Of a stretch of DNA of 64,000 bases, positions 1 through 64,000 are shown piece after piece (position 1 is the stretch's first letter; each line of letters begins with the position of its first letter). Location of the stretch: NCBI RefSeq assembly GCF_004342485.1, contig NZ_SMBU01000011.1, forward strand, positions 1-64,000. The letters are read 5' to 3'. A program made the position numbers and the translations under genes. The notes beneath the pieces are model-generated. The model was not told the DNA's origin. It ran no database searches and saw nothing but the letters and a program-made list of their open reading frames with translations. This stretch comes from Roseateles saccharophilus. Its GTDB lineage: Bacteria; Pseudomonadota; Gammaproteobacteria; Burkholderiales; Burkholderiaceae_C.

Positions 1-90
1 CGCCGCCTGACGCGTCCTCCCATCGCGCCCCAACGCTCCGGCCGGCGTCAGGTCAGGCGTCGTCACGTCCGGCAGGAGAGGTCTTCCACA

Positions 91-354
91 TTAAGGCCTG
101 GCCCGGAACTCCAGCACCTCGGCCTCCCGCCGCGGCGCGTACTGGCGCTGCCCGCCCTCCTCCAGCGCCACCTCGGCGGCGACGCGCCCGAGCCGGACGC
201 TCGCCAGGCGCTGCGAGGCCGCCTCGGCCTCGTCAGGCAGGCGCGCGTCCTCGAACACCGGCTCCCTGGCCTCGCGCAGCCCGCGCGCCGGCCCGCGGCC
301 GATGAACAGCGCATCCAGCTGCAGCAGGCGGCGGGGCGTGGGGTTGAGCTTCAT
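91..354 (-). CDS. Small hypothetical protein (87 aa)
   Basis: I do not recognise this protein. It is 87 residues, charged and rich in Glu, Arg and Ala, with no signal peptide or membrane segment, and ends at a TAA stop. The N-terminus begins MKLNPTPRRLLQLDALFIG and the middle (about residues 25-70) looks mainly helical. It is the last gene of a leftward block, with a 141-bp gap to the VOC gene upstream. In such GC-rich DNA a chance frame of this length is possible, so coding is only moderately supported; the ATG and the non-overlapping position between genes favour it. Confidence 0.45.
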   Translation of the reverse strand: MKLNPTPRRLLQLDALFIGRGPARGLREAREPVFEDARLPDEAEAASQRLASVRLGRVAAEVALEEGGQRQYAPRREAEVLEFRARP

Positions 355-495
355 GGCGACCTCCGGGAGCTGGGTTGCGGTGGCGCGGCGGATCGACCGC
401 GCCCTTCCGCAACAGACGCCGCCCGCCCGCCCGGCGCGACATCCCGCCCACCACCCGATCGAGGGGGTGGGGCCCCTGCATCCGTGGCCGCGCCG

Positions 496-906
496 TCAGC
501 GCGCCTGCTGGATGCGCACCATGTTGCCTGCCGGGTCGCGCACGCCGCAGTCGCGCACACCATAGGGCTGGTCGGTCGGCTCCTGCACGATCTCGGCGTC
601 GGCCGCCTGCAGCTTCTGGAAGGTGGCGTCGAGATCCCGGGTGGCGAGCAGCACCATCGCGAAGCTGCCCTTGGCCATCATCTCGGCGATGGTGCGCTTC
701 TCGTCGTCGGTGACGCCGGGGGTGGCCTGCGGCGGGTAGAGCACGATGGAGGTGGCGGGCTGGCCCCGCGGGCCGACGGTGATCCAGCGCAGGCCGTTGT
801 AGCCCACGTCGTTGCGCACCTCGAAGCCCAGCAGGTCGCGGTAGAAGGCCAGCGAGGCCTCGGGGTCGCTCTGCGGCAGGAAGCTCGAGTGGATGGTGAT
901 GTCCAT
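496..906 (-). CDS. VOC-family (glyoxalase/bleomycin resistance-like) protein
   Basis: A 136-residue single-module vicinal-oxygen-chelate protein. The beta-alpha-beta-beta-beta fold is visible as MDITIHSSFLPQSDPEAS, then the typical ASLAFYRDLLGFEV helix-strand, and a second half ending in GVRDCGVRDPAGNMVRIQQ, the family's usual C-terminal metal-side strand with the common Glu replaced. VOC proteins of this size are metal-dependent lyases, dioxygenases or drug-binding proteins that work as dimers; the substrate cannot be read from sequence. The start at 906 is preferred over an upstream ATG at 930 because AAAGGAC lies at a good distance before it. The AraC regulator upstream (94-bp gap) is a plausible controller. 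Confidence 0.85.
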   Translation of the reverse strand: MDITIHSSFLPQSDPEASLAFYRDLLGFEVRNDVGYNGLRWITVGPRGQPATSIVLYPPQATPGVTDDEKRTIAEMMAKGSFAMVLLATRDLDATFQKLQAADAEIVQEPTDQPYGVRDCGVRDPAGNMVRIQQAR

Positions 907-1000
907 GGTTTCAATGTCCTTTCGGGGCACGGGAAGTCCGTGGAAACCAGTCTATGTTTGGCGCCGTTATGGCGCTTATCGATTCCTGATCGCTTGCAGC

Positions 1001-1414
1001 TCATTCACGGATGGGCCGCGTGACCTGCCTGGACACGCAGGACGGCATGCCTTCGGTCGCGCCCGCCGCGTCGCGCCGGTAGACGCTGGGCGGCACGCCC
1101 ACCAGCTCGGTGAAGCGTGTGCTGAACGTGCCCAGCGACGCGCAGCCCACCTCGAAGCAGACCTCGGTGACGCTGAGGTCGCCGCGGCGCAGCAGGGCCA
1201 TCGCGCGCTCGATGCGCCGCGTCATCAGATAGGCATAGACCGACTCGCCATAGGCCGCGCGGAACTGCCGGCTCAGATGGCCGGCCGACATGCCGATGCC
1301 ACTGGCCAGCGCCTCGACGTCCAGCGGGCGGGCGTAGTCGCGGTCGATGCGGTCGCGCACGCGGCGCAGGCGGGCGAGGTCGCGCAGCCGGGTGTCGGCG
1401 GCCGCCGCGGGCAT
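1001..1414 (-). CDS. AraC-family transcriptional regulator, DNA-binding domain only
   Basis: 137 residues that are almost entirely the double helix-turn-helix AraC domain (about residues 18-115): the first HTH around LDVEALASGIGMSAGHLSRQ and the second around VTEVCFEVGCASLGTFSTRF, followed by the family hallmark GVPPSVYRR. There is no N-terminal ligand domain, so it is a stand-alone AraC module like SoxS or MarA. Such short members usually respond through changes in their own amount. It sits between a lipoprotein gene and the VOC gene on the same strand. Regulation of the VOC gene is inferred from position only. Confidence 0.88.
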   Translation of the reverse strand: MPAAAADTRLRDLARLRRVRDRIDRDYARPLDVEALASGIGMSAGHLSRQFRAAYGESVYAYLMTRRIERAMALLRRGDLSVTEVCFEVGCASLGTFSTRFTELVGVPPSVYRRDAAGATEGMPSCVSRQVTRPIRE

Positions 1415-1418
1415 GGGC

Positions 1419-1922
1419 CTAGCGCGGTGCGCCGCTGGCCGGCGCGGCCGGCGGCACGGGGCAGGCCTTGGCCGCGGCCAGGCCCTTCAGATAGCCGCGC
1501 CGCACGCCACCGGCCGTGATGGCCGCGCTGACATGGCGGGCATAGCGCTCGGCGCCGCTGAGCTTGCGCACCCAGCCGCGGAAGGGGATGACGCCCTCGG
1601 CCGTGCGCTGCAGCGCGCCGGTGGCGGCGTCCTCGCCGCGGTCCAGCAGGCCCGGGCTGCCGGCACTGGCCGGCGCGTCGAGGTCGGGGCCGAGGACCTC
1701 GTCCAGCGCATGCACGCCGGCCGCCAGGACCGCGCAGCTGGCGTCGGCCGGCAGGGCATAGGGCGCCGCGGCGGCGGCCTTGAGCACGTCGGGGATGTCG
1801 GCGCGCACGACGTTGAGGTCACTCAGCGGCGTGGTGGCCGCGGTGGCGACCTTGTCCTGGCTGGAACTGGCGCAGGCGCTCAGCACTGCGACGAGGGAGA
1901 GGGCGATGAGGTGTGGGCGCAT
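1419..1922 (-). CDS. Putative lipoprotein of unknown function
   Basis: 167 residues with a clear lipoprotein signal peptide: a short positive N-terminus, hydrophobic core LIALSLVAVL and lipobox LSAC, giving a lipidated Cys at residue 17. The mature part is Ala-rich with three further Cys residues and no domain I recognise; a segment near the C-terminus (GWVRKLSGAERYARHVSAAI) recurs in small Burkholderiales lipoproteins of unknown role. It should be anchored in a membrane facing the periplasm. It lies 14 bp downstream of the LacI-family gene and 4 bp before the AraC gene on the same strand, so co-transcription is likely although a functional link is not obvious. Confidence 0.65.
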   Translation of the reverse strand: MRPHLIALSLVAVLSACASSSQDKVATAATTPLSDLNVVRADIPDVLKAAAAAPYALPADASCAVLAAGVHALDEVLGPDLDAPASAGSPGLLDRGEDAATGALQRTAEGVIPFRGWVRKLSGAERYARHVSAAITAGGVRRGYLKGLAAAKACPVPPAAPASGAPR

Positions 1923-1936
1923 GGCGCCGGATCATC

Positions 1937-2968
1937 TCAGGTACTGCCTCGCACGACGAGTTCGAAACCGAGGTCGAGCTGCATCACCGCCGGCGCCTCG
2001 CCGCGCAGACGCGCCAGCAGCAGCTCCGCCGCGCGCAGCCCGACCTCGGCGCGCGGCGTGCGCACCGTCGTCAGCGGTGGCGCCGTGTAGGCGCTCTCGG
2101 GCAGGTCGTTGAAGCCGGCGATGGCGATGCCGCCCGGCACGGCGATGTCCAGTCGCGCGGCCGCCAGCAGTGCGCCGTGGGCCAGGTCGTCGTTGTTGAA
2201 GAAGATCGCGTCGACGGCCGGCCGCAGCGCGCTGATCTGCTCGAACATGCGCACGCCCAGGGCCACGGACGACGGCGCCGGGTCGCGCCACACCAGCCGC
2301 TCGTCGTGGCAGCCGGCCTCGACAAGAGTGCGGCGCCAGCCTTCCAGGCGCTGCAGCGTGCGCGGGTCGAGCTGGGCCGCGGCGAAGGCGATGCGGCGAT
2401 GGCCGCGCTCCAGCAGGTGGCGCGTCATCGCGGCTGCGGCGTCGAGCTGCGAGAAGCCGACGCTGCAGGCCTGGGGCTCCGCCGTTGTTTCCATCATGTA
2501 GACGCAGGGCAGGTCCTGGTCGGCCACCATGCGGCGCGTCGCGGCGGTCTGCGCCAGGCCGCACAGCAGAAGCCCGGCCGGCCGGTGCAGCAGGTGCTCG
2601 CGCACGAGCTGCTCCTCCTCGGCCGGGTCGTAGTGGGTGACGCCGATCAGCGTCTGGAAGCCGTCGCCGCGCAGCACCCGCTGGGCGGACTCCAGCAACT
2701 CGACGAAAAGCCGGTTGGTCAGCGACGGCACGAGGACGGCGACATGGCTGCTGCGGCGCGACGCCAGCGCGCGGGCGGCGGGGTCCGGCACATAACCGAT
2801 CTTCTGGGCAGCCTCCTGCACGCGGCGGACCAACTCGGCGTCCACGCGGCGCTCGCCACGCAGCGCGCGCGAGGCGGTCATCGGGCTGACCTCGGCAACG
2901 CGGGCCACATCGGCAAGCGTCGCGCGGCCGGTCGCGCGCGGGGAGCGGGGGGATGAGGTTTTCTTCAT
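1937..2968 (-). CDS. gntR: LacI-family repressor, probably of gluconate catabolism (GntR type)
   Basis: 343 residues in classic LacI layout. The N-terminal HTH and hinge (about 17-70) read TLADVARVAEVSPMTASRAL, and a periplasmic-binding-like sensor domain follows (about 75-340) with the usual VAVLVPSLTNRLFVELL opening. It is divergent from gluconokinase and a sugar-acid transporter, and two identical 12-bp palindromes lie in the 151-bp gap, the arrangement expected for a GntR/IdnR-like repressor released by gluconate or gluconate 6-phosphate. The symbol rests on this context. The ATG at 2968 has no strong ribosome-binding site, so the leader may be weakly translated. The effector is inferred. 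Confidence 0.85.
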   Translation of the reverse strand: MKKTSSPRSPRATGRATLADVARVAEVSPMTASRALRGERRVDAELVRRVQEAAQKIGYVPDPAARALASRRSSHVAVLVPSLTNRLFVELLESAQRVLRGDGFQTLIGVTHYDPAEEEQLVREHLLHRPAGLLLCGLAQTAATRRMVADQDLPCVYMMETTAEPQACSVGFSQLDAAAAMTRHLLERGHRRIAFAAAQLDPRTLQRLEGWRRTLVEAGCHDERLVWRDPAPSSVALGVRMFEQISALRPAVDAIFFNNDDLAHGALLAAARLDIAVPGGIAIAGFNDLPESAYTAPPLTTVRTPRAEVGLRAAELLLARLRGEAPAVMQLDLGFELVVRGST

Positions 2969-3009
2969 CTAGGCAAAAACCCGGATGGCGGGTGGTCGGC
3001 GCCCACCTA

Positions 3010-3023
3010 GGATAGCGCTATCC
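3010..3023. promoter_or_regulatory. LacI-family operator 1
   Basis: A perfect 14-bp palindrome GGATAGCGCTATCC, 42 bp upstream of the LacI-family gene start. The same 12-bp core occurs again 87 bp away in front of gluconokinase. The even-length core with a central CG is typical of LacI-family sites, so I read it as an autoregulatory or loop-forming operator. Confidence 0.75.
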
Positions 3024-3096
3024 GGGTCGGCAAACGGAAATTTCAGCCATTCTATGGTTGCAACTCCAGGAGTCGGCCCAGTTTTCCGCCAAACAA

Positions 3097-3108
3097 GATA
3101 GCGCTATC
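3097..3108. promoter_or_regulatory. LacI-family operator 2, in front of gluconokinase
   Basis: The palindrome GATAGCGCTATC ends 11 bp before the gluconokinase ATG and just ahead of its AGGAGA ribosome-binding site. Binding here would block initiation or early elongation of the gntK-transporter transcript. The two sites are 86-87 bp apart centre to centre, about eight helical turns, which would allow DNA looping. Confidence 0.78.
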
Positions 3109-3119
3109 CAGGAGACAGG

Positions 3120-3680
3120 ATGTTGCCAGATCACCCGAGCGTGGGCACCCCGCCGCTGCGGCTCGTCGTCATGGGTGTCGCCGGTTGCGGCAAATCGACG
3201 CTGGCCCAGGCACTCGGCACCGCGCTGCGGCTGCCGGTCATCGAGGGCGACGACTTCCACCCACCGCGCAACCGCGAGCTGATGCGCCGGGGCATCGCCC
3301 TCACCGATGCCGACCGCGCCGGCTGGCTGGCGGCCCTCGGCGCCGAGCTGGCCCGGCACGCGGGCGGCGCCGTGCTCAGCTGCTCGGCGCTGAAGCGCGC
3401 CTACCGCGACCGGCTGCGGGAGGCCGCACCCGGCCTGCGCTTTGCCTACCTCGCACTGGACGAGGCCACCGCGCTGGCACGCGTGCGCTCCAGGGCCGGC
3501 AACCATTACTTCAACCCAGGCCTGGTGCGCAGCCAGTTCGAGACCCTCGCAGCCCCGGACGGCGAGCCCGGCGTGCTGAGCCTGGACGCCCTGCAGCCCG
3601 TGGAGGCGCTGTGCGACACGGCGCTGGGCTGGCTGACCCGCACCCCCCCATCCCACTCGAACGACGGAGACAAGCCATGA
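3120..3680 (+). CDS. gntK: Gluconokinase (EC 2.7.1.12)
   Basis: 186 residues, typical length for GntK/IdnK. It phosphorylates D-gluconate to 6-phosphogluconate with ATP in the cytoplasm, feeding the Entner-Doudoroff or pentose phosphate route. The Walker A loop GVAGCGKST is at about residues 20-28, followed by VIEGDDFHPPRN, the gluconate-site motif of the family, and CSALKRAYRDRLRE (about 85-98), also diagnostic. The start is backed by AGGAGA seven bases upstream. The stop overlaps the transporter start (ATGA), so the two are translationally coupled. Expression is probably controlled by the two palindromic operators. Confidence 0.95.
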   Translation: MLPDHPSVGTPPLRLVVMGVAGCGKSTLAQALGTALRLPVIEGDDFHPPRNRELMRRGIALTDADRAGWLAALGAELARHAGGAVLSCSALKRAYRDRLREAAPGLRFAYLALDEATALARVRSRAGNHYFNPGLVRSQFETLAAPDGEPGVLSLDALQPVEALCDTALGWLTRTPPSHSNDGDKP

Positions 3681-4975
3681 ATTCGACCTCTGACCCCAAG
3701 GTGCCGCGCCTGCGCTGGCGCATCGCCGGCCTGATCGGCTCCGGGGTGCTGATCAACTACTTCGACCGCATCAGCATCTCGGTCGCGGGGCCACAGCTGC
3801 AGCAGGCCTTCGGGCTGAGCCCGGCCGACCTGGGCCTGCTGTTCAGCGCCTTCTTCTGGAGCTATGCGCTGCTGCAGATCCCGGCCGGCCTGATCCTGGA
3901 CCGCTTCGGCGTCACCTGGATCGGCCGCTGGGGCGCCTTCCTGTGGGGCATCGCGTCGCTGATCAGCGCCTGCGCGACGGGCTTCGCCGGCATCTTCGCC
4001 GCGCGCATGCTGCTGGGCGTCGCCGAGGCGCCCAGCTTCCCGGCCAATGCCAAGGCCACCGGCTTCTGGTTCCCACGCCAGGAGCGCGCGATGTCGACCG
4101 CGCTGTTCGACGCGGCGGCCAAGCTCTCCAACGTCATCGGCGTGCCGCTGATCGCGCTGGCCGTCGTCCACCTGGGCTGGCGCTGGGGCTTCGGCCTGGT
4201 GTCGGCGTTCAGCTTCGCCTACTTCGCGGCCTTCTATCTGATCTACCGCGACCCGAGCCAACACCCCCGGCTCAGCCACGAGGAGCATGCCTACATCACC
4301 CGCAACGGCGCCACGCCCGAGGGCCAGCTCTCCGCCAACCCGGCGGGCATGCTGGCCTATCTGCTGAAGAGCCGCAAGGTCTGGGGCCTGTCGCTCGGCT
4401 TCGCGGCCTATGGCTATTGCTTCTACCTGTTCCTGACCTGGCTGCCCGGCTATCTCGTGCAGACCATGCACATGAGCATCCTGAAGTCGGCCGGCTTCGC
4501 GGCCATCCCGTGGAGCTGCGCGACGCTGGCCGACCTGCTCGTCGGCGGCTGGCTGATCGACCACCTGATCGCCAAGGGCCATGACGAGACCCGCGTGCGC
4601 AAGACCGTGCTGCTGGCCGGCATGACGCTGGGCCTGGCCGTCTTCGGCGCGACGACGACGACCGACCCCGTCATCGCCATCGTCTGGATCTCGATCGCGC
4701 TGAGCGGCCTGGCCGCGGCGGCGCCGGTGGGCTGGTCGCTGCCGTCGCTGATCGCGCCCAAGGGCGGCGTCGGCACGGTCGGCGGCATCATGAACTTCGC
4801 CAACAACATGATGGGTGCCGTGGCGCCCATCGTGACCGGCATCATCGTCGGCCAGACCCAGTCCTTCACCAATGCCTTCATCGTCGCCGGCGTCGTGCTG
4901 CTGGCCGGCATGGCGGCCTTCATCTTCCTGCTGGGCCGCATCGAGCCGCTGCCCGATCCCGACCTGGGCCGCTGA
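3677..4975 (+). CDS. MFS transporter, anion:cation symporter (ACS) type, likely gluconate/sugar-acid uptake
   Basis: 432 residues with twelve predicted membrane helices. The first half has the ACS signature NYFDRISISVAGPQLQQAFG in helix 1 and FFWSYALLQIPAGLILDRFG in helices 2-3, as in hexuronate, galactonate and tartrate permeases (ExuT/DgoT/GarP). The ATG at 3677 overlaps the gluconokinase stop; longer upstream readings run through gntK in another frame and are not real. Pairing with gluconokinase and the LacI-type repressor points to uptake of gluconate or a related aldonate by proton symport. The family commonly carries organic anions, so the exact substrate is inferred. Confidence 0.9.
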   Translation: MNSTSDPKVPRLRWRIAGLIGSGVLINYFDRISISVAGPQLQQAFGLSPADLGLLFSAFFWSYALLQIPAGLILDRFGVTWIGRWGAFLWGIASLISACATGFAGIFAARMLLGVAEAPSFPANAKATGFWFPRQERAMSTALFDAAAKLSNVIGVPLIALAVVHLGWRWGFGLVSAFSFAYFAAFYLIYRDPSQHPRLSHEEHAYITRNGATPEGQLSANPAGMLAYLLKSRKVWGLSLGFAAYGYCFYLFLTWLPGYLVQTMHMSILKSAGFAAIPWSCATLADLLVGGWLIDHLIAKGHDETRVRKTVLLAGMTLGLAVFGATTTTDPVIAIVWISIALSGLAAAAPVGWSLPSLIAPKGGVGTVGGIMNFANNMMGAVAPIVTGIIVGQTQSFTNAFIVAGVVLLAGMAAFIFLLGRIEPLPDPDLGR

Positions 4976-4979
4976 GGGC

Positions 4980-6032
4980 TCAGCGCAGGCCGGCGTTGAT
5001 CTTGGCCAGCGCGGCAGCCCCCGGGCACAGGTCTTTTTCACCCAGGCCGTTCAGCGGGCGGGCCGCCGTGTGCTGGGCGGCATGCCAGTCGTGCGCGGCG
5101 GGGTCGACATAGAGCAGGCCGGTGGCGATCTCGCCGGCCGCCACGTGCAACTGCATCGCATGCATCGCGCCGAGGCGGTCGGTGGGGTCGTAGGCCGCGT
5201 CGACCTTGCGCAGGCGCAGCGTCGTGCCGTCGGCCTGGGGCACGTCGACGACATCGGGCGAGTGCTCGACGACCTGTTCGGGCGCTAGGGCTATGAAGTC
5301 GATGCGGTTCAGCGCCTCGTTGTGCTCGCGCACATGGTCGTAGCTGCGCGTGGAGCCGGCATGGTTGTTGAAGGCCACGCAGGGGCTGATGACGTCGATG
5401 AAGGCCGCGCCGCCGTGGCGGATGGCGGCCTCGATCAGCGGCACGAGCTGGGCCTTGTCGCCCGAGAAGCTGCGCGCCACAAACGTGGCGCCGAGCTGCA
5501 GGGCCAAGGCCGCGAGGTCGATGGCGCTGTCGTGGTTGACGGCGCCCTTCTTGGCCACCGAGCCCTTGTCGGCCGTCGCGCTGAACTGGCCCTTGGTCAG
5601 GCCGTAGACGCCGTTGTTCTCGACGATATAGACCATGCGCACGCCGCGCCGCATCGCATGCGCGAACTGGCCCAGGCCGATGGAGGCCGAGTCGCCGTCG
5701 CCCGACACGCCGAGGTAGAGCAACTCGCGGTTGGCGAGGTAGGCGCCGGTCAGCACGCTGGGCATGCGGCCGTGCACGGTGTTGAAGCCGTGGCTGGCGC
5801 CGAGGAAATAGTCCGGCGTCTTGCTGGAGCAGCCGATGCCGCTGAGCTTGGCGACGCGGTGCGGCGCTATGTCGAGCTGCCAGCAGGCCTGCACGATGGC
5901 GCTGGAGATGGAGTCGTGGCCGCAGCCGGCGCACAGCGTCGACACGCGGCCCTCGTAGTCGCGGCGCGTGTAGCCGACCTTGTTCTTCGTCAGGCTGGGG
6001 TGGTGCAGCCTGGGCTTGGCGAGGTAGGTCAT
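4980..6032 (-). CDS. korB: 2-oxoacid:ferredoxin oxidoreductase, beta subunit (TPP/4Fe-4S)
   Basis: 350 residues, matching KorB-type beta subunits. Residues binding thiamine pyrophosphate and the cluster are visible: CAGCGHD near residue 35, GIGCSSKTPDYF near 65, the TPP motif GDGDSASIG near 110 with VENNGVYGLTKGQ, and a later Cys in ISPCVAFNNH. The enzyme decarboxylates a 2-oxoacid, classically 2-oxoglutarate, to acyl-CoA and passes electrons to ferredoxin. Its start overlaps the alpha-subunit stop by four bases. The N-terminal region carries the usual KorB start NKVGYTRRDYEGR. Substrate (2-oxoglutarate versus pyruvate or a branched oxoacid) is inferred from family resemblance. Confidence 0.92.
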   Translation of the reverse strand: MTYLAKPRLHHPSLTKNKVGYTRRDYEGRVSTLCAGCGHDSISSAIVQACWQLDIAPHRVAKLSGIGCSSKTPDYFLGASHGFNTVHGRMPSVLTGAYLANRELLYLGVSGDGDSASIGLGQFAHAMRRGVRMVYIVENNGVYGLTKGQFSATADKGSVAKKGAVNHDSAIDLAALALQLGATFVARSFSGDKAQLVPLIEAAIRHGGAAFIDVISPCVAFNNHAGSTRSYDHVREHNEALNRIDFIALAPEQVVEHSPDVVDVPQADGTTLRLRKVDAAYDPTDRLGAMHAMQLHVAAGEIATGLLYVDPAAHDWHAAQHTAARPLNGLGEKDLCPGAAALAKINAGLR

Positions 6033-7864
6033 GCCGCGCTCCGTGGGTTGGTGGCCAGCGCATGCACATGACGCGTGACCGCGTCGGTGATGAAGCGGGC
6101 CGTGATCGGCGTGCCGTCGAAGTGCAGCACCGGTGTGAGCCGGGCGGGCGCGATCTCCAGTTCGTTGACGAGCAGGCGGCGCATCTGCGCGTCGCGGTTC
6201 TGCTCGATGACGAAGACGGTGTCGTGCGCGGCGATGAAGTCGGCCACCGATGGCGGGAAGGGGTAGGCGCGCAGCCGCATCGCGTCGATGTGGATGCCGG
6301 CCCCGGCCAGGGCCGCCAGCGCCTCGTCCATGGCCGGCGCGGTGGAGCCGAAATAGAGGGCGGCGACGCGGGTCTTCTGCGCGGCGGCGCGCACCAGGGG
6401 CTGAGGCGCGAGCAGGGCCGCGGTGGTGAACTTCCGCTTCAGCCGCTCGACGTTGCGGATGTAGTCGTCGCCGCGCTCGGAGTAGCTGGCGTACTCATTC
6501 CTCGTCGTGCCGCGCGTGAAATAGGCGCCCTTGATCGGGTGCGTGCCCGGCAGCGTGCGCCAGGGGATGCCGTCGCCGTCGACGTCCTTGTAGCGGGCGA
6601 ACTCGCGGCCCGCATCCAGCATCTCGGCCGTCATCAGCTTGCCGCGGTCATAGCGGCGCGCGTCGTCCCATTCCAGCGGCTGGCACAGGCGCTGGTTCAT
6701 GCCGATGTCCAGGTCGCTCATCAGGAAGACGGGCGTCTGCAGCCGCTCGGCCAGGTCCAGGGCCGTGGCTGCGAACTCGAAGCATTCGCGCGGGTCTTCG
6801 GGCAGCAGCAGCACATGCTGGGTGTCGCCGTGAGAGGCATAGGCGCTGGAGAGCAGGTCGGCCTGCTGGGTGCGCGTGGGCATGCCGGTGCTGGGGCCGC
6901 CGCGCTGCACGTCGATGACGACGAGGGGGATCTCGGCGAAATAGGCCAGGCCCAGGAACTCGGTCATCAGCGACACGCCGGGGCCGGACGTGGCCGTGAA
7001 GGCGCGCGCGCCATTCCAGCCGGCGCCGGTGATGATGCCGATGGACGCGATCTCGTCCTCGGCCTGCACGATGGCATAACGCTTCTCGCCGGTGTCGGGG
7101 TCGGTGCGGAACTTGGCCGCGTATTTCTCGAAGGCCTCGGCCACCGACGACGAGGGCGTGATCGGGTACCAGGCGCAGACGCTGGCGCCACCGTAGACAC
7201 AGCCCAGGGCCGTGGCGGCATTGCCTTCGAGGAAGACCCGGTCGCCGACAGCGTCGGCGCGCCTCACCTTCAGGCCGAAGGGCTGCACCGAGAGATGGTC
7301 GCGCGCGAACTCGCGGCCGGCATGCAGGGCGCGCACGTTCGAGTCCAGCAGCCTCTCCTTGCCCTTGTACTGCTCGGCGAAGAGCTTCTCGATGACCTCG
7401 GCCGCTATCCCCATCAGCTCGCTCAGCGCCCCCAGCACGAGGATGTTCTTAAAGAGAGTCCGCTCGCGCGGCACGTCGTAGGTCGCGTTGCAGATGGCCG
7501 TGGCCGGCATGCCGATGACGTGGATGTCGGGCCGGAAGGCGCTTTGCGGCAGCGGCTTGGTGCTGTCGTAGAACAGATAGCCGCCGGGCTGGATCTCGGC
7601 CACGTCCTGCTCCCAGGTCTGGGGGTTCATCGCCACCATCAGGTCCACGCCGCCGCGCCGGCCCAGCCAGCCGGCCTCGCAGACGCGCACCTCGTACCAG
7701 GTCGGCAGGCCCTGGATATTGCTGGGGAAGATATTGCGCGGGCTGACCGGCACGCCCATGCGCAGGATGGCGCGCGCGAACAGTTCGTTGGCCGAGGCCG
7801 AGCCCGAGCCGTTGACGTTGGCGAACTTGACGACGAAGTCGTTGGTGGCTTCGATGCGGCTCAT
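6029..7864 (-). CDS. korA: 2-oxoacid:ferredoxin oxidoreductase, fused gamma-alpha subunit
   Basis: 611 residues: an N-terminal gamma domain (about 1-190, opening FVVKFANVNGSGSASANELF) fused to the alpha domain (about 215-600) that holds GCVYGGASVCAWYPITPSSS and EDEIASIGIITGAGWNGARA. It forms the CoA/TPP-binding catalytic core with the beta subunit. The ATG at 7864 is chosen because GGGGAG lies just upstream and the protein then starts at the domain border; a longer frame to 7978 overlaps the upstream gene and lacks a site. The gene is 82 bp downstream of the FAD/ferredoxin subunit gene and overlaps korB, forming one operon. Confidence 0.93.
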   Translation of the reverse strand: MSRIEATNDFVVKFANVNGSGSASANELFARAILRMGVPVSPRNIFPSNIQGLPTWYEVRVCEAGWLGRRGGVDLMVAMNPQTWEQDVAEIQPGGYLFYDSTKPLPQSAFRPDIHVIGMPATAICNATYDVPRERTLFKNILVLGALSELMGIAAEVIEKLFAEQYKGKERLLDSNVRALHAGREFARDHLSVQPFGLKVRRADAVGDRVFLEGNAATALGCVYGGASVCAWYPITPSSSVAEAFEKYAAKFRTDPDTGEKRYAIVQAEDEIASIGIITGAGWNGARAFTATSGPGVSLMTEFLGLAYFAEIPLVVIDVQRGGPSTGMPTRTQQADLLSSAYASHGDTQHVLLLPEDPRECFEFAATALDLAERLQTPVFLMSDLDIGMNQRLCQPLEWDDARRYDRGKLMTAEMLDAGREFARYKDVDGDGIPWRTLPGTHPIKGAYFTRGTTRNEYASYSERGDDYIRNVERLKRKFTTAALLAPQPLVRAAAQKTRVAALYFGSTAPAMDEALAALAGAGIHIDAMRLRAYPFPPSVADFIAAHDTVFVIEQNRDAQMRRLLVNELEIAPARLTPVLHFDGTPITARFITDAVTRHVHALATNPRSAA

Positions 7865-7946
7865 TGGTGCTCCCCGGTCAATGAGTACATTGACCGCCCC
7901 TCCGAGAGGGTCGGGCCTTGCTTGGGACGGCCCGGCGCGGCGGCCC

Positions 7947-9725
7947 TCATGCTGCCTCCTTGCGCGAAGCGACATCACGGCTCGCCGCGCCGGCCTTGGC
8001 GGTGACGAGCAGGAACTTCTGCATGTCCCAGGCCCCGGTCGGGCAGCGCTCGGCGCACAGGCCGCAGTGCAGGCAGACGTCCTCGTCCTTGGCCATCACG
8101 CGGCCGGTTTTCAGGCCACCCTCGACGTAGATGTCCTGCATCAGGTTCAAGGCCGGCGCCTTCAGCCGCCCGCGCAGGTCGTCACCGTCCTCGGCGAACG
8201 TGATGCAGTCCATCGGGCAGATGTCCACGCAGGCATCGCACTCGATACAGAGCTTGGGCGCAAACACGGTCTGCACATCGCAGTTCAGGCAGCGCTGGGC
8301 CTCCTTCAAGGCCGTGGCCGCATCGAAGCCCAGTTCCACCTCGACCTTGATGCTGGCCAGGGCCTTCTCGGCGGCGGCCCAGGGCACCTTGCTGCGCAGG
8401 TCCAGGCTCACCGCGTTGTCGTAGCTCCACTCGTGGATGCCCATCTTCTGCGACACGAGGTTAACGTGGGGCGCGGGGCGCTGGCGCACACCCTCGCCAT
8501 GCAGCAGGCGGTCGATGCTGACGGCGGCCTCGTGGCCGTGGGCCACCGCCGTGATGATGTTCTTGGGTCCGAAGGCCGCGTCGCCGCCGAAGAAGACCCG
8601 GTGCAACGTCGACTGGAAGCTCTGCTTGTCCAGCACCGGCAGGCCGTCGTCGCCGAAGGCGATGCCGGCGTCGCGCTCGATCCACGGGAAGGCGTTCTCC
8701 TGGCCGACGGCGATCAGCACCTCGTCGCAGGGGATGACGACCTCCTCGCCACCCTGGGCCTTGCGAAAGCGCATGCCGGTGAGCCGGCCGTCCACATGCT
8801 CGAAGGCCAGCGGCACGTGGAAGTCGAGGATGGGAATGCCCTCGTGCTCGGCGTCTTCCTTTTCCCAGGGCGAGGCCTTCATCTGCGCATAGCCGCTGCG
8901 CACGGCCACCGTCACGCTGCTGGCGCCCAGGCGGCGCGCCGAGCGGCAGCAGTCCATCGCCGTGTTGCCGCCGCCCAGCACGATGACGCGCGGCTGCACC
9001 GCCGTCACATGGCCGAAGCTGACGCTGCTCAGCCAGTCGATGCCGATGTGCACCTGCGCCCGCGTCTCCTCGCGGCCCGGCAGCGCCAGGTCGCGCCCGC
9101 GCGGCGCGCCGCAGCCGACGAAGACGGCGTCATACCCCAAAGCCAGCAGCGCCTTCATCGAGTCCACGCGCTGGCCTGAACGCCAATCGACACCCAGGCC
9201 GAGGATGTAGCCGCATTCCTCGTCGATGACGCGCTCGGGCAGGCGAAAGCGCGGGATCTGCGTGCGGATGAAGCCGCCGGGTTTGGCCTCGCCGTCGAAC
9301 ACCGTGACCGCATAGCCCTCCAGGGCCAGGTCGCGCGCGACGGCCAGCGATGCCGGCCCCGCGCCCACGCAGGCCACGCGCCGGCCGTTCTTGGCGGCGG
9401 GCTTGGGCAGCAGCGCGCGGAACTCGTCTGTCTTGCTGTCGGCGGCAACGCGCTTGAGCCGGCAGATAGCCACCGGCTCCGGCTTGGCCGCCTGCTTCTC
9501 CTCCACCCGGCCGCGCCGGCAGGCCGGCTCGCAAGGGCGGTCGCAGGTGCGGCCCAGCACGCCGGGGAAGACATTGCTGACCCAGTTGACCCAGTAGGCC
9601 TCGTCATGCCGGCCCTGGGCGATGAGCCGGATGTATTCGGGCACCGGCGTATGCGCCGGGCAGGCCCATTGGCAATCGACGACCTTGTGGAAATAGGCCG
9701 GGTCCGAGATGTCGGTCCTCTGCAC
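7947..9725 (-). CDS. FAD-dependent NAD(P)H:ferredoxin-type oxidoreductase with two 4Fe-4S clusters (KorC/GltD-like)
   Basis: 592 residues in three parts: an N-terminal Cys-rich GltD-like domain (CQWACPAHTPVPEYI; CDRPCEPACRRG), a pyridine-nucleotide/FAD module (GAGPASLAVARDLALEGYAV about 120-140; VLGGGNTAMDCCRSARRLGA about 250-270), and a C-terminal bacterial ferredoxin domain with CIECDACVDICP and CLHCGLCAERCP. It should shuttle electrons between NAD(P)H and ferredoxin. It leads the operon with korA and korB. In Thauera aromatica a comparable third subunit is described as linking 2-oxoglutarate:ferredoxin oxidoreductase to NADP(H), which is the role I infer here. It is transcribed divergently from kdsD across a 124-bp gap. 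Confidence 0.88.
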   Translation of the reverse strand: MQRTDISDPAYFHKVVDCQWACPAHTPVPEYIRLIAQGRHDEAYWVNWVSNVFPGVLGRTCDRPCEPACRRGRVEEKQAAKPEPVAICRLKRVAADSKTDEFRALLPKPAAKNGRRVACVGAGPASLAVARDLALEGYAVTVFDGEAKPGGFIRTQIPRFRLPERVIDEECGYILGLGVDWRSGQRVDSMKALLALGYDAVFVGCGAPRGRDLALPGREETRAQVHIGIDWLSSVSFGHVTAVQPRVIVLGGGNTAMDCCRSARRLGASSVTVAVRSGYAQMKASPWEKEDAEHEGIPILDFHVPLAFEHVDGRLTGMRFRKAQGGEEVVIPCDEVLIAVGQENAFPWIERDAGIAFGDDGLPVLDKQSFQSTLHRVFFGGDAAFGPKNIITAVAHGHEAAVSIDRLLHGEGVRQRPAPHVNLVSQKMGIHEWSYDNAVSLDLRSKVPWAAAEKALASIKVEVELGFDAATALKEAQRCLNCDVQTVFAPKLCIECDACVDICPMDCITFAEDGDDLRGRLKAPALNLMQDIYVEGGLKTGRVMAKDEDVCLHCGLCAERCPTGAWDMQKFLLVTAKAGAASRDVASRKEAA

Positions 9726-9849
9726 GGTGTCTCCTCCGTGGTGCGCCTGGCCCGTGGCCGGCGCTGATGTCGGGCCAGTCTAGGCCGACAACCCCTCGCA
9801 CGGCTCTGTGGAAACCCTCTGCGCGGGGGGCTTTGTCTACACTGGCTTC

Positions 9850-10836
9850 ATGTCTTCCGATTCCTCCGCCGCCGCGCGCGCGATCGCGATGGGCCGCGCG
9901 GCCCTCGAGGTCGAGGCGCGTGCGCTGACCGAACTCGCGCCGCGCCTGGGGCCGGCCTTCTCGAATGCCGTCCAGACCGTGCTGGCCTGCCGTGGCCGCG
10001 TGGCCGTCATGGGCATGGGCAAGAGCGGCCATGTCGGCCGCAAGATCGCCGCCACGCTGGCCTCCACGGGCACGCCGGCCCTGTTCGTCCACCCGGCCGA
10101 AGCCGCCCACGGCGACCTCGGCATGGTCACGCTGGGCGACGTCGTGCTGGCCCTGTCCAACTCCGGCGAGAGCGACGAGCTCAATGCCATCCTGCCGGTG
10201 CTCAGGCGCCTGGGCGTACCCGTCATCGCGATGACCGGCCGTGCCGAGTCCAGCCTGGCGGCCCATGCCGACGTGGTGCTGGACAGCGGCGTCGCCGAGG
10301 AAGCCTGCCCGCTGCAGCTGGCGCCCACCGCCAGTACGACGGCCCAGATGGCCCTGGGCGACGCGCTGGCCGTGGCCCTGCTCGACGCGCGCGGCTTCAA
10401 GGCCGAGGACTTCGCCCGCTCCCACCCCGGCGGCGCGCTGGGCCGCAAGCTGCTGACCCATGTGCGCGACCTGATGCGCAGCGGCGACGCCCTGCCCCGA
10501 GTGGCGGCCGACACGCCCTTCACCGAGCTGATGCGCGAGATGAGCGCCAAGGCCCTGGGCGTGGCCGTGATCGTCGATGCCGACGACCGCGTGCAGGGCA
10601 TCTTCACCGACGGCGACCTGCGCCGCCTCGTCGAGCAGGGCCGCGACCTGCGCGCGCTGACGGCCGCCGAGGTCGCCCATCCCAGGCCGCGCACCGTCGG
10701 CGCCGACGCGCTGGCCGTGGATGCCGCCGACCTGATGGAAGCCGCCCGCATCACCGTCGTCCTCGTCGTGGATGCCGAACAGCGCCTGCTCGGCGCCATC
10801 AGCATCAACGACCTGATGCGCGCGAAGGTGATCTGA
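9850..10836 (+). CDS. kdsD: Arabinose-5-phosphate isomerase
   Basis: 328 residues, the usual KdsD/KpsF length. It converts D-ribulose 5-phosphate to D-arabinose 5-phosphate, the first step of KDO synthesis for lipopolysaccharide. The SIS domain (about 35-180) has MGMGKSGHVGRKIAATLAST and SNSGESDELNAILPVL; two CBS repeats (about 205-265 and 275-325) follow, with AISINDLMRAKVI at the end. The ATG at 9850 gives the standard family length. The stop overlaps the kdsC start (TGATG), and kdsD-kdsC-lptC is the conserved proteobacterial order. Confidence 0.96.
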   Translation: MSSDSSAAARAIAMGRAALEVEARALTELAPRLGPAFSNAVQTVLACRGRVAVMGMGKSGHVGRKIAATLASTGTPALFVHPAEAAHGDLGMVTLGDVVLALSNSGESDELNAILPVLRRLGVPVIAMTGRAESSLAAHADVVLDSGVAEEACPLQLAPTASTTAQMALGDALAVALLDARGFKAEDFARSHPGGALGRKLLTHVRDLMRSGDALPRVAADTPFTELMREMSAKALGVAVIVDADDRVQGIFTDGDLRRLVEQGRDLRALTAAEVAHPRPRTVGADALAVDAADLMEAARITVVLVVDAEQRLLGAISINDLMRAKVI

Positions 10837-11414
10837 TGGCCGCGCTCCGCTTCCCGCCCGAGCTGCTGGTCAAGGCCCAGGGCCAGGGCCTGTGCATCAA
10901 GCTCGCGATCTTCGACGTCGATGGCGTGCTGACCGACGGCCGCATCTACATCGGCGAGGGCGGCGAGGTCTTCAAGGCCTTCGCGACGCTGGACGGCCAT
11001 GGCCTGAAGATGCTGCAGCAGGCCGGCATCACGCCGGTCGTCATCACCGGCCGCGACAGCCTGGCCGTGCGCCGCCGCGTCGCCGACCTGGGCCTGGCCC
11101 ATGCCGTCTATGGCGCGCGCGACAAGCTCGCCGCCGCCGAGCCGCTGCTGGCTCGGTTGGGCGTGGCCTGGGGCGAGGTCGCCGCGATGGGCGACGACTG
11201 GCCCGACCTGCCCCTGCTCAGCCGCGCCGGCTTCGCCTGCGCGCCGCCGGGGGCGCACGCCGAGGTGCTGGCCCTGGCCCACCATGTCACGCACGCCCCG
11301 GCCGGCTTCGGCGCCGCGCGCGAATGCTGCGACCTGCTGCTGATGGCCGGCGGCCATTACGAGCGCCTGCTGCAGGCCCACCACGACACGCTGGACGGCG
11401 GAGCCACAACATGA
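10836..11414 (+). CDS. kdsC: 3-deoxy-D-manno-octulosonate 8-phosphate phosphatase
   Basis: 192 residues of the capless HAD type that forms tetramers. The catalytic loop FDVDGVLTDGRIYIGEGG is near residue 25; ITGRDS near residue 70 carries the motif II Ser/Thr region; and GDDWPDLPLLSRAGFACAPP (about 125-145) is motif IV with the Mg-binding Asp pair. It removes phosphate from KDO 8-phosphate in the cytoplasm. The gene overlaps kdsD upstream and lptC downstream (ATGA), so all three are probably translated in a coupled manner. Confidence 0.96.
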   Translation: MAALRFPPELLVKAQGQGLCIKLAIFDVDGVLTDGRIYIGEGGEVFKAFATLDGHGLKMLQQAGITPVVITGRDSLAVRRRVADLGLAHAVYGARDKLAAAEPLLARLGVAWGEVAAMGDDWPDLPLLSRAGFACAPPGAHAEVLALAHHVTHAPAGFGAARECCDLLLMAGGHYERLLQAHHDTLDGGATT

Positions 11415-12070
11415 CTGCAGCGACGCTGCCGCCGCCTGCGCCGCGCCGGCGCAAGGAGCAGCCCTGGCTGTGGCAGGCCCAGGGCCTGCTGTCGAGCTAC
11501 CTGCCGCTGCTGCTGATGGCCTTCCTGGCCAGCGGCACCTGGTGGCTGGTGAAGAACACGCCGCTGGTGGAGGCGCCGGCCGAGCAGGCGGCGCCGCGCC
11601 ACGAGGCCGACTACCGCATGACGAACTTCGAGATCCAGCGCATCGGCGCCGACGGCCGGCTGCGCGTGCAGATCGCCGGCGCCGAGCTGCGCCACTACCC
11701 CGACACCGACACCGTCGAGATCGACCAGGTGCGCGTGCGCGCCATCGCGCCCGACGGCAGCCTCGCCATCGCCGAGGCCAGGCGCGCCCTCAGCAACGGC
11801 GACGGCAGCGACATGCAGCTGCTCGGCGACGTGCATCTGCGCCGCCTGCCCGCCGGTGCCGGCGAGGACGCCCCGGCCCAGCTCGACGTGCGCGGCGAGT
11901 TCCTGCAGGCTCTGTCCGACACCGAGATCCTGCGCTCCCACCTGCCCGTCACCATCCGCCAGGGCGGCTCGACGCTGGAAACGCAGAACTTCGAGTACCG
12001 CCACCTGACCGGCCAGCTCGGCTTCACCGGCAAGGCCCAAGGCCAGATCGAGAACCGGACTGCAAGATGA
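11411..12070 (+). CDS. lptC: LPS export ABC transporter periplasmic protein LptC
   Basis: 219 residues: a single membrane helix near the N-terminus (about 25-48, LLSSYLPLLLMAFLASGTWWL) and a periplasmic beta-jellyroll rich in alternating strands (ADYRMTNFEIQRIGADGRLR). It bridges the LptB2FG transporter and LptA in LPS transport. The first 20 residues are proline- and arginine-rich and cytoplasmic. The ATG at 11411 overlaps the kdsC stop. The expected next genes lptA, lptB and rpoN are absent; a short-chain dehydrogenase overlaps its end instead. Confidence 0.9.
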   Translation: MTAATLPPPAPRRRKEQPWLWQAQGLLSSYLPLLLMAFLASGTWWLVKNTPLVEAPAEQAAPRHEADYRMTNFEIQRIGADGRLRVQIAGAELRHYPDTDTVEIDQVRVRAIAPDGSLAIAEARRALSNGDGSDMQLLGDVHLRRLPAGAGEDAPAQLDVRGEFLQALSDTEILRSHLPVTIRQGGSTLETQNFEYRHLTGQLGFTGKAQGQIENRTAR

Positions 12071-12843
12071 CGACGGAACTGGTGTTCATCACGGGCGCGT
12101 CCAGTGGCATCGGCCAGGCGCTGGCGCTGCGCTACTACCAGGATGGCGCGCGGCTCGCCCTCGTCGCGCGGCGCACCGCCGAGGTCGAGCGCTGGGCCGC
12201 CGAGCAGCGGCTCGACGCCGCCCGCTTCAAGGTCTACGGCGCCGACGTGGCCGACCTCGACGCGATGGCCCGCATCGGCCACGAATGCATCGCGGCTCAG
12301 GGCCTGCCTGACGTCGTCATCGCCAACGCCGGCATCAGCGTCGGCATGGACACCGCCCATTTCGACGACCTCGATGTGATGCGCCGCGTCTTCGCGACCA
12401 ACAACGTCGGCCTGGCCGCCACCTTCCATCCCTTCGTCGCGGCGATGAACGAGCGCGGCTCGGGCACGCTGGTCGGCATCGCCAGCGTCTCCGCCATCCG
12501 CGGCCTGCCGGGCCACGGCGCCTATTGCGCGAGCAAGGCCGCCGTCGTCGCCTACTGCGAGAGCCTGCGCGGCGAATGCCGGCCCTTCGGCGTGCGCGTC
12601 GTGACGCTGTTGCCCGGCTATATCGACACGCCGCTGACGCGCGGCAACCGCTACGGCATGCCCTTCCTGATGCGGGCCGAGGACTTCGCCGACCGGGCCG
12701 TGCGCGCCATCCGCGCCCAGGTCAGCTACCGCGTCATTCCGTGGCAGATGGGCGTGCTGGCCAAGCTGCTGCGCCTGCTGCCCAACTGGCTCTACGACCG
12801 CGCACTGGGCAGCCGGCCGCGCAAGCGGCGCGCGAGCGAATAG
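12067..12843 (+). CDS. SDR-family oxidoreductase
   Basis: 258 residues, classical short-chain dehydrogenase. The cofactor loop TGASSGIGQALALRYYQDGA is at about 9-28, the NAG motif at IANAGIS (about 89-95), catalytic Ser in IASVSAIRG and the catalytic pair in YCASK (about 155-159). The lysine- and arginine-rich C-terminus (RPRKRRASE) is unusual and may act at a membrane or in association with RNA or LPS. It overlaps lptC by ATGA, so it is expressed with the LPS genes although it is not a known LPS-transport member. The substrate is unknown. A convergent terminator follows. Confidence 0.88.
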   Translation: MTTELVFITGASSGIGQALALRYYQDGARLALVARRTAEVERWAAEQRLDAARFKVYGADVADLDAMARIGHECIAAQGLPDVVIANAGISVGMDTAHFDDLDVMRRVFATNNVGLAATFHPFVAAMNERGSGTLVGIASVSAIRGLPGHGAYCASKAAVVAYCESLRGECRPFGVRVVTLLPGYIDTPLTRGNRYGMPFLMRAEDFADRAVRAIRAQVSYRVIPWQMGVLAKLLRLLPNWLYDRALGSRPRKRRASE

Positions 12844-12860
12844 CCGCGCGCAAAAAGCAC

Positions 12861-12880
12861 AAGGCGCCCGAAGGCGCCTT
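12861..12880 (-). terminator. Rho-independent terminator of the RRM gene
   Basis: Read leftward: an 8-bp stem AAGGCGCC / GGCGCCTT closed by a TTCG tetraloop, then GTGCTTTTT. It ends the leftward glycine-rich RNA-binding protein transcript, 28 bp beyond its stop. The rightward reading has no T tract, although the hairpin could still slow read-through from the SDR gene. Confidence 0.85.
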
Positions 12881-12907
12881 GTTGCTCAGTCTGCGACTGG
12901 GGTCGGA

Positions 12908-13423
12908 TCAGTAGCCGCCACCGCCGTAGCCGCCGCCACCCGAGCGGCCACCGCCGCCGTAGCCGCCACCACCGCCGCCCGAACGGCCACCGCCGCCATA
13001 GCCGCCGCCACCACCGCCGTAGCCGCCGCCGCCCGAGCGGCCACCGCCGCCGTAGCCGCCGCCACCACCGCCGTAGCCGCCGCCACCCGAGCGGCCACCG
13101 CCGCCGTAGCCGCCGCCGCCGCCGAAGCCGCCGCCGCCCGAACGGCCGCCGCCGCCGAAGCCGCCCGGACGCTCTTCACGAGGACGAGCCTCGTTGACGA
13201 CGATGGCGCGGCCTTCCAGGGCCTGGCCGTTCATGCCGTTGATGGCGGCTTGCGCCTCCGCATCGGAGCCCATTTCGACGAAGCCGAAACCCTTGGAGCG
13301 ACCGGTTTCACGATCCATCATGACCTTTGCGGAGGTCACGGTACCGAACTGACCGAATGCCTCTTGCAGCGATTCGTCACGCACGCTGTAGGCCAGATTG
13401 CCCACATAAAGCTTGTTTCCCAT
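12908..13423 (-). CDS. Glycine-rich RRM RNA-binding protein
   Basis: 171 residues. One RNA-recognition motif (about 3-80) shows RNP2 LYVGNL and RNP1 KGFGFVEM with the aromatic residues that stack on RNA. It is followed by an Arg-Glu-Arg linker and a low-complexity tail of GGGGYGGGGRSGGGG units (about 88-171). This is the cyanobacterial/betaproteobacterial RRM type, resembling plant glycine-rich cold-response proteins and likely an RNA chaperone. GFG/YGG-rich tails can self-associate. A 223-bp leader region precedes it, longer than most here, consistent with post-transcriptional control as in cold-shock genes. The repeats in the DNA are coding, not CRISPR. Confidence 0.93.
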   Translation of the reverse strand: MGNKLYVGNLAYSVRDESLQEAFGQFGTVTSAKVMMDRETGRSKGFGFVEMGSDAEAQAAINGMNGQALEGRAIVVNEARPREERPGGFGGGGRSGGGGFGGGGGYGGGGRSGGGGYGGGGGGYGGGGRSGGGGYGGGGGGYGGGGRSGGGGGGYGGGGRSGGGGYGGGGY

Positions 13424-13646
13424 GGGGAAGCCCTTCTCTTCTCAAAACCAAAAAACCATGTGGAGCTTCAACCCATCGTGAACCATTCAAGCGAAGGTGC
13501 GGCGTCCAGACACAGGCAATTGATTATGGTGGCGGGGTCATGGATTGCGGAACGGCACTCCTGCAAGTGTTGTTTTTCAGAGCTAGCACAAACCCTCGCG
13601 GAACCGGGCCCTCATGTTTCCGTCATCGATACCATCGCGCCAAACC

Positions 13647-14546
13647 ATGACGCCCCCCCTGCTTTCCGCCCTCGCCCGCGTGCTCGCCAGCATCGACGCC
13701 CCCCGCAATCTGCGCGCGCTCTACGGCCTGCTGACCGGTTTCTGCATCGCCGGCCTGCTGCTGGCCATGGCGCGCTCCGCGCTGCTGCGCGACCAGGCCC
13801 TGCTTAGCGCGCTGTGGCTGGGCCTGGGCCTGGCCGTCGCCTTTTTCGGCGTCAATGCCACGGGCCTGATGCTGATGGACCAGGCCCGCGGCCTGCCCGT
13901 GCGCGACCCACAGGACGCCTTCGCCGACGCGCTGCGCTGCGCCCACCGCCTGCTGCTGGCCCTGCTGGCCTGTGTGGCGCTGGCCGCCCTGGTGCTGCTG
14001 CTGCTGGCCGCCCTGCTGTGGGCGACCCGGCTGCCCGGGGTCGGCGCGCCGCTGCTGGCCGTCGTGCTGCCGGCGGGCGTGCTGGTGCTGGGCGGCATCA
14101 GCTTCGTCCTCGTCGTGCCGGTCGGGCCGCTGGCCGGGCCGGCCGTCTGGGCCGGCGCGCACGCGCCCGGCGTGCTGCGCTTCATGCGCCAGCGGCTGCG
14201 CCAGGGCCTGCCCGAGACGGCGCTGCTGATGGCGGCGGTCTACCTGCTCGCGGCGCTTGCGACGGCGGCGGTCAGCTTCGTCGTCGTCAGCGGCAGCCAG
14301 CTGCTGGCGGGCCTGGCCATCCTGGGCGCGGGCGTCGAGCTGCCGGCCCGGCAGCTGCTGGCCGGCGTGATGGGCCTGGGCCCCCGCAGCCTGGGGGCCA
14401 GCGGGATGCCGCTGGAGGGCGGCAACCTCGGCCTGACGGCGCTGATCGGCGGCGGCGTGGTATTCGCGCTGGCCCTGGTGCTGCCGACCCTGGTCTGGCT
14501 GCGCGGCTGCTGCGCGGTCTACCTGGCGCTGACCGAAGACGAATGA
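13647..14546 (+). CDS. Polytopic membrane protein of unknown function
   Basis: 299 residues with about six to seven strongly hydrophobic segments (for example LLTGFCIAGLLLAMARSALL, ALVLLLLAALLWATRLPGVG, GGVVFALALVLPTLVWL). I do not recognise a family. The ATG at 13647 is chosen over one at 13614 because it starts right before an amphipathic segment and lies in a normal position; neither has a strong ribosome-binding site. The stop overlaps the start of the BtuF-like gene, so the pair is co-translated, which hints at a shared role, perhaps at the inner membrane. Confidence 0.7.
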   Translation: MTPPLLSALARVLASIDAPRNLRALYGLLTGFCIAGLLLAMARSALLRDQALLSALWLGLGLAVAFFGVNATGLMLMDQARGLPVRDPQDAFADALRCAHRLLLALLACVALAALVLLLLAALLWATRLPGVGAPLLAVVLPAGVLVLGGISFVLVVPVGPLAGPAVWAGAHAPGVLRFMRQRLRQGLPETALLMAAVYLLAALATAAVSFVVVSGSQLLAGLAILGAGVELPARQLLAGVMGLGPRSLGASGMPLEGGNLGLTALIGGGVVFALALVLPTLVWLRGCCAVYLALTEDE

Positions 14547-15316
14547 CCCAGCTCCGGATCGCGTCCCTCGTGCCCAGCGCCACCGAAACGCTGGTGGCTC
14601 TGGGCCTGGCCCCCTGCCTCGTCGCGCGCACGGGCTTCTGCATCCATCCGGCCGACGCGCTGAAGACCGTGCCCAAGGTCGGCGGCACCAAGGACGTCAA
14701 CCTCGCCAAGCTGGAGAAGCTCGCGCCGACCCACGTCGTCGTCAACGTGGACGAGAACCGCCGCGAGACGGCCGAGGCGCTGCGGGAATTCGTGCCCCAT
14801 GTCATCGTGACCCACCCGAGCCGCCCCGAGGACAACCTGGCGCTGTTCGAGCAGCTGCGCGCCGCCTTCGCCGACCAGCCGGGCGTGAACGAACGCGCGG
14901 CGGCGCTGTCGGCCGAGTTCTCCGCCGCGCTGGCCCGCTGCCGCGCGCAGGCCCGCCCCGGCGCGAACGTGCTCTACCTGATCTGGCGCGAACCCTGGAT
15001 GACCGTGGCGCGCGACACCTACATCTCCACGCTGCTCGCCGAAGCCGGCTGGCGCAGCTGGCCCGCCGTGCTCGGCGGCGAGCACGGCGCCGGCCGCTAC
15101 CCGGCGCTCGCCGGCGACGAAGCCTGGCTTCGCCACATCGACCGCGTGCTGCTCAGCTCCGAGCCCTATCGCTTCGGTCCCGAGCACCTCGCCGAGGCGC
15201 AGGCCCTGTGCCCGCAGGCCCGGGTGCAGCTGGTCGACGGCGAACTGCTGAGCTGGTGGGGGGCGCGCGGCGCGGCGGGGCTGGACTATCTGGGCACGCT
15301 GAGCGATCCACGCTGA
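14543..15316 (+). CDS. Helical-backbone metal-receptor protein, BtuF/cobalamin-binding-like, without signal peptide
   Basis: 257 residues. It opens directly with RIASLVPSATETLVALGLA, the start of the BtuF/FepB-type class III substrate-binding fold, and contains THVVVNVDENRRETAEALRE and the DTYISTLLAEAGW segment typical of the cobalamin-binding subgroup. No signal peptide or lipobox precedes it, so this copy should be cytoplasmic, unlike true BtuF. Cytoplasmic members are common in Proteobacteria as stand-alone genes with an unclear role. It overlaps the upstream membrane protein by four bases. No permease or ATPase is nearby. Confidence 0.8.
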   Translation: MTQLRIASLVPSATETLVALGLAPCLVARTGFCIHPADALKTVPKVGGTKDVNLAKLEKLAPTHVVVNVDENRRETAEALREFVPHVIVTHPSRPEDNLALFEQLRAAFADQPGVNERAAALSAEFSAALARCRAQARPGANVLYLIWREPWMTVARDTYISTLLAEAGWRSWPAVLGGEHGAGRYPALAGDEAWLRHIDRVLLSSEPYRFGPEHLAEAQALCPQARVQLVDGELLSWWGARGAAGLDYLGTLSDPR

Positions 15317-15344
15317 GCCCGGCGGACGGCCACAATCCGCCACC

Positions 15345-15986
15345 ATGGACATCTACAAGCCCCTCGTTGCTCTGCTGGCCATCGTCAACCCGGTCGGCGT
15401 GGTGCCCTTCTTCATCCACTTCACGAGCAGCTTCACGCGCACGCAGCGGCGCAACACGATGATCGTCAGCGCCAGCACGGCCGGCATCGTCATCGCGATG
15501 AGTGCGCTGTTCGGCCTGAAGATCATCGAGTTCTTCGGCATCTCTCTGGCCAGCTTCCAGGTCGGCGGCGGCTGCCTGCTCTTGATCAGCTCGCTGCAGA
15601 TGCTCAACGCCCAGCCGGCCGAGGCGCGCAAGGAGGACGTTTCAGAGGGCTCCAGCAAGGTCGACGCGGGTGCCAGCATCGCCGTCGTGCCGCTGGCCAT
15701 CCCGCTGCTGACCGGGCCGGCCACCATCTCCACCATGGTCATCTACGCCGACAAGACGCGGCACTGGTGGGAGCTGGCCGTGCTGTGCGGCTACGGCGTC
15801 GTCGTCTCGGCCGTGACCTTCCTGACCTTCTCGGCCAGCAGCAAGATCGCCAAGGTGCTGGGCCAGACCGGCATCAACATCATGACGCGGCTGATGGGCC
15901 TGATCCTCGCGGCCCTGGCCGTGGAGCTGCTGAGCGACGGCCTCATCAAGCTGTTCCCGGTGCTGGCCGCGCGCTCCATCAGCTGA
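15345..15986 (+). CDS. MarC/YchE family inner-membrane protein
   Basis: 213 residues with six membrane helices, the MarC family size. The opening YKPLVALLAIVNPVGVVPFF is diagnostic, and the central AIPLLTGPATISTMVIY is the second repeat of the same NPxG/GP motif, reflecting the internal duplication. MarC proteins were once linked to antibiotic resistance but have no established transport substrate; some annotations call them amino-acid transporters. The gene is 28 bp downstream of the BtuF-like gene and 4 bp upstream of the flavin oxidoreductase. Confidence 0.9.
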   Translation: MDIYKPLVALLAIVNPVGVVPFFIHFTSSFTRTQRRNTMIVSASTAGIVIAMSALFGLKIIEFFGISLASFQVGGGCLLLISSLQMLNAQPAEARKEDVSEGSSKVDAGASIAVVPLAIPLLTGPATISTMVIYADKTRHWWELAVLCGYGVVVSAVTFLTFSASSKIAKVLGQTGINIMTRLMGLILAALAVELLSDGLIKLFPVLAARSIS

Positions 15987-15990
15987 CGCC

Positions 15991-17016
15991 ATGAGCCTCT
16001 TCGGCCTGCCCCCGATCTGGATAGCACCGATGGCCGGCGAGGCTGCCAGCAGCGCCCTGGTCGCCGCCGTCAGCGCGGGTGGCGGCTTCGGCCAGTTGGG
16101 CGCGGCCTATCTGGCCCCGGCCCGCATCGCCGAGATCGCCGCCGACATCCGCGCCCGCACCGACAGGCCCTTCGGCATCAACCTGTTCTGCCCCCAGCCC
16201 TGGCGGCGCGACGACGCTGCGCTGGACGCCTATCTCGCGCGGCTCGCCGCCTGGCATGCCGAGCTGGGCCTGCCCGCGCCAGCGCGGCCGACGCAGTTCG
16301 AGGAAGACTTCGAGGCCCAGTTGCAGGCCAGCATCGCCGCCCGGCCCGCCGCGATCAGCTTCGTCATGGGCGACCCGGGTGCGGCGCGCGTGGCGGCGCT
16401 GCAGGCCCAGGGCTTCAAGGTGCTGGGCACGGCCACGCAGGTGGCCGAAGGCCTGGCCCTGCAGGCCAGCGGCGTCGACGCCATCATCGCCCAGGGCTGC
16501 GAGGCCGGCGGCCACCGCGGCGGTTTCCTGGGCAGTGCGGAGGGCGCACTGATCGGCACCATGGCCCTGGTGCCCCAGCTCGTCGATGCGCTGGGCATTC
16601 CCGTCATCGCCGCCGGCGGCATCGCCGATGCGCGCGGCGTCGCGGCGGCCCAGGCGCTGGGCGCCAGCGCCGTCACCGTCGGCACGGCCTTCCTGCTCGT
16701 CGACGAATGCCCGCTGTCGCCGGCCTACCGCGCGGCGCTGCTGGCGGCGAGCGATGCGGACTCGACACTGACCCGCGCCTTCTCCGGCCGTATGGCGCGC
16801 GGCCTGGCCAACCGGGTCACGCGCGAGCTGGAGGGCGCGGCCCTGCCCGCCTTCCCGCAGCCCAACGCCGCCAGCCGGCTCATGCGCCAGGCCGCCGCCA
16901 AGGCCGGTCGGGCCGACCTCATCAGCCTGTGGGCCGGCCAGGCGCTGGCGCTGAACCGCGCGCCGGGTACGGCGGCAAGGCTGGTGGCCGCGTTGACGCA
17001 GGGCTGGCGCGCTTGA
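15991..17016 (+). CDS. FMN-dependent nitronate monooxygenase-like enzyme
   Basis: 341 residues, a TIM-barrel of the 2-nitropropane dioxygenase/NMO family. The N-terminal PIWIAPMAGEAASSALVAAV supplies the flavin-site strand, and AIIAQGCEAGGHRGGF holds the catalytic His and phosphate-binding glycines. The later AAGGIADARGVAAAQALGA and AVTVGTAFL complete the FMN phosphate site. NMOs oxidise alkyl nitronates such as propionate 3-nitronate, but the family also includes enoyl reductases. Its stop overlaps the TTG start of creB, suggesting one transcript. Confidence 0.88.
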   Translation: MSLFGLPPIWIAPMAGEAASSALVAAVSAGGGFGQLGAAYLAPARIAEIAADIRARTDRPFGINLFCPQPWRRDDAALDAYLARLAAWHAELGLPAPARPTQFEEDFEAQLQASIAARPAAISFVMGDPGAARVAALQAQGFKVLGTATQVAEGLALQASGVDAIIAQGCEAGGHRGGFLGSAEGALIGTMALVPQLVDALGIPVIAAGGIADARGVAAAQALGASAVTVGTAFLLVDECPLSPAYRAALLAASDADSTLTRAFSGRMARGLANRVTRELEGAALPAFPQPNAASRLMRQAAAKAGRADLISLWAGQALALNRAPGTAARLVAALTQGWRA

Positions 17017-17672
17017 TCCTGCTGCTCGAAGACGACCCGGCCATCGCCGACACGGTGGCCTTCGCGCTGCGCCGCGAGGGTTTTGCGGTCGAGCACCGCG
17101 CCTGGCTGGCCGAGGCGCGCGAGCGGCTGCGCGTGGCGCCGGCGCCGGAGCTGCTCATCCTCGACATCGGCCTGCCCGACGGCCACGGCCTGGACCTGTG
17201 CCGCGAACTGCGCGCCGGGCCGCTGGCCGGCCTGCCGGTCATCGTGCTGAGCGCACGCAGCGAGGAGATGGACCGCGTGCTCGGCCTGGAGCTGGGCGCC
17301 GACGACTATCTCGCCAAGCCCTTCAGCCCGCGCGAACTCGTCGCCCGCGTGCGTGCGCTGCTGCGCCGCGCGCGAGGGGCTCCAGCTCCGGCACCGGGCT
17401 TCGTCGTCGACGGCTCGCGCGTACGCCTGGACGGCACGCCGCTGAACCTGACCAAGCTCGAACTCGGCCTGCTGCTGAAGCTGCTGGCCGCACCGCGGCG
17501 CATCCACTCGCGCGAGGCGCTGCTCGACGCCGTCTGGGGCACGAGCGCCGACAGCGGCGACCGCACGGTGGACACCCACATCAAGACGCTGCGGGCCAAG
17601 CTGCGCGAGGCCGCGCCGGCGCGCGATCCGATCAAGACGCACCGCGGACTCGGCTATTCGCTGGAACCATGA
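17013..17672 (+). CDS. creB: Response regulator CreB (OmpR/PhoB type)
   Basis: 219 residues starting at a TTG that overlaps the upstream TGA; no ATG gives a full receiver domain. The receiver domain (1-115) has acidic residues EDD, phospho-acceptor Asp in LLILDIGLPDGHG, and GADDYLAKPFSPRELVARVR. The winged-helix domain (130-218) ends in RTVDTHIKTLRAKLREA and HRGLGYSLEP. It resembles E. coli CreB closely in the region ARSEEMDRVLGLELGADDY. A downstream creC, creD and an exact cre-tag support the name. CreBC responds to growth on fermentation products and to cell-wall stress in some species. Confidence 0.93.
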   Translation: MILLLEDDPAIADTVAFALRREGFAVEHRAWLAEARERLRVAPAPELLILDIGLPDGHGLDLCRELRAGPLAGLPVIVLSARSEEMDRVLGLELGADDYLAKPFSPRELVARVRALLRRARGAPAPAPGFVVDGSRVRLDGTPLNLTKLELGLLLKLLAAPRRIHSREALLDAVWGTSADSGDRTVDTHIKTLRAKLREAAPARDPIKTHRGLGYSLEP

Positions 17673-17674
17673 AA

Positions 17675-17813
17675 CCCCTCGCCCAGTCTCGCCCCGCTGA
17701 ACGCGGGCGCGTCCAGTCGGTCCCCCTGGGGGACGGCGATGCACGCGGCATCGAGCCGCGCGCACATCGCCAGGACGGGCCGGCTTGGGAGCGGCCCGGC
17801 GCTCGGCCCGCAA
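17675..17813 (+). repeat. 139-bp dispersed intergenic repeat, copy 1
   Basis: The space between creB and creC is filled by a sequence that recurs at 54494-54632 in the same orientation at roughly 88-90 percent identity by eye. It contains internal palindromes: GCTGAACGCGGGCG early, GTCCCCCTGGGGGAC in the middle and CGGGCCGGCTTGGGAGCGGCCCG-like arms near the end. Both copies start within ten bases of a stop codon and end just before another gene. It resembles a REP/BIME or small non-autonomous element. Confidence 0.8.
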
Positions 17814-17834
17814 ATACATCGATGGTCGCCTGAC

Positions 17835-19256
17835 ATGCGCCTGGGTCTGCGCGTCTTCTTCGGCTTCTTCCTGATCGCCGGCCTCAGCGCCGTGCTGCTG
17901 CTGAAGGTCTTCCTCGCCGAGGTCAAGCCCAGCGTGCGCGAGGTCATGGAGGACCTGATGGTGGACACGGCCCACCTGCTGGCCGAGCAGGCCGCCGACG
18001 AGATGGACGCCGACGGCCTCAAGCCCGGCAGCCGCCTGGCCGCCCAGCTTCAGCGCTATGTGAGGCGCGAGGTCGACGTGCCCATCTGGGGCTTGCGCAA
18101 GCAGAGCCTGGATCTGCGCCTGTACGTGACCGACGCGCACGGCCGCGTGCTGGTCGACTCCGGCCAGCCCTCGGCCGTGGGCCAGGACTACTCGCAGTGG
18201 CGCGACGTGGCGCTGACGCTGCGCGGCGACTACGGCGCGCGCTCGACGCGCTACGCGGCCGACGACCGCAGCACCATCCTCGTCGTCGCGGCGCCCATCC
18301 TCAAGGACGGCCGCACGCTGGGCGTCGTCAGCGTGGCCAAGCCGGTGGCCAGCGTGCAGCGCTTCAGCGACCGTGCCGAGCGCCGCCTGTACTGGGCCGG
18401 TGCCGCGCTGCTGGCGGCCAGCCTGGTCGTCGGCGTGGCCGTCACGCTGTGGCTCGTCGCCTCGGTGCGCCGGCTGCGCCGCTACGCCCAGCAGGCCCAG
18501 GCCGGGCATGCCCAGGCACCGCCCGATGTGCCGGGCGAACTGGGCGAGCTGGCCCACGCGATGGACGACATGCGCCGCCGGCTGGAGGGCCGCGAGCAGC
18601 TCGAACACGATGTGCGTGCGCTGACCCACGAGCTGAAGAGCCCGCTGGCCGCGCTGCGCGCCAGCGGCGAGCTGCTGCAGGACGAATTGCCCGCCGCCGA
18701 CCGCCAGCGCTTCGCCGCTCAGGTGCTGGACCAGACCGCGCGCCTGCAGACCCTGGTGGAGCGGGTGCTGGCGCTGTCGCAGCTGGAAGCCCAGGCGGGC
18801 CTGGGCGAACGACGGCGCATCGCGCTGGCCGACTGGGCCGACGACCAGCTGGCGCACCAGGCCTCGCGGCTGGCGCAGAAGGGCCTGCGCGTCATCTGGG
18901 CCGAACGCGCCGAGGTCGTCGTGGATGCCGACGCGGCGCTGCTGGAGCTGGCCTTCGGCAATCTGCTTGTCAACGCGATCGACTTCGCGCCCGCCGGCTC
19001 GGCGCTGGAGCTTGCCGCCCGCACGACGCCGACGGGCGTGCTTCTCTCGCTGCGCGACCACGGCCCCGGCGTACCGCCCCAGGCCTTCGCCCAGCTCGGC
19101 CAGCGCTTCTTCTCGACCGCGCGGCCCGGCAGCCTCGTGAAGGGCTCGGGCCTGGGCCTGGCGATCGCGCGGCGCGTCGCCGAGCTGCACGGCGGGCGGC
19201 TGGGCTTCGAGGCGGCGGCGCCGGGCTTGCGCGTCAGCATCGTCCTGCCACGCTGA
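17835..19256 (+). CDS. creC: Sensor histidine kinase CreC
   Basis: 473 residues. Two membrane helices (about 4-24 and 190-215) flank a periplasmic CreC-type sensor domain containing VDVPIWGLRKQSLDLRLYV and VLVDSG. A HAMP region follows, then HisKA with the phospho-acceptor His in ALTHELKSPLAALRASGELL, and HATPase_c with N box LLVNAIDFAP, DHGPGVP and GSGLGLAIARR. The ATG at 17835 is placed right after the intergenic repeat and gives the correct N-terminal helix; an in-frame extension would run into the repeat. It pairs with CreB. Confidence 0.93.
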   Translation: MRLGLRVFFGFFLIAGLSAVLLLKVFLAEVKPSVREVMEDLMVDTAHLLAEQAADEMDADGLKPGSRLAAQLQRYVRREVDVPIWGLRKQSLDLRLYVTDAHGRVLVDSGQPSAVGQDYSQWRDVALTLRGDYGARSTRYAADDRSTILVVAAPILKDGRTLGVVSVAKPVASVQRFSDRAERRLYWAGAALLAASLVVGVAVTLWLVASVRRLRRYAQQAQAGHAQAPPDVPGELGELAHAMDDMRRRLEGREQLEHDVRALTHELKSPLAALRASGELLQDELPAADRQRFAAQVLDQTARLQTLVERVLALSQLEAQAGLGERRRIALADWADDQLAHQASRLAQKGLRVIWAERAEVVVDADAALLELAFGNLLVNAIDFAPAGSALELAARTTPTGVLLSLRDHGPGVPPQAFAQLGQRFFSTARPGSLVKGSGLGLAIARRVAELHGGRLGFEAAAPGLRVSIVLPR

Positions 19257-19257
19257 C

Positions 19258-19273
19258 TTCACGCCCGCTTCAC
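19258..19273 (+). promoter_or_regulatory. cre-tag: CreB binding site
   Basis: TTCACGCCCGCTTCAC, an exact match to the E. coli cre-tag TTCAC-N6-TTCAC direct repeat. It starts one base after the creC stop and 43 bp before creD, the promoter position used for CreBC activation of creD. This makes creD a probable direct target. Confidence 0.85.
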
Positions 19274-19315
19274 GCACTTCGTCGTCGCCTCACCGCGGCT
19301 CGCGATGCTGGCGGC

Positions 19316-20632
19316 ATGAAGCTCAACCCCACCTTCTCCAAGCTGGCCATCCTGGCCGTCGTCACCCTCCTGCTGTGCATCGTGCTCGCCGAGATCGGCG
19401 GGCTGGTGCGGGAACGGCAGCAGCGGCAGAACGAGGCCGCACAAAGCGTCGTGCAATCGCTGGCCGACGCGCAGACTCTGCTCGGCCCGGTCCTCACCCG
19501 GAACTGCACCGAGACCTGGACCGAGTTCGATGCCAAGAAGAAGCCGGTCCAGGAGTCGCGCAACATCCCGATGGCGCTGACGCCATCCACGCTCGAACTC
19601 GGCGGCAGGCTCGATCCGGAACTGCACTACCGTGGGCTGTTCAAGGTCAACGCCTATGCAGCCAGGCTGAAGATCGACGCACAGTGGGAAACGCTGGCCC
19701 CCTTGGAGGCCCATGCCGAACATGCGGGCGGCAGGCTGAACTGCGAACCTGTCAACGTCTTCTTCGCCGCCAGCGACAACCGCGGCCTGCGCAGCGCGGT
19801 CATTCAGGCGGGCGACGACACCTTGCTCGTGCAGCCCGGCACGCTTCAAGGCAGCTACCGCGCCGGCCTCCATGCGACGCTGCCCGATCATGCGCTGAAA
19901 GACGGCCTGCGCCTGTCACTGGCTCTCGATGTCGTCGGCACCCAGTCCCTGTCCATCGTGCCCACGGCTGGCAAGACCCATGTCGCGCTGACGTCAAGCT
20001 GGCCTCATCCGAGCTTCGGCGGGCGCTTCCTGCCCATACAACGCGAGGTCATGGGGTCCGGCTTCACCGCCCAATGGCAGGTGTCCGCGTTGCAGACCTC
20101 CGCCGCCGCCGACGCTCAGGACGGCAAGCCGCTGCCGAATCTCGACTCGTTCGGCGTGGAGCTGATCGACCCCGTGAACCCCTACGTCATGAGCGACCGC
20201 GCCATCAAGTACGGCCTGATGTTCATCGCGCTGACCTTCGTCACCGTCGGCCTGACCGAACTGCTCAGCGGGCGGCGCGTGCATCCGGTGCAATACCTGC
20301 TCGTCGGCCTGGCCATCAGCCTGTTCTTCCTGCTGCTGCTCAGCCTGTCGGAGCACATGAGCTTCCTGAATGCCTACCTGATCGCCGCCGCTGCGGCCGC
20401 CGCCGTGCTGACGCAGTACGCCGCGGCCATGCTGGGCGGCTGGCTGCGCGGCCTGGCCTTCGGCGCCGGCATCGCGCTGCTCTACACGGCGCTCTATGTG
20501 CTGCTGAGCCAGGAGCAGGCGGCCCTCGCCATCGGCGCCGTGCTGCTGTTTGCCGTGCTGGCCGCCGTGATGATGCTGACCCGCAAGCTGGACTGGTACC
20601 GGCTGGCCAGCGCGGGGGCCGGCGCCGAGTGA
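19316..20632 (+). CDS. creD: Cell envelope integrity protein CreD
   Basis: 438 residues with the CreD plan: an N-terminal helix (about 7-28, LAILAVVTLLLCIVLAEIGG), a large periplasmic beta-rich domain (30-300), and a C-terminal cluster of five to six helices (about 300-425), beginning with the conserved PVNPYVMSDRAIKYGLMFIA. CreD is an inner-membrane protein strongly induced by CreBC; its exact function is unsettled, with links to colicin E2 tolerance, envelope integrity and beta-lactam response. Its own promoter carries the cre-tag 43 bp upstream. Confidence 0.92.
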   Translation: MKLNPTFSKLAILAVVTLLLCIVLAEIGGLVRERQQRQNEAAQSVVQSLADAQTLLGPVLTRNCTETWTEFDAKKKPVQESRNIPMALTPSTLELGGRLDPELHYRGLFKVNAYAARLKIDAQWETLAPLEAHAEHAGGRLNCEPVNVFFAASDNRGLRSAVIQAGDDTLLVQPGTLQGSYRAGLHATLPDHALKDGLRLSLALDVVGTQSLSIVPTAGKTHVALTSSWPHPSFGGRFLPIQREVMGSGFTAQWQVSALQTSAAADAQDGKPLPNLDSFGVELIDPVNPYVMSDRAIKYGLMFIALTFVTVGLTELLSGRRVHPVQYLLVGLAISLFFLLLLSLSEHMSFLNAYLIAAAAAAAVLTQYAAAMLGGWLRGLAFGAGIALLYTALYVLLSQEQAALAIGAVLLFAVLAAVMMLTRKLDWYRLASAGAGAE

Positions 20633-20681
20633 ATTACGCTAGGGCCTCCGTCCGTGCGCCCTGCGGTGCCCTGATCGCCCC

Positions 20682-22340
20682 ATGTCCAAAGAAGGCTTCG
20701 ACTACATCATCGTGGGCGCCGGCACCGCCGGCTGCCTGCTCGCGAACCGCCTCAGCGCCAACCGGCACAAGCGCGTGCTCCTCATCGAGGCCGGCGGCAA
20801 GGACGACTACCACTGGATCCACATCCCCGTCGGCTACCTCTACTGCATCGGCAACCCGCGCACCGACTGGTGCTTCAGCACCGAAGCCGAGCCGGGCCTG
20901 AACGGCCGCAGCCTGCGCTACCCGCGCGGCAAGGTGCTGGGCGGCTGCTCCAGCATCAACGGCATGATCTATATGCGCGGCCAGAGCCGCGACTACGAGC
21001 ACTGGGCCGAGCTGACCGGCGACGACACCTGGCGCTGGCAGCGCGTGTTGCGCGCCTTCCGCCGCCACGAGAACCACTGGCGGCTGGACAAACCCGGCAC
21101 CGCGCCCGAGGGCTTTGCCGCGATGCACGGCGGCAAGGGCGAATGGCGGGTCGAGCAGCAGCGCCTGCGCTGGCCCATCCTCGACGCCTTCGCCGCCGCG
21201 GCCGAACAGGCCGGCATCCCGGCGACGAGTGACTTCAATGCCGGCACCAACGAGGGCGTCGGCTACTTCGAGGTCAACCAGAAGAAGGGCTGGCGTTGGA
21301 ACACGGCCAAGGCCTTCCTGCGCCCGACCGCCTTCGGCCGGCCCAACTTCGAGCTGTGGACCGGCGCCCAGGTGCGCCGGCTGCGCCTGATGCACGACAG
21401 CACCGATGCCGGCGGCCTGCGCTGCAGCGGCGCGGAGGTGCTGACGCCGCACGGCGTGGAACAGCCCTGGCTGAACCCGGGCGGCGAGGTCATCCTCGCC
21501 GCCGGCTCAGTAGGCTCGCCCCAGATCCTGCAGCTCAGCGGCCTCGGGCCGGGCGCGCTGCTGCAGGGCCTGGGCCTGACCGTGGAGAAGGACCTGCCCG
21601 GCGTCGGCGCCAACCTGCAGGACCATCTGCAGATCCGCGCCGTCTACAAGGTGCAGGGCGCCAGCACGCTGAACACCCGCGCCGCCTCGCTGTGGGGCAA
21701 GGCCATGATCGGCCTGGAATACGCGCTGCGCCGCAGCGGCCCGATGAGCATGGCGCCCAGCCAGCTCGGCGCCTTCACGCGCTCCAGCCCGGACCGGGCC
21801 TGGCCCGACCTGGAGTACCACGTGCAGCCGCTGTCGCTGGACGCCTTCGGCGAACCGCTGCACAGCTTCAACGCCTTCACCGCAAGCGTCTGCAACCTGA
21901 ACCCGACCAGCCGCGGCACGGTGCGCATCACCGCGCCCGACGCGGCCACGGCGCCGGCCATCCGGCCCAACTACCTGTCCACCGACGAAGACCGCAAGAT
22001 CGCCGCCGAAAGCCTGCGGCTGACGCGCCGCATCGTGTCGCAGCCGGCGCTGGCCGCCTTCAAGCCCGAGGAATACAAGCCCGGCCCGCAGTACCAGACC
22101 GACGAGGAGCTGGCCCGCCTGGCCGGCGACATCGCGACAACCATCTTCCACCCCGTGGGCACCTGCAAGATGGGCCGCCCGGGCGACCCCATGGCCGTCA
22201 CCGACGCCCGCCTGCGCGTGCGCGGCGTGACCGGCCTGCGCGTGGCCGACGCGAGCGTGATGCCGACGATCACGAGCGGCAACACGAACTCGCCGACGCT
22301 GATGATTGCGGAGAAGCTGGCGGGGTGGTTGGCGGGCTGA
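20682..22340 (+). CDS. GMC-family FAD oxidoreductase (choline/alcohol dehydrogenase-like)
   Basis: 552 residues. The FAD dinucleotide fold is at the N-terminus (DYIIVGAGTAGCLLANRLS), followed by the GMC signature around RYPRGKVLGGCSSINGMIYM and the second at GSVGSPQILQLSGLGP. The catalytic His lies in FHPVGTCKMG and the second conserved residue in SGNTNSPTLMIAEKLA. Such enzymes oxidise choline, alcohols or polyethylene glycol with FAD; the electron acceptor is probably a quinone or cytochrome. No BetB or BetI neighbour is present, so choline is not favoured and the substrate is open. Confidence 0.92.
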   Translation: MSKEGFDYIIVGAGTAGCLLANRLSANRHKRVLLIEAGGKDDYHWIHIPVGYLYCIGNPRTDWCFSTEAEPGLNGRSLRYPRGKVLGGCSSINGMIYMRGQSRDYEHWAELTGDDTWRWQRVLRAFRRHENHWRLDKPGTAPEGFAAMHGGKGEWRVEQQRLRWPILDAFAAAAEQAGIPATSDFNAGTNEGVGYFEVNQKKGWRWNTAKAFLRPTAFGRPNFELWTGAQVRRLRLMHDSTDAGGLRCSGAEVLTPHGVEQPWLNPGGEVILAAGSVGSPQILQLSGLGPGALLQGLGLTVEKDLPGVGANLQDHLQIRAVYKVQGASTLNTRAASLWGKAMIGLEYALRRSGPMSMAPSQLGAFTRSSPDRAWPDLEYHVQPLSLDAFGEPLHSFNAFTASVCNLNPTSRGTVRITAPDAATAPAIRPNYLSTDEDRKIAAESLRLTRRIVSQPALAAFKPEEYKPGPQYQTDEELARLAGDIATTIFHPVGTCKMGRPGDPMAVTDARLRVRGVTGLRVADASVMPTITSGNTNSPTLMIAEKLAGWLAG

Positions 22341-22429
22341 GTTTTCGGTCTGGCTGGCTCGTATTTCGCCCTGCTGCCCCGGACAGGTGGAGGGTTGTCG
22401 GTCTCTGAAGAGCATCTCTCCTGAACCCC

Positions 22430-23023
22430 GTGAGCGCCTCTTTTGTCATTGCATGGCTCTGCCTTCTTGTAGCGCCGCCCGTTGCAATCGCAGCCTTCTT
22501 CATCATGCGTCGATGCCGGTCGCGCACGACGCGAAAAGCCGCCTACGGGTGCGTGGGGCTGATCATCGTCGCGGTCGGGGCCTGTTACTTGGACGTGTCG
22601 TTTACCTCGACGGTCGCCAACTTCGCCTTTGCGTCGGCGGCCTACCTCGCATACTGTTTTCTGGCTATCTGCACTTGGAGCTTCAAGTGGTTGCCATTGC
22701 GCGTGCTGGCGCTCGCCGTCACCGCCATTCCTGTCGCCGCCGGTTACGTACTCGGTACTGTTGGGATGTTGGGCCTGATGTTCATCGTTGGGGACTACGC
22801 CAACCCGCCCATACAGACCACCAACACGGCGGCCGATCTGGAATGCCGGACTACCGGTTGGGGAATGGTGGCAACCGACAGCGGCTATACCGTTCACCTC
22901 TACAAGCATTGGCCTGCATTCCCGCTCATCGAGCGCGAGGTTGCCCGTGTCGTGGTCAACGAAACGAACCCTGGTGCCGGGCCAACAAGCGCCTCCTGCG
23001 ACGACGTTTTAGCAAAGCGCTGA
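22430..23023 (+). CDS. Membrane protein of unknown function, atypical composition
   Basis: 197 residues starting at GTG. Four hydrophobic segments (about 4-25, 38-55, 62-82 and 90-115) are followed by a soluble C-terminal part (120-197) with Cys pair LECRTTGWG and SASCDDVL. I recognise no family. The gene has visibly lower GC and more mixed third positions than its neighbours (for instance runs such as ttacttggacgtgtcgttt), which suggests a recent arrival or relaxed selection. It stands alone on the + strand between two conserved genes. Its topology puts the C-terminal domain outside the inner membrane, so the two Cys may form a disulfide. Confidence 0.6.
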   Translation: MSASFVIAWLCLLVAPPVAIAAFFIMRRCRSRTTRKAAYGCVGLIIVAVGACYLDVSFTSTVANFAFASAAYLAYCFLAICTWSFKWLPLRVLALAVTAIPVAAGYVLGTVGMLGLMFIVGDYANPPIQTTNTAADLECRTTGWGMVATDSGYTVHLYKHWPAFPLIEREVARVVVNETNPGAGPTSASCDDVLAKR

Positions 23024-23050
23024 TTTCGGCAGCCGCCGACAATTGCGCCA

Positions 23051-25048
23051 ATGCAGTATTTCGCCGTTTCTCCCCGCGTGCTCTCCGTCATCCCCCCGAT
23101 GACGCAGCTGAACACGCCCTACCCGTCCACCGCCTATCTGACCGGCTTCCTGCGCTCGCGCGACGTCGATGCGCATCAGGTAGACCTGGCGCTGGCCCTG
23201 GTGCTGGAGCTGTTCTCGCCCACCGGCCTCGCACAGTTGCGCGAGGCGGTGCAGGCCCTGCCTGAAGCGCAGCGCACGCCCCAGACCGCCTGGTTCGACG
23301 CCGAGTTCGGGCCGATAGCCGCCGCCGCGCCGCGGGTGCTGGCCTTCCTGCAGGGCAGCGACCCGACGCTGGCGCATCGCATCAACACTCGCGCCTTCCT
23401 GCCCGAGGGCGCGCGTTTCGCGTCGCTGGACCATTACATCGGCGAGGAGGGCGAGGACCCGCTGGCCTGGGCCTTCGGCGCCCTGGGCCTGCAGGACCGC
23501 GCCCGCCACCTGGCCACGCTGTTCCTGAACGACCTGGCCGACGTGCTGCGCGACGCGGTGGACCCGCGCTTCGAGTTCGTGCGCTATGCAGAGAAGCTGG
23601 CCGCGGCCCAGCCGCATTTCGACCCGCTGGCCGAGGCGCTGGCCGAGCCGCCGCATCTGATCGACCGCGCGCTGCAGCGCCTGACGCTGCAGGCGCTGGA
23701 ACAGCACAACCCCGACGTCGTGCTGCTGTCCGTGCCCTTCCCCGGCTCGGTGTTCGCGGCGCTGCGCATCGCACAGGCGATCAAGGCGGTGCGGCCCGGC
23801 GTCGTCACGGTGCTGGGCGGCGGATACGTGAACACCGAGCTGCGCGAACTGGCCGAGCCGCGCCTCTTCGACTTCGTCGACTATGTGACGCTGGACTCCG
23901 GCGAGCGCCCGCTGCTGGCGCTGCTCGAACACCTCGCCGGCAAGCGCTCCAAGGCCCGCCTGGTGCGCACGTTCTGGCGCGACGGCGGCGAGGAAATCGA
24001 CGCCGGGCCGCCCCAAGGCGATTTCGCCCCCCTCGGGGGGACGGGCGAGGCGCAGCCTCGAACGCGGGGGCCAACAGTCCGGTACACCAACTTCGTCGAG
24101 CCCGACATCCCCTTCGACGAGGTCGGCACGCCGACCTGGGACGGCCTGCCGCTGGACCGCTATCTGTCGCTGCTGGACATGCTCAACCCGATGAACCGGC
24201 TGTGGAGCGACGGGCGCTGGAACAAGCTGACCGTGGCCCATGGCTGCTACTGGAAGAAGTGCAGCTTCTGCGACGTCAGCCTGGACTACATCTCGCGCTA
24301 CGAGGCCGCGTCGGCCGCCACGCTGGTGGACCGCATCGAGGCCATCGTGAAGGAGACGGGGCAGACGGGCTTCCATTTCGTCGATGAGGCCGCACCGCCC
24401 AAGGCGCTGAAGGCGCTGGCCGAGGAGCTGCTGAAGCGCGGCGTGGCGATCAGCTGGTGGGGCAATATCCGCTTCGAAAAGACCTTCACGCCCGAGCTCT
24501 GCCAGCTGCTGGCCGACAGCGGCTGCATCGCGATCTCGGGCGGGCTGGAGGTGGCGTCGGACCGGCTGCTGAAGCTGATGAAGAAGGGCGTGTCGGTGGA
24601 GCAGGTCGCACGCGTGACCAGGGCCTTTGCGGACGCCGGCGTGCTGGTGCATGCCTATCTGATGTACGGCTTCCCGACGCAGACGACGCAGGACACCGTG
24701 GACGCGCTCGAATACGTGCGCCAGCTGTTCGAGAACGGCTGCATCCACAGCGGCTTCTTCCACCGCTTCGCCTGCACGGTGCACTCGCCCGTGGGCCTGA
24801 ACCCGGCGGAGTACGGCGTCACGCTGCAGCCGCTGCCGCCGGGCCGCTTTGCGAAGAACGACGTCGCCTTCGTCGACCCCACGCCCACCGACCACGACGG
24901 CCTCGGCCAGGGGTTGAAGAAGGGCCTCTACAACTTCATGCACGGCATCGGCGTGGACAGCGACATCCGCAGCTGGTTCCCGGTGCGCGTGCCCAGGACG
25001 ACGGTGCCGCGCCACTTCGTCGAGCGCGCGCTCGCGACAATGCGCTGA
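23051..25048 (+). CDS. B12-binding-domain radical SAM protein
   Basis: 665 residues. An N-terminal helical part is followed by a cobalamin-binding Rossmann domain (about 200-310: PDVVLLSVPFPGSVFAALRI, VTVLGGGYVNTELRELAEP). The radical SAM barrel (390-600) has cluster cysteines C399, C404 and C407 in GCYWKKCSFCD, a CX4CX2C spacing rather than CX3CX2C, seen in related B12 radical SAM proteins. Later motifs AISGGLEVASDRLL and AYLMYGFPTQTTQDT are typical. The reaction is unknown; relatives methylate or rearrange unactivated carbons. Residues about 318-343 are encoded by an inserted palindromic repeat. The stop overlaps the downstream gene. Confidence 0.88.
   Translation: MQYFAVSPRVLSVIPPMTQLNTPYPSTAYLTGFLRSRDVDAHQVDLALALVLELFSPTGLAQLREAVQALPEAQRTPQTAWFDAEFGPIAAAAPRVLAFLQGSDPTLAHRINTRAFLPEGARFASLDHYIGEEGEDPLAWAFGALGLQDRARHLATLFLNDLADVLRDAVDPRFEFVRYAEKLAAAQPHFDPLAEALAEPPHLIDRALQRLTLQALEQHNPDVVLLSVPFPGSVFAALRIAQAIKAVRPGVVTVLGGGYVNTELRELAEPRLFDFVDYVTLDSGERPLLALLEHLAGKRSKARLVRTFWRDGGEEIDAGPPQGDFAPLGGTGEAQPRTRGPTVRYTNFVEPDIPFDEVGTPTWDGLPLDRYLSLLDMLNPMNRLWSDGRWNKLTVAHGCYWKKCSFCDVSLDYISRYEAASAATLVDRIEAIVKETGQTGFHFVDEAAPPKALKALAEELLKRGVAISWWGNIRFEKTFTPELCQLLADSGCIAISGGLEVASDRLLKLMKKGVSVEQVARVTRAFADAGVLVHAYLMYGFPTQTTQDTVDALEYVRQLFENGCIHSGFFHRFACTVHSPVGLNPAEYGVTLQPLPPGRFAKNDVAFVDPTPTDHDGLGQGLKKGLYNFMHGIGVDSDIRSWFPVRVPRTTVPRHFVERALATMR
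24008..24080 (+). repeat. In-frame palindromic repeat insertion within the radical SAM gene
   Basis: This stretch, around CCCCCTCGGGGGG and then GGCGAGGCGCAGCC, looks like the short intergenic repeats common in Roseateles/Rubrivivax-type genomes, yet it is read through in frame as Gly/Pro/Ala/Arg-rich residues between the B12 domain and the radical SAM barrel. Length is a multiple of three in effect because the downstream frame is intact. The encoded linker carries no conserved family motif. Confidence 0.6.
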
Positions 25049-25377
25049 TGTTCACGTCCACCTTCACCTTCGCCAAGCGCGACTACGACGCCGATTTCTT
25101 CGCGCTGGACGAGCGCATCGCGCAGGTCGCCCGCGCCATCCCAGGCTACCTCGGCGAGGAGGCCTGGGAGAACGCGGCCACGGGCCTGATCTCCAACGTC
25201 TACTACTGGGACTCGAAGGAGGCCCTGCAGCAGTTGATGGAGCACCCCAGCCACCGCGAGGCCAAGCAGGCCCAGGCGCGCTGGCTCAAGGGCTACCAGG
25301 TCGTCATCGCCGAGGTGGTCGGGACCTATGGCGACGGCGGCATCGCCCACCCGCTCGCCGGGCGCGACACCCGCTGA
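25048..25377 (+). CDS. ABM-type (antibiotic biosynthesis monooxygenase) dimeric alpha-beta barrel protein
   Basis: 109 residues with the ferredoxin-like ABM fold: MFTSTFTFAKRDYDADFFAL, then RAIPGYLGEEAWEN and ISNVYYWDSKEALQQLMEHP, the typical strand pair with YYW and the HPSHREAKQ helix. Proteins of this class include small monooxygenases and haem-binding or sensor-like proteins. The ATG overlaps the radical SAM stop (TGATG), so it is translationally coupled to it and may act on the same substrate or protect its product. It has no cofactor motif, as expected for the family. Confidence 0.75.
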   Translation: MFTSTFTFAKRDYDADFFALDERIAQVARAIPGYLGEEAWENAATGLISNVYYWDSKEALQQLMEHPSHREAKQAQARWLKGYQVVIAEVVGTYGDGGIAHPLAGRDTR

Positions 25378-25388
25378 CCGCCCCCGCC

Positions 25389-25970
25389 GTGCAACGCCGC
25401 CACCTGCTCGCCCTCGCCGCCCTGCCGCTGCTCGCCGAAGCCAGGCGCGCCACCACCGTGCGCACCCGCGTGGACACGCCGCTCGGGCCCTTCGTCGTCG
25501 AGGTGGACACCGGCGTCGCGCCGATCACGGTGGCCAACTACCTGGCCTATGTGGACCACCATCTGCTGGACAAGGCCTGGGTCTACCGCCTCGTGTCGCG
25601 GGCCAACCAGCCGCAGAGCGCGCACATGATCGAGGTCGTGCAATGGGGCCTGAACCTGCCCGACGAGGCTCGGCCGCCGCGGCCGCCGATCGCGCACGAG
25701 TCGACGCGCCAGACCGGCCTGCGCCACCGTGACGGCACGGTCTCGATGGCGCGCGGCGCGCCCGGCACGGCCGCGGCCGAGTTCTTCATCTGCATCGGCG
25801 ACCAGCCCAAGCTGGACTATGGCGGCCACCGTAACCCGGACGGCCAGGGCTTCGCGGCCTTCGGCCGGGTCGTACAGGGCATGGAGGTCGTGCGCGCGCT
25901 GCACGCCCGCGCCGGTGAGGACCAGTGGCTGAAGGCACCCATTGCGATCGGGCCGGTGCATAGAATCTGA
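25389..25970 (+). CDS. Periplasmic cyclophilin-type peptidyl-prolyl isomerase
   Basis: 193 residues from a GTG start. A short signal peptide, MQRRHLLALAALPLLAEARRA, opens the protein and may be a Tat-type signal (RRHLL). The cyclophilin domain (about 25-190) has TPLGPFVVEVDTGVAPITVA, GTVSMARGAPGTAAAEFFIC and GFAAFGRVVQGMEVVRALH, which are the usual substrate-pocket motifs. The Arg and Phe of the catalytic FxxR motif are altered (WVYRLVSRANQ), so activity may be weak. It follows the ABM-type gene by 11 bp and could be in its operon. Confidence 0.88.
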   Translation: MQRRHLLALAALPLLAEARRATTVRTRVDTPLGPFVVEVDTGVAPITVANYLAYVDHHLLDKAWVYRLVSRANQPQSAHMIEVVQWGLNLPDEARPPRPPIAHESTRQTGLRHRDGTVSMARGAPGTAAAEFFICIGDQPKLDYGGHRNPDGQGFAAFGRVVQGMEVVRALHARAGEDQWLKAPIAIGPVHRI

Positions 25971-26022
25971 ACCGGCTTTTGCTGCAGTGCACAATTGCCA
26001 TATCCGAACTGAGGAGATGGCG

Positions 26023-26787
26023 ATGCGGCGGGTCGTGTTCAACCAGAAAGGCGGCGTGGGCAAGTCCACGATCACCAGCAACCTCGCGGCGATTGCCGCG
26101 GCCTCGGGGCAGCGGGTGCTGGTCATCGACCTGGACTGCCAGGCCAACACCAGCCGCTACCTGGCTGGCGACGCACTGGAAGACGGCGCGCCGGGTTCGG
26201 CGGACTTCTTCGAGTCGACGCTGAAGTTCAGCGTGCGCCCGCCGGCCGCGACGGACTTCGTCGTCGAGACGCCCTGGGAGAACCTGCACCTGATGCCTGC
26301 CAGCGCCGAACTGGACGAGCTGCACGGCAAGCTGGAGAGCCGCTACAAGATCTACAAGCTGCGCGACGCTCTCACGGCGCTGGCGGACGACTACGATCAG
26401 ATCTGGATCGACACGCCCCCGGCGCTGAACTTCTACACGCGCTCGGCGCTGATCGCGGCCCAGGGCTGCCTGATCCCGTTCGACTGCGACGACTTCTCGC
26501 GCCGCGCGCTCTACGGGCTGCTGGAGGCGGTCGACGAGATCCGCGCCGACCATGCGCCCGAGCTCGGCGTGGAGGGCATCGTCGTCAACCAGTTCCAGGC
26601 CCGCGCGGCGCTGCCGCAGCGCGTCGTGCAGGAGCTGCTGGACGAGGGCCTGCCGGTGTTGCAGCCCTATCTGTCCAGCAGCGTGAAGGTGAAGGAGTCG
26701 CACGAGCTGAGCCGGCCGATGATCCACCTCGATGCGCGCCACAAGCTGACGCAGGAGCTGGTGGCGCTGTACGAGTCGCTGGGCTGA
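26023..26787 (+). CDS. ParA-family (MinD/Soj-like) ATPase
   Basis: 254 residues. The deviant Walker A is FNQKGGVGKSTITSNLAA at about residues 6-23, followed by VLVIDLDCQANTSRYL (Walker A') and IWIDTPPALNFYTRSALIA (Walker B). The ATG at 26023 is chosen because GAGGAG is six bases upstream; another ATG at 26017 directly abuts that site. No parB or parS is nearby, so it is an orphan ParA that may position a protein cargo such as chemoreceptors, flagella or storage granules rather than segregate DNA. It has its own short intergenic region. Confidence 0.9.
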   Translation: MRRVVFNQKGGVGKSTITSNLAAIAAASGQRVLVIDLDCQANTSRYLAGDALEDGAPGSADFFESTLKFSVRPPAATDFVVETPWENLHLMPASAELDELHGKLESRYKIYKLRDALTALADDYDQIWIDTPPALNFYTRSALIAAQGCLIPFDCDDFSRRALYGLLEAVDEIRADHAPELGVEGIVVNQFQARAALPQRVVQELLDEGLPVLQPYLSSSVKVKESHELSRPMIHLDARHKLTQELVALYESLG

Positions 26788-26876
26788 GCCGCGACCGCAA
26801 ACACGACCTGCCGTGCCGCCCGCATGCAGGCGGGGCATAAGCCATCAACGGCGCGTCGTCGTCGCGATGAACCTGT

Positions 26877-28265
26877 TCAGGCAGCTGGCGCCGGACCCGG
26901 CAGCGGCAGCGTGAGCCGGGCGCGCAGGCCGGGGCCGGCGTGCGCGTCCAGCAGTTCCAGCCGGCCGCCGTGCCGACTGGCGATGTCGGCCGCGATGGCC
27001 AGGCCCAGGCCGCTGCCGGTGCCGACGGCGCTGCTGCCGCGCCGGAAGCGCTGCATGGCGGCCGCGCGCTCGGCCGGCGGGATGCCGGGGCCGTTGTCCT
27101 CGACCTCCAGCCACGGCCCCTCTCCACCGTTGCCGCAGCGCACCGTGATGCGGGCCCCCGCGCCGGCGTAGTTGACGGCGTTGTGGATCAGGTTCTCGAG
27201 CAGCTCGCGCAGCAGGAAGGCGTGGCCCCGGGCCGGCGCGTCGGCCAGCTCGAAGCCCAGGTCGACGCCGCTGGGCAGGTCGCGGTGGGCCCAGTCCTGG
27301 CCGCTCTCGGTGGCGATGTCGCGCAGGTCGATGCGCTGACCGACGTCCACGCTGCGGTCCTCGGCGCGCGCCAGCGACAGCAGCTGCTGGGCCAGCCGCG
27401 CGCTGCGCTGCACGCGCTGGCGCAGGCGGGCCAGCAGCGGGTCCAGGCGCTGGTCGTGCGGCTCCAGCATGGCCAGCTCGATCTCGGTCTGCAGTGAGGT
27501 CAGCGGCGTGCGCAGCTGGTGGGCGGCGTCGGCGAGGAACTCGCGCTGCGCCTCGGCCGCGCGCGCCAGGCGCTCGAACAGGCGGTTGAAGGCCGACTGC
27601 AGCGGCACCAGCTCGCGCGGCAGGCTGGCCGACAGCGGCGTCAGCCGGTGCAGGTCGCGGTGCTCGAGTTCGGCGCTGAGGTCGGTCAGCGGCGCCATGC
27701 CCTGGCGGATGGCCCACCAGCCCGCCAGGGCCAGCAGCAGCGTCAGGCCGGCCCCGTTCAGCGCCACGAGGCCGCCTATCTCGCTCTGCAGCGCGTCGCG
27801 CTTGTGCAGGGTCTCGGCCACCAGCACCTGGCAGACGCCCGAGCCGCAGTCCTGGCCGAGCTGGGCCAGCCGCAGCTCGCGCCCGCGCAGCCTCACCTCG
27901 CCGTAATAGGTGCCGCCGACGGGCTGGGGCACCGGGCGCGGCTGCAGGTCGGCCAGGCCGGCATCGCCCTGCAGCACCTCGCCGTGCGGGCCGAGCACGA
28001 GGTAGAAGACATCGTCCTGGCGGTCGAAGCGCAGTGCGCGGTCCATCGTCGCGCTGATGTCGATGCGCGGCTCGCCGCCGCGGATGTCGATCTGGCCGGC
28101 CAGCGTCAGCGCCGTGTCCTCCAGCGCCTCGTCCAGCCAGGTCTGGGCGCTGTGCTGCACCTGCTCGTAGAGCGCCAGGCCCAGCAGCGGCAGCGCCACC
28201 AGCAGCGGCAACATCAGCCAGCCGAACAGCCTGCGCTGCAGGCTGGAGCGCAGGCGCTCAGCCAC
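26877..28265 (-). CDS. Sensor histidine kinase, TctE/QseC type
   Basis: 462 residues. Two membrane helices (about 15-35 and 163-183) enclose a periplasmic 2CSK_N-like domain (40-160). HisKA carries the phospho-acceptor in FLADAAHQLRTPLTSLQTEI, and the ATPase domain has ENLIHNAVNY (N box), DNGPGIPPAER (G1) and GSGLGLAIAADIASRHGG. The long periplasmic loop contains a Cys pair (CGSGVC) that could form a disulfide. It is downstream of its response regulator with no gap. The signal is unknown; relatives sense tricarboxylates or act in QseBC systems. Confidence 0.92.
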   Translation of the reverse strand: MAERLRSSLQRRLFGWLMLPLLVALPLLGLALYEQVQHSAQTWLDEALEDTALTLAGQIDIRGGEPRIDISATMDRALRFDRQDDVFYLVLGPHGEVLQGDAGLADLQPRPVPQPVGGTYYGEVRLRGRELRLAQLGQDCGSGVCQVLVAETLHKRDALQSEIGGLVALNGAGLTLLLALAGWWAIRQGMAPLTDLSAELEHRDLHRLTPLSASLPRELVPLQSAFNRLFERLARAAEAQREFLADAAHQLRTPLTSLQTEIELAMLEPHDQRLDPLLARLRQRVQRSARLAQQLLSLARAEDRSVDVGQRIDLRDIATESGQDWAHRDLPSGVDLGFELADAPARGHAFLLRELLENLIHNAVNYAGAGARITVRCGNGGEGPWLEVEDNGPGIPPAERAAAMQRFRRGSSAVGTGSGLGLAIAADIASRHGGRLELLDAHAGPGLRARLTLPLPGPAPAA

Positions 28266-28934
28266 TCAGCCTATTTCCTCAAGCAGATAGCCCAGGCCGC
28301 GCACGGTGCGCAGCTGCACGCCGCCCGGCTCGATCTTGGCGCGCAGGCGCGACAGGCAGACCTCGATGGCGTTGTCGCTGACGCCCTGGTCCCAGGCATT
28401 GCTGGCCAGCGCGATGTGCTCCTTGGGCACGACCTTGCCGGCGCGCGCCATCAGGAAGCCGAGCACGTCCCATTCGCGCGCCGACAGGGCCAGCGGTTCC
28501 TCGTCGATGTAGGCGCGGCGGGCCTCCTGGTCGATGCGCAGGCGGGCCAGCTGCAGCTGGTTGCTGGTGCGGGCCTGGCTGCGACGCACGAGAGCCCGGG
28601 CGCGGGCCACCAGCTCGGTCAGCGCGAAGGGTTTGACAAGGTAGTCGTCGGCACCGCCCTCCAGGCCGCGCACGCGGTCCTCGACGGCGTCGCGGGCCGT
28701 CAGGATGAGGGTGGGCACGGACAGGCCGTCGGCACGCACGCGGCGCAGCGTCTCGAAGCCGTCGATGCCGGACAGGCCGATATCGAGGATGAGCAGGTCA
28801 TAGGCGTCCTCGCGCAGCGAACGCGGCACGGGCTCGCCGCGTGCCGTGCAGTCCACGACCCAGCCCTGGGAGCGCAGTGCACGGGCGGTGGTTTCGACGA
28901 GTTGTTCGTCATCTTCGACGAGCAGGATTCGCAT
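28266..28934 (-). CDS. OmpR-family response regulator (TctD/QseB-like)
   Basis: 222 residues. The receiver domain has the acidic pair in RILLVEDDEQLVET, the phospho-Asp in LLILDIGLSGIDGFETLRRV, and GADDYLVKPFALTELVARAR. The DNA-binding domain has EARRAYIDEEPLALSAREWD and the end VRGLGYLLEE. The adjacent sensor kinase gene starts right after its stop. A CTGACA-N6-TGTCAG inverted repeat 34-51 bp upstream of the start could be its autoregulatory site, an inference from position only. Confidence 0.93.
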   Translation of the reverse strand: MRILLVEDDEQLVETTARALRSQGWVVDCTARGEPVPRSLREDAYDLLILDIGLSGIDGFETLRRVRADGLSVPTLILTARDAVEDRVRGLEGGADDYLVKPFALTELVARARALVRRSQARTSNQLQLARLRIDQEARRAYIDEEPLALSAREWDVLGFLMARAGKVVPKEHIALASNAWDQGVSDNAIEVCLSRLRAKIEPGGVQLRTVRGLGYLLEEIG

Positions 28935-28967
28935 GGTGGTCAGTATGGCGCTGGAGTGCAGGATGTG

Positions 28968-28985
28968 CTGACATGTGCCTGTCAG
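28968..28985. promoter_or_regulatory. Inverted repeat, possible operator of the two-component system
   Basis: CTGACA-TGTGCC-TGTCAG: two perfect 6-bp arms with a 6-bp spacer, 34 bp before the response-regulator start and about 60 bp before the divergent hydrolase gene. OmpR-family sites are usually direct repeats, so this could also be a site for another factor. Confidence 0.4.
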
Positions 28986-29044
28986 TAAGTCTTTTGACTC
29001 TAAGGCAACAGGCCCTTGCGTCAGCTCGCGGCAAGGCTTGAGTC

Positions 29045-29923
29045 ATGCGCTTGACGGCCCCGTTTCGGACACTGTCGGCTATGGAATCGTTAGAAGAGCG
29101 CCGTCCCGCGGTGCTATTGTTTCACGGCCTCTGTGCCAACCCCATGGAGCTTGCCCCCGTCGCCAAGTCGCTGCGCGAGGTCGGCTACGTCGTCGAAACG
29201 CCGGCAATGGCAGGCTACGGCGTCAGCAGCGCCACCGGCGAGCAGCTGCCCGTGCCACCCTTCGAGCACTGGCTCGCCGAGGCCACGGCCGCCTACGACC
29301 GCCTGGCCGCCAAGCATGGCCGCGTCGCCATCGGCGGCCTGTGCATGGGTGCCGTGCTGGCCCTGGCCCTGGCGGCGCGCCGCCCGGCCGCGGCCCTGGT
29401 GCTGATCTCGACCACGCTGCATTTCGACGGCTGGAACGTCTCGCCCTGGCGGCGTCTGCTGCCGCTGGCCTATCTGCCGGTGTTCCGCCGCCGCATGAGC
29501 TTCAAGGAGACGGCCCCCTTCGGCCTGAAAAACGAGCGCCTGCGCGCCTGGGTCGAGCAGGCCATGGCCTCCAATCATGTCTCGGCCGTCGGCGCTGCGC
29601 GGCTGTCGGCCGCGTCGCTCTACGAAGCCACCCGGCTGATCCGCCATGTGCGCGCCCGCCTGACCGGCCTGAGCGCGCCCGCCGTCGTGCTGCATGCCAC
29701 CGAGGACGATGTCTCCGGCCCGCGCAGCGTCCACGAACTTCGGGACCGCCTGGGCCAGCAGCCCGAGGTGCACTGGTTCCATGACAGCTACCACATGCTG
29801 ACGCTCGACAACGAGCGCATTGCCGTCGCCCGCACCGTGCGCGACTTCCTGCTGCGCCGCCACCCGCTGGCCACGCTCAGCCCCACTTCCGCATTTGGAG
29901 ACTTCCATGAGCAACACGCTTGA
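29045..29923 (+). CDS. Alpha/beta hydrolase (esterase/carboxylesterase type)
   Basis: 292 residues. The oxyanion-side strand PAVLLFHGLCANPMEL starts the fold, the nucleophile elbow is GLCMGA (so Cys occupies the position normally held by Ser in the GxSxG motif), and the His is expected in DSYHMLTLDNE near the end with an Asp in HATEDDVSGP. A Cys nucleophile is unusual and is typical of dienelactone-hydrolase-like enzymes. The start at 29045 or the ATG at 29081 are both possible. The 3' end overlaps the acyl carrier protein gene by 17 bases, forming a cassette with ACP and ketosynthase. Confidence 0.88.
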   Translation: MRLTAPFRTLSAMESLEERRPAVLLFHGLCANPMELAPVAKSLREVGYVVETPAMAGYGVSSATGEQLPVPPFEHWLAEATAAYDRLAAKHGRVAIGGLCMGAVLALALAARRPAAALVLISTTLHFDGWNVSPWRRLLPLAYLPVFRRRMSFKETAPFGLKNERLRAWVEQAMASNHVSAVGAARLSAASLYEATRLIRHVRARLTGLSAPAVVLHATEDDVSGPRSVHELRDRLGQQPEVHWFHDSYHMLTLDNERIAVARTVRDFLLRRHPLATLSPTSAFGDFHEQHA

Positions 29924-30170
29924 CCAACTCTGCACCATCGCCCAGCGCGAACTCGGTGCCGAGGCGCTGAACGACAAGGTCAACACCCCCTTCTCCGAAC
30001 TCGGCATGGACTCCCTCGGCCTCGTCGACTTCATGTTCACGGTGGAAGACCACTTCCACGTCAACATCGAGCACGACCGCGCGCTGCAGAACCCGACGCT
30101 GACCGGCCTGGCCGCGCTGGTCGACGAACTGATCGCCGCCAAGGCCGAACCGGCCGCCGCCGCGGCCTGA
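29907..30170 (+). CDS. Acyl carrier protein
   Basis: 87 residues of the four-helix ACP fold. The phosphopantetheine attachment serine is in ELGMDSLGLVDFMF near residue 38, a close match to the DSL motif. This is an accessory ACP, not the housekeeping acpP: it is longer at the C-terminus (an Ala-rich tail) and lies in a hydrolase-ACP-ketosynthase trio. It overlaps the hydrolase gene upstream and its stop overlaps the ketosynthase start (TGATG), implying tightly coupled synthesis. Confidence 0.93.
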   Translation: MSNTLDQLCTIAQRELGAEALNDKVNTPFSELGMDSLGLVDFMFTVEDHFHVNIEHDRALQNPTLTGLAALVDELIAAKAEPAAAAA

Positions 30171-31390
30171 TGACCGAGGTCTGGATCACCGGCCTGGGCG
30201 CCGTCAGCGCGCTGGGCCAGGGGGCCGATGCGCTGGCCGACGCGCTGCTGGCCGGCCGCTCCGGCGTCAGCGCCCAGCCGGGCAGCGAGGAGCATGCGCT
30301 CAGGCCCTATGCCGCCGCCGCGGTGACGGTGCCGCTGGCCCCCGGCATGCCACCGGCCCAGCGCAACCTCTACGACCGCCACGGCCTGCTTGCCCTGGAA
30401 GCCGCCGCCGAAGCCTGGGCCCAATCCGGCCTGCCGGCCACCGCGCCCGACCCCGACCGCGCGGCCGTCGCCTGGGGCACGGGCCTGGGCGGTTCGACCT
30501 CGATGGAGGTCTCGTACACCCAGATGTTCACGGCCCGCCCGCCGCGCGTGCACCCCTACACGGTGGTGCGCGTGATGGCCAACTCGGCCGCCTCCCACCT
30601 GGCCATGCGCCACCAGCTGCGCGCCGCCCAGCTGGCCGTGTCCAACGCCTGCGCGTCCTCGGCCCAGGCCATCGGCGAGGCGCTGTGGCTGCTGCGCAAT
30701 GGCCGTGCCGACATGGCCCTGGTCGGCGGCTCCGAGTCCATGCTGCACATCGGCAGCGCTCTGGGCTGGCAGGCCATGGGCGTGATGGCGCCGCTGGACG
30801 CCGAACACCCCGAGCAGAGCTGCCGGCCCTTCGACGATGCCCGCAAGGGCCTGGTGCTGGGCGAAGGCGCCGCGGCCCTGGTCATCGAGACCGCGGCCCA
30901 TGCCCGCGCCCGCGGCGCGACGCCGCTGGCCGTGCTGGCCGGCTATGGCCACAGCGTGGACGCCGTGCACCTGTCGCGCCCCGACGCGGCCGGCCAGGCC
31001 CGCGCGATGACGGCCGCGCTGCGCGACGCCGGCCTCGCGCCGGCCGACATCGGCTACATCAACGCCCACGGCACGGCCACCGAGGTCGGCGACGCGGTCG
31101 AGGCCGAGTCCATCGGCGCGGTGTTCGGCACGCGCGCCGTGCCGGTGTCCGCCACCAAGGCCCTGCACGGCCACCTGATCGGTGCCGGCGGCGCGCTGGA
31201 GCTGGTCGCCACCGTGCAGGCGCTGCGCCGCCAGACCCTGCCGCCCAGCGCCCATGTGCGAACCAGCCAGCTGAGCGAACAGGTCGACCTCGTCACCGGC
31301 GAGGCGCGCAGCGCCAAGATCCGCGCGGCGATGTCCAACTCCTTTGCCTTCGGCGGCAGCAACGTGGCACTAATCACGACGCTGGCCTGA
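30170..31390 (+). CDS. Beta-ketoacyl-ACP synthase (KAS I/II type)
   Basis: 406 residues with the thiolase fold. The active-site Cys is in AVSNACASSAQAIGEALWLL, with catalytic His in NAHGTATEVGD and KALHGHLIGAGGALE, the full Cys-His-His triad of condensing enzymes. It starts one base into the ACP stop. As the ACP is dedicated and a hydrolase is adjacent, the trio probably makes or releases a specific acyl chain; no ketoreductase, dehydratase or acyltransferase is in the window, so it would borrow them from primary fatty-acid synthesis. The end product is unknown. Confidence 0.92.
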   Translation: MTEVWITGLGAVSALGQGADALADALLAGRSGVSAQPGSEEHALRPYAAAAVTVPLAPGMPPAQRNLYDRHGLLALEAAAEAWAQSGLPATAPDPDRAAVAWGTGLGGSTSMEVSYTQMFTARPPRVHPYTVVRVMANSAASHLAMRHQLRAAQLAVSNACASSAQAIGEALWLLRNGRADMALVGGSESMLHIGSALGWQAMGVMAPLDAEHPEQSCRPFDDARKGLVLGEGAAALVIETAAHARARGATPLAVLAGYGHSVDAVHLSRPDAAGQARAMTAALRDAGLAPADIGYINAHGTATEVGDAVEAESIGAVFGTRAVPVSATKALHGHLIGAGGALELVATVQALRRQTLPPSAHVRTSQLSEQVDLVTGEARSAKIRAAMSNSFAFGGSNVALITTLA

Positions 31391-31446
31391 GCGAACTGCC
31401 ACGGGGGCTGGCTATGCTGGCCGCCCCCGCGACTCTCTGCTCCGCC

Positions 31447-34185
31447 ATGCGCCTGCTGCCCCGCCACGCCGCCCTACTTGCGGCCCTGCTCGCCCTGCCC
31501 CTGCTGGCCACGGCCGCGCCCACGGCGGCTCCGCCCGTGCGCGAGGTCGAGGGCATCGGCGAGTACCGCCTGCCCAACGGCCTGCAGCTGCTGCTGATTC
31601 CCGACGCGACCAAGCCCACCGTCACCGTCAATGTGACCTACCGCGTCGGCAGCCGCCACGAGGGCAATGGCGAGACCGGCATGGCCCACCTGCTTGAACA
31701 CCTGATGTTCAAGACGACGAAGCGCTTCGCCAACGTCGGCGCCGAGCTGTCCAAGCGCGGCATGCAGTTCAACGGCACGACCAATGCCGACCGCACCAAC
31801 TACTTCGAGACCTTCCCGGCCGACCCGGCCCAGCTGAGCTGGGCGCTGGCGATGGAGGCCGACCGCATGACCGGCGCCAAGGTGCTGCGCAGCGACCTCG
31901 ACACCGAGATGACCGTCGTGCGCAACGAGATGGAGGCCGGCGAGAACAATGCCTTGGGCATCCTCGTGCAGCGCACCCAGGCCGCCGCCTACCAGTGGCA
32001 CGCCTATGGCCGCAGCACCATCGGCGCGCGCTCCGACGTCGAGCATGTCGCCATCCCCAATCTGCAGGCCTTCTACAAGCGCCACTACCAGCCCGACAAC
32101 GCGACGCTGGTCGTCGCCGGGGCCTTCGATGCGCCGCGCACGCTGGCCGAGATCACGCGCCTGTTCGGCGCCCTGCCCCGGCCCGCGCGCACGCTGCCGG
32201 CCACCTACACGGTCGAACCCGTGCAGGAGGGCGAGCGCCTCGTCACGCTGCGCCGCCCCAGCGGCATGCAGGGCGTGCTGGCGAGCTATCACGTGCCGCC
32301 GCTGGCCAGCCCCGACTTCGCCGCCTTCGAGGTCGCCGTCACGGCCCTGGCCGACACGCCCAGCGGCCGCCTGCACAAGCGCGCCGTCGAGCCCGGCCTG
32401 GCGGCCCAGGCCTTCGGCTGGCCGGGCCGCAACGCCGAGCCGGGCCTGCTCAACCTCGGCCTGGTGCTGAAGACCGACAACGACGTCGACCGCGCCCAGC
32501 AGCTGCTCGTCGACACCGTCGAGAGCCTCGCCAGGGAGCCCATCACGGCCGAGGAACTGGCGCGCGCCCAGGCCCAGTGGGCCAAGAACTTCGACGAGCT
32601 GCTGGCCAACCCGCAGGCCCTGTGCGTGGCCCTGTCCGAGGCCATCGCGGCGGGCGACTGGCGGCTGCTCTTCCAGCTGCGCAACCGCATCGAGGCCGCC
32701 AACGTGGACGGCGTCAACGCGGCGCTGCGCCAGTGGCTGCTGCCCAGCAACCGCACGCTGGGCCGCCTGTACGCGACGGCGGCGCCCGAGCGCAGCCCGC
32801 TGGCCCTGCCGATCGCCGCGGCCGATGCGCTGAAGGACTTCAAGCCCAAGGCCGCTCTGGCCGCCGGCGAAGCCTTCGACACCAGCCCCGCCAATTTCGA
32901 CCGCCGCACCGAGCGCTACCAGCTGGCCAACGGCCTGCGCGTGGCCCTGGTGCCCAAGCGCTCGCGCGGCGAGACGGTGGAGCTGGCGCTGAACCTGCAG
33001 TACGGCACGCTGGACGGCCTGCGCGGCAGGCGCACCGAGGCCAGCCTCGTCGGCGAGGCCCTGGCCCTGGGCAGCCGGCAACACACGCGGGCCCAGATCG
33101 CCGACGGCTTCGACAAGCTGAAGACCCGCTTCGGCGCCAACAGCAGCCCCACGAGCGGCGCCAATGTCACGCTGAGCAGTCACCGCCCGCAACTGGCCGA
33201 GGCCCTCGCGCTGATGGCCGAGGTGCTGCGCGAGCCGAGCTTCCCGGCCACCGAGGTCGAGCAGCTGCTGCGCCAGCAGGTCGCCCAGCTCGAGGAAGCC
33301 GCCCAGCAGCCCCAGGCCGTGGCCTCGCATGCGCTGGAACAGGCGCTCGCCGCGGCCTACCCTGCCGACGACCCGCGCCACCGCGGCAGCTTCGCCGAGG
33401 GCATCGCCGCGCTGAAGGCCACGACGCCCGAGCGCCTGCAGGCCTTCCACCGCGAGTTCTGGGGCGCCGCCCACGGCGAGCTGGTGCTGGTGGGCGACTT
33501 CGACGCCGCCGCGGTCAAGCCACTGATCGAGCGCCTCTTCGGCGGCTGGAGCGCGCCCCAGGCCTACGCCCGCCTGCCCCAGCCGCTGCCGGCCGTGCAG
33601 GGCCTGAAGCTCGGCGAGACGCTGAAGGACAAGGCCAACGCGATGGTCTTTGGCGCGCTGCTGCTGCCGGTGAGCGACGACCACCCCGACTACGCGGCCC
33701 TGCGCATCGCCGCCCATGTGCTCGGCGCCAGCGGCTTCGACTCGCGGCTGCTGACCCGGCTGCGCCAGAAGGAAGGCCTCTCCTACGGCGCCGGCGCCTG
33801 GCTGAACGCGTCCAGCTTCGAGCCCAGCGCCCAGCTGGCCATGGCCGCCATCTTCGCGCCCGAGAACCGCGCCCGCGTCGAGGCGGCCTTCAACGACGAG
33901 CTGGCCCGCTTCGTGCGCGACGGCATCACCCAGGCCGAGCTGGACACCGCCAAGCGCGCGATGAAGGCGCAGAGCGACACCTGGCGCAGCGACGACGGCG
34001 CCGTGGCCGGGGCCATCGCCGGCCACCTTGAGCGCGGCCGCCAGTTCAAGTGGAATGCCGAGCTCGACGCGCGCGGCGAGGCGCTGACGCTCGAGCAGGT
34101 GAACGCCTCCATCAAGCGCTGGGTCGACCCGGCCAAGGCCAATTGGTCCTGGGCCGGCGATTTCGACAAGAAGGCCGCGAAGTGA
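31447..34185 (+). CDS. M16-family zinc metallopeptidase (pitrilysin-like), secreted
   Basis: 912 residues. A signal peptide (MRLLPRHAALLAALLALPLL, cut near ATAAP) is followed by two M16 repeats. The inverted zinc motif HLLEH is in the first (residues about 81-85) with the distal Glu expected near NEMEAGENNALG, while the second half (about 490-900) lacks HXXEH and is the usual inactive partner domain. Such proteins form a clamshell that degrades peptides in the periplasm. The start at 31447 is chosen by signal-peptide position. A 56-bp gap separates it from the ketosynthase gene; no terminator is evident. Confidence 0.92.
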   Translation: MRLLPRHAALLAALLALPLLATAAPTAAPPVREVEGIGEYRLPNGLQLLLIPDATKPTVTVNVTYRVGSRHEGNGETGMAHLLEHLMFKTTKRFANVGAELSKRGMQFNGTTNADRTNYFETFPADPAQLSWALAMEADRMTGAKVLRSDLDTEMTVVRNEMEAGENNALGILVQRTQAAAYQWHAYGRSTIGARSDVEHVAIPNLQAFYKRHYQPDNATLVVAGAFDAPRTLAEITRLFGALPRPARTLPATYTVEPVQEGERLVTLRRPSGMQGVLASYHVPPLASPDFAAFEVAVTALADTPSGRLHKRAVEPGLAAQAFGWPGRNAEPGLLNLGLVLKTDNDVDRAQQLLVDTVESLAREPITAEELARAQAQWAKNFDELLANPQALCVALSEAIAAGDWRLLFQLRNRIEAANVDGVNAALRQWLLPSNRTLGRLYATAAPERSPLALPIAAADALKDFKPKAALAAGEAFDTSPANFDRRTERYQLANGLRVALVPKRSRGETVELALNLQYGTLDGLRGRRTEASLVGEALALGSRQHTRAQIADGFDKLKTRFGANSSPTSGANVTLSSHRPQLAEALALMAEVLREPSFPATEVEQLLRQQVAQLEEAAQQPQAVASHALEQALAAAYPADDPRHRGSFAEGIAALKATTPERLQAFHREFWGAAHGELVLVGDFDAAAVKPLIERLFGGWSAPQAYARLPQPLPAVQGLKLGETLKDKANAMVFGALLLPVSDDHPDYAALRIAAHVLGASGFDSRLLTRLRQKEGLSYGAGAWLNASSFEPSAQLAMAAIFAPENRARVEAAFNDELARFVRDGITQAELDTAKRAMKAQSDTWRSDDGAVAGAIAGHLERGRQFKWNAELDARGEALTLEQVNASIKRWVDPAKANWSWAGDFDKKAAK

Positions 34186-34200
34186 GCCCCGGCCGCGGCC

Positions 34201-34572
34201 TCAGGCGCCGCGGCCGAACTCCTTCAGCCACTGCCTGAGCTGCTTGCGCCCGTCGCTATTGGTGCCCCGGTAGGTCTTCAGCGCCAGCGCGAGGAACTGC
34301 TGCTCGGCGGGCGTCAGGCCCGTGGGCTCGCGCTCCTCGTCGATCCAGCCGGCGGGCTTGTCGCAGTGGTGCTCGACCTGGCGCGCCAGCTTGTCGCCGA
34401 TGGGTCGCGCGCCGCTCTTGGCCATGGACCAGGTCGCGCCGCTGACGCCGATGCGCGCCGCCCACGCGGCCTCCAGGCCCTTGGGCGGGTCGCCCGCATT
34501 GATGCGCTCCTCGGCGAAGGACTGGAACAACGCCAGGGCGTTGAGGCGGCGGATGGTGGCGGGGCTGGGCAT
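34201..34572 (-). CDS. Small HTH transcriptional regulator (Cro/CI-like), probably autoregulated
   Basis: 123 residues from the ATG at 34572; a GTG at 34608 would extend it but lies within an operator. A helix-turn-helix resembling phage Cro/CI proteins is around LEAAWAARIGVSGATWSMAK with GDKLARQVEHHCDKPAGWID after it, and a basic C-terminus follows. Two matched palindromes TGTGAA-N5-TTCACA lie upstream, one over its own start region and one inside a rightward promoter. It is therefore likely a repressor controlling itself and the RNA/HNH/slipin genes to the right. No ligand domain is visible. Confidence 0.72.
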   Translation of the reverse strand: MPSPATIRRLNALALFQSFAEERINAGDPPKGLEAAWAARIGVSGATWSMAKSGARPIGDKLARQVEHHCDKPAGWIDEEREPTGLTPAEQQFLALALKTYRGTNSDGRKQLRQWLKEFGRGA

Positions 34573-34597
34573 GTTGCTGCTGGAAACGACGGAGTGT

Positions 34598-34614
34598 TGT
34601 GAAAACACTTCACA
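34598..34614. promoter_or_regulatory. Operator O1 of the HTH regulator
   Basis: TGTGAAAACACTTCACA: perfect arms TGTGAA/TTCACA around five bases, just upstream of the regulator start and next to its leftward -10 (TAGAAT, 34618-34623). Binding here would repress the regulator's own transcription. Confidence 0.72.
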
Positions 34615-34638
34615 CTCATTCTAGGTGATCGCTGGCAC

Positions 34639-34667
34639 TTGACCGAGGCGTGAACATTTTTCACAAT
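34639..34667 (+). promoter_or_regulatory. Rightward sigma-70 promoter driving the structured RNA
   Basis: TTGACC (34639-34644), a 17-bp spacer and CACAAT (34662-34667), giving a start near 34674. It is the best promoter in this region, and the second palindromic operator lies within its spacer and -10 element, so occupancy would block it. Confidence 0.65.
34649..34665. promoter_or_regulatory. Operator O2 of the HTH regulator
   Basis: CGTGAACATTTTTCACA: arms CGTGAA and TTCACA around five bases, one mismatch from O1, centres 51 bp apart. It overlaps the rightward promoter, so the regulator probably represses both directions in a phage-like switch. Confidence 0.7.
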
Positions 34668-34673
34668 GCAAGG

Positions 34674-34973
34674 ATTCGCTCAAGACAACTGAGCGCTTGC
34701 TATCAACCCCAACCAAGACCGATCCGCTTTCGCACCCCGCCATGAACCGCCACCTCGTCACCGTCATCGCCCCCATCGGCTCGCAGAGCCGGTGCGATGC
34801 CGTGCCGATGGCAAAACCGGCGGGCCTGCTTGCAACGGTCGCCTATGCCCACGACTTCGGTCGTGAGAGTGATGACACCAATACATCGGGTGAAGGACCC
34901 GGCTAGACGCCGCCGCCTTCCACGCTCATTCGAGGCCCGGTCTCCTGCCAAGGAACCGGGCCTCTTCTTTTTC
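34674..34973 (+). ncRNA. Candidate small structured RNA (about 300 nt) ending at a terminator
   Basis: No convincing gene is seen between the rightward promoter and the terminator; one 54-codon frame (34742-34906) starts MNRHLVTVIAPIG but has no clear ribosome-binding site. Instead the DNA encodes stable hairpins: CACGAC-TTCG-GTCGTG (34850-34865), CGGGT-GAAGG-ACCCG near 34887-34901 and the terminator stem. I read it as a regulatory RNA or a leader whose terminator controls entry into the tRNA-like/HNH/slipin genes. Coding by the small frame is not excluded. Confidence 0.5.
34932..34973 (+). terminator. Strong Rho-independent terminator (possible attenuator)
   Basis: Stem GAGGCCCGGT / ACCGGGCCTC (10 bp), extended inside by TCCT-GCCA-AGGA after one bulge, then TTCTTTTTC. 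It ends the short rightward RNA, and lies 376 bp before the tRNA-Pro-like element, so partial read-through could feed the genes beyond. Confidence 0.88.
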
Positions 34974-35349
34974 CGCCGCCGGGGCTGCCTCGGCGCCGCT
35001 GCGCCCGCGCAGCGCCTGCTCTTTCACAACCTACATCGAGCGCCGGCCGACCACATCGGCACGGCGCTCAAAACTGGCAGGCGCCGAGGCTCGTCCCCGG
35101 CCGCCCTGCCCCATCTCGGGTGTGCCCACGCACAAGCACCGGCCGGCCCGGTGTGCATGTGCGCTCGGGCGGCCGCCTGTCGCGTGCAGCGATGCAGCCC
35201 TGGCTTGCGCAGGCCAGCCGCGTCGCGTGTGGACACAGCCGAGATCGATCAACCCGAAGCCCTTCGTCGAGCTCACGCTTCGAAGGGCGCAAACCGGCCG
35301 CAACGATTGGGCGGCGTCGGAACCCGTCACCGACAACCTTTGATTTCGC
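34974..35349 (+). other. Noncoding stretch with a 13-bp hairpin
   Basis: No gene is supported in these 376 bp. The most striking feature is a near-perfect hairpin at 35038-35069: GAGCGCCG-GCCGA, loop CCACA, TCGGC-A-CGGCGCTC, thirteen pairs with one bulged A. A second inverted repeat pairs GCCCTTCG and CGAAGGGC near 35265-35288. Neither is followed by a T run, so they look like parts of a folded RNA, or binding sites, rather than terminators. Confidence 0.55.
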
Positions 35350-35426
35350 CCGGGCGTAGCTCAGCCAGGTAGAGCATCTGCTTTGGGAGCAGAGGGCCGC
35401 ACGTTCAACTCGTGCCACCCGGACCA
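35350..35426 (+). tRNA. tRNA-Pro (anticodon UGG), unusual copy
   Basis: A complete cloverleaf of 77 nt with encoded CCA: acceptor CCGGGCG/CACCCGG (one C-A mismatch), D-arm GCTC-AGCCAGGTA-GAGC, anticodon arm TCTGC-TTTGGGA-GCAGA giving UGG, variable GGGCC, T-arm GCACG-TTCAACT-CGTGC, then A73 and CCA. C1-G72, A73 and GG in the anticodon match known bacterial ProRS identity features, so it may still be charged. It lies 44 bp before an HNH gene with a strong ribosome-binding site, so it is probably cut from a shared transcript. The divergence suggests a specialised tRNA. Confidence 0.75.
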
Positions 35427-35470
35427 ACCATTTCATCCACCGTGCCCAAGCCCGAAGAAAGGAGGTCAGC

Positions 35471-36031
35471 ATGCACGACGTTCTGCAGTTGGACATCACT
35501 GGCCTCCCGCAGTCCTGGATCTCGGTCGAGCAGGCCGCCACGCTCGTCGCCACCGGCGCCGTCGTCTGGTCGGCCGGCAATCGCCCGCTCGCGGTGCTGC
35601 GTGGCGGCTTCAACAGCGCCACCGGCCGCCAGTCGATGCTGGAAGTCCCAGCCATCGTGGCGCTGCGCGGGTCGTCGCGGCTCAATCTCTTCGACATCAC
35701 GCCAGCCTATGGCAAGGCCAAGCTCGTCAAGCGCGACCGCTGCACCTGCGCCTACTGCGGCGAGCGTTTCGACGCCCGCCTGCTGACGGTGGACCACATC
35801 GTGCCCGCCAGCCGCGGCGGGCGCTTGAGCTGGATGAACACGGTCGCGGCCTGCCGTGCCTGCAATTCGGGCAAGGCCGACCGCACGCCGGACGAGGCCC
35901 GCATGCCGCTGCTGTTCGCGCCTTTCGTGCCGAGCCGCTTCGAGGACTTCATCCTCAAGGGCCGGCACATCCGCGCCGACGTGCACGACTGGCTGGCCGC
36001 GCGCCTGCCCAAAGGATCGCGCCTCAGCTGA
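35471..36031 (+). CDS. HNH endonuclease-like protein
   Basis: 186 residues starting after AAAGGAGG. The N-terminal part (VLQLDITGLPQSWISVEQAA) is a helical/beta region found in related proteobacterial proteins. The HNH/zinc finger module (about 90-145) has CAYCGERFDARLLTVDHIVP, SRGGRLSWMNTVAACRACN and Cys pairs that bind structural zinc; the histidines in VDHIV and the Asn at MNTV are the catalytic set. The protein could cut DNA or RNA. Its position between tRNA-like elements is notable, and the stop codon lies in an 18-bp palindrome. Family members are common and not tied to phage here. Confidence 0.88.
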   Translation: MHDVLQLDITGLPQSWISVEQAATLVATGAVVWSAGNRPLAVLRGGFNSATGRQSMLEVPAIVALRGSSRLNLFDITPAYGKAKLVKRDRCTCAYCGERFDARLLTVDHIVPASRGGRLSWMNTVAACRACNSGKADRTPDEARMPLLFAPFVPSRFEDFILKGRHIRADVHDWLAARLPKGSRLS

Positions 36032-36036
36032 GGCGC
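36019..36036. other. 18-bp perfect palindrome over the HNH stop
   Basis: GCGCCTCAGCTGAGGCGC reads the same on both strands and includes the TGA of the HNH gene. It could be a protein-binding site or a self-folding mRNA end; there is no following T run. Confidence 0.6.
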
Positions 36037-36162
36037 CAACGAGTCTGCCGAGGAAAGCAGAGGCTCACAGGCCGGGGTTCCCACGCCCCGCCGGTGCGCT
36101 GCAGCCGGGCTTCATCGCCCGTCGCCGCGGCGCATGCCGCCCTGCAGGAATCGGTCGATACG

Positions 36163-36217
36163 GGTGAGGACATGGTGCCCCCTCGCAGGTTGGGTTCGAG
36201 TCCCAGCCTCACCACCA
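36163..36217 (+). ncRNA. Mini tRNA-like element (acceptor plus T-arm, ends in CCA)
   Basis: A 55-nt element that pairs GGTGAGG (36163-36169) with CCTCACC (36207-36213) in a perfect 7-bp acceptor, then a T-arm TTGGG-TTCGAGT-CCCAG with the canonical T-loop, and A-CCA at 36214-36217. Only 20 nt (36170-36189) replace the D-arm and anticodon arm. It is the shape of a minihelix or a Y-RNA-like tRNA mimic, which tRNA-processing and CCA-end enzymes can recognise. It is 131 bp after the HNH gene. Confidence 0.6.
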
Positions 36218-36291
36218 CTGGATAGCTCAGTCGGGTAGAGCAACGAAATCTGATTTCGTGTGTCGTGGGTTCGACTCCCACTCCAAAACCA
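36218..36291 (+). tRNA. tRNA-Gln(CUG)-like element with worn acceptor stem
   Basis: Directly abutting the mini element, this has a D-arm GCTC-AGTCGGGTA-GAGC, an anticodon arm ACGAA-ATCTGAT-TTCGT with CUG anticodon and U33, variable GTGTC, a T-arm GTGGG-TTCGACT-CCCAC and CCA at 36289-36291. The acceptor stem has only TGGA/TCCA paired and is a base short, so aminoacylation is doubtful. It is best called a tRNA-like sequence or tRNA pseudogene. Confidence 0.6.
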
Positions 36292-36530
36292 AACCGGTCG
36301 CAAGACCACCCCGCCGAACGTGCGCGCCGGCTCCGGCCGGACCGCGCATCAGCGACTCGCGCCCGAACGTCGGGCAAGCGGGGCTCTGCTTCCACGGCCA
36401 GCCGCGAATGCCTTCAGGGAGGGACGTTCAACGCGCACCGAGGCGCCAGGCCCTGGCATCCGGCGTCCGCACGGGTTGCTGTAACGGCACCTTTTCCAAC
36501 ACCCGAAACACGCAACCCAAGGAGGATCCC
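36292..36530 (+). other. Noncoding leader before the slipin gene
   Basis: No gene is supported in these 239 bp. I see several small GC-rich hairpins, such as GCGCCGGC/GCCGGCGC-like arms near 36330, and a strong AAGGAGG at 36519-36525 for the slipin start. A sigma-54 promoter, common at RNA-repair loci, was looked for and not found. Confidence 0.5.
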
Positions 36531-37667
36531 ATGACGATCAAGCGTGTCACCGTGAAGAAGAACGAGCGCGGCCTGCTGCTGCGCAATGGCGATTTCGAGC
36601 GCGTGCTGCAACCCGGCACGCACTGGCTGTTCGCCGGCCTGGACGAGTTGAAGGTCGAGATCTGCAACATCGGCGCACCGGCCTTCGCGCACCCGCTGAC
36701 CGACTACCTGATGGCCAAGGAGCCCGAGGTCGTCGAGGCGGAGTTCCTGCGCGTCGAGCTCACCGAGTACCAGACCGGCCTGCGAACCGAGAACGGCGTG
36801 CTGGTGGAGGTGCTGCCGCCCGCCACGCGGCGCCTGTACTGGCGCGGCCTGGTGGACGTGCAGGTCCAGGTGATCGACCTGCGCGCCGCCGCCGAACTGC
36901 CCGCGGCCATGGCCGCGCGCCTGGCCCAGCCGCAGCTGCGCCCGCGCGCGGTGGCGGGCCTGGCCGGCGTGCTGCAGGTGGAGGTGCCCGAGCACGGCAC
37001 CGGCCTGCTGCGCGTGGACGGCAAGGTCGAGCGGCTGCTGGAGCCGGGCGCACACGCGTTCTGGAAGTTCGGCCGCAACGTGGCCGTCGACTTGGTGGAC
37101 CTGCGGCTGCAGGCGCTCGAAGTCACGGGCCAGGAGATCCTGACCCGCGACAAGGTCGCGCTGCGGCTCAACCTCTCCGCCACCTGGCGCTACACCGACG
37201 TGCTGCGCGCGTTCGAGCAACTGGCCAAGCCGGCCGACCACCTCTACCGCGAGCTGCAGTTCGGCCTGCGCGCAGCGGTCGGCACGCGCACGCTGGACGA
37301 GTTGCTGGAGAACAAATCGGTCATCGACGAGGTCGTGACCGTCCAGGTCACCACCAAGCTGCAAGGCCTCGGCCTGCAGCTCGACGGCGTGGGCGTGAAG
37401 GACATCGTGCTGCCGGGCGAGATGAAGACCATCCTGGCCCAGGTGGTGGAGGCCGGCAAGGCGGCCGAGGCAAACGTGATCCGCCGCCGCGAGGAAACCG
37501 CGGCGACGCGCGCCCTGCTCAACACGGCCAAGGTGATGGAGGACAACCCCGTCGCGCTGCGCCTGAAGGAGCTGGAGACGCTGGAACGCGTGGCCGAGCG
37601 CATCGACAAGATCTCCGTGTTCGGAGGTCTGGACCAGGTGATCAACGGGCTGGTGAAGCTGCGGTGA
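36531..37667 (+). CDS. Slipin/SPFH (band 7) family protein with repeated N-terminal beta modules
   Basis: 378 residues. No membrane anchor precedes it, so it should be cytosolic, unlike stomatin. Three related beta modules, each opening with V-x-V-x3-x-GL and an ExVLxPG-like turn, lie at about 6-46, 75-118 and 150-192, as in KKNERGLLLRNGDFERVLQP and VPEHGTGLLRVDGKVERLLE. The SPFH core runs to about 320 (TGQEILTRDKVALRLNLSAT; LQLDGVGVKDIVLPGEMKTI) and a helical tail follows. Slipins of this type often accompany bacterial RNA-repair operons. Strong AAGGAGG precedes the ATG. A terminator follows. Confidence 0.9.
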   Translation: MTIKRVTVKKNERGLLLRNGDFERVLQPGTHWLFAGLDELKVEICNIGAPAFAHPLTDYLMAKEPEVVEAEFLRVELTEYQTGLRTENGVLVEVLPPATRRLYWRGLVDVQVQVIDLRAAAELPAAMAARLAQPQLRPRAVAGLAGVLQVEVPEHGTGLLRVDGKVERLLEPGAHAFWKFGRNVAVDLVDLRLQALEVTGQEILTRDKVALRLNLSATWRYTDVLRAFEQLAKPADHLYRELQFGLRAAVGTRTLDELLENKSVIDEVVTVQVTTKLQGLGLQLDGVGVKDIVLPGEMKTILAQVVEAGKAAEANVIRRREETAATRALLNTAKVMEDNPVALRLKELETLERVAERIDKISVFGGLDQVINGLVKLR

Positions 37668-37710
37668 GCACGACCCTGCCGGCGAATCCAGCGATGCCGG
37701 CCACCCCTGA

Positions 37711-37745
37711 GGGGCGCTCGACGCGAGTCGGGCGCCCCTTTTTCC
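37711..37745 (+). terminator. Terminator after the slipin gene
   Basis: GGGGCGC pairs with GCGCCCC, continued by CGAC/GTCG across a T-G pair and closed by a GCGA (GNRA) loop, then TTTTTCC. A twelve-pair stem with U tract ends the rightward transcript. Confidence 0.9.
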
Positions 37746-37768
37746 ATTCCGGCGCTAGGCTCGCACCC

Positions 37769-38068
37769 ATGCGCTATCTGGATTTCGAACTCAGCGAAGG
37801 TGACGACGGCATCACGACGCTGGACGCGATGGCCTCCACGCCCGCGGCCCGGCATGCCGACGTGCTGGCCGAGGCCGCGGCCGTGCTGGCCTGGTGCCGG
37901 CGCGAGTTCCCGCACACCGAGGGCCCCGTGGAAGAGGGCCAGGACTGGGATCACGAATTGCTCGTCAGCCAGGAAGACGGCGGCTGGCACACCGTCACGC
38001 TGACGCTGACCGGCTCGGCGCGCTTCGTGGACGCCTTCCTGGCCGCCTTCGGCGAACCCCTGGGCTGA
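37769..38068 (+). CDS. Small conserved hypothetical protein (99 aa)
   Basis: 99 residues. It begins MRYLDFELSEGDDGITTLDA, then a helix around HADVLAEAAAVLAWCRREFP, an acidic turn (PVEEGQDWDHELLVSQEDGG) and a strand pair WHTVTLTLTGSARFVDAFL. I know similar small proteins in Burkholderiales without an assigned function. It is in the gap after the slipin terminator, 58 bp before the membrane sensor gene. The ATG at 37769 was preferred over an upstream frame that would overlap the terminator. Confidence 0.7.
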   Translation: MRYLDFELSEGDDGITTLDAMASTPAARHADVLAEAAAVLAWCRREFPHTEGPVEEGQDWDHELLVSQEDGGWHTVTLTLTGSARFVDAFLAAFGEPLG

Positions 38069-38126
38069 CCCGCGCTGCCGCCTTCATCGCCGGGCACTAC
38101 CATTGGCGGTTCGTCTGGGGCCGCCT

Positions 38127-38996
38127 ATGAAACTGCTCGCCAAGTTCAATCTCGTCTACATCCTCGTGATGGCACTGGGCATCGGCCTCAGCGGCTACAT
38201 TGCCCGCCAGCTGCTGCAGGAGAACGCCGAGCAGGAGGTCGTCGGCAGCGCGCGCATGCTGATGGAGAAGGCGCTGGCGGTGCGCAACTACACCAACACG
38301 CAGATCAAGCCGCTGCTGGCCACGCAGATGGCCACCGAGTTCCTGCCCCAGACGGTGCCGAGCTATTCCGCCACCGAGGTGCTGGGCACGCTGCTGGCCA
38401 AGCATCCCGAGTTCGCCTACAAGGAGGCGACGCTCAACCCCACCAACCCGCGCGACCGCGCCACCAGCTGGGAGGTCGACATCGTCGGCCAGTTCCGCAG
38501 CAATGCCGAGCTGAAGGAGGCCGTCGGCACGCGCGACACGCCGGCCGGCCCTTCGCTCTACATCGCGCGCCCGCTGCGCATCACCGACCCCGCCTGCCTG
38601 GCCTGCCACAGCAGCGTGGACGCCGCGCCTGCCACCATGGTCGCCAAGTACGGCCCGGCCAACGGCTTCGGCTGGAACCTCAACGAGGTCATAGGCGCGC
38701 AGATCGTCTCGGTGCCGCTGGGCGTGCCGCTGCAGCGCGCCGACCAGACCTTCAAGGTCTTCATCACCTCGCTGGTCGGCGTCTTCGTCGCGGTCGGCAT
38801 CGTGCTCAACCTGATGGTGTGGATGCTGGTCGTGCGCCCGGTCACACGGCTGTCGGCCCTGGCCGACCGCGTCAGCCAGGGCGACCTGGACGCACCCGAG
38901 TTCAAGACCAGCGGCCGCGACGAGATCGCGACGCTGTCCGACTCTTTTTCCCGCATGCGTGCCAGCGTCGTGCAGGCCATGAAACTCCTGGAATGA
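38127..38996 (+). CDS. Membrane-bound haem-containing sensor: Tll0287-like domain plus HAMP
   Basis: 289 residues. The N-terminal helix (about 6-26) and second helix (about 215-240) enclose a periplasmic Tll0287-like/DUF3365 domain (30-205). It contains PACLACHSSVDAAP, a CXXCH c-type haem-binding motif. A HAMP domain follows (240-285, RPVTRLSALADRVSQGDLD), and the protein stops there with no kinase or methyl-accepting part. HAMP output must therefore reach another protein; the Ser/Thr kinase gene 100 bp downstream is the natural candidate. The haem could sense redox or gases; all of this role is inferred. Confidence 0.85.
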   Translation: MKLLAKFNLVYILVMALGIGLSGYIARQLLQENAEQEVVGSARMLMEKALAVRNYTNTQIKPLLATQMATEFLPQTVPSYSATEVLGTLLAKHPEFAYKEATLNPTNPRDRATSWEVDIVGQFRSNAELKEAVGTRDTPAGPSLYIARPLRITDPACLACHSSVDAAPATMVAKYGPANGFGWNLNEVIGAQIVSVPLGVPLQRADQTFKVFITSLVGVFVAVGIVLNLMVWMLVVRPVTRLSALADRVSQGDLDAPEFKTSGRDEIATLSDSFSRMRASVVQAMKLLE

Positions 38997-39096
38997 GACC
39001 ACCCCTACCGGCTGCGCCGGCCCCTCAAGGGGCACTGCCAGTGGCCTGGCAAAGCCAGTTCCACGGCAGTTGCTTGGGAACTCCCTACGTGATGGC
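38997..39096 (+). repeat. Structured intergenic sequence
   Basis: A 100-bp gap filled with back-to-back hairpins: CCGGC-TGC-GCCGG, GCCCCT-CA-AGGGGC and CTGGC-AAA-GCCAG. It resembles a palindromic intergenic repeat and has no T run, so it is unlikely to be a terminator. Confidence 0.5.
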
Positions 39097-40548
39097 ATGA
39101 GCGACACAAAACATCCCCAGCAGCTCGGCAAGTACCGCATCACCGCGGTGCTGGGCGAGGGCGCGATGGGCGTCGTCTACAAGGGCTTCGACCCGGACAT
39201 CCAGCGCACCGTCGCGCTGAAGACCATCCGTGCCCAGCTCGACACCGACGACGACCGCCCCGGTGCGCCGGCCTCGCGCTTTCGCAACGAGGCCCAGGCC
39301 GCCGGCCGGCTGATGCACCCGGGCATCGTCGCCGTCTACGACTTCGGCCGCGACCAGCAGATCGCCTACATCGCGATGGAATACGTCGAGGGCCGTTCGC
39401 TGGCGAGCTACCTCAGCTCCAAGGTCAGGTTCACCGACACCGACATCGCCGGCATCATGAGCCAGTTGCTCGACGCGCTGGGCCATGCCCACGACAAGGG
39501 CGTCTGGCATCGCGACGTCAAGCCGGCCAACATCATCATGACGGCCAATGGCCGGCTGAAGGTGGCCGACTTCGGCATCGCCCGCATCGAGAGCACCCAC
39601 CTCACGCAGACCCACTACATGGTCGGCACGCCCAGCCATATGGCGCCCGAGCAGTTCCTCGGCAAGCCCATGGACCGGCGCGTTGACATCTACGGCGCCG
39701 GCGTCGTGCTCTACCAGCTGCTGACCGGCCGCGCGCCCTTCGCAGGCACGACCGAGGCGCTGATGTACAAGGTCGTCAACGAGCTGCCGCCGCCGCCGTC
39801 CACCATCGAGGGCGCCGACCGCCCCGGCTGGTTCGACGCCGTCATCGCCCGCGCGCTGGCCAAGCTGCCCGGCGACCGCTTCGACACCACCGAGGCCTTC
39901 AAGCAGGCCCTGCTTGACGGCGCCGGCTCGGGGCTGGACGACACCGCCTGGGAGAAGACGCTGATGCTGGCGCCGCCGCGCCCTGCGGGCCCGTCGCTGG
40001 CGCCACCCACCTTCGCGCCGCCGTCCGCGGGCAGCCCGTCGGCCGGCACGCCGCCGCCCACGCACTGGGACAAGGCCCAGCTCACCCAGGCCGAGCTGAC
40101 GCTGGCCAGGCATGTCGGCCCGCTGGCCAGCGTGCTGGTGCGCCGCGCCGCGCGTGAATGCGCCGACATCAACGCGCTCTACGCCCGTCTGGCCGAACAG
40201 GTCAGCGACCCGCGCGCCCGCGACGCCTTCCTCGGCCAGGCCAGCCTCGTCACCGGCGGCAGCGTGCGCACGGCCGGCGGCACCAGCGGCACGCCGTCCG
40301 CGGCCGGCTCCAGGGCCTTAGCCGGCAGCCCCGGCGCCACCACGCTGGGCGGGCCGCTGAACGAGGCCGTCATCGACAAGGCCCAGGCCCTGCTGGCCCA
40401 GCATGTCGGCCCCATCGCCAAGGTGCTGGTCAAGCGCGCGGCGGCCGGCATCGACAGCCGGGCGGTGTTCTTCAACCGGCTGGCGGAGGCGGTGAACGAC
40501 GCCAAGGCGCGGGAGAAGTTGCTGGCCGATCTTGCGCGGCTGCGCTGA
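39097..40548 (+). CDS. Serine/threonine protein kinase (Hanks type) with duplicated C-terminal domain
   Basis: 483 residues. The kinase domain (about 10-280) has VLGEGAMGVVYKGFDP, catalytic loop GVWHRDVKPANIIM, ADFGIA and the activation segment GTPSHMAPEQFLG, so it should be active. A Pro/Ala-rich linker (285-330) leads to two copies of a helical unit, ARHVGPLASVLVRRAARECA (about 340) and AQHVGPIAKVLVKRAAAGID (about 435), a family seen at the ends of bacterial kinases. No membrane helix is present, so it is cytosolic. The adjacent HAMP/haem sensor suggests it receives an envelope signal. Confidence 0.93.
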   Translation: MSDTKHPQQLGKYRITAVLGEGAMGVVYKGFDPDIQRTVALKTIRAQLDTDDDRPGAPASRFRNEAQAAGRLMHPGIVAVYDFGRDQQIAYIAMEYVEGRSLASYLSSKVRFTDTDIAGIMSQLLDALGHAHDKGVWHRDVKPANIIMTANGRLKVADFGIARIESTHLTQTHYMVGTPSHMAPEQFLGKPMDRRVDIYGAGVVLYQLLTGRAPFAGTTEALMYKVVNELPPPPSTIEGADRPGWFDAVIARALAKLPGDRFDTTEAFKQALLDGAGSGLDDTAWEKTLMLAPPRPAGPSLAPPTFAPPSAGSPSAGTPPPTHWDKAQLTQAELTLARHVGPLASVLVRRAARECADINALYARLAEQVSDPRARDAFLGQASLVTGGSVRTAGGTSGTPSAAGSRALAGSPGATTLGGPLNEAVIDKAQALLAQHVGPIAKVLVKRAAAGIDSRAVFFNRLAEAVNDAKAREKLLADLARLR

Positions 40549-40559
40549 GCCGACCGCGA

Positions 40560-40766
40560 CTACCGCCCCACCTTCTGCAGCTTCGGCATGTTGATCTGTT
40601 CGACGCGAGCCTCCAGCGCGTCCAGCCGGCGCTGCAAATCCGCGACCTTTGCCTTCAGCGTCTGCGTCTCTGCATCGTCCACCCTGCGGGGTGCAATGCC
40701 TTCGGCAATCGCGCCGAACGCGACGAGGGTCAATACGGCCAGAGTCAGCGCGGTCACAGGCTTCAT
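40560..40766 (-). CDS. Small exported coiled-coil protein
   Basis: 68 residues. A signal peptide (MKPVTALTLAVLTLVAFGAI, cut after AIA) precedes a short heptad-rich helix TLKAKVADLQRRLDALEARV. GGAG lies upstream of the ATG at 40766. I know no family; small periplasmic coiled-coil proteins often act as structural or chaperone-like partners. The next gene, on the same strand, starts 938 bp away with its own region, so it may be transcribed alone. Confidence 0.6.
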   Translation of the reverse strand: MKPVTALTLAVLTLVAFGAIAEGIAPRRVDDAETQTLKAKVADLQRRLDALEARVEQINMPKLQKVGR

Positions 40767-40795
40767 TTGTAGCTCCGTTGAGATGGCCGGCCAGC

Positions 40796-41704
40796 TTATG
40801 CGCGATACATCAGCACCTTCAAGCCTTTTTCTTCGGACACATCCTTGAACGCCGCCGGGTTCTCCACCCGCCCGATGAACGCCAGCTCCGGCGCCTGCTC
40901 GGCCACCACGCCGCGCAGGAAGTCCAGCCCCAGCTCCGGCGCGTTCAGGCACAGCAGCGCATGGCCGCCCGGCGCTAGCAGCGCCGGCAGCCGCCGCGCC
41001 AGCCGCGCGTAGTCCTTGGTCGCGACGAAGCTGCCCTTCTGGAAGCTCGGCGGATCGCAGATGACGAGGTCGTAGGGCCCGCCGCGGGTCAGCTTGCCCC
41101 AGGAGTTGAAGATGTCGTGGGCCAGGAACTTGGCGCCGGCCTTCACGCCGTTGAGTTCGTGATTGGTGCGCCCCGTGGCCAGCGCACCTGACGCCATGTC
41201 CACATTGACCACTTCCGCCGCGCCGGCCTGCAGCGCGACGACCGAGAAGGCGCAGGTGTAGGCGAACAGGTTCAGCACCTTGGCGCCGGGCTGCACATGC
41301 TTGCGCACCCAGCGCCGGCCCTCGGCCATGTCGAGGAAGAGGCCGTGGTTCTGGCCGCGCAGCAGGTGCACGAGGTAGCGCGTGCCGGCTTCGGCGACGA
41401 CATGGGGCTCGGGCACGGCGCCGGTCATCAGGCGTGTTTCGGCGGCAGCGCCGCGGCATTGGTAGACCCAGTTCAGCGCCTCGCCCGCGGGCGCGATCGC
41501 CGGCCAGCGCGCGGCCAGCGCGGCACCGACCGCCGCCAGGGCCTCGTCGCCCAGCGGCTGGAAGCTGGTGAGCAGGATCACCGGCGGGTAGGCATCCAGC
41601 GCGAGATGCTCGCAGCCGGGGAAGAGGCCGCCGCGGCCATGGAAGAGGCGGCTGGCCTCGGTGGGAAAGGCCATTGCGGCAATGGCGTCGAGCAGGGCTT
41701 GCAT
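40796..41704 (-). CDS. Class I SAM-dependent methyltransferase, RlmI/RlmK-like
   Basis: 302 residues. It lacks the N-terminal PUA domain of RlmI and starts with a short helical region. The methyltransferase core has AKVLNLFAYTCAFSVVALQA (motif I), then AAEVVNVDMASGALATGRTN (motif II), VICDPPSFQKGSF (motif IV, the NPPY-like site for nucleobase methylation) and ALLCLNAPELG. Such proteins methylate 23S rRNA cytosines or guanines. The target is not determined. Start at 41704 chosen by ATG position; upstream extension would enter the control region of the glutaminase gene. Confidence 0.85.
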   Translation of the reverse strand: MQALLDAIAAMAFPTEASRLFHGRGGLFPGCEHLALDAYPPVILLTSFQPLGDEALAAVGAALAARWPAIAPAGEALNWVYQCRGAAAETRLMTGAVPEPHVVAEAGTRYLVHLLRGQNHGLFLDMAEGRRWVRKHVQPGAKVLNLFAYTCAFSVVALQAGAAEVVNVDMASGALATGRTNHELNGVKAGAKFLAHDIFNSWGKLTRGGPYDLVICDPPSFQKGSFVATKDYARLARRLPALLAPGGHALLCLNAPELGLDFLRGVVAEQAPELAFIGRVENPAAFKDVSEEKGLKVLMYRA

Positions 41705-41760
41705 GGTGGGGGCATTGTCCGGGGCCAGAATGATCCTGGATGCGGCAGTCGGGCGCGCCC

Positions 41761-41850
41761 GAAGGGCTGGCGAGGCGGGTCGCCGGCAAGGCGCGACGAC
41801 GCCGTGGGCTCTTGCCCACAAGGAGAAGCAACGCCGCCGACGGCTCGAAG
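41761..41850 (-). repeat. Relic of the 57-kb palindromic repeat family
   Basis: Within the 193-bp gap between methyltransferase and glutaminase genes, this segment contains GGCAAGGCG, a GGGCTC-TTGCCCA region and AGCAACGC. It aligns with the reverse complement of the inner half of the repeat at 57278-57540 over about 80 bp, with a few changes. Confidence 0.6.
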
Positions 41851-41897
41851 CGACAGACCGGCGGGAGCGTCCGGCTGCCGGATCTAGGATCCGAACC

Positions 41898-42812
41898 ATG
41901 GACTTTCAAGCCATCCTCGACGAGATCAACGACGAACTGCGCCCGCGGCTGAATGCCGTGGAGGGCAAGGTCGCGAGCTATATCCCGGCGCTGGCGCGCG
42001 TGTCGCCGGCGCAGTTCGGCATCGCGCTGCGCACCTGTGCGGGCGAGACGGCCCGGGCCGGCGACAGCGCCCTGCCCTTCTCCATCCAGAGCATCTCCAA
42101 GGTGTTCTCGCTGACGCTGGCGATGCGCGCGCTGGGCGAGGCGCTGTGGCAGCGCATCGGCCGCGAGCCCTCGGGCAGCCCGTTCAACTCGCTGGTGCAG
42201 CTGGAGTCGGAGCGCGGCATCCCGCGCAACCCCTTCATCAATGCCGGCGCCATCGCGGTGGCGGACCGCCTCGTGTCGCAGGGCGACGCCAAGGCCGAAC
42301 TGCTGGCCCTGCTGGGCCGGCTCTGCGGCGAGCCCATCCACATCGACGCCGAGGTCGCGCAGTCCGAGGCCGACACGGGCTTCCGCAACACCGCGCTGGC
42401 CAATTTCATGAAGGGCTTCGGCACGCTGGACAACGACGTGGCCACGGTGCTGGACGTCTACTTCAACCAGTGCGCCATCGCGATGACCTGCGAGCAGATG
42501 GCCTGCGCCGCCGGCTATCTGTGCCGCGACGGCCGCCATCCGCTGGCCGGCACACCGGTGCTGAACGCGGCGCAGGCGCGGCGCGTCAACGCGCTGATGC
42601 TGACCTGCGGCACCTACGACGCGGCCGGCGAGTTCGCCTTCCGCATCGGCCTGCCCTGCAAGAGCGGCGTGGGCGGCGGCATCGTCGCCATCGTGCCGGA
42701 CCGCCTCAGCCTGTGCGTCTGGTCGCCCGCGCTGGACCGCACCGGCAACTCCTGGCTGGGGCGGCAGGCACTGGAGCTGTTCGTCGCGAAGACGGGGCTG
42801 TCGGTCTTTTAG
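41898..42812 (+). CDS. glsA: Glutaminase (EC 3.5.1.2)
   Basis: 304 residues of the serine-dependent glutaminase family (beta-lactamase-like fold). The catalytic SxxK is S65-K68 in PFSIQSISKVFS, and later conserved elements are NPFINAGAIAV, AVADRLV, and CKSGVGGGIVAIVPDRLSLC. It hydrolyses glutamine to glutamate and ammonia in the cytoplasm. Its last codons overlap the stop of the convergent DsbD-type gene, so the two genes end within each other. The ATG at 41898 gives the family's usual length. Confidence 0.95.
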   Translation: MDFQAILDEINDELRPRLNAVEGKVASYIPALARVSPAQFGIALRTCAGETARAGDSALPFSIQSISKVFSLTLAMRALGEALWQRIGREPSGSPFNSLVQLESERGIPRNPFINAGAIAVADRLVSQGDAKAELLALLGRLCGEPIHIDAEVAQSEADTGFRNTALANFMKGFGTLDNDVATVLDVYFNQCAIAMTCEQMACAAGYLCRDGRHPLAGTPVLNAAQARRVNALMLTCGTYDAAGEFAFRIGLPCKSGVGGGIVAIVPDRLSLCVWSPALDRTGNSWLGRQALELFVAKTGLSVF

Positions 42813-44875
42813 CTGCCCGCCACCGCGTCGACGACGAGGCCTGGCGTCAGGATCTGCGGCAGCACCCGGGCCTCGGCGGCGCCCGGTGCGTAGTAGAGGT
42901 AGAGCGGCACGCCGGAGCGGCCATGGGCCTTCAGCACGGCGGTGATGCCCGGGTCCTCGCGGGTCCAGTCGCCCTTCAGGTAGACGACGCCGGCCTTGGC
43001 GAAGGCGTCCTTCACCTCGGGGCGCGACAGGGCCACCCGCTCGTTGACGAGGCAGGAGATGCACCAGGCGGCCGTCAGGTTCACGAACACCGGCTTGTTC
43101 TGCGCGCGCAGCTCGGCCAGGCGCTCGGCGCTGAAGGCCTCGGTGCTGGACTCGCCCGCCGCATGCACATCGGCCGCCACCGGCTTGACCCAGGCCGCCG
43201 CGCCCAGCGCGAGCACGACGCTGAGGACGGCCGCACCGGTGCCGATGTGGCTGGCGCCGCTGCGGTGGCGCCACCACAGGCCGAAAGCGATCAGCACCAG
43301 ACCGCCCAGGGCCAGCGCGACGCCGTCCGGCCCGGCCTGCTGGGCCAGCACCCACAGCAGCCAGACGACGGCCGCGTACATCGGGAAGGCCAGGGCCTGC
43401 TTGAAGGTGTCCATCCACGCGCCCGGGCGCGGCAGCCAGCGCTGCGCGGCCGGCCAGAAGGCCAGCACCAGGAAGGGCAGGGCCAGGCCCATGCCCAGCG
43501 CGAGGAAGACGGCCAGCATCACCGCCGCCGGCTGGGCCAGCGCGAAGGCCAGGGCCGCACCCATGAAGGGCGCCGTGCAGGGGGTGGCCACGACGGCCGC
43601 GAGCACGCCGGTGAAGAAGCTGCCGGCCAGACCGTTGCGCGCGGCCAACCCCGAGCCCATACCGGTGAAGCTGCCGCCGATCTCGAACAGGCCCGACAGG
43701 CTCAGGCCGACGAGGAAGAGCAGATAGGCCACGACGAGCACGAAGACCGGCGAGTGGAACTGGAAGCCCCAGCCGACCTGCTGGCCGCCGGCGCGCAGCG
43801 CGATCAGCGCGCCGGCCAGCGCGACGAAGCTGAGCAGCACGCCGGCCATGTAGGCCAGGCCCTCGGCCTTGTGGTTGCCCTTGTTCACGAGGGCCAGCGC
43901 CTTGATGGACAGCACCGGGAAGACGCAGGGCATCAGGTTCAGGATCAGGCCGCCGACCAGGGCCAGCGCCAGCGCGGGCAGCAGGCCAAGCTCGCTCTCC
44001 GGTGCGGGCGTGGCCGCGTCGATCGCGGCCGGTGCGTTCAGGTCGGCGGAGCCGGGGCCCTTGCCGGCGCCCTCGGGCATGGGCGCGGCGACGGCCCAGG
44101 CCTGCTCGCCGGCCGCCGTCGTCAGCACGATGACGCCGCCGAGCGGCTTGCCGGCGGCGAGAGGCTCATCGCCCGCCGGCAGCTCCAGCGCCCAGCCGCC
44201 GCCCTCGGCCTTGAGGGCCTGAGGCGCGCTGTGGGCGACGGCGCCCCAGGTTTCGGCGAAGAAATAGGCCTTGGTCACGCCGGCGGTCGAGCCGGCGAGG
44301 CTCACGCCCTGGGGCGCGGCCTTGAGCGTCACGGCGAAGGGCGCGGGCTTGGGAATGGCGCCGCGCCATTCCTCGATCTGCGCGGCATCGGGGCCGGCCT
44401 TGGGCTCCGCCGCCACCGGCAGGTCCAGGCCCAGGCTGACCTGCTCGGGGATGCAGACGTCCTTGCAGACCAGCCACTTCACCTCGGCCGCGGGCTTGAA
44501 GCGGCTGCCGGCCTTGGCATCGGCCGGCACGGTCAGCTCGACGAGCAGGGCAGCACGGCCCTCGTAGCCATAGTTGACGATGGGACCGATGGCCTGGATG
44601 GCGGGCGTCGGCCACTGCAGCGGGCCGGCCTCGGCGCCGCTCCAGTCCAGGCTGGTCGCCTGGCCGGAGTCGCCCGGGTTCTTCCAGTAGGTGTGCCAGT
44701 GCGGCTTGATGACCTGCTCCAGCGCGACCGTGAAGCGCTGGCCCGGCGCGACGGTGGCCTGGCTGGACACGAGGCGGGCCTGGACATGCTCGGTCGCGGC
44801 CTCGGGAGGCGCGGCCAGGGCGATCAGCGGGGCGGCCAGCAGGGCCGGAAAAAGGGGGCGCAGGAACGAGAGCAT
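42809..44875 (-). CDS. Thiol:disulfide interchange protein, DsbD/ScsB-type
   Basis: 688 residues. A signal peptide (1-22) precedes a periplasmic N-terminal domain with WLVCKDVCIPEQV, a CXXXC redox pair typical of ScsB rather than of DsbD. Eight membrane helices follow with LMPCVFPVLS and VATPCTAPFMG, the two transmembrane Cys. A C-terminal thioredoxin-like domain has WCISC at about 604-608. It passes reducing equivalents from cytoplasmic thioredoxin to the periplasm. The N-terminal motif suggests copper-tolerance or disulfide isomerase partners. It overlaps the convergent glutaminase gene by four bases. Confidence 0.92.
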   Translation of the reverse strand: MLSFLRPLFPALLAAPLIALAAPPEAATEHVQARLVSSQATVAPGQRFTVALEQVIKPHWHTYWKNPGDSGQATSLDWSGAEAGPLQWPTPAIQAIGPIVNYGYEGRAALLVELTVPADAKAGSRFKPAAEVKWLVCKDVCIPEQVSLGLDLPVAAEPKAGPDAAQIEEWRGAIPKPAPFAVTLKAAPQGVSLAGSTAGVTKAYFFAETWGAVAHSAPQALKAEGGGWALELPAGDEPLAAGKPLGGVIVLTTAAGEQAWAVAAPMPEGAGKGPGSADLNAPAAIDAATPAPESELGLLPALALALVGGLILNLMPCVFPVLSIKALALVNKGNHKAEGLAYMAGVLLSFVALAGALIALRAGGQQVGWGFQFHSPVFVLVVAYLLFLVGLSLSGLFEIGGSFTGMGSGLAARNGLAGSFFTGVLAAVVATPCTAPFMGAALAFALAQPAAVMLAVFLALGMGLALPFLVLAFWPAAQRWLPRPGAWMDTFKQALAFPMYAAVVWLLWVLAQQAGPDGVALALGGLVLIAFGLWWRHRSGASHIGTGAAVLSVVLALGAAAWVKPVAADVHAAGESSTEAFSAERLAELRAQNKPVFVNLTAAWCISCLVNERVALSRPEVKDAFAKAGVVYLKGDWTREDPGITAVLKAHGRSGVPLYLYYAPGAAEARVLPQILTPGLVVDAVAGS

Positions 44876-44909
44876 CCGGAAATCCTAGGCCAAAGCCATT
44901 TCACCGCGT

Positions 44910-45452
44910 TTAGTCACCCCGTCTGGCCAGGCCGGCGCGGACGAATTCGTCGAAGGCCGCCCACAGCGGCTCGAAGCGCTGCGACCCGCCTTCCAGCAGC
45001 GCCAGCGCATGCAGGCCGGCTTCCAGCGTGGCCAGCTGGCCGGGCCGGTGGGCGCGGCGGAGGGCATAGCGGCCCGGCAGCTCGGGCAGGCTCAGGCGCG
45101 GCAGCCCGGCCAGCCAGGGGTTGGCGGCCAGCAGGCGGCGGCTCTGGCGCCAGCTGCCATCGAGCAGGATCAGGCGGTCGATGTCCGCGGGCCGGGCAGC
45201 GGCGCCATCGCCAGGGTAGAGCAGCACCGCGCCGGGCACGGCCAGCCCGGAGTCGAAGACCTCGCCGCGCAGCAGGCGCGCCGCCGGGCTGAGGCCCAGG
45301 GTCAGGAAGGCCGCGGTGTTCTTGGCATGGCCGGCCTCGGCGGGGTGCTGCAGCAGGAGCAGCCCGGTGCGCACCGCCACGGGCGGCGGCAGCATCGCGC
45401 ACAGGCAGGTGGCGGCCGGCCGCTCGCAGCGCGGGCAGACCGCGCGGGGCAT
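44910..45452 (-). CDS. DTW-domain protein, probable tRNA-uridine aminocarboxypropyltransferase
   Basis: 180 residues. The N-terminal Cys cluster CPRCERPAATCLC may bind zinc, and the DTW region reads LILLDGSWRQSRRLLAANPW with DGSW as a close DTW variant, then LPRLSLPELPGRYALRRAH. Family members such as TapT make acp3U in tRNA from S-adenosylmethionine. The next residues (RPGQLATLEAGLHALALLEG) are also typical. The start overlaps the upstream membrane-protein stop (TGATG). The tRNA link is from family knowledge; the exact position is not determined. Confidence 0.88.
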   Translation of the reverse strand: MPRAVCPRCERPAATCLCAMLPPPVAVRTGLLLLQHPAEAGHAKNTAAFLTLGLSPAARLLRGEVFDSGLAVPGAVLLYPGDGAAARPADIDRLILLDGSWRQSRRLLAANPWLAGLPRLSLPELPGRYALRRAHRPGQLATLEAGLHALALLEGGSQRFEPLWAAFDEFVRAGLARRGD

Positions 45453-46030
45453 CAGTTCAGCGGCGGCGGGGCCGGGTCCGGCACCGGGATCGACTCGGTG
45501 CTGTCTCCGCCGGCGTGCACCCGGGGTGCGCCTTCGCCATGCCGGTGCCGCGAACGCGTGCTGGGCAGGCCCAGCTGGCGCTTCCTGGCCAGGCGCCCGG
45601 CCAGCCAGATGCCGGCGATGACGCCGAAGATGTTCAGTGCGCCGAACAGCGGTGCGGCGTCCGACGACAGCAGCATGGTCTGCAGCGGCGCGGAGTAGGA
45701 GCGCGGTTTCAGCGCGAAGCTGAAGGCACCGAAGATCAGCCAGCCGGCCCAGGCCACGCCCACGCCCGACATCATCCAGGCGACATAGGGCCGGTGGCGG
45801 CGGCGCGACGGGCGCAGCGTCAGAAAGGCCCAGAGGGTCGCGACGAGGAAAAGCAGAAACACGATGGCCAGCGCCTCGCCGAGCATGACGTGCAGGCTGA
45901 AGCGGCCTCCCAGCGCCGTGTAGACCTGGCGCGGCAGGCCGGTGGAGGCGTACTTCATCGCGGCACCCGCACCGAAGCAATAGAGCAGGAGGCCCGAGAC
46001 GAAGGCGATGGAACGGCGGGCAGCTTTCAT
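45452..46030 (-). CDS. Membrane protein of unknown function
   Basis: 192 residues with four membrane helices (about 8-28, 48-70, 85-105 and 125-145) and a Pro/His-rich tail (155-192, including HRHGEGAPRVHAGGD). I do not recognise a family. It overlaps the DTW gene in TGATG and shares its transcript. The tail on the cytoplasmic side could bind metal, but this is speculative. Confidence 0.65.
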   Translation of the reverse strand: MKAARRSIAFVSGLLLYCFGAGAAMKYASTGLPRQVYTALGGRFSLHVMLGEALAIVFLLFLVATLWAFLTLRPSRRRHRPYVAWMMSGVGVAWAGWLIFGAFSFALKPRSYSAPLQTMLLSSDAAPLFGALNIFGVIAGIWLAGRLARKRQLGLPSTRSRHRHGEGAPRVHAGGDSTESIPVPDPAPPPLN

Positions 46031-46093
46031 GGGGGCGCATTCTCAACGCAGCCGGCCGTCAGGTCAGGCAGAAAATTCCCGAGCTGAAAACGA

Positions 46094-46127
46094 AACCCGC
46101 CGGCGGCTGAGGGAGCGGCGGCGGGTT
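46094..46127 (-). terminator. Terminator for the leftward small gene
   Basis: Arms AACCCGCCG and CGGCGGGTT pair over 9 bp around a 16-base loop; read leftward they are followed by TCGTTTTC. It closes the transcript of the 61-residue gene and supports that gene as real. Confidence 0.75.
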
Positions 46128-46226
46128 GGGGGGTGGGGTCGGTCCTCACTCATGCCATTCGGCCTGCATGCCGGACGCCCTTCGGCGCGCGTCGCAGAGT
46201 CCGCAGGGACTCTGCTCGGTCGCGCC

Positions 46227-46412
46227 TCAGCGCTTGCGGTCGAAGCGCAGGGCGCGGGCCAGGCCGCGACGTTCACCGCTGTAGAAGCCGGTGTCGAAGG
46301 CCTCGTGCTTGCGGCCCTTGTCGACGGATTCCTCGGCGCCCCAGCCCAGGCCCATGTCGGGGGCGGGGATGCGGCGCTGTTGCGGTTCGGTGCGGGGCTG
46401 GATCTTCATCAT
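46227..46412 (-). CDS. Small basic protein of unknown function (61 aa)
   Basis: 61 residues starting MMKIQPRTEPQQRRIPAPDM, then a polar middle (GLGWGAEESVDKGRKHEAFD) and a basic end (GLARALRFDRKR). It has an AGG-containing site before the ATG at 46412 and a terminator beyond its stop, with a 9-bp GCAGAGTCC/GGACTCTGC hairpin (46194-46215) in between. A single-gene leftward unit is therefore plausible. No family is known to me, and the charge suggests nucleic-acid or ribosome contact. Confidence 0.55.
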   Translation of the reverse strand: MMKIQPRTEPQQRRIPAPDMGLGWGAEESVDKGRKHEAFDTGFYSGERRGLARALRFDRKR

Positions 46413-46558
46413 GGCTGTCTTGCCTGTCTCGCGGCCCGAAAGCGGCGCGATTGGGGGGACAACGCCGCCCCGGAGACGGCGGTTGACAGGCCACACACAT
46501 TTCTTTGCATGTTGATTTGCCGACAATGCCGGCTTCGCGAATTCCAGGACCCCGCGCC

Positions 46559-47938
46559 ATGAGCGTCCAGCTGAAGAAAACCCTGCCGGCCAAGGCCGTC
46601 CCCATCACCGTCGTCGACCGCGCCGCCTTCCAGGCCCTGGCGACCAGCCTGCCCGAGGCGACCCGGCAGTGGCTGGCGACGGTCGGCTTCGTCGGCGCCG
46701 CCGACAGCCACGCGCTGCTGCCGGGCGTCGATGGCCAGCTGGCCGGCGTCTTCGCCGGCGTGGCCCATGCCGCCCACCCCTTCGCGCTGAGCCACCTGCC
46801 GCTGGCCCTGCCGGAAGGCGTCTACAAGCTCGACGCCGCCGGCCTGGCCCTGCAACCCGAGGCCGCCGCCCTGTCCTGGGAGCTGGGGGGCTACCGCTTC
46901 GACCTCTACAAGCCGGCCAGGCGCGCCCCGGCAACCCTGGTGCTCAAGCCCGGCGCCGACGCCGAGCGCGGCCTGGCCCTGGCCGCCGCCATGGCCGCGA
47001 CGCGCGACCTGGTCAACACGCCGGCCGAGCACATGGGCCCGGCCGAGCTGGCCGGCGCCGCCAAGGCCCTGGCCAAGCAGTACGACGCCAGCTTCAGGGA
47101 GATCGTCGGCGACGCGCTGCTGAAGCAGAACTTCCCCAGCATCCACGCGGTCGGCCGCGCGAGCACGCGCTCACCTCGCCTGATCGAGCTGAACTGGGGC
47201 AACCCCAAGCACCCGAAGCTGGCTCTGGTCGGCAAGGGCGTGTGCTTCGACAGCGGCGGCCTGAACATCAAGGGCGGCGAGGGCATGCGCCAGATGAAGA
47301 AGGACATGGGCGGCGCCGCCAATGCCCTCGGCCTGGCGACGCTGATCATGGCCTTCAAGCTGCCGGTGCGGCTGCAGTTGCTGATCCCGGCGGTGGAGAA
47401 CTCGATCGCGGGCAATGCCTACCGACCCGGCGACGTCATCAAGACGCGCAAGGGCCTGCACATCGAGATCGGCAACACCGACGCCGAGGGCCGCGTCGTA
47501 CTGAGCGATGCGCTGGCCTATGCAGCCGAAGGCAGGCCCGACCTCGTCATCGACCTGGCGACGCTGACCGGCGCGGCCCGCGTGGCCCTGGGCGCCCAGC
47601 TACCGGCGCTGTTCGCCAAGCACATGGACACGGCGCGCGACCTCGTCGACCTGGGCCTGAAGCTGGACGACCCGCTGTGGCATATGCCGCTGTGGGCGCC
47701 CTATCACGCCGGCATCGAGAGCTCGATCGGCGACATCGTCAACACGGGAAAAAGCGCGCTGGCGGGCGCCATCAATGCGGCGCTGTTCCTGGAGGACTTC
47801 CTGCCGCCCCAGCAGGACTGGCTGCATGTCGACCTGTTCGCCTGGAACGATGCAGCCCGCCCCGGCCGCCCGGTGGGCGGCGAGGCGCAGACGATCCGCA
47901 CGCTGCTCGCCTACCTGGAACAGCGCTACGCGGCCTGA
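46559..47938 (+). CDS. Leucyl aminopeptidase family protein (M17)
   Basis: 459 residues. The C-terminal M17 catalytic domain has GKGVCFDSGGLNIKGGEGMR (about 225-244; metal-binding Asp and Lys) and NTDAEGRVVLSDALAYA (about 306-322; the NTDAEGR hallmark), then DLATLTGAARVALG. The N-terminal part (1-170) is a non-catalytic alpha/beta domain. Such enzymes remove N-terminal residues in the cytoplasm with two zinc or manganese ions. The start at 46559 is set by the ATG in a short intergenic gap. The stop abuts the convergent ProQ gene. Confidence 0.95.
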   Translation: MSVQLKKTLPAKAVPITVVDRAAFQALATSLPEATRQWLATVGFVGAADSHALLPGVDGQLAGVFAGVAHAAHPFALSHLPLALPEGVYKLDAAGLALQPEAAALSWELGGYRFDLYKPARRAPATLVLKPGADAERGLALAAAMAATRDLVNTPAEHMGPAELAGAAKALAKQYDASFREIVGDALLKQNFPSIHAVGRASTRSPRLIELNWGNPKHPKLALVGKGVCFDSGGLNIKGGEGMRQMKKDMGGAANALGLATLIMAFKLPVRLQLLIPAVENSIAGNAYRPGDVIKTRKGLHIEIGNTDAEGRVVLSDALAYAAEGRPDLVIDLATLTGAARVALGAQLPALFAKHMDTARDLVDLGLKLDDPLWHMPLWAPYHAGIESSIGDIVNTGKSALAGAINAALFLEDFLPPQQDWLHVDLFAWNDAARPGRPVGGEAQTIRTLLAYLEQRYAA

Positions 47939-48817
47939 TTATTCGGGGGCCTGATCCTTGGCCGGCTGCTGATCGGCGGCCGGCTCGGCCTTGGCGCCCA
48001 GGGTGACGGCCTGCAGGGCCTGAGCCATCTGCGACGGGGCGGGCTGCTCGACCTGCTGAGGTGCAGGCTTGCGGCCCGGCTGCGGCGGGCGGCCGCCGGC
48101 CCCGCGCGCGGGGCGATCGCCGCGCGGCTGGTCGCGCCGGCCGTCCGGGCGCTGCTCGGGGCGGCGCGGGCCACGGCCTTCGGGCCGGCCACCACCGGGG
48201 CGGCGGTCATCCCGACGAGCCTCCCGCGGCGGCGCGGGCGGCGCCTCCGCGCGCTCCCGGCGCGCGATCTCCAGCAGACCGGGCAGTTCCTCGGGCTTCA
48301 GGCCCTTGAGCACGCAGAAGTTGGCCTCGGTCAGCGTCGTGCGCTCGAAATCCCACAGCAGCTGGCCGCGGTTGCGGCGCTGCTGCGCTTCGAGCTGGTG
48401 GCGTTCCTGCTCCAGCTGCTGGCGCTCCTGCTGCAGGCCCTTGCGGCGAGCCAGCTCTTCGCGGGCCGCGGCAAGATGCTCCTCGGTGATCTCGCCGGCC
48501 GGGTTGCCGTCGAGGTCGAAGCGCGTCTTGGCCTGGGTCAGCGCGATCAGATAGCCCGTGCTGCCGGTGTGGCGGCGCAGGAAGGCGCTGAGCTGGGCCT
48601 TCGTGAACTTGCCCGGCGCGCGCTCCTGGATGTCGGCCTGGATGCGCAGCTTGACGGGCTTGGGCCTGCCGCTGAAAAGGGCCGGGAAGAGCGCCTTCAG
48701 CTCGGCCGTCGCGTCACGCGCGGGCGCCTGGTTCTCGGCGGGGGCGGCAGGTGCCGCGGGCACGGGCGCAGGAGTGTCGTCGGCCGTAGCGGCGGTCTCG
48801 GGAAGATCGGAATTCAT
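47939..48817 (-). CDS. proQ: ProQ/FinO-family RNA-binding protein
   Basis: 292 residues. A disordered N-terminus rich in Ala and Pro is followed by the FinO fold (about 55-165) with FSGRPKPVKLRIQADIQERA, FTKAQLSAFLRRHTGSTGYL and FDLDGNPAGEITEEHLAAA, the RNA-duplex binding surface. A long Arg/Pro/Gly-rich tail follows (about 190-292), which usually adds RNA affinity and may be disordered. ProQ-like proteins stabilise small RNAs and mRNA 3' ends. The ATG at 48817 gives the domain without extra upstream residues. Confidence 0.93.
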   Translation of the reverse strand: MNSDLPETAATADDTPAPVPAAPAAPAENQAPARDATAELKALFPALFSGRPKPVKLRIQADIQERAPGKFTKAQLSAFLRRHTGSTGYLIALTQAKTRFDLDGNPAGEITEEHLAAAREELARRKGLQQERQQLEQERHQLEAQQRRNRGQLLWDFERTTLTEANFCVLKGLKPEELPGLLEIARRERAEAPPAPPREARRDDRRPGGGRPEGRGPRRPEQRPDGRRDQPRGDRPARGAGGRPPQPGRKPAPQQVEQPAPSQMAQALQAVTLGAKAEPAADQQPAKDQAPE

Positions 48818-48899
48818 GAACGGGGCCTGAAAGCAGGGTGCGGATTGTCGTTCACGCCACCCCGCCGCCCAACCCCGGGGTCGATACACCTGCCCGGAT

Positions 48900-49577
48900 T
48901 CAGCCGCCGAGATTGCCGAAGACCTTCTTCAGGATCGCGCTGCCGGTGCCAACCGGGTCCTGGCGGATCTTCTTCTCCTCCTCGCCGATGATGCGGTAGA
49001 GCCCGTCCAGCGCCCGCGCGGTGACGTATTGCTGGATGTTGGCGTCCTCGCCGCTGACGAGGCCGAAGCCCGATGCCTTGCTGGCCACGGCGTTGTACTT
49101 GTCGGCCAGCGCGACCCTCTGCGTCGCCTGCGTGACGATGGGCAGGAACTTGGCCGACAGCGGCTCGCGCGTCTTGCCGGCGAAGAACTGCGTGATCGAG
49201 TCGTCGCCGCCCTTCAGGATCTTCAGCCCGTCCTCGACGCTCATGTCCTTCACGGCCTTGACCAGCAGGGGCTTGGCGGCCGGCACGGCCGCCTCGGCGG
49301 CACGATTCATCGCGGTGACGAGCTCGTCCAGCTTGCCGCCCTGGCCGGTGGCGCGCAGCAGCCTGGCGGCGTCCTTCAGGTGGCCGGGCAGCTCGATCTT
49401 CACGAGCGGGTTGCCGAGGAAGCCGTCGGGCCGGCCCAGCAAGGCCACGGCCGAGTTCGCGCCACGCTCCAGCGCCGTGCGGATGCCGGCGTTGGCATCG
49501 CCCTCGGTCAGGCTCAGCGCCCAGGCGGGGCGCAGCAGCAGGGCGGGGGCACTGGCGAGGACGAGACGACGTTGCAT
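48900..49577 (-). CDS. DUF4197-domain exported protein
   Basis: 225 residues with a signal peptide (MQRRLVLASAPALLLRPAWA) that may be a Tat-type signal. The mature part is a four-helix DUF4197 domain; repeated motifs around GGDDSITQFFAGKTREPLSA and GLVSGEDANIQQYVTARALD fit. The function is unknown, although the family is widespread in Gram-negative bacteria and is periplasmic. It is followed by the diguanylate cyclase gene's 3' neighbour region with 60 bp between. Confidence 0.85.
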   Translation of the reverse strand: MQRRLVLASAPALLLRPAWALSLTEGDANAGIRTALERGANSAVALLGRPDGFLGNPLVKIELPGHLKDAARLLRATGQGGKLDELVTAMNRAAEAAVPAAKPLLVKAVKDMSVEDGLKILKGGDDSITQFFAGKTREPLSAKFLPIVTQATQRVALADKYNAVASKASGFGLVSGEDANIQQYVTARALDGLYRIIGEEEKKIRQDPVGTGSAILKKVFGNLGG

Positions 49578-49637
49578 GGCGGGCTCCTGGGGGGCGGAGC
49601 CGCCATCTTCCCACCGCTGGCGGCGCTCGCGCGGCGC

Positions 49638-50636
49638 TCAGGCGGCGGCGTGCTTCAGGCTGCGCTTTTGCCGGTACATGCGCTGGTCGGCGAGCTCGAT
49701 GAGGCCGGCCACGTCGGCGCCGTCCTCCGGGAAGCTGGCCGCGCCCATGCTGACGGACAAGGGCAGTTCGTGGCCGTTGAAATCGAAGCTGCCATCCAGC
49801 TCGTGGGCCAGGCGCTGCATCGTCGCCTGCAGGCCGCCATCGGCCGCCACCGGCCGCAGCAGCACGCCAAATTCGTCGCCGCCCAGGCGGGCCGGCGTGT
49901 CGGACTCGCGCACGCCGGCCGACAGGCGGCGCGCGAACTCCCGCAGCGCCGCATCGCCGGCGCGGTGCCCGTGCCTGTCGTTGATGGGCTTGAGCCCGTT
50001 CATGTCCAGCATCAGCACGGCCAGCGGCTGGTGGTCTCGTACGGCCTGGGCCAGCGAGGCATGCAGGCGGTCCAGGAAGAGGGCACGGTTGGGCAGGTCG
50101 GTCAGGCTGTCGTGCGTGGCCTTGTGGAAGAGCTCGCCGGGCGCATAGCGGGTCGCGAAATACATGGCCGCCGCGACGAGTTCGGAGACCAGGCCGAGCA
50201 GCGCCACATGCTTGTCGTCGAAATGGGCCGGGCGGCGCAACATCGCCTTCAGCACGCCCACCGTCACGCCATGGTGGCGCAGCGGCGCGACGACCATCGA
50301 CCGCAGCCCGAGGCGCTCGCAGGCGGCGTGGTCGGCGCGCGGGTCGGTCAGCGCGTCGTCGCAGCGCAGCGCCTGGCCCTGGGCGACGCACAGGCCCGAC
50401 AGGCTGGTGCCACGCTTGAGCCTCAATCCCAGGCTGCCCTCGGCCATACCGGCGGTCGCGCGGTAGACCATCTCGTCGCCCTCGGCCAGTTCGAGCGCGG
50501 CACCGTCGGCCTCCATCAGGCCCACGGTGCGCTTGGCGACCAGGTCGAGCAGGCGGCCCAGATCGAGATCGATGCCCAGGCCGGCCACCTCGGTCTGCAT
50601 CGCGATGACCTCAAGCAGTTTTTCCCTGCTCGGCAT
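49638..50636 (-). CDS. GAF-GGDEF diguanylate cyclase
   Basis: 332 residues. The N-terminal GAF domain (about 20-165) includes GTSLSGLCVAQGQALRCDD, and the GGDEF domain (170-330) has ATHDSLTDLPNRALFLDRLH and the intact active site RLGGDEFGVLL. It makes cyclic-di-GMP from GTP and is probably active. The GAF domain may bind small ligands or sense redox; no membrane helix is present, so the protein is cytosolic. It has no obvious operon partner and is separated from the deacetylase gene by 171 bp of divergent control region. Confidence 0.93.
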   Translation of the reverse strand: MPSREKLLEVIAMQTEVAGLGIDLDLGRLLDLVAKRTVGLMEADGAALELAEGDEMVYRATAGMAEGSLGLRLKRGTSLSGLCVAQGQALRCDDALTDPRADHAACERLGLRSMVVAPLRHHGVTVGVLKAMLRRPAHFDDKHVALLGLVSELVAAAMYFATRYAPGELFHKATHDSLTDLPNRALFLDRLHASLAQAVRDHQPLAVLMLDMNGLKPINDRHGHRAGDAALREFARRLSAGVRESDTPARLGGDEFGVLLRPVAADGGLQATMQRLAHELDGSFDFNGHELPLSVSMGAASFPEDGADVAGLIELADQRMYRQKRSLKHAAA

Positions 50637-50807
50637 CCGCGCCTCCTCGGTGCCGCTGACAAGCGGCGGAGCGCCCTTCGTTGCTGGAGCGCTGCGGCTG
50701 CCTCCCCGTGTATTCAGTATGTCGACGGGCCGCCCGCCCGATCTTGCGCTGTGTCAAGACCTCGCAAGCCGGGCTGCCTAGCATGGGCCGCAGGAGACGA
50801 GAAAACG

Positions 50808-51746
50808 ATGCTGCCCGCCTACATCAGCCATGCCGACTGCGCCCGCCACGAGATGGGCGACGGCCACCCGGAATGCCCGGCCCGCCTGGCCGCCATTGCC
50901 GATGCGCTGCTGGCGCGCGGCCTGCTCGACTACATGCTGCCTTATGACGCGCCGCTGGCCACCGAAGCCCAGCTGGAGCGGGCCCACACGGCCCTGCATG
51001 TGCGCCAGGTGCTCGAGGCCGCGCCCGCCGAGGGCTATGCCCAGGTGGACCCGGACACGCGCATGAACCGCCACACCGTGCCCGCCGCTCTGCGTGCCGC
51101 CGGCGCGGCCGTGCTGGCCACCGACCTGGTGCTGGGCGGCCAGGTGCCGGCCGCCTTCTGCGCGGTGCGCCCGCCCGGCCACCATGCCGAGCGCAACGCG
51201 GCCATGGGCTTCTGCTTCTTCAACAACGTGGCCGTGGGCATACGCCACGCGCTGGACGTGCACGGCCTCACGCGCGTCGCGCTGGTGGACTTCGACGTGC
51301 ACCACGGCAACGGCAGCGAGGACATCCTGGCCGGCGACGAGCGCGTGCTGATGTGCAGCATCTTCGAGACCGGCCTCTACCCCTTCAACGGCCCGGACGC
51401 CCGCTCGCTGAAGGACGCGCCGAATATGGTCAACGTGGGCCTGGCGCCGCGCAGCGGCAGCGAGGCCTTCCGCGCCGCTGTCACCGAGCACTGGCTGCCG
51501 GCGCTGGAGCGCTTCAAACCTGAGCTGATCTACATCAGCGCCGGCTTCGACGCCCACCGCGAGGACGACATGGCCAACCTGGGCCTGGTCGACGCCGACT
51601 ACGCATGGGTCACGCGCCAGCTGATGGATCTGGCCTGGCGCCATTGCCGCGGCCGCGTCATTTCCTGCCTGGAGGGCGGCTACATGCTCAACCCGCTGGC
51701 GCGCAGCGCCGCGGCCCATGTGAAGGTGCTGATCGGCGCCGACTGA
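50808..51746 (+). CDS. Histone-deacetylase-like amidohydrolase (acetylpolyamine/protein deacetylase)
   Basis: 312 residues, the class II HDAC-like size. The catalytic pair is in RPPGHHAERN (about 119-128) with the zinc Asp-His pair in VDFDVHHGNGSEDI and later Asp in GFDAHREDD, completing the Zn site. A loop PFNGPDARS near the middle is common. It removes acetyl groups from polyamines or lysine. It lies directly upstream of the Pat-type acetyltransferase gene, so the two may be a writer-eraser pair. The ATG at 50808 has AGGAGA upstream. Confidence 0.93.
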   Translation: MLPAYISHADCARHEMGDGHPECPARLAAIADALLARGLLDYMLPYDAPLATEAQLERAHTALHVRQVLEAAPAEGYAQVDPDTRMNRHTVPAALRAAGAAVLATDLVLGGQVPAAFCAVRPPGHHAERNAAMGFCFFNNVAVGIRHALDVHGLTRVALVDFDVHHGNGSEDILAGDERVLMCSIFETGLYPFNGPDARSLKDAPNMVNVGLAPRSGSEAFRAAVTEHWLPALERFKPELIYISAGFDAHREDDMANLGLVDADYAWVTRQLMDLAWRHCRGRVISCLEGGYMLNPLARSAAAHVKVLIGAD

Positions 51747-51784
51747 GGCCCCGCCCGTCACCGGCGGGCTCTAGAGTTCACCCC

Positions 51785-54484
51785 ATGGACACCCATTTCC
51801 TCGCGCCGCTGTTCACGCCCCGTTCCGTCGTCGTGTTCGCCGGCCCGCCCGACGAACCCGAACGCCAGACCCGCCAGGCCCGCGTGCTGCGCGCCGCGCT
51901 GCAGGCCGCGCCCGGCGCCAGCCCGCCTCAGTTCCTGCACGGCGAAACGACCGGCACGCTGGGCGAGCTGGCGCGCTCGCGGGCCGACCTGGCCGTCATC
52001 GCGCTGCCGGCCGACGAGATCGCTGCGGCGCTGGAGGTGGCCGGGCGCATCGCCTGCCGCTCGGCGCTGATCGTCAGCGACGGCATCGAGCCCGAGCAGG
52101 CCGCCCAGCTCAAGCGCATCGCCCGCCGCGAGGGCGTGCACCTGCTCGGCCCCAACTGCCTGGGCTTCCAGCGCCCGCACCTGAACCTGAACGCGAGCGC
52201 CGCCGGACCGCTGGCCGCCGAGGGCTCGCTGGCGCTGGTGTCGCAGTCGGGCGCGTTGACCTCGGCCATGCTGGACTGGGCGCAGCAGAACCACGTCGGC
52301 TTCAGCCAGGTCGTGTCCCTGGGCCCCAACGCGGCCGTGGACCTGGCCCAGGTGCTGGACTTCCTCGCCACCGACACGCGCACTCAGAGCATCGTCGTCT
52401 ACCTGGAGGGCATCTCCAGCGCGCGCCGCTTCATGAGCGCGCTGCGTTCGGCCGCGCATGCCAAGCCGGTCGTCGTGCTGAAGGCCGGGCGGCGCAGCGC
52501 CGGCAACGAGGCCGCCCTCACCCACAGCCGCGCCATCGTCGGCAGCGACGACGTCTTCGACGCCGCGCTGCGCCGCGCCGGCGCGGTGCGGGTGCGCAGC
52601 TTCGTCGAGCTGTTCTCGGCCGCCAAATGCCTGGCCGCGCGCTACCGCCCGGTGGGCAAGCGCCTGGCCATCGTCACCAACGGCGGCGGCCCCGGCGTGC
52701 TGGCGGCCGACTGGGTCAGCGAGATCGGCCTGCAGCTCGGCAAGCTCTCGCCCGACGTGGCCCGCGCGCTGCAGCCCCAGCTGCCCGGCCTGGCCTCGTT
52801 GACCGACCTGATCGACCTGTCCGCCGCGGCGACGCCCGAGCATTTCCGCATCGCCGTGGAGGCTGCCGCCCAGGACCCGGCCATCGACGGCCTGCTGGCC
52901 GTCTACGCGCCGCAGATCGGCTCCGACGCCACCGAGACGGCCCGCGCCGTCGCCGCCGCCAAGGCTGCCACGGCGAAGCCGCTGCTGGGCTGCTGGATGG
53001 GCGACGCCTCGGTGCTGGAGGCACGCCGCGTGCTCAACGAGGGGTCGATAGCCAACTTCCGCACGCCCGAGGCGGCGGTGGGCGCCTTCGGCAACATCGC
53101 CAGCTTCTACGCCAACCAGCAGCTGCTGCTGCAGACGCCGCCGCCGATGTCCAGCCTCGCCCAGCCCGACGTCGAGGCCGCGCGCCTGCTGATCGAGAGC
53201 GTGCTGGCCGAACGCCGCCGCGCGCTGACCGAGATGGAGAGCAAGGCCCTGCTCGCGGCCTTCCACATCCCGGTCACTCAGACCGTGCTCGCGCGCAGCG
53301 CCAACGAGGCCATGATGCTGGCCACCCAGCTCGGCTTCCCGGTCGCGCTGAAGATCGACTCGCCCGACATCGCGCACAAGAGCGACGTGCAGGGCGTGGC
53401 CCTGAACATCCAGAGCGGCGCCGCCGCCCGCGACACCTACAACGAGATGGTGGCCCGCGTGAAGCGTCTGCAGCCGCAGGCGCGCATCAACGGCGTGACG
53501 GTGCAGAAGATGGCGCGCGCACGCCGTGGCCACGAGGTCTGCGTGGGCCTGGTGACGGACGAGGCCTTCGGGCCGACCATCGTCTTCGGCGCCGGCGGCA
53601 CGATGATCGAGCTGATCGCCGACCGCGCGATGGAGCTGCCGCCGCTGAACCAGTTCCTCGCCCGCCGCCTGATCGAGCGCGCCCGCGTCGCCGAGACGCT
53701 GACCGAGGGCCGCGCCGGCGGCGCGCCGGCCGACCTGGAGGCGCTGGAGCGCGTGCTGCTGCGCGTCAGCGAGATGGTCTGCGAGTTCCCGCAGCTGCGC
53801 GAGATGGACATCAACCCGCTGATCGTCGACGAGCAGGGCGCCGTCGCCGTGGACGCGCGCGTCGTGCTGCAGCTGGGCCCCCAGGCCGGCAGCCCGCGCG
53901 CCTTCGACTACCCCCACCTGGCCATCCTGCCCTATCCGGCCCGCTTCGAGCAGGTCTGGCCGCTGGCCGGCGGCGGCGAGGTCACCGTGCGGCCGGTGCG
54001 CCCGGACGACGCGCAGATGCTGCAGGACATGGTGCGCCGCCTCAAGCCGGAGAGCCGCTACTTCCGCTTCGCCAGCGCGATCAAGGAACTTCCGCCCGGC
54101 CTGCTGGCGCGCCTGACGCTGATCGACTACGACCGCGAGATGGCCCTGGTGGCCGTCTGCTGCGAACGCACGGCGCGCGACGACGGCGGCTTCGACGAGT
54201 CGGAGCGCATCGTCGGCGTGTCGCGCATCATCACCAACCCCGACCAGACCAGCTGCGAGTTCAGCCTGCTGGTGGCCGACGACTTCGGCGGCAAGGGCCT
54301 GGGCTCGCGGCTGATGGAGGGCATCACCGACGCCGCGCGCGAGAAGGGCCTGCTCGACATCGAGGGCCTGGTGCTGAGCAACAACGCCGACATGCTGAAG
54401 CTGATGCGCGGCCTGGGCTTCACGGTCAAGCCGCATCCCGAGGAGCCGGACTTCAAGCTCGTGTCCCGCTCACTGCAAGGCTGA
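51785..54484 (+). CDS. Pat-type protein lysine acetyltransferase (ADP-forming acyl-CoA synthetase-like plus GNAT)
   Basis: 899 residues. A CoA-binding Rossmann domain (about 10-140), a succinyl-CoA ligase-like domain (150-470), an ATP-grasp segment (480-700: LTEMESKALLAAFHIPV; ALKIDSPDIAHKSDVQGVAL) and a C-terminal GNAT domain (about 735-895) with VADDFGGKGLGSRLM, the acetyl-CoA motif A. This matches bacterial Pat/PatZ enzymes, which acetylate and silence acyl-CoA synthetases. The neighbour deacetylase-like gene suggests reversible lysine acetylation. It ends just before a dispersed repeat. Confidence 0.93.
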   Translation: MDTHFLAPLFTPRSVVVFAGPPDEPERQTRQARVLRAALQAAPGASPPQFLHGETTGTLGELARSRADLAVIALPADEIAAALEVAGRIACRSALIVSDGIEPEQAAQLKRIARREGVHLLGPNCLGFQRPHLNLNASAAGPLAAEGSLALVSQSGALTSAMLDWAQQNHVGFSQVVSLGPNAAVDLAQVLDFLATDTRTQSIVVYLEGISSARRFMSALRSAAHAKPVVVLKAGRRSAGNEAALTHSRAIVGSDDVFDAALRRAGAVRVRSFVELFSAAKCLAARYRPVGKRLAIVTNGGGPGVLAADWVSEIGLQLGKLSPDVARALQPQLPGLASLTDLIDLSAAATPEHFRIAVEAAAQDPAIDGLLAVYAPQIGSDATETARAVAAAKAATAKPLLGCWMGDASVLEARRVLNEGSIANFRTPEAAVGAFGNIASFYANQQLLLQTPPPMSSLAQPDVEAARLLIESVLAERRRALTEMESKALLAAFHIPVTQTVLARSANEAMMLATQLGFPVALKIDSPDIAHKSDVQGVALNIQSGAAARDTYNEMVARVKRLQPQARINGVTVQKMARARRGHEVCVGLVTDEAFGPTIVFGAGGTMIELIADRAMELPPLNQFLARRLIERARVAETLTEGRAGGAPADLEALERVLLRVSEMVCEFPQLREMDINPLIVDEQGAVAVDARVVLQLGPQAGSPRAFDYPHLAILPYPARFEQVWPLAGGGEVTVRPVRPDDAQMLQDMVRRLKPESRYFRFASAIKELPPGLLARLTLIDYDREMALVAVCCERTARDDGGFDESERIVGVSRIITNPDQTSCEFSLLVADDFGGKGLGSRLMEGITDAAREKGLLDIEGLVLSNNADMLKLMRGLGFTVKPHPEEPDFKLVSRSLQG

Positions 54485-54493
54485 CACAGAGAG

Positions 54494-54632
54494 CCCCTCG
54501 CCCAGTCTCGCCTCGCTGAACGCGGGCGAGTCCAGTCGGTCCCCCGTGGGGACGGCGATGCTTGCGGCATTGAGCCGCAAGCACATCGCCGGAGCGGGCC
54601 GGCTTGGGAGCGGCCCGGCGCTCGGCCCACAA
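54494..54632 (+). repeat. 139-bp dispersed intergenic repeat, copy 2
   Basis: Same sequence family and orientation as 17675-17813, starting 10 bp after the Pat gene stop and ending 4 bp before the nucleoside hydrolase stop. Differences between the copies are scattered and several occur on both arms of the internal hairpin GATGCTTGCGGC / GCCGCAAGCACATC, so pairing is kept. That covariation suggests a structure is maintained. Confidence 0.8.
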
Positions 54633-54635
54633 AGC

Positions 54636-55577
54636 TCAGCCCAGCCGGGCAAGTCGCTCCGTCAGCAGCGCGAAGAAGCCGTCCGCGTCGGCATGGCGCA
54701 GCACCTGGGCGTTGGCGGGCAGCCCGGTCACGCCCCACCAGTCGATGACACTCATGCCGCGCGTCAGCTCGCTGTGCGTCTCGATGCGCACATTGCAGTC
54801 GCGGCTCATGAAGAGCTCGGGCTTGAGCAGGAAGGCGATCACGCAGGGGTCGTGCAGCGGGCCGCCGTCCTGGCCGTACTTCTCCTCGTCGTAGCGCTCG
54901 AAGAACTCCATCCAGGCCGCCACCACCGTACCGACGCGGTTGGGCAGCGCGCGGATGGCGGCGATGCGCGCGGCGGTTGTCAGCACTTCGTGCGTGACGT
55001 CCAGCGGCGCCATCGTGATCGGCACGCCGCTCGTGAAGACCTCGTGCGCGGCCTGCGGGTCGACATAGAAATTGAACTCGGCGGCCGGCGTGACGTTGCC
55101 GCCCTCGAAGAAGCCGCCGCCCATCAGCACGATGCGGCGGATGCGCGGCGCGATGTCGGGCGCGCGGCGCAGGGCCAGCGCAATATTGATCAGCGGCCCC
55201 AGCGGGCACAGCGTCACCGTGCCGGCCTCGCGCTCGCGCAAGGTCTGGACGATGAAGTCCACCGCATGGCGGCCGTCCACCGGCAGCATGGGCTCGGGCA
55301 GTTCGACGCCGTTCAGGCCGGTGTCGCCATGCACATGCTCGGCCGTGACCAGCGGCACGTCCAGCGGCCGGTCGGCGCCGGCGCAGACCGGCACGTCGCG
55401 CCGGCCGGCCAGCTCCAGCACCTTGCGTGCGTTCAGCGTCGTCAGCGCCAGCGGCACATTGCCGGCCACGGTGGTCACGCCGAGCAGTTCCAGTTCGGGG
55501 CTGGCAGCGGCCAGCAGCAGCGCGACGGCGTCGTCCTGGCCGGGGTCGGTGTCGATGATGATGGGCTGGCGATTCAT
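54636..55577 (-). CDS. Nucleoside hydrolase (IU-NH family)
   Basis: 313 residues. The calcium-binding N-terminus IIIDTDPGQDDAVALLLAA contains the DxDxGxDD motif, VTTVAGNVPLALTTLNARKV gives the substrate loop, and MGGGFFEGGNVTPAAEFNFY plus HDPCVIAFLL (catalytic His/Asp region) complete the site. It hydrolyses ribonucleosides or pyrimidine nucleosides to base and ribose in the cytoplasm. The gene overlaps the FAH-like gene by four bases (ATGA) at its start, so they share a transcript. The specific base is unknown. Confidence 0.93.
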   Translation of the reverse strand: MNRQPIIIDTDPGQDDAVALLLAAASPELELLGVTTVAGNVPLALTTLNARKVLELAGRRDVPVCAGADRPLDVPLVTAEHVHGDTGLNGVELPEPMLPVDGRHAVDFIVQTLREREAGTVTLCPLGPLINIALALRRAPDIAPRIRRIVLMGGGFFEGGNVTPAAEFNFYVDPQAAHEVFTSGVPITMAPLDVTHEVLTTAARIAAIRALPNRVGTVVAAWMEFFERYDEEKYGQDGGPLHDPCVIAFLLKPELFMSRDCNVRIETHSELTRGMSVIDWWGVTGLPANAQVLRHADADGFFALLTERLARLG

Positions 55578-56347
55578 TGGACGTCGGGCGCGATGTCGAG
55601 GTCGATGGCGCCGAACAGGCCGGCGCCCTCGGCGGTCTTGAGGTCCAGGTGCAGGCTGTCGCCGGCGGCCAGGGCCAGATCCAGCGCGCCGAGGGCGATG
55701 CCGGCCACCTGGCCGGCGCGCAGCGGGCGCAGCCGTGCCAGCCGGGCCAGCGCGGCGCCGGGCTGGGCGTCGATGTCGCGCACCTCCTGCCGGCTGCCGT
55801 TGTGCAGGCAGTGCAGGCGGGCCTGCAGCCGGCCGGCAGCCCAGCCGGCGCCGAGTTCATCGGGCGTGACGGCCAACGGCGCGAGCTGGGTGACGATCAG
55901 CTCGCCGGCTATGCGCCAGTCGACGGCCAACGTCAGCAGGCGCAGCGCGTCCAGCGCGGCGGCCGGGTCGCTGGCGGCGGCCAGGTCGCCAGCGATGGCC
56001 GCCAGAGCGGGCCGCCCCTCGGCCGGCGCGCGCAGCGGCTGGTGGGGTGCCGAGAACTGGCCGACGTCGCGCTGCACGCCGCCGTCGGCGTCGAGCACGG
56101 CCCAGCCGCTGGTGCGCGGCAGCGGCGCCACGCATTTGTCGGGCTCGAAGGGGAAGGCATGGCGCAGCTTGCCGTGGTTGAGCTGCACGGCCAGGTCTTC
56201 GAGCTGGGGGGCGACGAAACCCCAGTCGTCGAGGACCTGCTGCAGCCGCGTGGCGATGCCGGTGGCGTAGTGGGCCTGGGTCAGGTCGCGCGACACGACG
56301 ACCAGATGGCCGTCGCGCGAGCCGTCGGCATAGCTGGCGAGTTTCAT
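55574..56347 (-). CDS. Eroded fumarylacetoacetate hydrolase (FAH)-family protein
   Basis: 257 residues. The N-terminus is intact FAH/2-keto-4-pentenoate hydrolase-like: MKLASYADGSRDGHLVVVSR, HYATGIATRLQQVLDDWGFV and HAFPFEPDKCVAPLPR, matching a conserved betaproteobacterial FAH subfamily of about 330 residues. But the catalytic middle is missing: the metal-binding acidic residues usually in FEAEIAVITGDV and GSDDF are gone, and the C-terminal VGSGTVSN loop is replaced by GIALGALDLALAAGDS. The fold may survive but catalysis is unlikely. It overlaps the nucleoside hydrolase start. Could be a degraded duplicate or a recruited binding protein. Confidence 0.75.
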   Translation of the reverse strand: MKLASYADGSRDGHLVVVSRDLTQAHYATGIATRLQQVLDDWGFVAPQLEDLAVQLNHGKLRHAFPFEPDKCVAPLPRTSGWAVLDADGGVQRDVGQFSAPHQPLRAPAEGRPALAAIAGDLAAASDPAAALDALRLLTLAVDWRIAGELIVTQLAPLAVTPDELGAGWAAGRLQARLHCLHNGSRQEVRDIDAQPGAALARLARLRPLRAGQVAGIALGALDLALAAGDSLHLDLKTAEGAGLFGAIDLDIAPDVQ

Positions 56348-56393
56348 GAAGTGGTGTTCCAGCAAGGTCCGGGGTTGATGGCAGCATTGTGCG

Positions 56394-57293
56394 ATGCGCG
56401 CCGCCCTGCCCTCCCCGCGCGCCGCCGCGCTCGCGCTGGCGGCCAGCCTGCTTGCCCACGCTGCGCTGCTGGGCGGCGAGCGTGCACGCGAAGATGCCAG
56501 CGCACGGCCTGCACGCGCCGTCAGCATCGCGCTGCTGCCACCGCCCGCGCCGCCCGTGGCCCTGCCCGAAGCCGCCGCAGCGCCACCACCGGCCGCCCGG
56601 CCTCGCACCACGCAGCCGGGCGAACGCCCGCCGCCGCCCGCCATCGCCGATGCGCCACTGGCCGAGCCGGACGCGCCGCTGCTGCGCCTGGCCGGCCCGG
56701 CCACCTGGCGCTACCGGCTGCGCCAGGCCGGCCAGGACGGCGAGGCCCTGCTGGACTGGCGCCCCGAGGCCGACGGCCGCTACAGCCTGCGCCTGACGCG
56801 CCAGGTCGGCGAGCGCGCGCTGCCAGCATGGGCGAGCCTGGGCCGCACCGGCGGCGCCGGCCTGGCGCCGGAGCGCTTCGCGCTGCAGCGCGGCGGCCAG
56901 GACCGCCAGGCCGTCAATTTCGACGCCGAGGGCCGGCGCGTCAGCTTCTCGGCCAGCCCGGCCCAGTTCGAGCTGCCCGAGGGCGCGCAGGACAGGCTCT
57001 CGTGGTGGCTGCAGCTCGCCGCCCTGGTGCAAGCCGCGCCGGCACCTGGCGGGCGCTGGCGCGTCTGGGTGGCGAGCCCGCGCGGCGAGCTGCGCGAATG
57101 GGTTTTCGACGCCGTGGACGCCGAGCCCGACGACGCCGGCACCCTGCACCTGCGCCGCCAGACACTGGGCCCGCACGACCCGGGCATCGAGCTGTGGCTG
57201 GACCCGGCCCGCGGCTACTGGCCGGTGCGGCTGCGCCAGGGCGACCCGGAAACCCGCGGTTTCGAAATCGGCCTACTGGAGGCTGCCCGATAG
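56394..57293 (+). CDS. DUF3108-domain protein with proline-rich N-terminus
   Basis: 299 residues. A signal-anchor helix (about 7-27) is followed by a Pro/Ala-rich spacer (50-95, similar to TonB-type periplasmic linkers) and the DUF3108 domain (about 100-295) with GPATWRYRLRQAGQDGEALL, a strand ladder and GYWPVRLRQGDPETRGFEIG. DUF3108 proteins are periplasmic and of unknown function. The last codons and the stop lie inside the left arm of a long inverted-repeat element, so the C-terminus GLLEAAR may come from it or have seeded it. Confidence 0.85.
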   Translation: MRAALPSPRAAALALAASLLAHAALLGGERAREDASARPARAVSIALLPPPAPPVALPEAAAAPPPAARPRTTQPGERPPPPAIADAPLAEPDAPLLRLAGPATWRYRLRQAGQDGEALLDWRPEADGRYSLRLTRQVGERALPAWASLGRTGGAGLAPERFALQRGGQDRQAVNFDAEGRRVSFSASPAQFELPEGAQDRLSWWLQLAALVQAAPAPGGRWRVWVASPRGELREWVFDAVDAEPDDAGTLHLRRQTLGPHDPGIELWLDPARGYWPVRLRQGDPETRGFEIGLLEAAR

Positions 57294-57540
57294 GGAAAGT
57301 CGCCCGCGCCGGGGCGAGTTGCAGGGCCAGGCCAGGCGCCGGCGAGGCGTGGGTCGGGGACCCACAACGAGCCGGCAACGCCGCATGGCCCCGCAAATCG
57401 CCCCGGCCCGAAGGGTTGGGCCTGGCAAGGGCGCATGCTGCGTTGCTCGTCGTTGCGGGCACGAGCCCGCGGCCTCCTCACGCCTTGCCTGCGCCCTTGC
57501 CAGGCCCAACGCGGGCGACTTTCCCTATCGGGCAGCCTCC
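57278..57540. repeat. 263-bp palindromic element with 31-bp terminal inverted repeats
   Basis: The outer arms 57278-57308 and 57510-57540 are perfect inverted copies of 31 bp, and the left arm contains the TAG stop of the DUF3108 gene. Inside lies a second perfect 21-bp inverted repeat (57415-57435 with 57490-57510), and smaller hairpins GTGGGTC-GGG-GACCCAC and GCGGGC-ACGA-GCCCGC. It has no gene, so it resembles a non-autonomous MITE/BIME-type element. A shorter relative is at 41761-41850. The remaining 137 bp to the DUF3567 gene hold only the promoter region. Confidence 0.85.
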
Positions 57541-57677
57541 CTTGTGAACTCCTGACGCTTCTCGCGCGTTGAAGGACCGGGGGATGACCCGAACTGCAGG
57601 GCCTTCTGCCAGTATCTCCATCGACCGGGCTTGAAAACCCGCTCCGCAACCGCAGCTGAAGCCACGAGGAGCACTCC

Positions 57678-57959
57678 ATGCACATGCTTTACAACTCCGA
57701 CAGCTTCATCGTCGTCCAGTTCGACGTGCCGACGGTCGAGCCGCAGACGGTGGCCGCCGGGCCGCAGCTGAACCGCGGCGGTTTCGAGATCGTCGACAAG
57801 TTCGCGCGCAAGGAGATCTTCATCGAGGGTGCGCTGGCGGAATCCTTCGAGCAGGGCGTGCAGGCCCTCATCAACGAAGGCGAGCCTTCCGAGGACGATC
57901 TGGACGCCTTCATCGAGCGCTATGCCGTGATGGGCCAGCAGCCGGTCGTGATGCACTGA
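57678..57959 (+). CDS. DUF3567 (BTH_I0359-type) protein
   Basis: 93 residues. It begins MHMLYNSDSFIVVQFDVPT and contains RGGFEIVDKFARKEIFIEGA, the conserved core of DUF3567. The acidic C-terminal half ends in AVMGQQPVVMH. The family is restricted largely to Burkholderiales and its function is unknown. A GAGGAG ribosome-binding site precedes the ATG. It is transcribed from its own promoter region, upstream of the AAA ATPase gene. Confidence 0.9.
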   Translation: MHMLYNSDSFIVVQFDVPTVEPQTVAAGPQLNRGGFEIVDKFARKEIFIEGALAESFEQGVQALINEGEPSEDDLDAFIERYAVMGQQPVVMH

Positions 57960-58054
57960 ACACTTCTGGACTGAACTTGCATTGATCTGCCGCCAAGCCT
58001 GATACAAGATGGGTTCGCGCCGGCCGCTCCGGGCCGCGCAAGGAGCCCATCGAC

Positions 58055-60367
58055 ATGGTGAAGCGAGCCGCCGCTGAGACAGCCCCCCGGGCCGCGGGTC
58101 GTGTGCTGCCCTCGCCCGGCCTGGACAGCGCCCCGGTGCTGGACCGCATGTGCTCGCAGTTCGTGCTGACGCTGACCGTCAAGCACGCCGGCCGCTTCAA
58201 CCTGCGGCGCGATTTCAACGGCCTGCTGTCCTTCACCGGCCGCCACCTCGTCTGGCCCACGCGCGTGCTGCAGCGGCTGCGCGCCTACCTGGCCCAGCGC
58301 TGTGCCGGCAACGAGCTGTGGCGCGGCCACGAAGGCCTGAACGACGAAGCCTTCCTCGAGCGATTCGGCCAGTGGAGCGGGCCCTTCTCCGAGGGCACGC
58401 TGTTCTTCTACCTCGACGAATACGTCAAGGACGCGCCCAAGGACATGCTGGCCCTGCTGGCCACCACCTGCGAGCACCTGGACCGCCAGCTCAAGCGCGA
58501 GTCCACGCTGGTCGAGAAGAACATCGATGCGCTGGGCCAGCTGCTGCAGCTCAACCCGGCCGAGCGCGCCATCCTGCTCTACGGCACGCTGGCGCGCTAC
58601 CAGCGCGAGCTGCGCGGCGCGCTGGTGGAGTTCAAGGTCAACACCGCCCAGGAGGCCTTCGCAGCCATCGCGGCGGTGGCCGGCGTGGACGAGCGCGAGG
58701 TGGCCGAGGCGCTGCGCGCCGGCTCGCGGCTGGAACGCATCGGCATGGTCGAAAACCTGATCTCCGAGCACAACATCACCGACCTCGCCGACCTGATGAA
58801 GGTCAGCGACCAGCTGCCGCCGGTGCTGATGCGCGAATACCAGGGGCCGCACGACCTGATGGCCGTGTTCACCCGCCCGGCCGCGCCGAGCACGCTCTCG
58901 CCCGGCGACTTCCAGTTCGTCGTCGAAGACCTGGACCTGCTGAAGGGCCTGCTGCGCCAGGCCGTCGCGACCCATGCCACCGGCGTCAACATCCTGCTCT
59001 ACGGCCCGCCGGGCACCGGCAAGACCGAGCTGGCCAAGGTGGCCGCCGCTGCCGCCGGCCTGGACCTGTACGAGGTCGAGTACGCCGACCGCGACGGCAA
59101 CTCGCTGTCCGGCCGCGACCGCTACCGCTCGCTGCAGATCAGCCAGGTCTTCCTGAAGGCCAGCGCCAATGTGGCCCTGCTGTTCGACGAGGTCGAGGAC
59201 GTCTTCCCGCCGCTGTCCAGCGACACGGCCTCGCTGCTGAATCGGCTGGACGCCAGCGCCGAAGGCGGCATCGGCAACTCGGTCAGCGGCAAGGCCTGGG
59301 TCAACCAGATCCTCGAAACCAACCCGGTGCCGGTGATCTGGGTCACCAACCGCATCGAGCAGATCGACCCGGCCTTCCGGCGCCGCTTCCAGTACCACCT
59401 GGAGCTGAAGTCGCCGCCGCCCGGCGCGCGCAAGGGCCTGGTCGCGCGGGCGCTGGGCGAGGTGGCCGTCAGCGAGGGCTTCGTCGCCAAGCTGGCCGAA
59501 CGCCCCGGCCTGACGCCGGCGCAGATCCGCACCGCGGTGCGCTTCGCCCAGCTGGCCGGCGGCACGGGCGACGCCGAGAAGCTCATCGAACGCCAGCTGC
59601 TCAACGCCGACAAGGCCCTCGGCCGCGACGACGGCGCCAGCCTCGCGCGCCCCTGCGTGACCCGCTATGCGCTGGATCTGCTGAACTGCGAGAGCCGCTT
59701 CGAGATCCCGCGCATCGTCGAGGCGCTGCGCCGCAAGGGCACCGGCCAGCTCTGCTTCTATGGCCCGCCGGGCAGCGGCAAGACGGCCCTGGCCGAGCAC
59801 ATCGCCCAGGCCCTCTCCCGGCCGCTGATGGTCAAGCGCGCCAGCGACATCGCCAGCAAGTTCGTCGGCGAGACCGAGCAGAACATGGCGCGCATGTTCG
59901 AGACGGCGCAGGCCGAAGGCGCCGTGCTGCTGCTGGACGAGGCCGACAGCTTCTTGCGCAGCCGCAAGCACGCCGAGCGCAACTACGAGGTGTCGGAGGT
60001 CAACGAGATGCTGGCCGGCATGGAGCGCTTCGGCGGCCTCTTCATCTGCACGACCAATCTCTTCGACGACCTGGACGAGGCCGCGCTGCGGCGCTTCGCC
60101 TTCAAGATCCGCTTCAAGGCGCTGAAGCCCGAGCAGCGCGCGGCGATGTTCGAGCGCGAGGCCGGCGCCGCGCCGACCGACGAGCAGCGCTCGCGGCTGG
60201 TGGCGATGGACTGCCTCACGCATGGCGACTTCGCCGCGGTGCGCCAGCAGGTCGAGATCCTCGGCGAGGTGTTCACGCCGGACGAGTTCCTGGCCCAGCT
60301 GGAGGCCGAGCATCGGGCCAAGCCCGAGGTGCGCGAAAGGCGCGGCATCGGCTTTCGGGCCGGCTGA
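58055..60367 (+). CDS. Large ATPase with two AAA modules
   Basis: 770 residues. A helical N-terminal domain (about 30-260) is followed by AAA module 1 (Walker A GPPGTGKTE near 317-325, Walker B LLFDEVEDVFP) and AAA module 2 (GPPGSGKTA near 570-578, LLLDEADSFLRS and the sensor region FICTTNLFDDLDEAALRRFA). The arrangement resembles Vps4/katanin- or CDC48-type remodelling ATPases more than ClpB. Such stand-alone bacterial tandem AAA proteins are poorly studied; the substrate is unknown. AAGGAG lies ten bases before the ATG. It ends convergent to the GNAT gene. Confidence 0.9.
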   Translation: MVKRAAAETAPRAAGRVLPSPGLDSAPVLDRMCSQFVLTLTVKHAGRFNLRRDFNGLLSFTGRHLVWPTRVLQRLRAYLAQRCAGNELWRGHEGLNDEAFLERFGQWSGPFSEGTLFFYLDEYVKDAPKDMLALLATTCEHLDRQLKRESTLVEKNIDALGQLLQLNPAERAILLYGTLARYQRELRGALVEFKVNTAQEAFAAIAAVAGVDEREVAEALRAGSRLERIGMVENLISEHNITDLADLMKVSDQLPPVLMREYQGPHDLMAVFTRPAAPSTLSPGDFQFVVEDLDLLKGLLRQAVATHATGVNILLYGPPGTGKTELAKVAAAAAGLDLYEVEYADRDGNSLSGRDRYRSLQISQVFLKASANVALLFDEVEDVFPPLSSDTASLLNRLDASAEGGIGNSVSGKAWVNQILETNPVPVIWVTNRIEQIDPAFRRRFQYHLELKSPPPGARKGLVARALGEVAVSEGFVAKLAERPGLTPAQIRTAVRFAQLAGGTGDAEKLIERQLLNADKALGRDDGASLARPCVTRYALDLLNCESRFEIPRIVEALRRKGTGQLCFYGPPGSGKTALAEHIAQALSRPLMVKRASDIASKFVGETEQNMARMFETAQAEGAVLLLDEADSFLRSRKHAERNYEVSEVNEMLAGMERFGGLFICTTNLFDDLDEAALRRFAFKIRFKALKPEQRAAMFEREAGAAPTDEQRSRLVAMDCLTHGDFAAVRQQVEILGEVFTPDEFLAQLEAEHRAKPEVRERRGIGFRAG

Positions 60368-60371
60368 GCCC

Positions 60372-60893
60372 TCAGCCGTCGACCGGCTGCGCCGGCGTGT
60401 CCAGCACGAGCTGATAGAAGCCCAGGTCCAGCCAGCGGCCGAACTTGAACGCGGCCTGGCCGATGGTCCCCGAATGCACGAAGCCGAGCTTGCGGTGCAG
60501 CGCGATGCTGCCCTGGTTGGCAATGTCGATGGCGCCCACCATCACATGCAGCTGCTGCTGCCGCGCTGCCGCGATGAGACGCTCCATCAGCAGCAGGCCC
60601 AGGCCCTTGCCACGCTGGTCCTTGTGCACATAGACCGAGTGCTCGACCGTGTACTTGTAGGCCGGAAAGGCGCGGAAGCTGCCGTAGCTCGCGAACCCGA
60701 GCAGGCGCCCCTGCTCGTCGACCGCGCCGATGACCGGGAAGCCGTTGGCCTGCTTGGTCCTGAACCAGCCGTCCATGGATTCGCGCGGCCGCGGCTTGTA
60801 GTCGTAGAGCGCGGTCGAGTTGAGGATGGCCTCGTTGAAGATGTCGAGGATGGCGTCGCCATGCGCCTCCAGCGTGCAGGCGATGAATTCCAT
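60372..60893 (-). CDS. GNAT N-acetyltransferase, phosphinothricin-acetyltransferase-like
   Basis: 173 residues starting after AGGAGA (ATG 60893). The acetyl-CoA motif A is VHKDQRGKGLGLLLMERLIA (about 100-119), preceded by SVYVHKD and followed by ANQGSIALHRKLGFVHSG, and the N-terminal half has AILNSTALYDYKPRPRESM, a pattern shared with phosphinothricin and methionine sulfoximine acetyltransferases. It probably detoxifies amino-acid analogues or acts on small amines. It is the last gene of an operon that starts at the XRE-cupin regulator. Confidence 0.9.
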   Translation of the reverse strand: MEFIACTLEAHGDAILDIFNEAILNSTALYDYKPRPRESMDGWFRTKQANGFPVIGAVDEQGRLLGFASYGSFRAFPAYKYTVEHSVYVHKDQRGKGLGLLLMERLIAAARQQQLHVMVGAIDIANQGSIALHRKLGFVHSGTIGQAAFKFGRWLDLGFYQLVLDTPAQPVDG

Positions 60894-60907
60894 GCGGTTC
60901 TCCTGGA

Positions 60908-61423
60908 TCACAGGTGAAGGAAGTAGTAGGTCGTGGAGCACGGAGGCCCGTCCGGCATCAGCGCGTAGTTCGGGATGTCGCCGGAGCGCTGCCAGCCCGT
61001 CTTCTCATAGAGCCGCGATGCATCGCTGCCGGTGACGGTGTCGAGCACCAGTGTCGTGCGGCCCAGCGCCCGGGCCCGCGCTTCCAATGCACGCAGCAGC
61101 CGCTCGGCCACACCCTGACGCCGTGCGCGGCGGTGGACCAGCATCTTGCTGACGTCCGCCCGGTGCGGCTGGTTGTCGGGCATGTCGACGACGAGGGACA
61201 GCGTGCCGCAGATGCGGCCGGCCTCGTCCTCGGCGACGAAGAGGTGGCGATCCCCGGCCGCGACGGCGGCAGCGACGCTGCGCCAGAACGCTTCGCACCG
61301 GCCTGCAGGCAGCGGCAGCATGAAGCCCACCGACGCCCCGCCCTCGACGCAGTCGCGCAGCACCTCGGCCAGTTCATCGGCGCGGGTCAGCGCCTCGGCG
61401 CCGTCGAGTTCGCGGATGTTCAT
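60908..61423 (-). CDS. GNAT N-acetyltransferase
   Basis: 171 residues. The motif A region is SKMLVHRRARRQGVAERLLR (about 92-111) and the C-terminal strand pair is VLDTVTGSDASRLYEKTGWQ. The N-terminal part ADELAEVLRDCVEGGASVGF is typical of bacterial acetyltransferases that act on small molecules. The substrate is unknown. Its start overlaps the XRE-cupin stop (ATGA), so it is translated with it, and the next GNAT gene follows after 14 bp. Confidence 0.9.
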   Translation of the reverse strand: MNIRELDGAEALTRADELAEVLRDCVEGGASVGFMLPLPAGRCEAFWRSVAAAVAAGDRHLFVAEDEAGRICGTLSLVVDMPDNQPHRADVSKMLVHRRARRQGVAERLLRALEARARALGRTTLVLDTVTGSDASRLYEKTGWQRSGDIPNYALMPDGPPCSTTYYFLHL

Positions 61424-61989
61424 GGCCGGGCTCCGGTCAGCGCGACGAGATAGCGCGCCGGCTTCGCGCCGGGGTTGTGGAAGCGGATGGGCGCGTCCAG
61501 CCGCATCGCCAGGCAGTCGCCCGGATTCAGCTGCCAGAGCTCATCGCCATGGCCGATCTCCATGACACCGTCGATCATCCAGACGAGCTGGTGGATGTCC
61601 GCGCTGCGCTCGGCACTCTCGAAGGACACGCGCTGGCCGGCCGGGAAGACGACGTCCACCAGCTGCAGCGGCGACACGCCGGGCGGCGAGACATTGCGGC
61701 GGACATAGCCGGAGGCCGGGTCGCTCCAGACCGGCTGCTCGGCCACGCGGGCCAGCGGCGAGGGCGCCGCCGCCGGCGCGGGAGCTGCCTCGAACATCGA
61801 GGCGACGCTGACGCCCAGCGCCGACGAAAGCTTGTCCAGCACGACGGCCGTCGGGCTGCTCTGGCCGCGCTCGATCAGCGAGATATTGGAGCGGCTGACG
61901 CCGCTCTTCTGGGCCAGCGCGTCGAGGGACAGGCCGGCGGCGCTGCGCAGCTCATGCAGGCGGCGGCCGATGCGTTGGGTGAGGTCCAT
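61420..61989 (-). CDS. XRE-family regulator with cupin sensor domain
   Basis: 189 residues. The N-terminal helix-turn-helix (about 8-62) reads RLHELRSAAGLSLDALAQKS with SRSNISLIERGQSSPTAV, and the C-terminal cupin domain (about 105-185) has MEIGHGDELWQLNPGDCLAM and IRFHNPGAKPARYLVALTG. Such proteins (PuuR-like) repress amine, amino-acid or detoxification genes and respond to a small ligand. Two well-formed inverted repeats and a -10 lie just upstream, so it is autoregulated. It heads the operon with two GNAT genes. Confidence 0.93.
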   Translation of the reverse strand: MDLTQRIGRRLHELRSAAGLSLDALAQKSGVSRSNISLIERGQSSPTAVVLDKLSSALGVSVASMFEAAPAPAAAPSPLARVAEQPVWSDPASGYVRRNVSPPGVSPLQLVDVVFPAGQRVSFESAERSADIHQLVWMIDGVMEIGHGDELWQLNPGDCLAMRLDAPIRFHNPGAKPARYLVALTGARP

Positions 61990-61991
61990 GC

Positions 61992-62009
61992 ATTCCAGTT
62001 TACTGGAAT
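61992..62009. promoter_or_regulatory. XRE-cupin operator 1
   Basis: ATTCCAGT-TT-ACTGGAAT, a perfect 8-bp inverted repeat, 3 bp upstream of the regulator start. A third half-site ACTGGAAT is at 62040-62047. Confidence 0.72.
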
Positions 62010-62015
62010 TTCCCG

Positions 62016-62040
62016 TTTGATGGAATTTATATCCATCAAA
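62016..62040. promoter_or_regulatory. XRE-cupin operator 2 overlapping a -10 element
   Basis: TTTGATGGA pairs with TCCATCAAA across seven bases, and the leftward -10 TATAAA (62026-62031 on the minus strand) lies between the arms. It should control the regulator-GNAT operon. It lies over the end of the questin-oxidase-like gene. Confidence 0.7.
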
Positions 62041-63034
62041 CTGGAATGGCGCGTTCCGCGGCCCGTCGCCAGGCCGGGTCGGGCCAGCGCCGCCCGAGGC
62101 GCCATGCAGCGTGGGTCAGCTTGATGACGTGCTCGTCGTCCTGGTCGCAGGCGGCGGAGATCAGGGCCGGCCAGGGGCGGCTGGGCTCCCGGTCCAGCCC
62201 CAGGGCCGGCGCGGCGCCGCTGGCGAGCAGGCCGGCCGCGGCGGCGACGCTGAAGCCGCGCGCCAGCTCGGGCGCCGGCCACCAGGGCTCGAGCACGCTC
62301 ATCGCATGGCTGGCCGTCAGCAGGTGCAGCACGGTGAAGTTGCCGCTCGCGGCATAGGTGCGTGCGGCCAGCAGGGCGAGCTGGCGCAGCGTGTCGGGCC
62401 CATGGCGCAGGCGGCCGGCGACGGCGGCAAAGCCGGGCACCGTGCCCCAGGCCTGCATGCGGCCGGAGATCAGCGTGCCGGCCGGCCAGGCCGGGCGCGG
62501 CAGCCGGGCCAGCGCCTGCAGCCAGTCGGGCAGGTCGAGCGCCGGGCCGTCGACCACGGCGGGCAGAGGCAGGAAGTGCGCGGCCCAGTGGGCCAGGCCG
62601 GCGGCCAACTCGGCCTCGTGGCCGGCCAGCACCGCGTGGGCCGTGCGGATCAGGCCGTGGAAGGCGATGGCGCCAGCGCCCGGCAGCAGCAGGGTCAGCG
62701 CCTCACGCAGCGCCGCCGCCATGCCCTGTGCCTCGATGCGGCTGCCGAAGTGCATACGCCATGCGGCATCGCTGTCGGGCCGGCCCAGGTCGCGCTCGAC
62801 GGCGATGCGCGCCGGGCGGCCCGCGCTGCGCGGCTCCAGCAGCGCCTCGCGGGCCTCGGTGAAGGCCTGCAGGCGCGCGGCCGAGGCACCCAGCTCCAGC
62901 AGGGCCTGCTGGGCCATGGGCAGGTGGTTGCTCAGGCCGCCGCGGTAGGTGGCGGACAGGGCCTGGCCGGCGTCCAGCAGACAGTGCAGCTGGGCGAGCG
63001 TGGCGGGCGCGGGGGTGGCGGTCTTGGTCAGCAT
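62036..63034 (-). CDS. Questin-oxidase-like protein (DUF4243)
   Basis: 332 residues from the ATG at 63034. The family hallmark YRGGLSNHLPMAQQALLELG is at about 30-49, with later AFHGLIRTAHAVLAGHEAEL and LHLLTASHAMSVLEP, where His residues are conserved. In fungi questin oxidase opens an anthraquinone ring; bacterial homologues are uncharacterised and may be oxygenases acting on phenolics. It is divergent from soxR, and a SoxR-type box with a TTGACT -35 sits in the space between them, so it is likely induced by redox-active compounds. The start avoids that box. Confidence 0.85.
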   Translation of the reverse strand: MLTKTATPAPATLAQLHCLLDAGQALSATYRGGLSNHLPMAQQALLELGASAARLQAFTEAREALLEPRSAGRPARIAVERDLGRPDSDAAWRMHFGSRIEAQGMAAALREALTLLLPGAGAIAFHGLIRTAHAVLAGHEAELAAGLAHWAAHFLPLPAVVDGPALDLPDWLQALARLPRPAWPAGTLISGRMQAWGTVPGFAAVAGRLRHGPDTLRQLALLAARTYAASGNFTVLHLLTASHAMSVLEPWWPAPELARGFSVAAAAGLLASGAAPALGLDREPSRPWPALISAACDQDDEHVIKLTHAAWRLGRRWPDPAWRRAAERAIPV

Positions 63035-63063
63035 GGGCGGGGCTTCCGTGGGAACATGGCGCC

Positions 63064-63540
63064 ATGCTCGAAGTTGAAGTGGACTTGAAGTCAAGCGCCG
63101 CCCCGCTGACCATCGGCCAGTTGGCCCGGCGCGCTGGTGTCGCGACGAGCGCGCTGCGCTTCTACGAGGCCGAAGGCCTGCTCGCCGGCAGCCGCAGCGC
63201 CGGCGGCCATCGCCAATACCCGCGCCACGCGCTGCGCCGCGTCGCCTTCATCCGTGCGGCGCAGGCCGTGGGGCTGACGCTGCCGCAGATCCGGGCCGCG
63301 CTGGCCACGCTGCCGGATGGCCGCACGCCCACCAAGGCCGACTGGGCACGCCTGTCAGCCAGCTGGGCGCCGCTGCTGGATGCCCGCATCGCGGCCCTGC
63401 AGCAGCTGCGCGAGCGGCTGACCGGCTGCATCGGCTGCGGCTGCCTGTCGCTGAAGGCCTGCGCCCTCTACAACCCTCAGGACCAGGTCGCCGCCCAGGG
63501 CGCCGGCCCGAGGCTTCTGCGCATCGAAACGCCGTCTTGA
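63064..63540 (+). CDS. soxR: Redox-sensitive MerR-family activator SoxR
   Basis: 158 residues. The MerR winged helix is at about 15-85 (TIGQLARRAGVATSALRFYE, AEGLLAGSRSAGGHRQYPRH) and the dimerisation helix about 90-118. The C-terminal Cys cluster CIGCGCLSLKAC fits CX2CXCX5C, which binds the [2Fe-2S] centre that reports on redox cyclers. Upstream, a good SoxR box overlaps its first codons, so the real start may be shifted a few codons, or SoxR represses itself. It faces the questin-oxidase-like gene, a probable target. Confidence 0.93.
   Translation: MLEVEVDLKSSAAPLTIGQLARRAGVATSALRFYEAEGLLAGSRSAGGHRQYPRHALRRVAFIRAAQAVGLTLPQIRAALATLPDGRTPTKADWARLSASWAPLLDARIAALQQLRERLTGCIGCGCLSLKACALYNPQDQVAAQGAGPRLLRIETPS
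63073..63090. promoter_or_regulatory. SoxR box
   Basis: GTTGAAGTGGACTTGAAG matches the SoxR consensus CCTCAAGTTAACTTGAGG in 12 of 18 positions, including the core AAGT-N2-ACTT. Read leftward, TTGACT lies just before it and a -10-like element just after it, giving the long spacer that SoxR activates, towards the questin-oxidase-like gene. Confidence 0.68.
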
Positions 63541-63608
63541 CCCATCACAACGGCGGCCATCCACTTCCCGGCGAAAATCCCCCGGGTTAACCCGTCACTT
63601 TCATCGCC

Positions 63609-64000
63609 ATGAGTGCCTTCCACGAAGAAACCGTCCTGACCGTCCACCACTGGACCGACCGCCTGTTCAGCTTCACGACGACGCGCGACCAGGCGCTGCG
63701 TTTCTCCAACGGCCATTTCACGATGATCGGCCTCAAGGGCGAGAACGGCAAACCGCTGCTGCGCGCCTACAGCATCGTCAGCGCCAACTACGAGGAGAAC
63801 CTGGAGTTCCTCAGCATCAAGGTGCCGGACGGCCCGCTGACCTCCAAGCTGCAGCACATCAAGCCGGGCGACAAGATCATCGTCGGCCGCAAGCCCACGG
63901 GCACGCTGCTGATCGACTATCTGCTGCCAGGCAAGAACCTCTACCTGCTGGGCAGCGGCACGGGCCTGGCGCCCTTCATCAGCATCGTGCGCGACCCCGA
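63609..64000 (+). CDS. fpr: Ferredoxin-NADP reductase (partial, cut by window end)
   Basis: The first 130 residues of a bacterial Fpr. It has the FAD motif RAYSIVSANYEENLEF (the RxYS signature) at about 52-67, then GPLTSKLQHIKPGDKIIVG and NADP-binding start LYLLGSGTGLAPFISIVRD. It moves electrons between NADPH and ferredoxin or flavodoxin, often in oxidative-stress defence. It lies 68 bp downstream of soxR, consistent with such a role. The rest of the gene is outside the window. Confidence 0.92.
   Translation, partial: MSAFHEETVLTVHHWTDRLFSFTTTRDQALRFSNGHFTMIGLKGENGKPLLRAYSIVSANYEENLEFLSIKVPDGPLTSKLQHIKPGDKIIVGRKPTGTLLIDYLLPGKNLYLLGSGTGLAPFISIVRDP

Follow-up and report, generated by a model that had tools for sequence, protein, structure and literature searches.

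What kind of locus sets a repressor gene, one tRNA, an HNH endonuclease gene, tRNA-like RNAs and a slipin gene in a single block, and to what would it respond? Such a block (Table 1) lies in the window, a stretch of 64,000 nucleotides of Roseateles saccharophilus DNA, and had been read in an earlier note, made from the sequence alone, as a stress or defence unit in which tRNA-like RNAs act as substrates, decoys or sensors. Nearly all of the parts then described are real, and two identities, those of a ‘terminated structured RNA’ and a ‘tRNA-Gln-like’ element, have been corrected. Very probably the block joins a ‘tRNA array unit’, in reduced form, to part of an RNA-repair operon. It is a cut-down derivative of a locus that is fuller in related bacteria, and by itself it is no array.

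Table 1. Features of the locus, in coordinates of the window
Feature	Position	Strand	Description
XRE/phage-repressor-like regulator	34201..34572	-	predicted fold, PHROG match, orthologues, Ka/Ks
Operator 1	34599..34613	.	GTGAA-N5-TTCAC; adjoins regulator gene; same half-sites in most Roseateles-clade loci
Promoter	34639..34667	+	TTGACC-17-CACAAT; predicted
Operator 2	34650..34664		GTGAA-N5-TTCAC; inside promoter, between -35 TTGACC and -10 CACAAT
Leader ORF	34742..34906	+	54 codons; 19/20 amino acids, no Trp; tail ..SGEGPG
Terminator/attenuator hairpin	34932..34972	+	GGCCCGG..CCGGGCC, T tail
boxA-like site	35017..35028	+	candidate; TGCTCTTTCACA
RNA-A	35109..35249	+	structured RNA; 45 loci; covariation
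RNA-B	about 35256..35338	+	structured RNA; 51-nt core almost invariant
tRNA-Pro(UGG)	35350..35426	+	Rfam tRNA 60.4 bits; CCA encoded; one C-A acceptor mismatch
HNH endonuclease, array-linked clade	35471..36031	+	PF14279, 57 bits
Mini tRNA-like RNA	36163..36217	+	acceptor stem, short hairpin, T arm, encoded CCA
Second tRNA-like RNA	36219..36289	+	D and T arms conserved; anticodon arm free
Slipin (SPFH)	36531..37667	+	PF01145, 102 bits
Place of rtcB in L031 and L032	37668..38126	.	between slipin and Tll0287-like gene; RtcB absent here
Terminator-like hairpin after slipin	37709..37740	+	scan: 3 such sites vs 2.3 expected by chance

tRNA array units and RNA-repair operons

In related bacteria an XRE-like repressor gene faces up to 29 tRNA genes, which are followed by the HNH gene, two tandem tRNA-like RNAs, the slipin gene and, often, rtcB. 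Regulator, array, HNH and slipin were present in this order in 10 of the 13 loci of the first set; the order is conserved, and the refutation foreseen for the earlier reading, an order not shared among related genomes, therefore fails. tRNA array units as described for mycobacterial group G2 (PMC5966550; PMC12803027) have in common with this locus type a dense tRNA cluster, an HNH gene, an XRE-type regulator and residence on chromosomes or plasmids, and plasmid-borne arrays were also found here. To these shared parts the locus type adds a leader-attenuator, RNA-A, RNA-B, the tandem tRNA-like RNAs and slipin and, in many relatives, rtcB. Both the HNH gene and the XRE-type regulator are present in the window, whose locus contains no dense cluster of tRNA genes but one tRNA plus the tRNA-likes. 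That tRNA, tRNA-Pro(UGG), is near-canonical, as had been claimed; on sequence grounds its cloverleaf, anticodon and CCA are those of a decoding tRNA, and it is the single remaining member of an array of real tRNAs.

The HNH gene is likewise real (Ka/Ks 0.23–0.36 vs relatives), and, as a regular component of tRNA array units, is not the odd insertion between tRNA-like parts for which it had been taken. As a marker of the locus by itself it was rejected, since 346 of 399 family genomes match it at E 1e-30, with second matches that are, among those listed, about 50–56% identical; in PADLOC it returns HNH-domain matches (PtuB, PDC-M01B and Cas9). It could be proposed that the protein, as a homing-type nuclease, serves to spread or reshuffle the array, with regulator, tRNAs and slipin as passengers, and this would agree with the arrays on plasmids and with an account of the mycobacterial arrays in which no protein gene is more widespread than HNH and a role in tRNA diversity is suggested for it (PMC5966550). 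The proposal is nonetheless highly improbable: the place of the HNH gene and the gene order are constant over many genera, the attenuator, RNA-A and the tRNA-likes are conserved alongside, and slipin and tRNA-likes occur without HNH in at least 28 of 70 loci.

The slipin carries an SPFH/Band 7 domain, with residues 187–373 matched by stomatin chains, and shows Ka/Ks values of 0.18–0.26 against relatives. No membrane segment was predicted in it, the highest 19-residue hydropathy being 0.99, and the protein is therefore probably soluble or peripheral. The terminator ascribed to it is present as a terminator-like hairpin, of a kind that the scan finds at close to the chance rate. This slipin part has two alternative contexts, the tRNA array and the RtcR RNA-repair operon. 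Among 70 slipin loci, 31 adjoin RtcR (one of them also with array and HNH), 35 follow an array, HNH or tRNAs and four do neither; in 80 loci from named genomes, partly the same genomes as those of the 70, RtcR alone was found in 42, an array alone in 29, both in three and neither in six. An RtcB gene lies after slipin in 24 of 28 RtcR-type loci and in 24 of 38 others (one of these being a 57-residue piece), and at least five changes of array label are seen on the slipin tree. Sigma-54-like sites were found in 30 of 31 RtcR loci and in none of 22 array loci.

The link to RNA repair that had been drawn in the earlier note thus holds, in that orthologous slipins and the same tandem tRNA-likes elsewhere adjoin RtcR, RtcB and often RtcA, as parts of what resemble the RtcR-controlled rtcBA operons described in PMC7790460. 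The window differs from these operons in having no RtcR, RtcB, sigma-54-like site or Ro60. It had been remarked that the repair enzymes are missing, and this is so: rtcB is absent at the locus, neither RtcA nor RtcB lies in the 18 kb around it, no rtcR or sigma-54-like site adjoins it, and a search of the genome for RtcB, RtcR and Ro60 found none. In two of the closest relatives, L031 and L032, rtcB is kept after slipin. The lost rtcB, the single array tRNA with its acceptor mismatch and an array size that falls from 12 to 0 across the ten closest loci might together be taken for a decaying remnant, of which the rest is disappearing. We consider this improbable: Ka/Ks values of 0.09–0.36 for regulator, HNH and slipin against relatives argue for selection (although pairwise Ka/Ks is blind to very recent decay), and reduced loci still have intact copies of RNA-A, RNA-B and the tRNA-likes.

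Control region and leader ORF

The helix-turn-helix regulator gene of the earlier note is borne out, even though its product has no match in Pfam and PADLOC has no family for it or for the slipin. Its predicted fold is of the phage-repressor type (model mean pLDDT 81, from 6 sequences), with phage repressor 5d50_A as the top Foldseek match (probability 1.00, E 2.5e-3), and it matches a PHROG transcriptional repressor (E 6.8e-5). Orthologues stand at the same position in 44 array loci, and Ka/Ks against three relatives is 0.09–0.17. Both of the matched operators claimed are there, and operator-like sites of other loci read GTGAA...TTCAC or GTAAA...TTTAC; the predicted promoter that encloses operator 2 is the only promoter-like match in 34150–38200, where 0.1 would be expected.

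Downstream of the promoter, the ‘terminated structured RNA’ is indeed strongly folded in the window (z -4.9) and does end in a terminator; it proves to be a conserved leader ORF plus that terminator. Leader ORFs sharing a tail occur repeatedly among loci, and 34741–34972 was accordingly rejected as a purely non-coding RNA. Leader and terminator are present in 41 of 44 regulator-bearing loci (no terminator match in the other three), the leader stopping 27–50 nt ahead of the hairpin, which is the layout of an attenuator; the script that located the leaders favoured ORFs ending like PGEG. Leader peptides use a mean of 18.7 kinds of amino acid against 16.7 expected, and 38 of 41 lie above expectation, with kinship ignored and the L031 leader cut to the shared start. 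They under-use Trp, Ile, Val, Leu, Glu and Asp, and leader Ka/Ks values of 0.43–1.03 indicate little constraint on the peptide. Duplexes between the leader tail and the 5' arm of the terminator are stronger for cognate than for swapped partners (0 of 5000 permutations, kinship ignored), whereas in comparison with shuffled tails p <=0.05 is reached by no more than 7 of 41, the window's own being ordinary (p 0.30). Leaders that use nearly all amino acids, and whose tails could pair with the 5' arm of the terminator, suggest a putative general sensor of tRNA shortage, weakly so in the window itself. Attenuation through stalling of ribosomes at the leader is a reading we hold tentatively, at a little under an even chance, and the sensing part of the locus may be this attenuator rather than the tRNA-likes.

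Structured and tRNA-like RNAs

Beyond the terminator lies a candidate boxA-like site; it recurs within two substitutions in 25 of 41 loci and is exact in L076, L078 and L079. Two further conserved structured RNAs, RNA-A and RNA-B, are located in the array. Covariation in RNA-A was assessed on the 35 of 45 loci that were aligned and was equalled in 0 of 500 shuffles, loci having been kept if at least six of nine outer bases were paired, a rule that favours the outer stem; it matched no Rfam family, and RNA-A of a second locus came nowhere near a gathering score. RNA-B is found within 12 substitutions in 38 of 59 loci, and its hairpins stay paired, save for one outer pair, in 25 distinct cores (from the 38 loci, identical cores being counted once); its single-sequence fold gives z -1.6. 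The boxA-like site and these two RNAs, together with the lack of rtcB at the place it holds in the closest relatives, had been overlooked in the earlier note.

The tandem tRNA-likes lie 230–550 nt upstream of slipin in 62 loci. Covariation in 20 loci upholds both the mini tRNA-like element that had been proposed and the tRNA-like element after it; single-sequence folding of the pair in the window gave no unusual signal (z 0.0). A loose pattern found no tRNA-like in 2 of 64 loci (L149 and L168), and the model R1 scored at least 59.6 bits at the tRNA-like place in 59 of 64 (the 20 training loci and L168 included), the other five scoring lower; weak R1 matches do not discriminate, because array tRNAs score up to 77.5 bits. 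The second element has the tRNA-like fold claimed for it, passing tRNA models at 46.1 bits, yet its acceptor stem in the window is of 4 bp and its anticodon varies freely among relatives. Among 62 loci it bears 56 different anticodon arms, and in at least nine of them a GCAA or GAAA tetraloop replaces the anticodon loop. A decoding tRNA-Gln(CUG) is excluded on these grounds. In the window the element is followed by CCA, as it is in only some of the relatives.

Such variety of anticodon arms would suit decoys with fast-changing anticodon loops, aimed at tRNA-cutting nucleases from phages, from rival bacteria or from the cell itself, and arrays are regarded as a putative antidefence system in PMC12803027. 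The tetraloops led us to drop this as the main reading, and PADLOC has no family for slipin or regulator; the reading is quite improbable. Somewhat less unlikely is a processing or stability element, at which RNase P and tRNA 3'-end enzymes would cut the transcript and thereby fix where the slipin mRNA starts. Both the elbow and the acceptor stems of a tRNA are kept while the anticodon arm drifts, and the slipin gene comes directly after the tRNA-likes, at the distance given above, under either control; a tandem pair nevertheless seems beyond the needs of a processing site, the mini form has lost its D arm and retained its other parts, and ordinary array tRNAs upstream could do likewise.

Two known RNA families were compared. 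Y RNAs are linked to RNA repair. The Y RNA-like YrlA (Rfam RF02553) has a T arm then a D arm at similar spacing, but membership was rejected at 21.2 bits against a gathering score of 69, with two separate tRNA-like folds here and no Ro60 partner. mascRNA-menRNA (Rfam RF01684) is likewise a mini tRNA with short arms, and was rejected at 23.4 bits against 42.5, its context being unrelated.

A proposed response to tRNA damage

A response of the locus to tRNA damage or shortage is likely. Taken as a whole, short of its last step, the explanation we favour on balance is that of an inducible tRNA-damage locus, present here as a reduced copy that seems still to be under selection. The XRE-like repressor would keep the promoter closed through the operator inside it and, once the promoter opened, RNA polymerase would reach the attenuator. 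A ribosome that completed the leader would cover its tail, so that the terminator formed; one stalled for want of a charged tRNA would leave the tail unmasked, so that it could pair with the 5' arm of the terminator, and read-through, perhaps aided by boxA, would follow. The transcript would then yield spare tRNAs, HNH, the two structured RNAs, the tandem tRNA-likes and slipin, with RtcB ligase in relatives; spare tRNAs would substitute for cleaved ones, which RtcB would mend. In the last step slipin and the tRNA-elbow mimics would help repair, a role that we regard as rather doubtful. Besides the weaker leader and duplex results given above, it counts against the explanation that arrays free of slipin exist, as 32 of 98 loci, and that the window retains tRNA-Pro and the tRNA-like/slipin part only, with no RtcB.

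The nearest precedent appears to be the TrcR regulon of Anabaena PCC 7120, in which one repressor governs a 26-tRNA operon, rtcB, slipin and HNH genes and is relieved by translation inhibitors (PMC10272220); the likeness is one of regulon content. The genes are scattered in Anabaena and gathered in one locus here, and the account of TrcR, as far as it was available, mentions neither tRNA-likes nor an attenuator.

tRNA array units have hitherto been catalogued, in the open-licence PubMed Central literature, without a settled function. Arrays that are merged or exchanged with RtcR RNA-repair operons, and that are headed by a leader using nearly all amino acids, suggest a testable role in emergency tRNA replacement and repair. 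It is conceivable, if less than even in likelihood, that the leader, through transcription attenuation, makes the locus a pan-tRNA sensor, in which a shortage of nearly any charged tRNA opens a spare-tRNA and repair operon, and that the anticodon-free tRNA-likes, kept across the switch between RtcR and array, are a new RNA partner of slipin. RNA-A, RNA-B and the tandem tRNA-likes, in which the anticodon arm is free to vary, are new objects that may prove to bind slipin and RtcB.

Composition and conservation of the locus

The genome carrying the window comprises 5.77 Mb in 108 contigs, and the parts of the locus are collected in the table. Most of them had been recognised in the earlier note, which wrongly read the leader ORF plus terminator as an RNA gene and overlooked two structured RNAs, RNA-A and RNA-B, located between the terminator and tRNA-Pro.

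Positions of the features of the window locus
Feature	Position	Remarks
XRE-like regulator	34201-34572	minus strand
Two operators		GTGAA-N5-TTCAC; the second sits within the sole promoter-like sequence of the block
Leader ORF	34742-34906	54 codons
Terminator hairpin	34932-34972	
boxA-like site	35017-35028	
RNA-A	35109-35249	structured RNA
RNA-B	about 35256-35338	structured RNA
tRNA-Pro(UGG)	35350-35426	CCA encoded
HNH endonuclease	35471-36031	
Mini tRNA-like	36163-36217	
Second tRNA-like	36219-36289	
Slipin	36531-37667	with terminator-like hairpin

A search of 60 relatives yielded 12 slipin loci besides that of the window, at 43-91% identity, and the order regulator, tRNA region, HNH and slipin is kept in 10 of the 13 (window's included). 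Array tRNAs number from 0 (in locus L039) to 12 in these ten, whilst loci found through the HNH protein hold up to 29 (L102), with nearly all amino acids covered; the window, with one array tRNA, lies near the small end of this range. Array units with an HNH gene and an XRE regulator have already been described in mycobacteria (PMC5966550). Of 72,556 plasmid records, 8 contain slipin relatives and 9 contain HNH relatives, two of the latter bearing arrays of 27 and 23 tRNAs. The regulator, HNH and slipin of the window have Ka/Ks values of 0.09-0.36 against relatives and the RNAs of the locus are intact; its tRNA-Pro matches the chromosomal copy in the anticodon arm and differs from it in other arms, with one acceptor mismatch. 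From these sequence comparisons we read the window locus as reduced yet apparently still selected, though this copy may have begun to decay very recently.

Several further features of the arrays were observed. In L034 (7095-8922, oriented) and L040 (6217-8792, oriented) the T loop or the anticodon region of some array tRNAs is interrupted by ~60-180 extra nt, either as intron-like inserts or because the genes are broken. L032, L034 and L037 each have a small ORF just 5' of HNH; it carries a SEC-C-like motif (GRNDPCPCG), its frame apparently shifting at a common place in all three. Two plasmid arrays enclose further repair-like genes: that of L173 (Methylibium petroleiphilum plasmid RPME01) encodes AlkB together with an HD-domain protein, and that of L174 (Variovorax sp. 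RA8 plasmid) encodes an ‘RNA ligase family protein’. Genome G000 and most genomes of the family also encode another HNH protein, which shares about half its residues with the array HNH.

The slipin, RNA repair and the tandem tRNA-likes

The part of the locus that contains the slipin is that of an RNA-repair operon. In Citrobacter the orthologous slipin (54%) adjoins annotated rtcR, and when the flanks of 70 slipin loci were examined RtcR was found divergently upstream in 31 (one, L100, also with an array and HNH, and two others with a tRNA further away), array, HNH or tRNAs without RtcR in 35, and neither in 4, an upper bound because flank lengths are unequal. A named set of 80 loci, which partly overlaps the first and includes 6 with short upstream flanks, divides into 42 with RtcR only, 29 with an array only, 3 with both and 6 with neither. 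RtcB follows 3' of the slipin in 24/28 RtcR-type loci and in 24/38 others, one of these being a mere 57-residue piece; it follows HNH in 11/28 slipin-free arrays and in 4/4 loci that lack a slipin but have RtcR close by. RtcA and a nucleotidyltransferase are frequent neighbours. A sigma-54-like site, matched with up to one substitution, lies upstream of the tRNA-likes in 30/31 RtcR loci versus 0/22 array loci, and on the slipin tree (70 rows) the array label takes 7 changes, at least 5 of them forced by well-supported branches. Taken together, the RtcR and array contexts, RtcB neighbours, sigma-54-like sites and tree changes indicate that the tandem tRNA-likes and slipin, usually with RtcB, form one module that has repeatedly come under two different tRNA-concerned controls. 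L031 and L032, both close relatives, carry rtcB between the slipin and a Tll0287-like gene; the window and L033 have the Tll0287-like gene after the slipin with no rtcB between, and a search of the window's genome found no RtcB, RtcR or Ro60. The nucleotidyltransferase gene was also noted as a frequent member of RtcR-slipin-rtcB operons (L175, L180, L183 and others).

The two tRNA-likes 5' of the slipin are a conserved pair of tRNA-elbow mimics, not two decayed tRNAs. A loose pattern detected a tRNA-like with D and T arms in 62/64 loci, and a covariance model scored at least 59.6 bits at this position in 59/64, with 20 of the 59 forming its training set. Across 20 loci, the joint structure has 71 both-side-changed cells versus 22 in shuffles (0/500) and 10-19 in slid controls; in the window's own genome the model scores 128 bits at the locus and at most 64 elsewhere, presumably at ordinary tRNAs. 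The anticodon arm of the second tRNA-like differs in 56/62 loci, its stem having at least 4 pairs in 60/62; the loops include CTGATAA, the loop of tRNA-Ile(GAU), and GCAA or GAAA in 9 loci. This second element has a 4-bp acceptor stem in the window, where, as in only some of the relatives, a CCA comes after it. The first element is a mini tRNA of acceptor stem, small hairpin, T arm and CCA; some outgroup loci have a D arm in this element too, which makes the mini form the probable derived state.

Leader, putative attenuator and structured RNAs

A leader ORF of 43-103 codons, its stop 27-50 nt 5' of a terminator of the type GGCCCGG..CCGGGCC, was found in 41/44 regulator-bearing loci, using a script that favoured ORFs with PGEG-like ends. 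The peptides contain a mean of 18.7 amino-acid kinds versus 16.7 for equal stretches of the window's proteins, exceeding expectation in 38/41 (exceptions L073, L075 and L112); Cys, His, Ser and Asn are over-used and Leu, Ile, Val, Glu, Trp and Asp under-used, Trp being absent from the window's leader. Leader Ka/Ks values of 0.43-1.03 (16 pairs) show little peptide constraint, as a leader would allow; on its own this is no proof of translation. CCGGG in the leader tail can base-pair with CCCGG in the 5' arm of the terminator: the mean duplex energy is -13.5 kcal/mol for cognate pairs versus -12.5 for swapped ones (0/5000 permutations as low, relatedness uncorrected), and flanking bases are also complementary in 25 of the 36 loci having both exact motifs (17 T/A, 8 A/T). 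Against shuffled tails, single duplexes reach p 0.05 in 7/41 (window, p 0.30); L103, by eye, keeps CCTGG opposite CCAGG, in a duplex no stronger than shuffled (p 0.36). L118 and L097 have stronger leaders than the window.

The most likely order of action would be repressor, then attenuator, then tRNA replacement and repair; repressor and attenuator have sequence support, and we infer what they would sense. The strongest outside support is Anabaena, in which a tRNA array, rtcB, HNH genes and a slipin are all kept silent by one repressor, and antibiotics that block translation lift this repression (PMC10272220). The array half and the RNA-repair half are each already known. In the open-licence literature, which lacks most subscription papers, no paper was found joining both in one locus, PMC10272220 alone placed a tRNA array together with RtcB, and none paired a tRNA array with a leader peptide or a slipin with a tRNA-like.

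Neither RNA-A nor RNA-B reached a family in Rfam searches. RNA-A, whose long closing stem encloses inner helices, was found in 45 loci, and 35 of these have 99 both-side-changed cells versus 32 shuffled (0/500), part of the closing stem having been used in locus selection. Its model finds matches in 14/60 relatives, and the search added three regulator-array-HNH loci: the slipin-free arrays L302 and L303, in which rtcB and rtcA lie immediately 5' of the regulator, and L304, also slipin-free, with RtcR facing HNH. These layouts are other ways of joining RNA repair and array. The 51-nt core of RNA-B lies within 12 substitutions in 38/59 loci and is identical in 8/9 Roseateles-clade loci, window included, its hairpins staying paired across 25 distinct cores save for one outer pair. 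The sequence AACCGGTCGCAAGACCACCCCGCCGAACGTG (36292-36323), 3' of the tRNA-like, resembles the beginning of RNA-B and is near-invariant among the ten closest loci.
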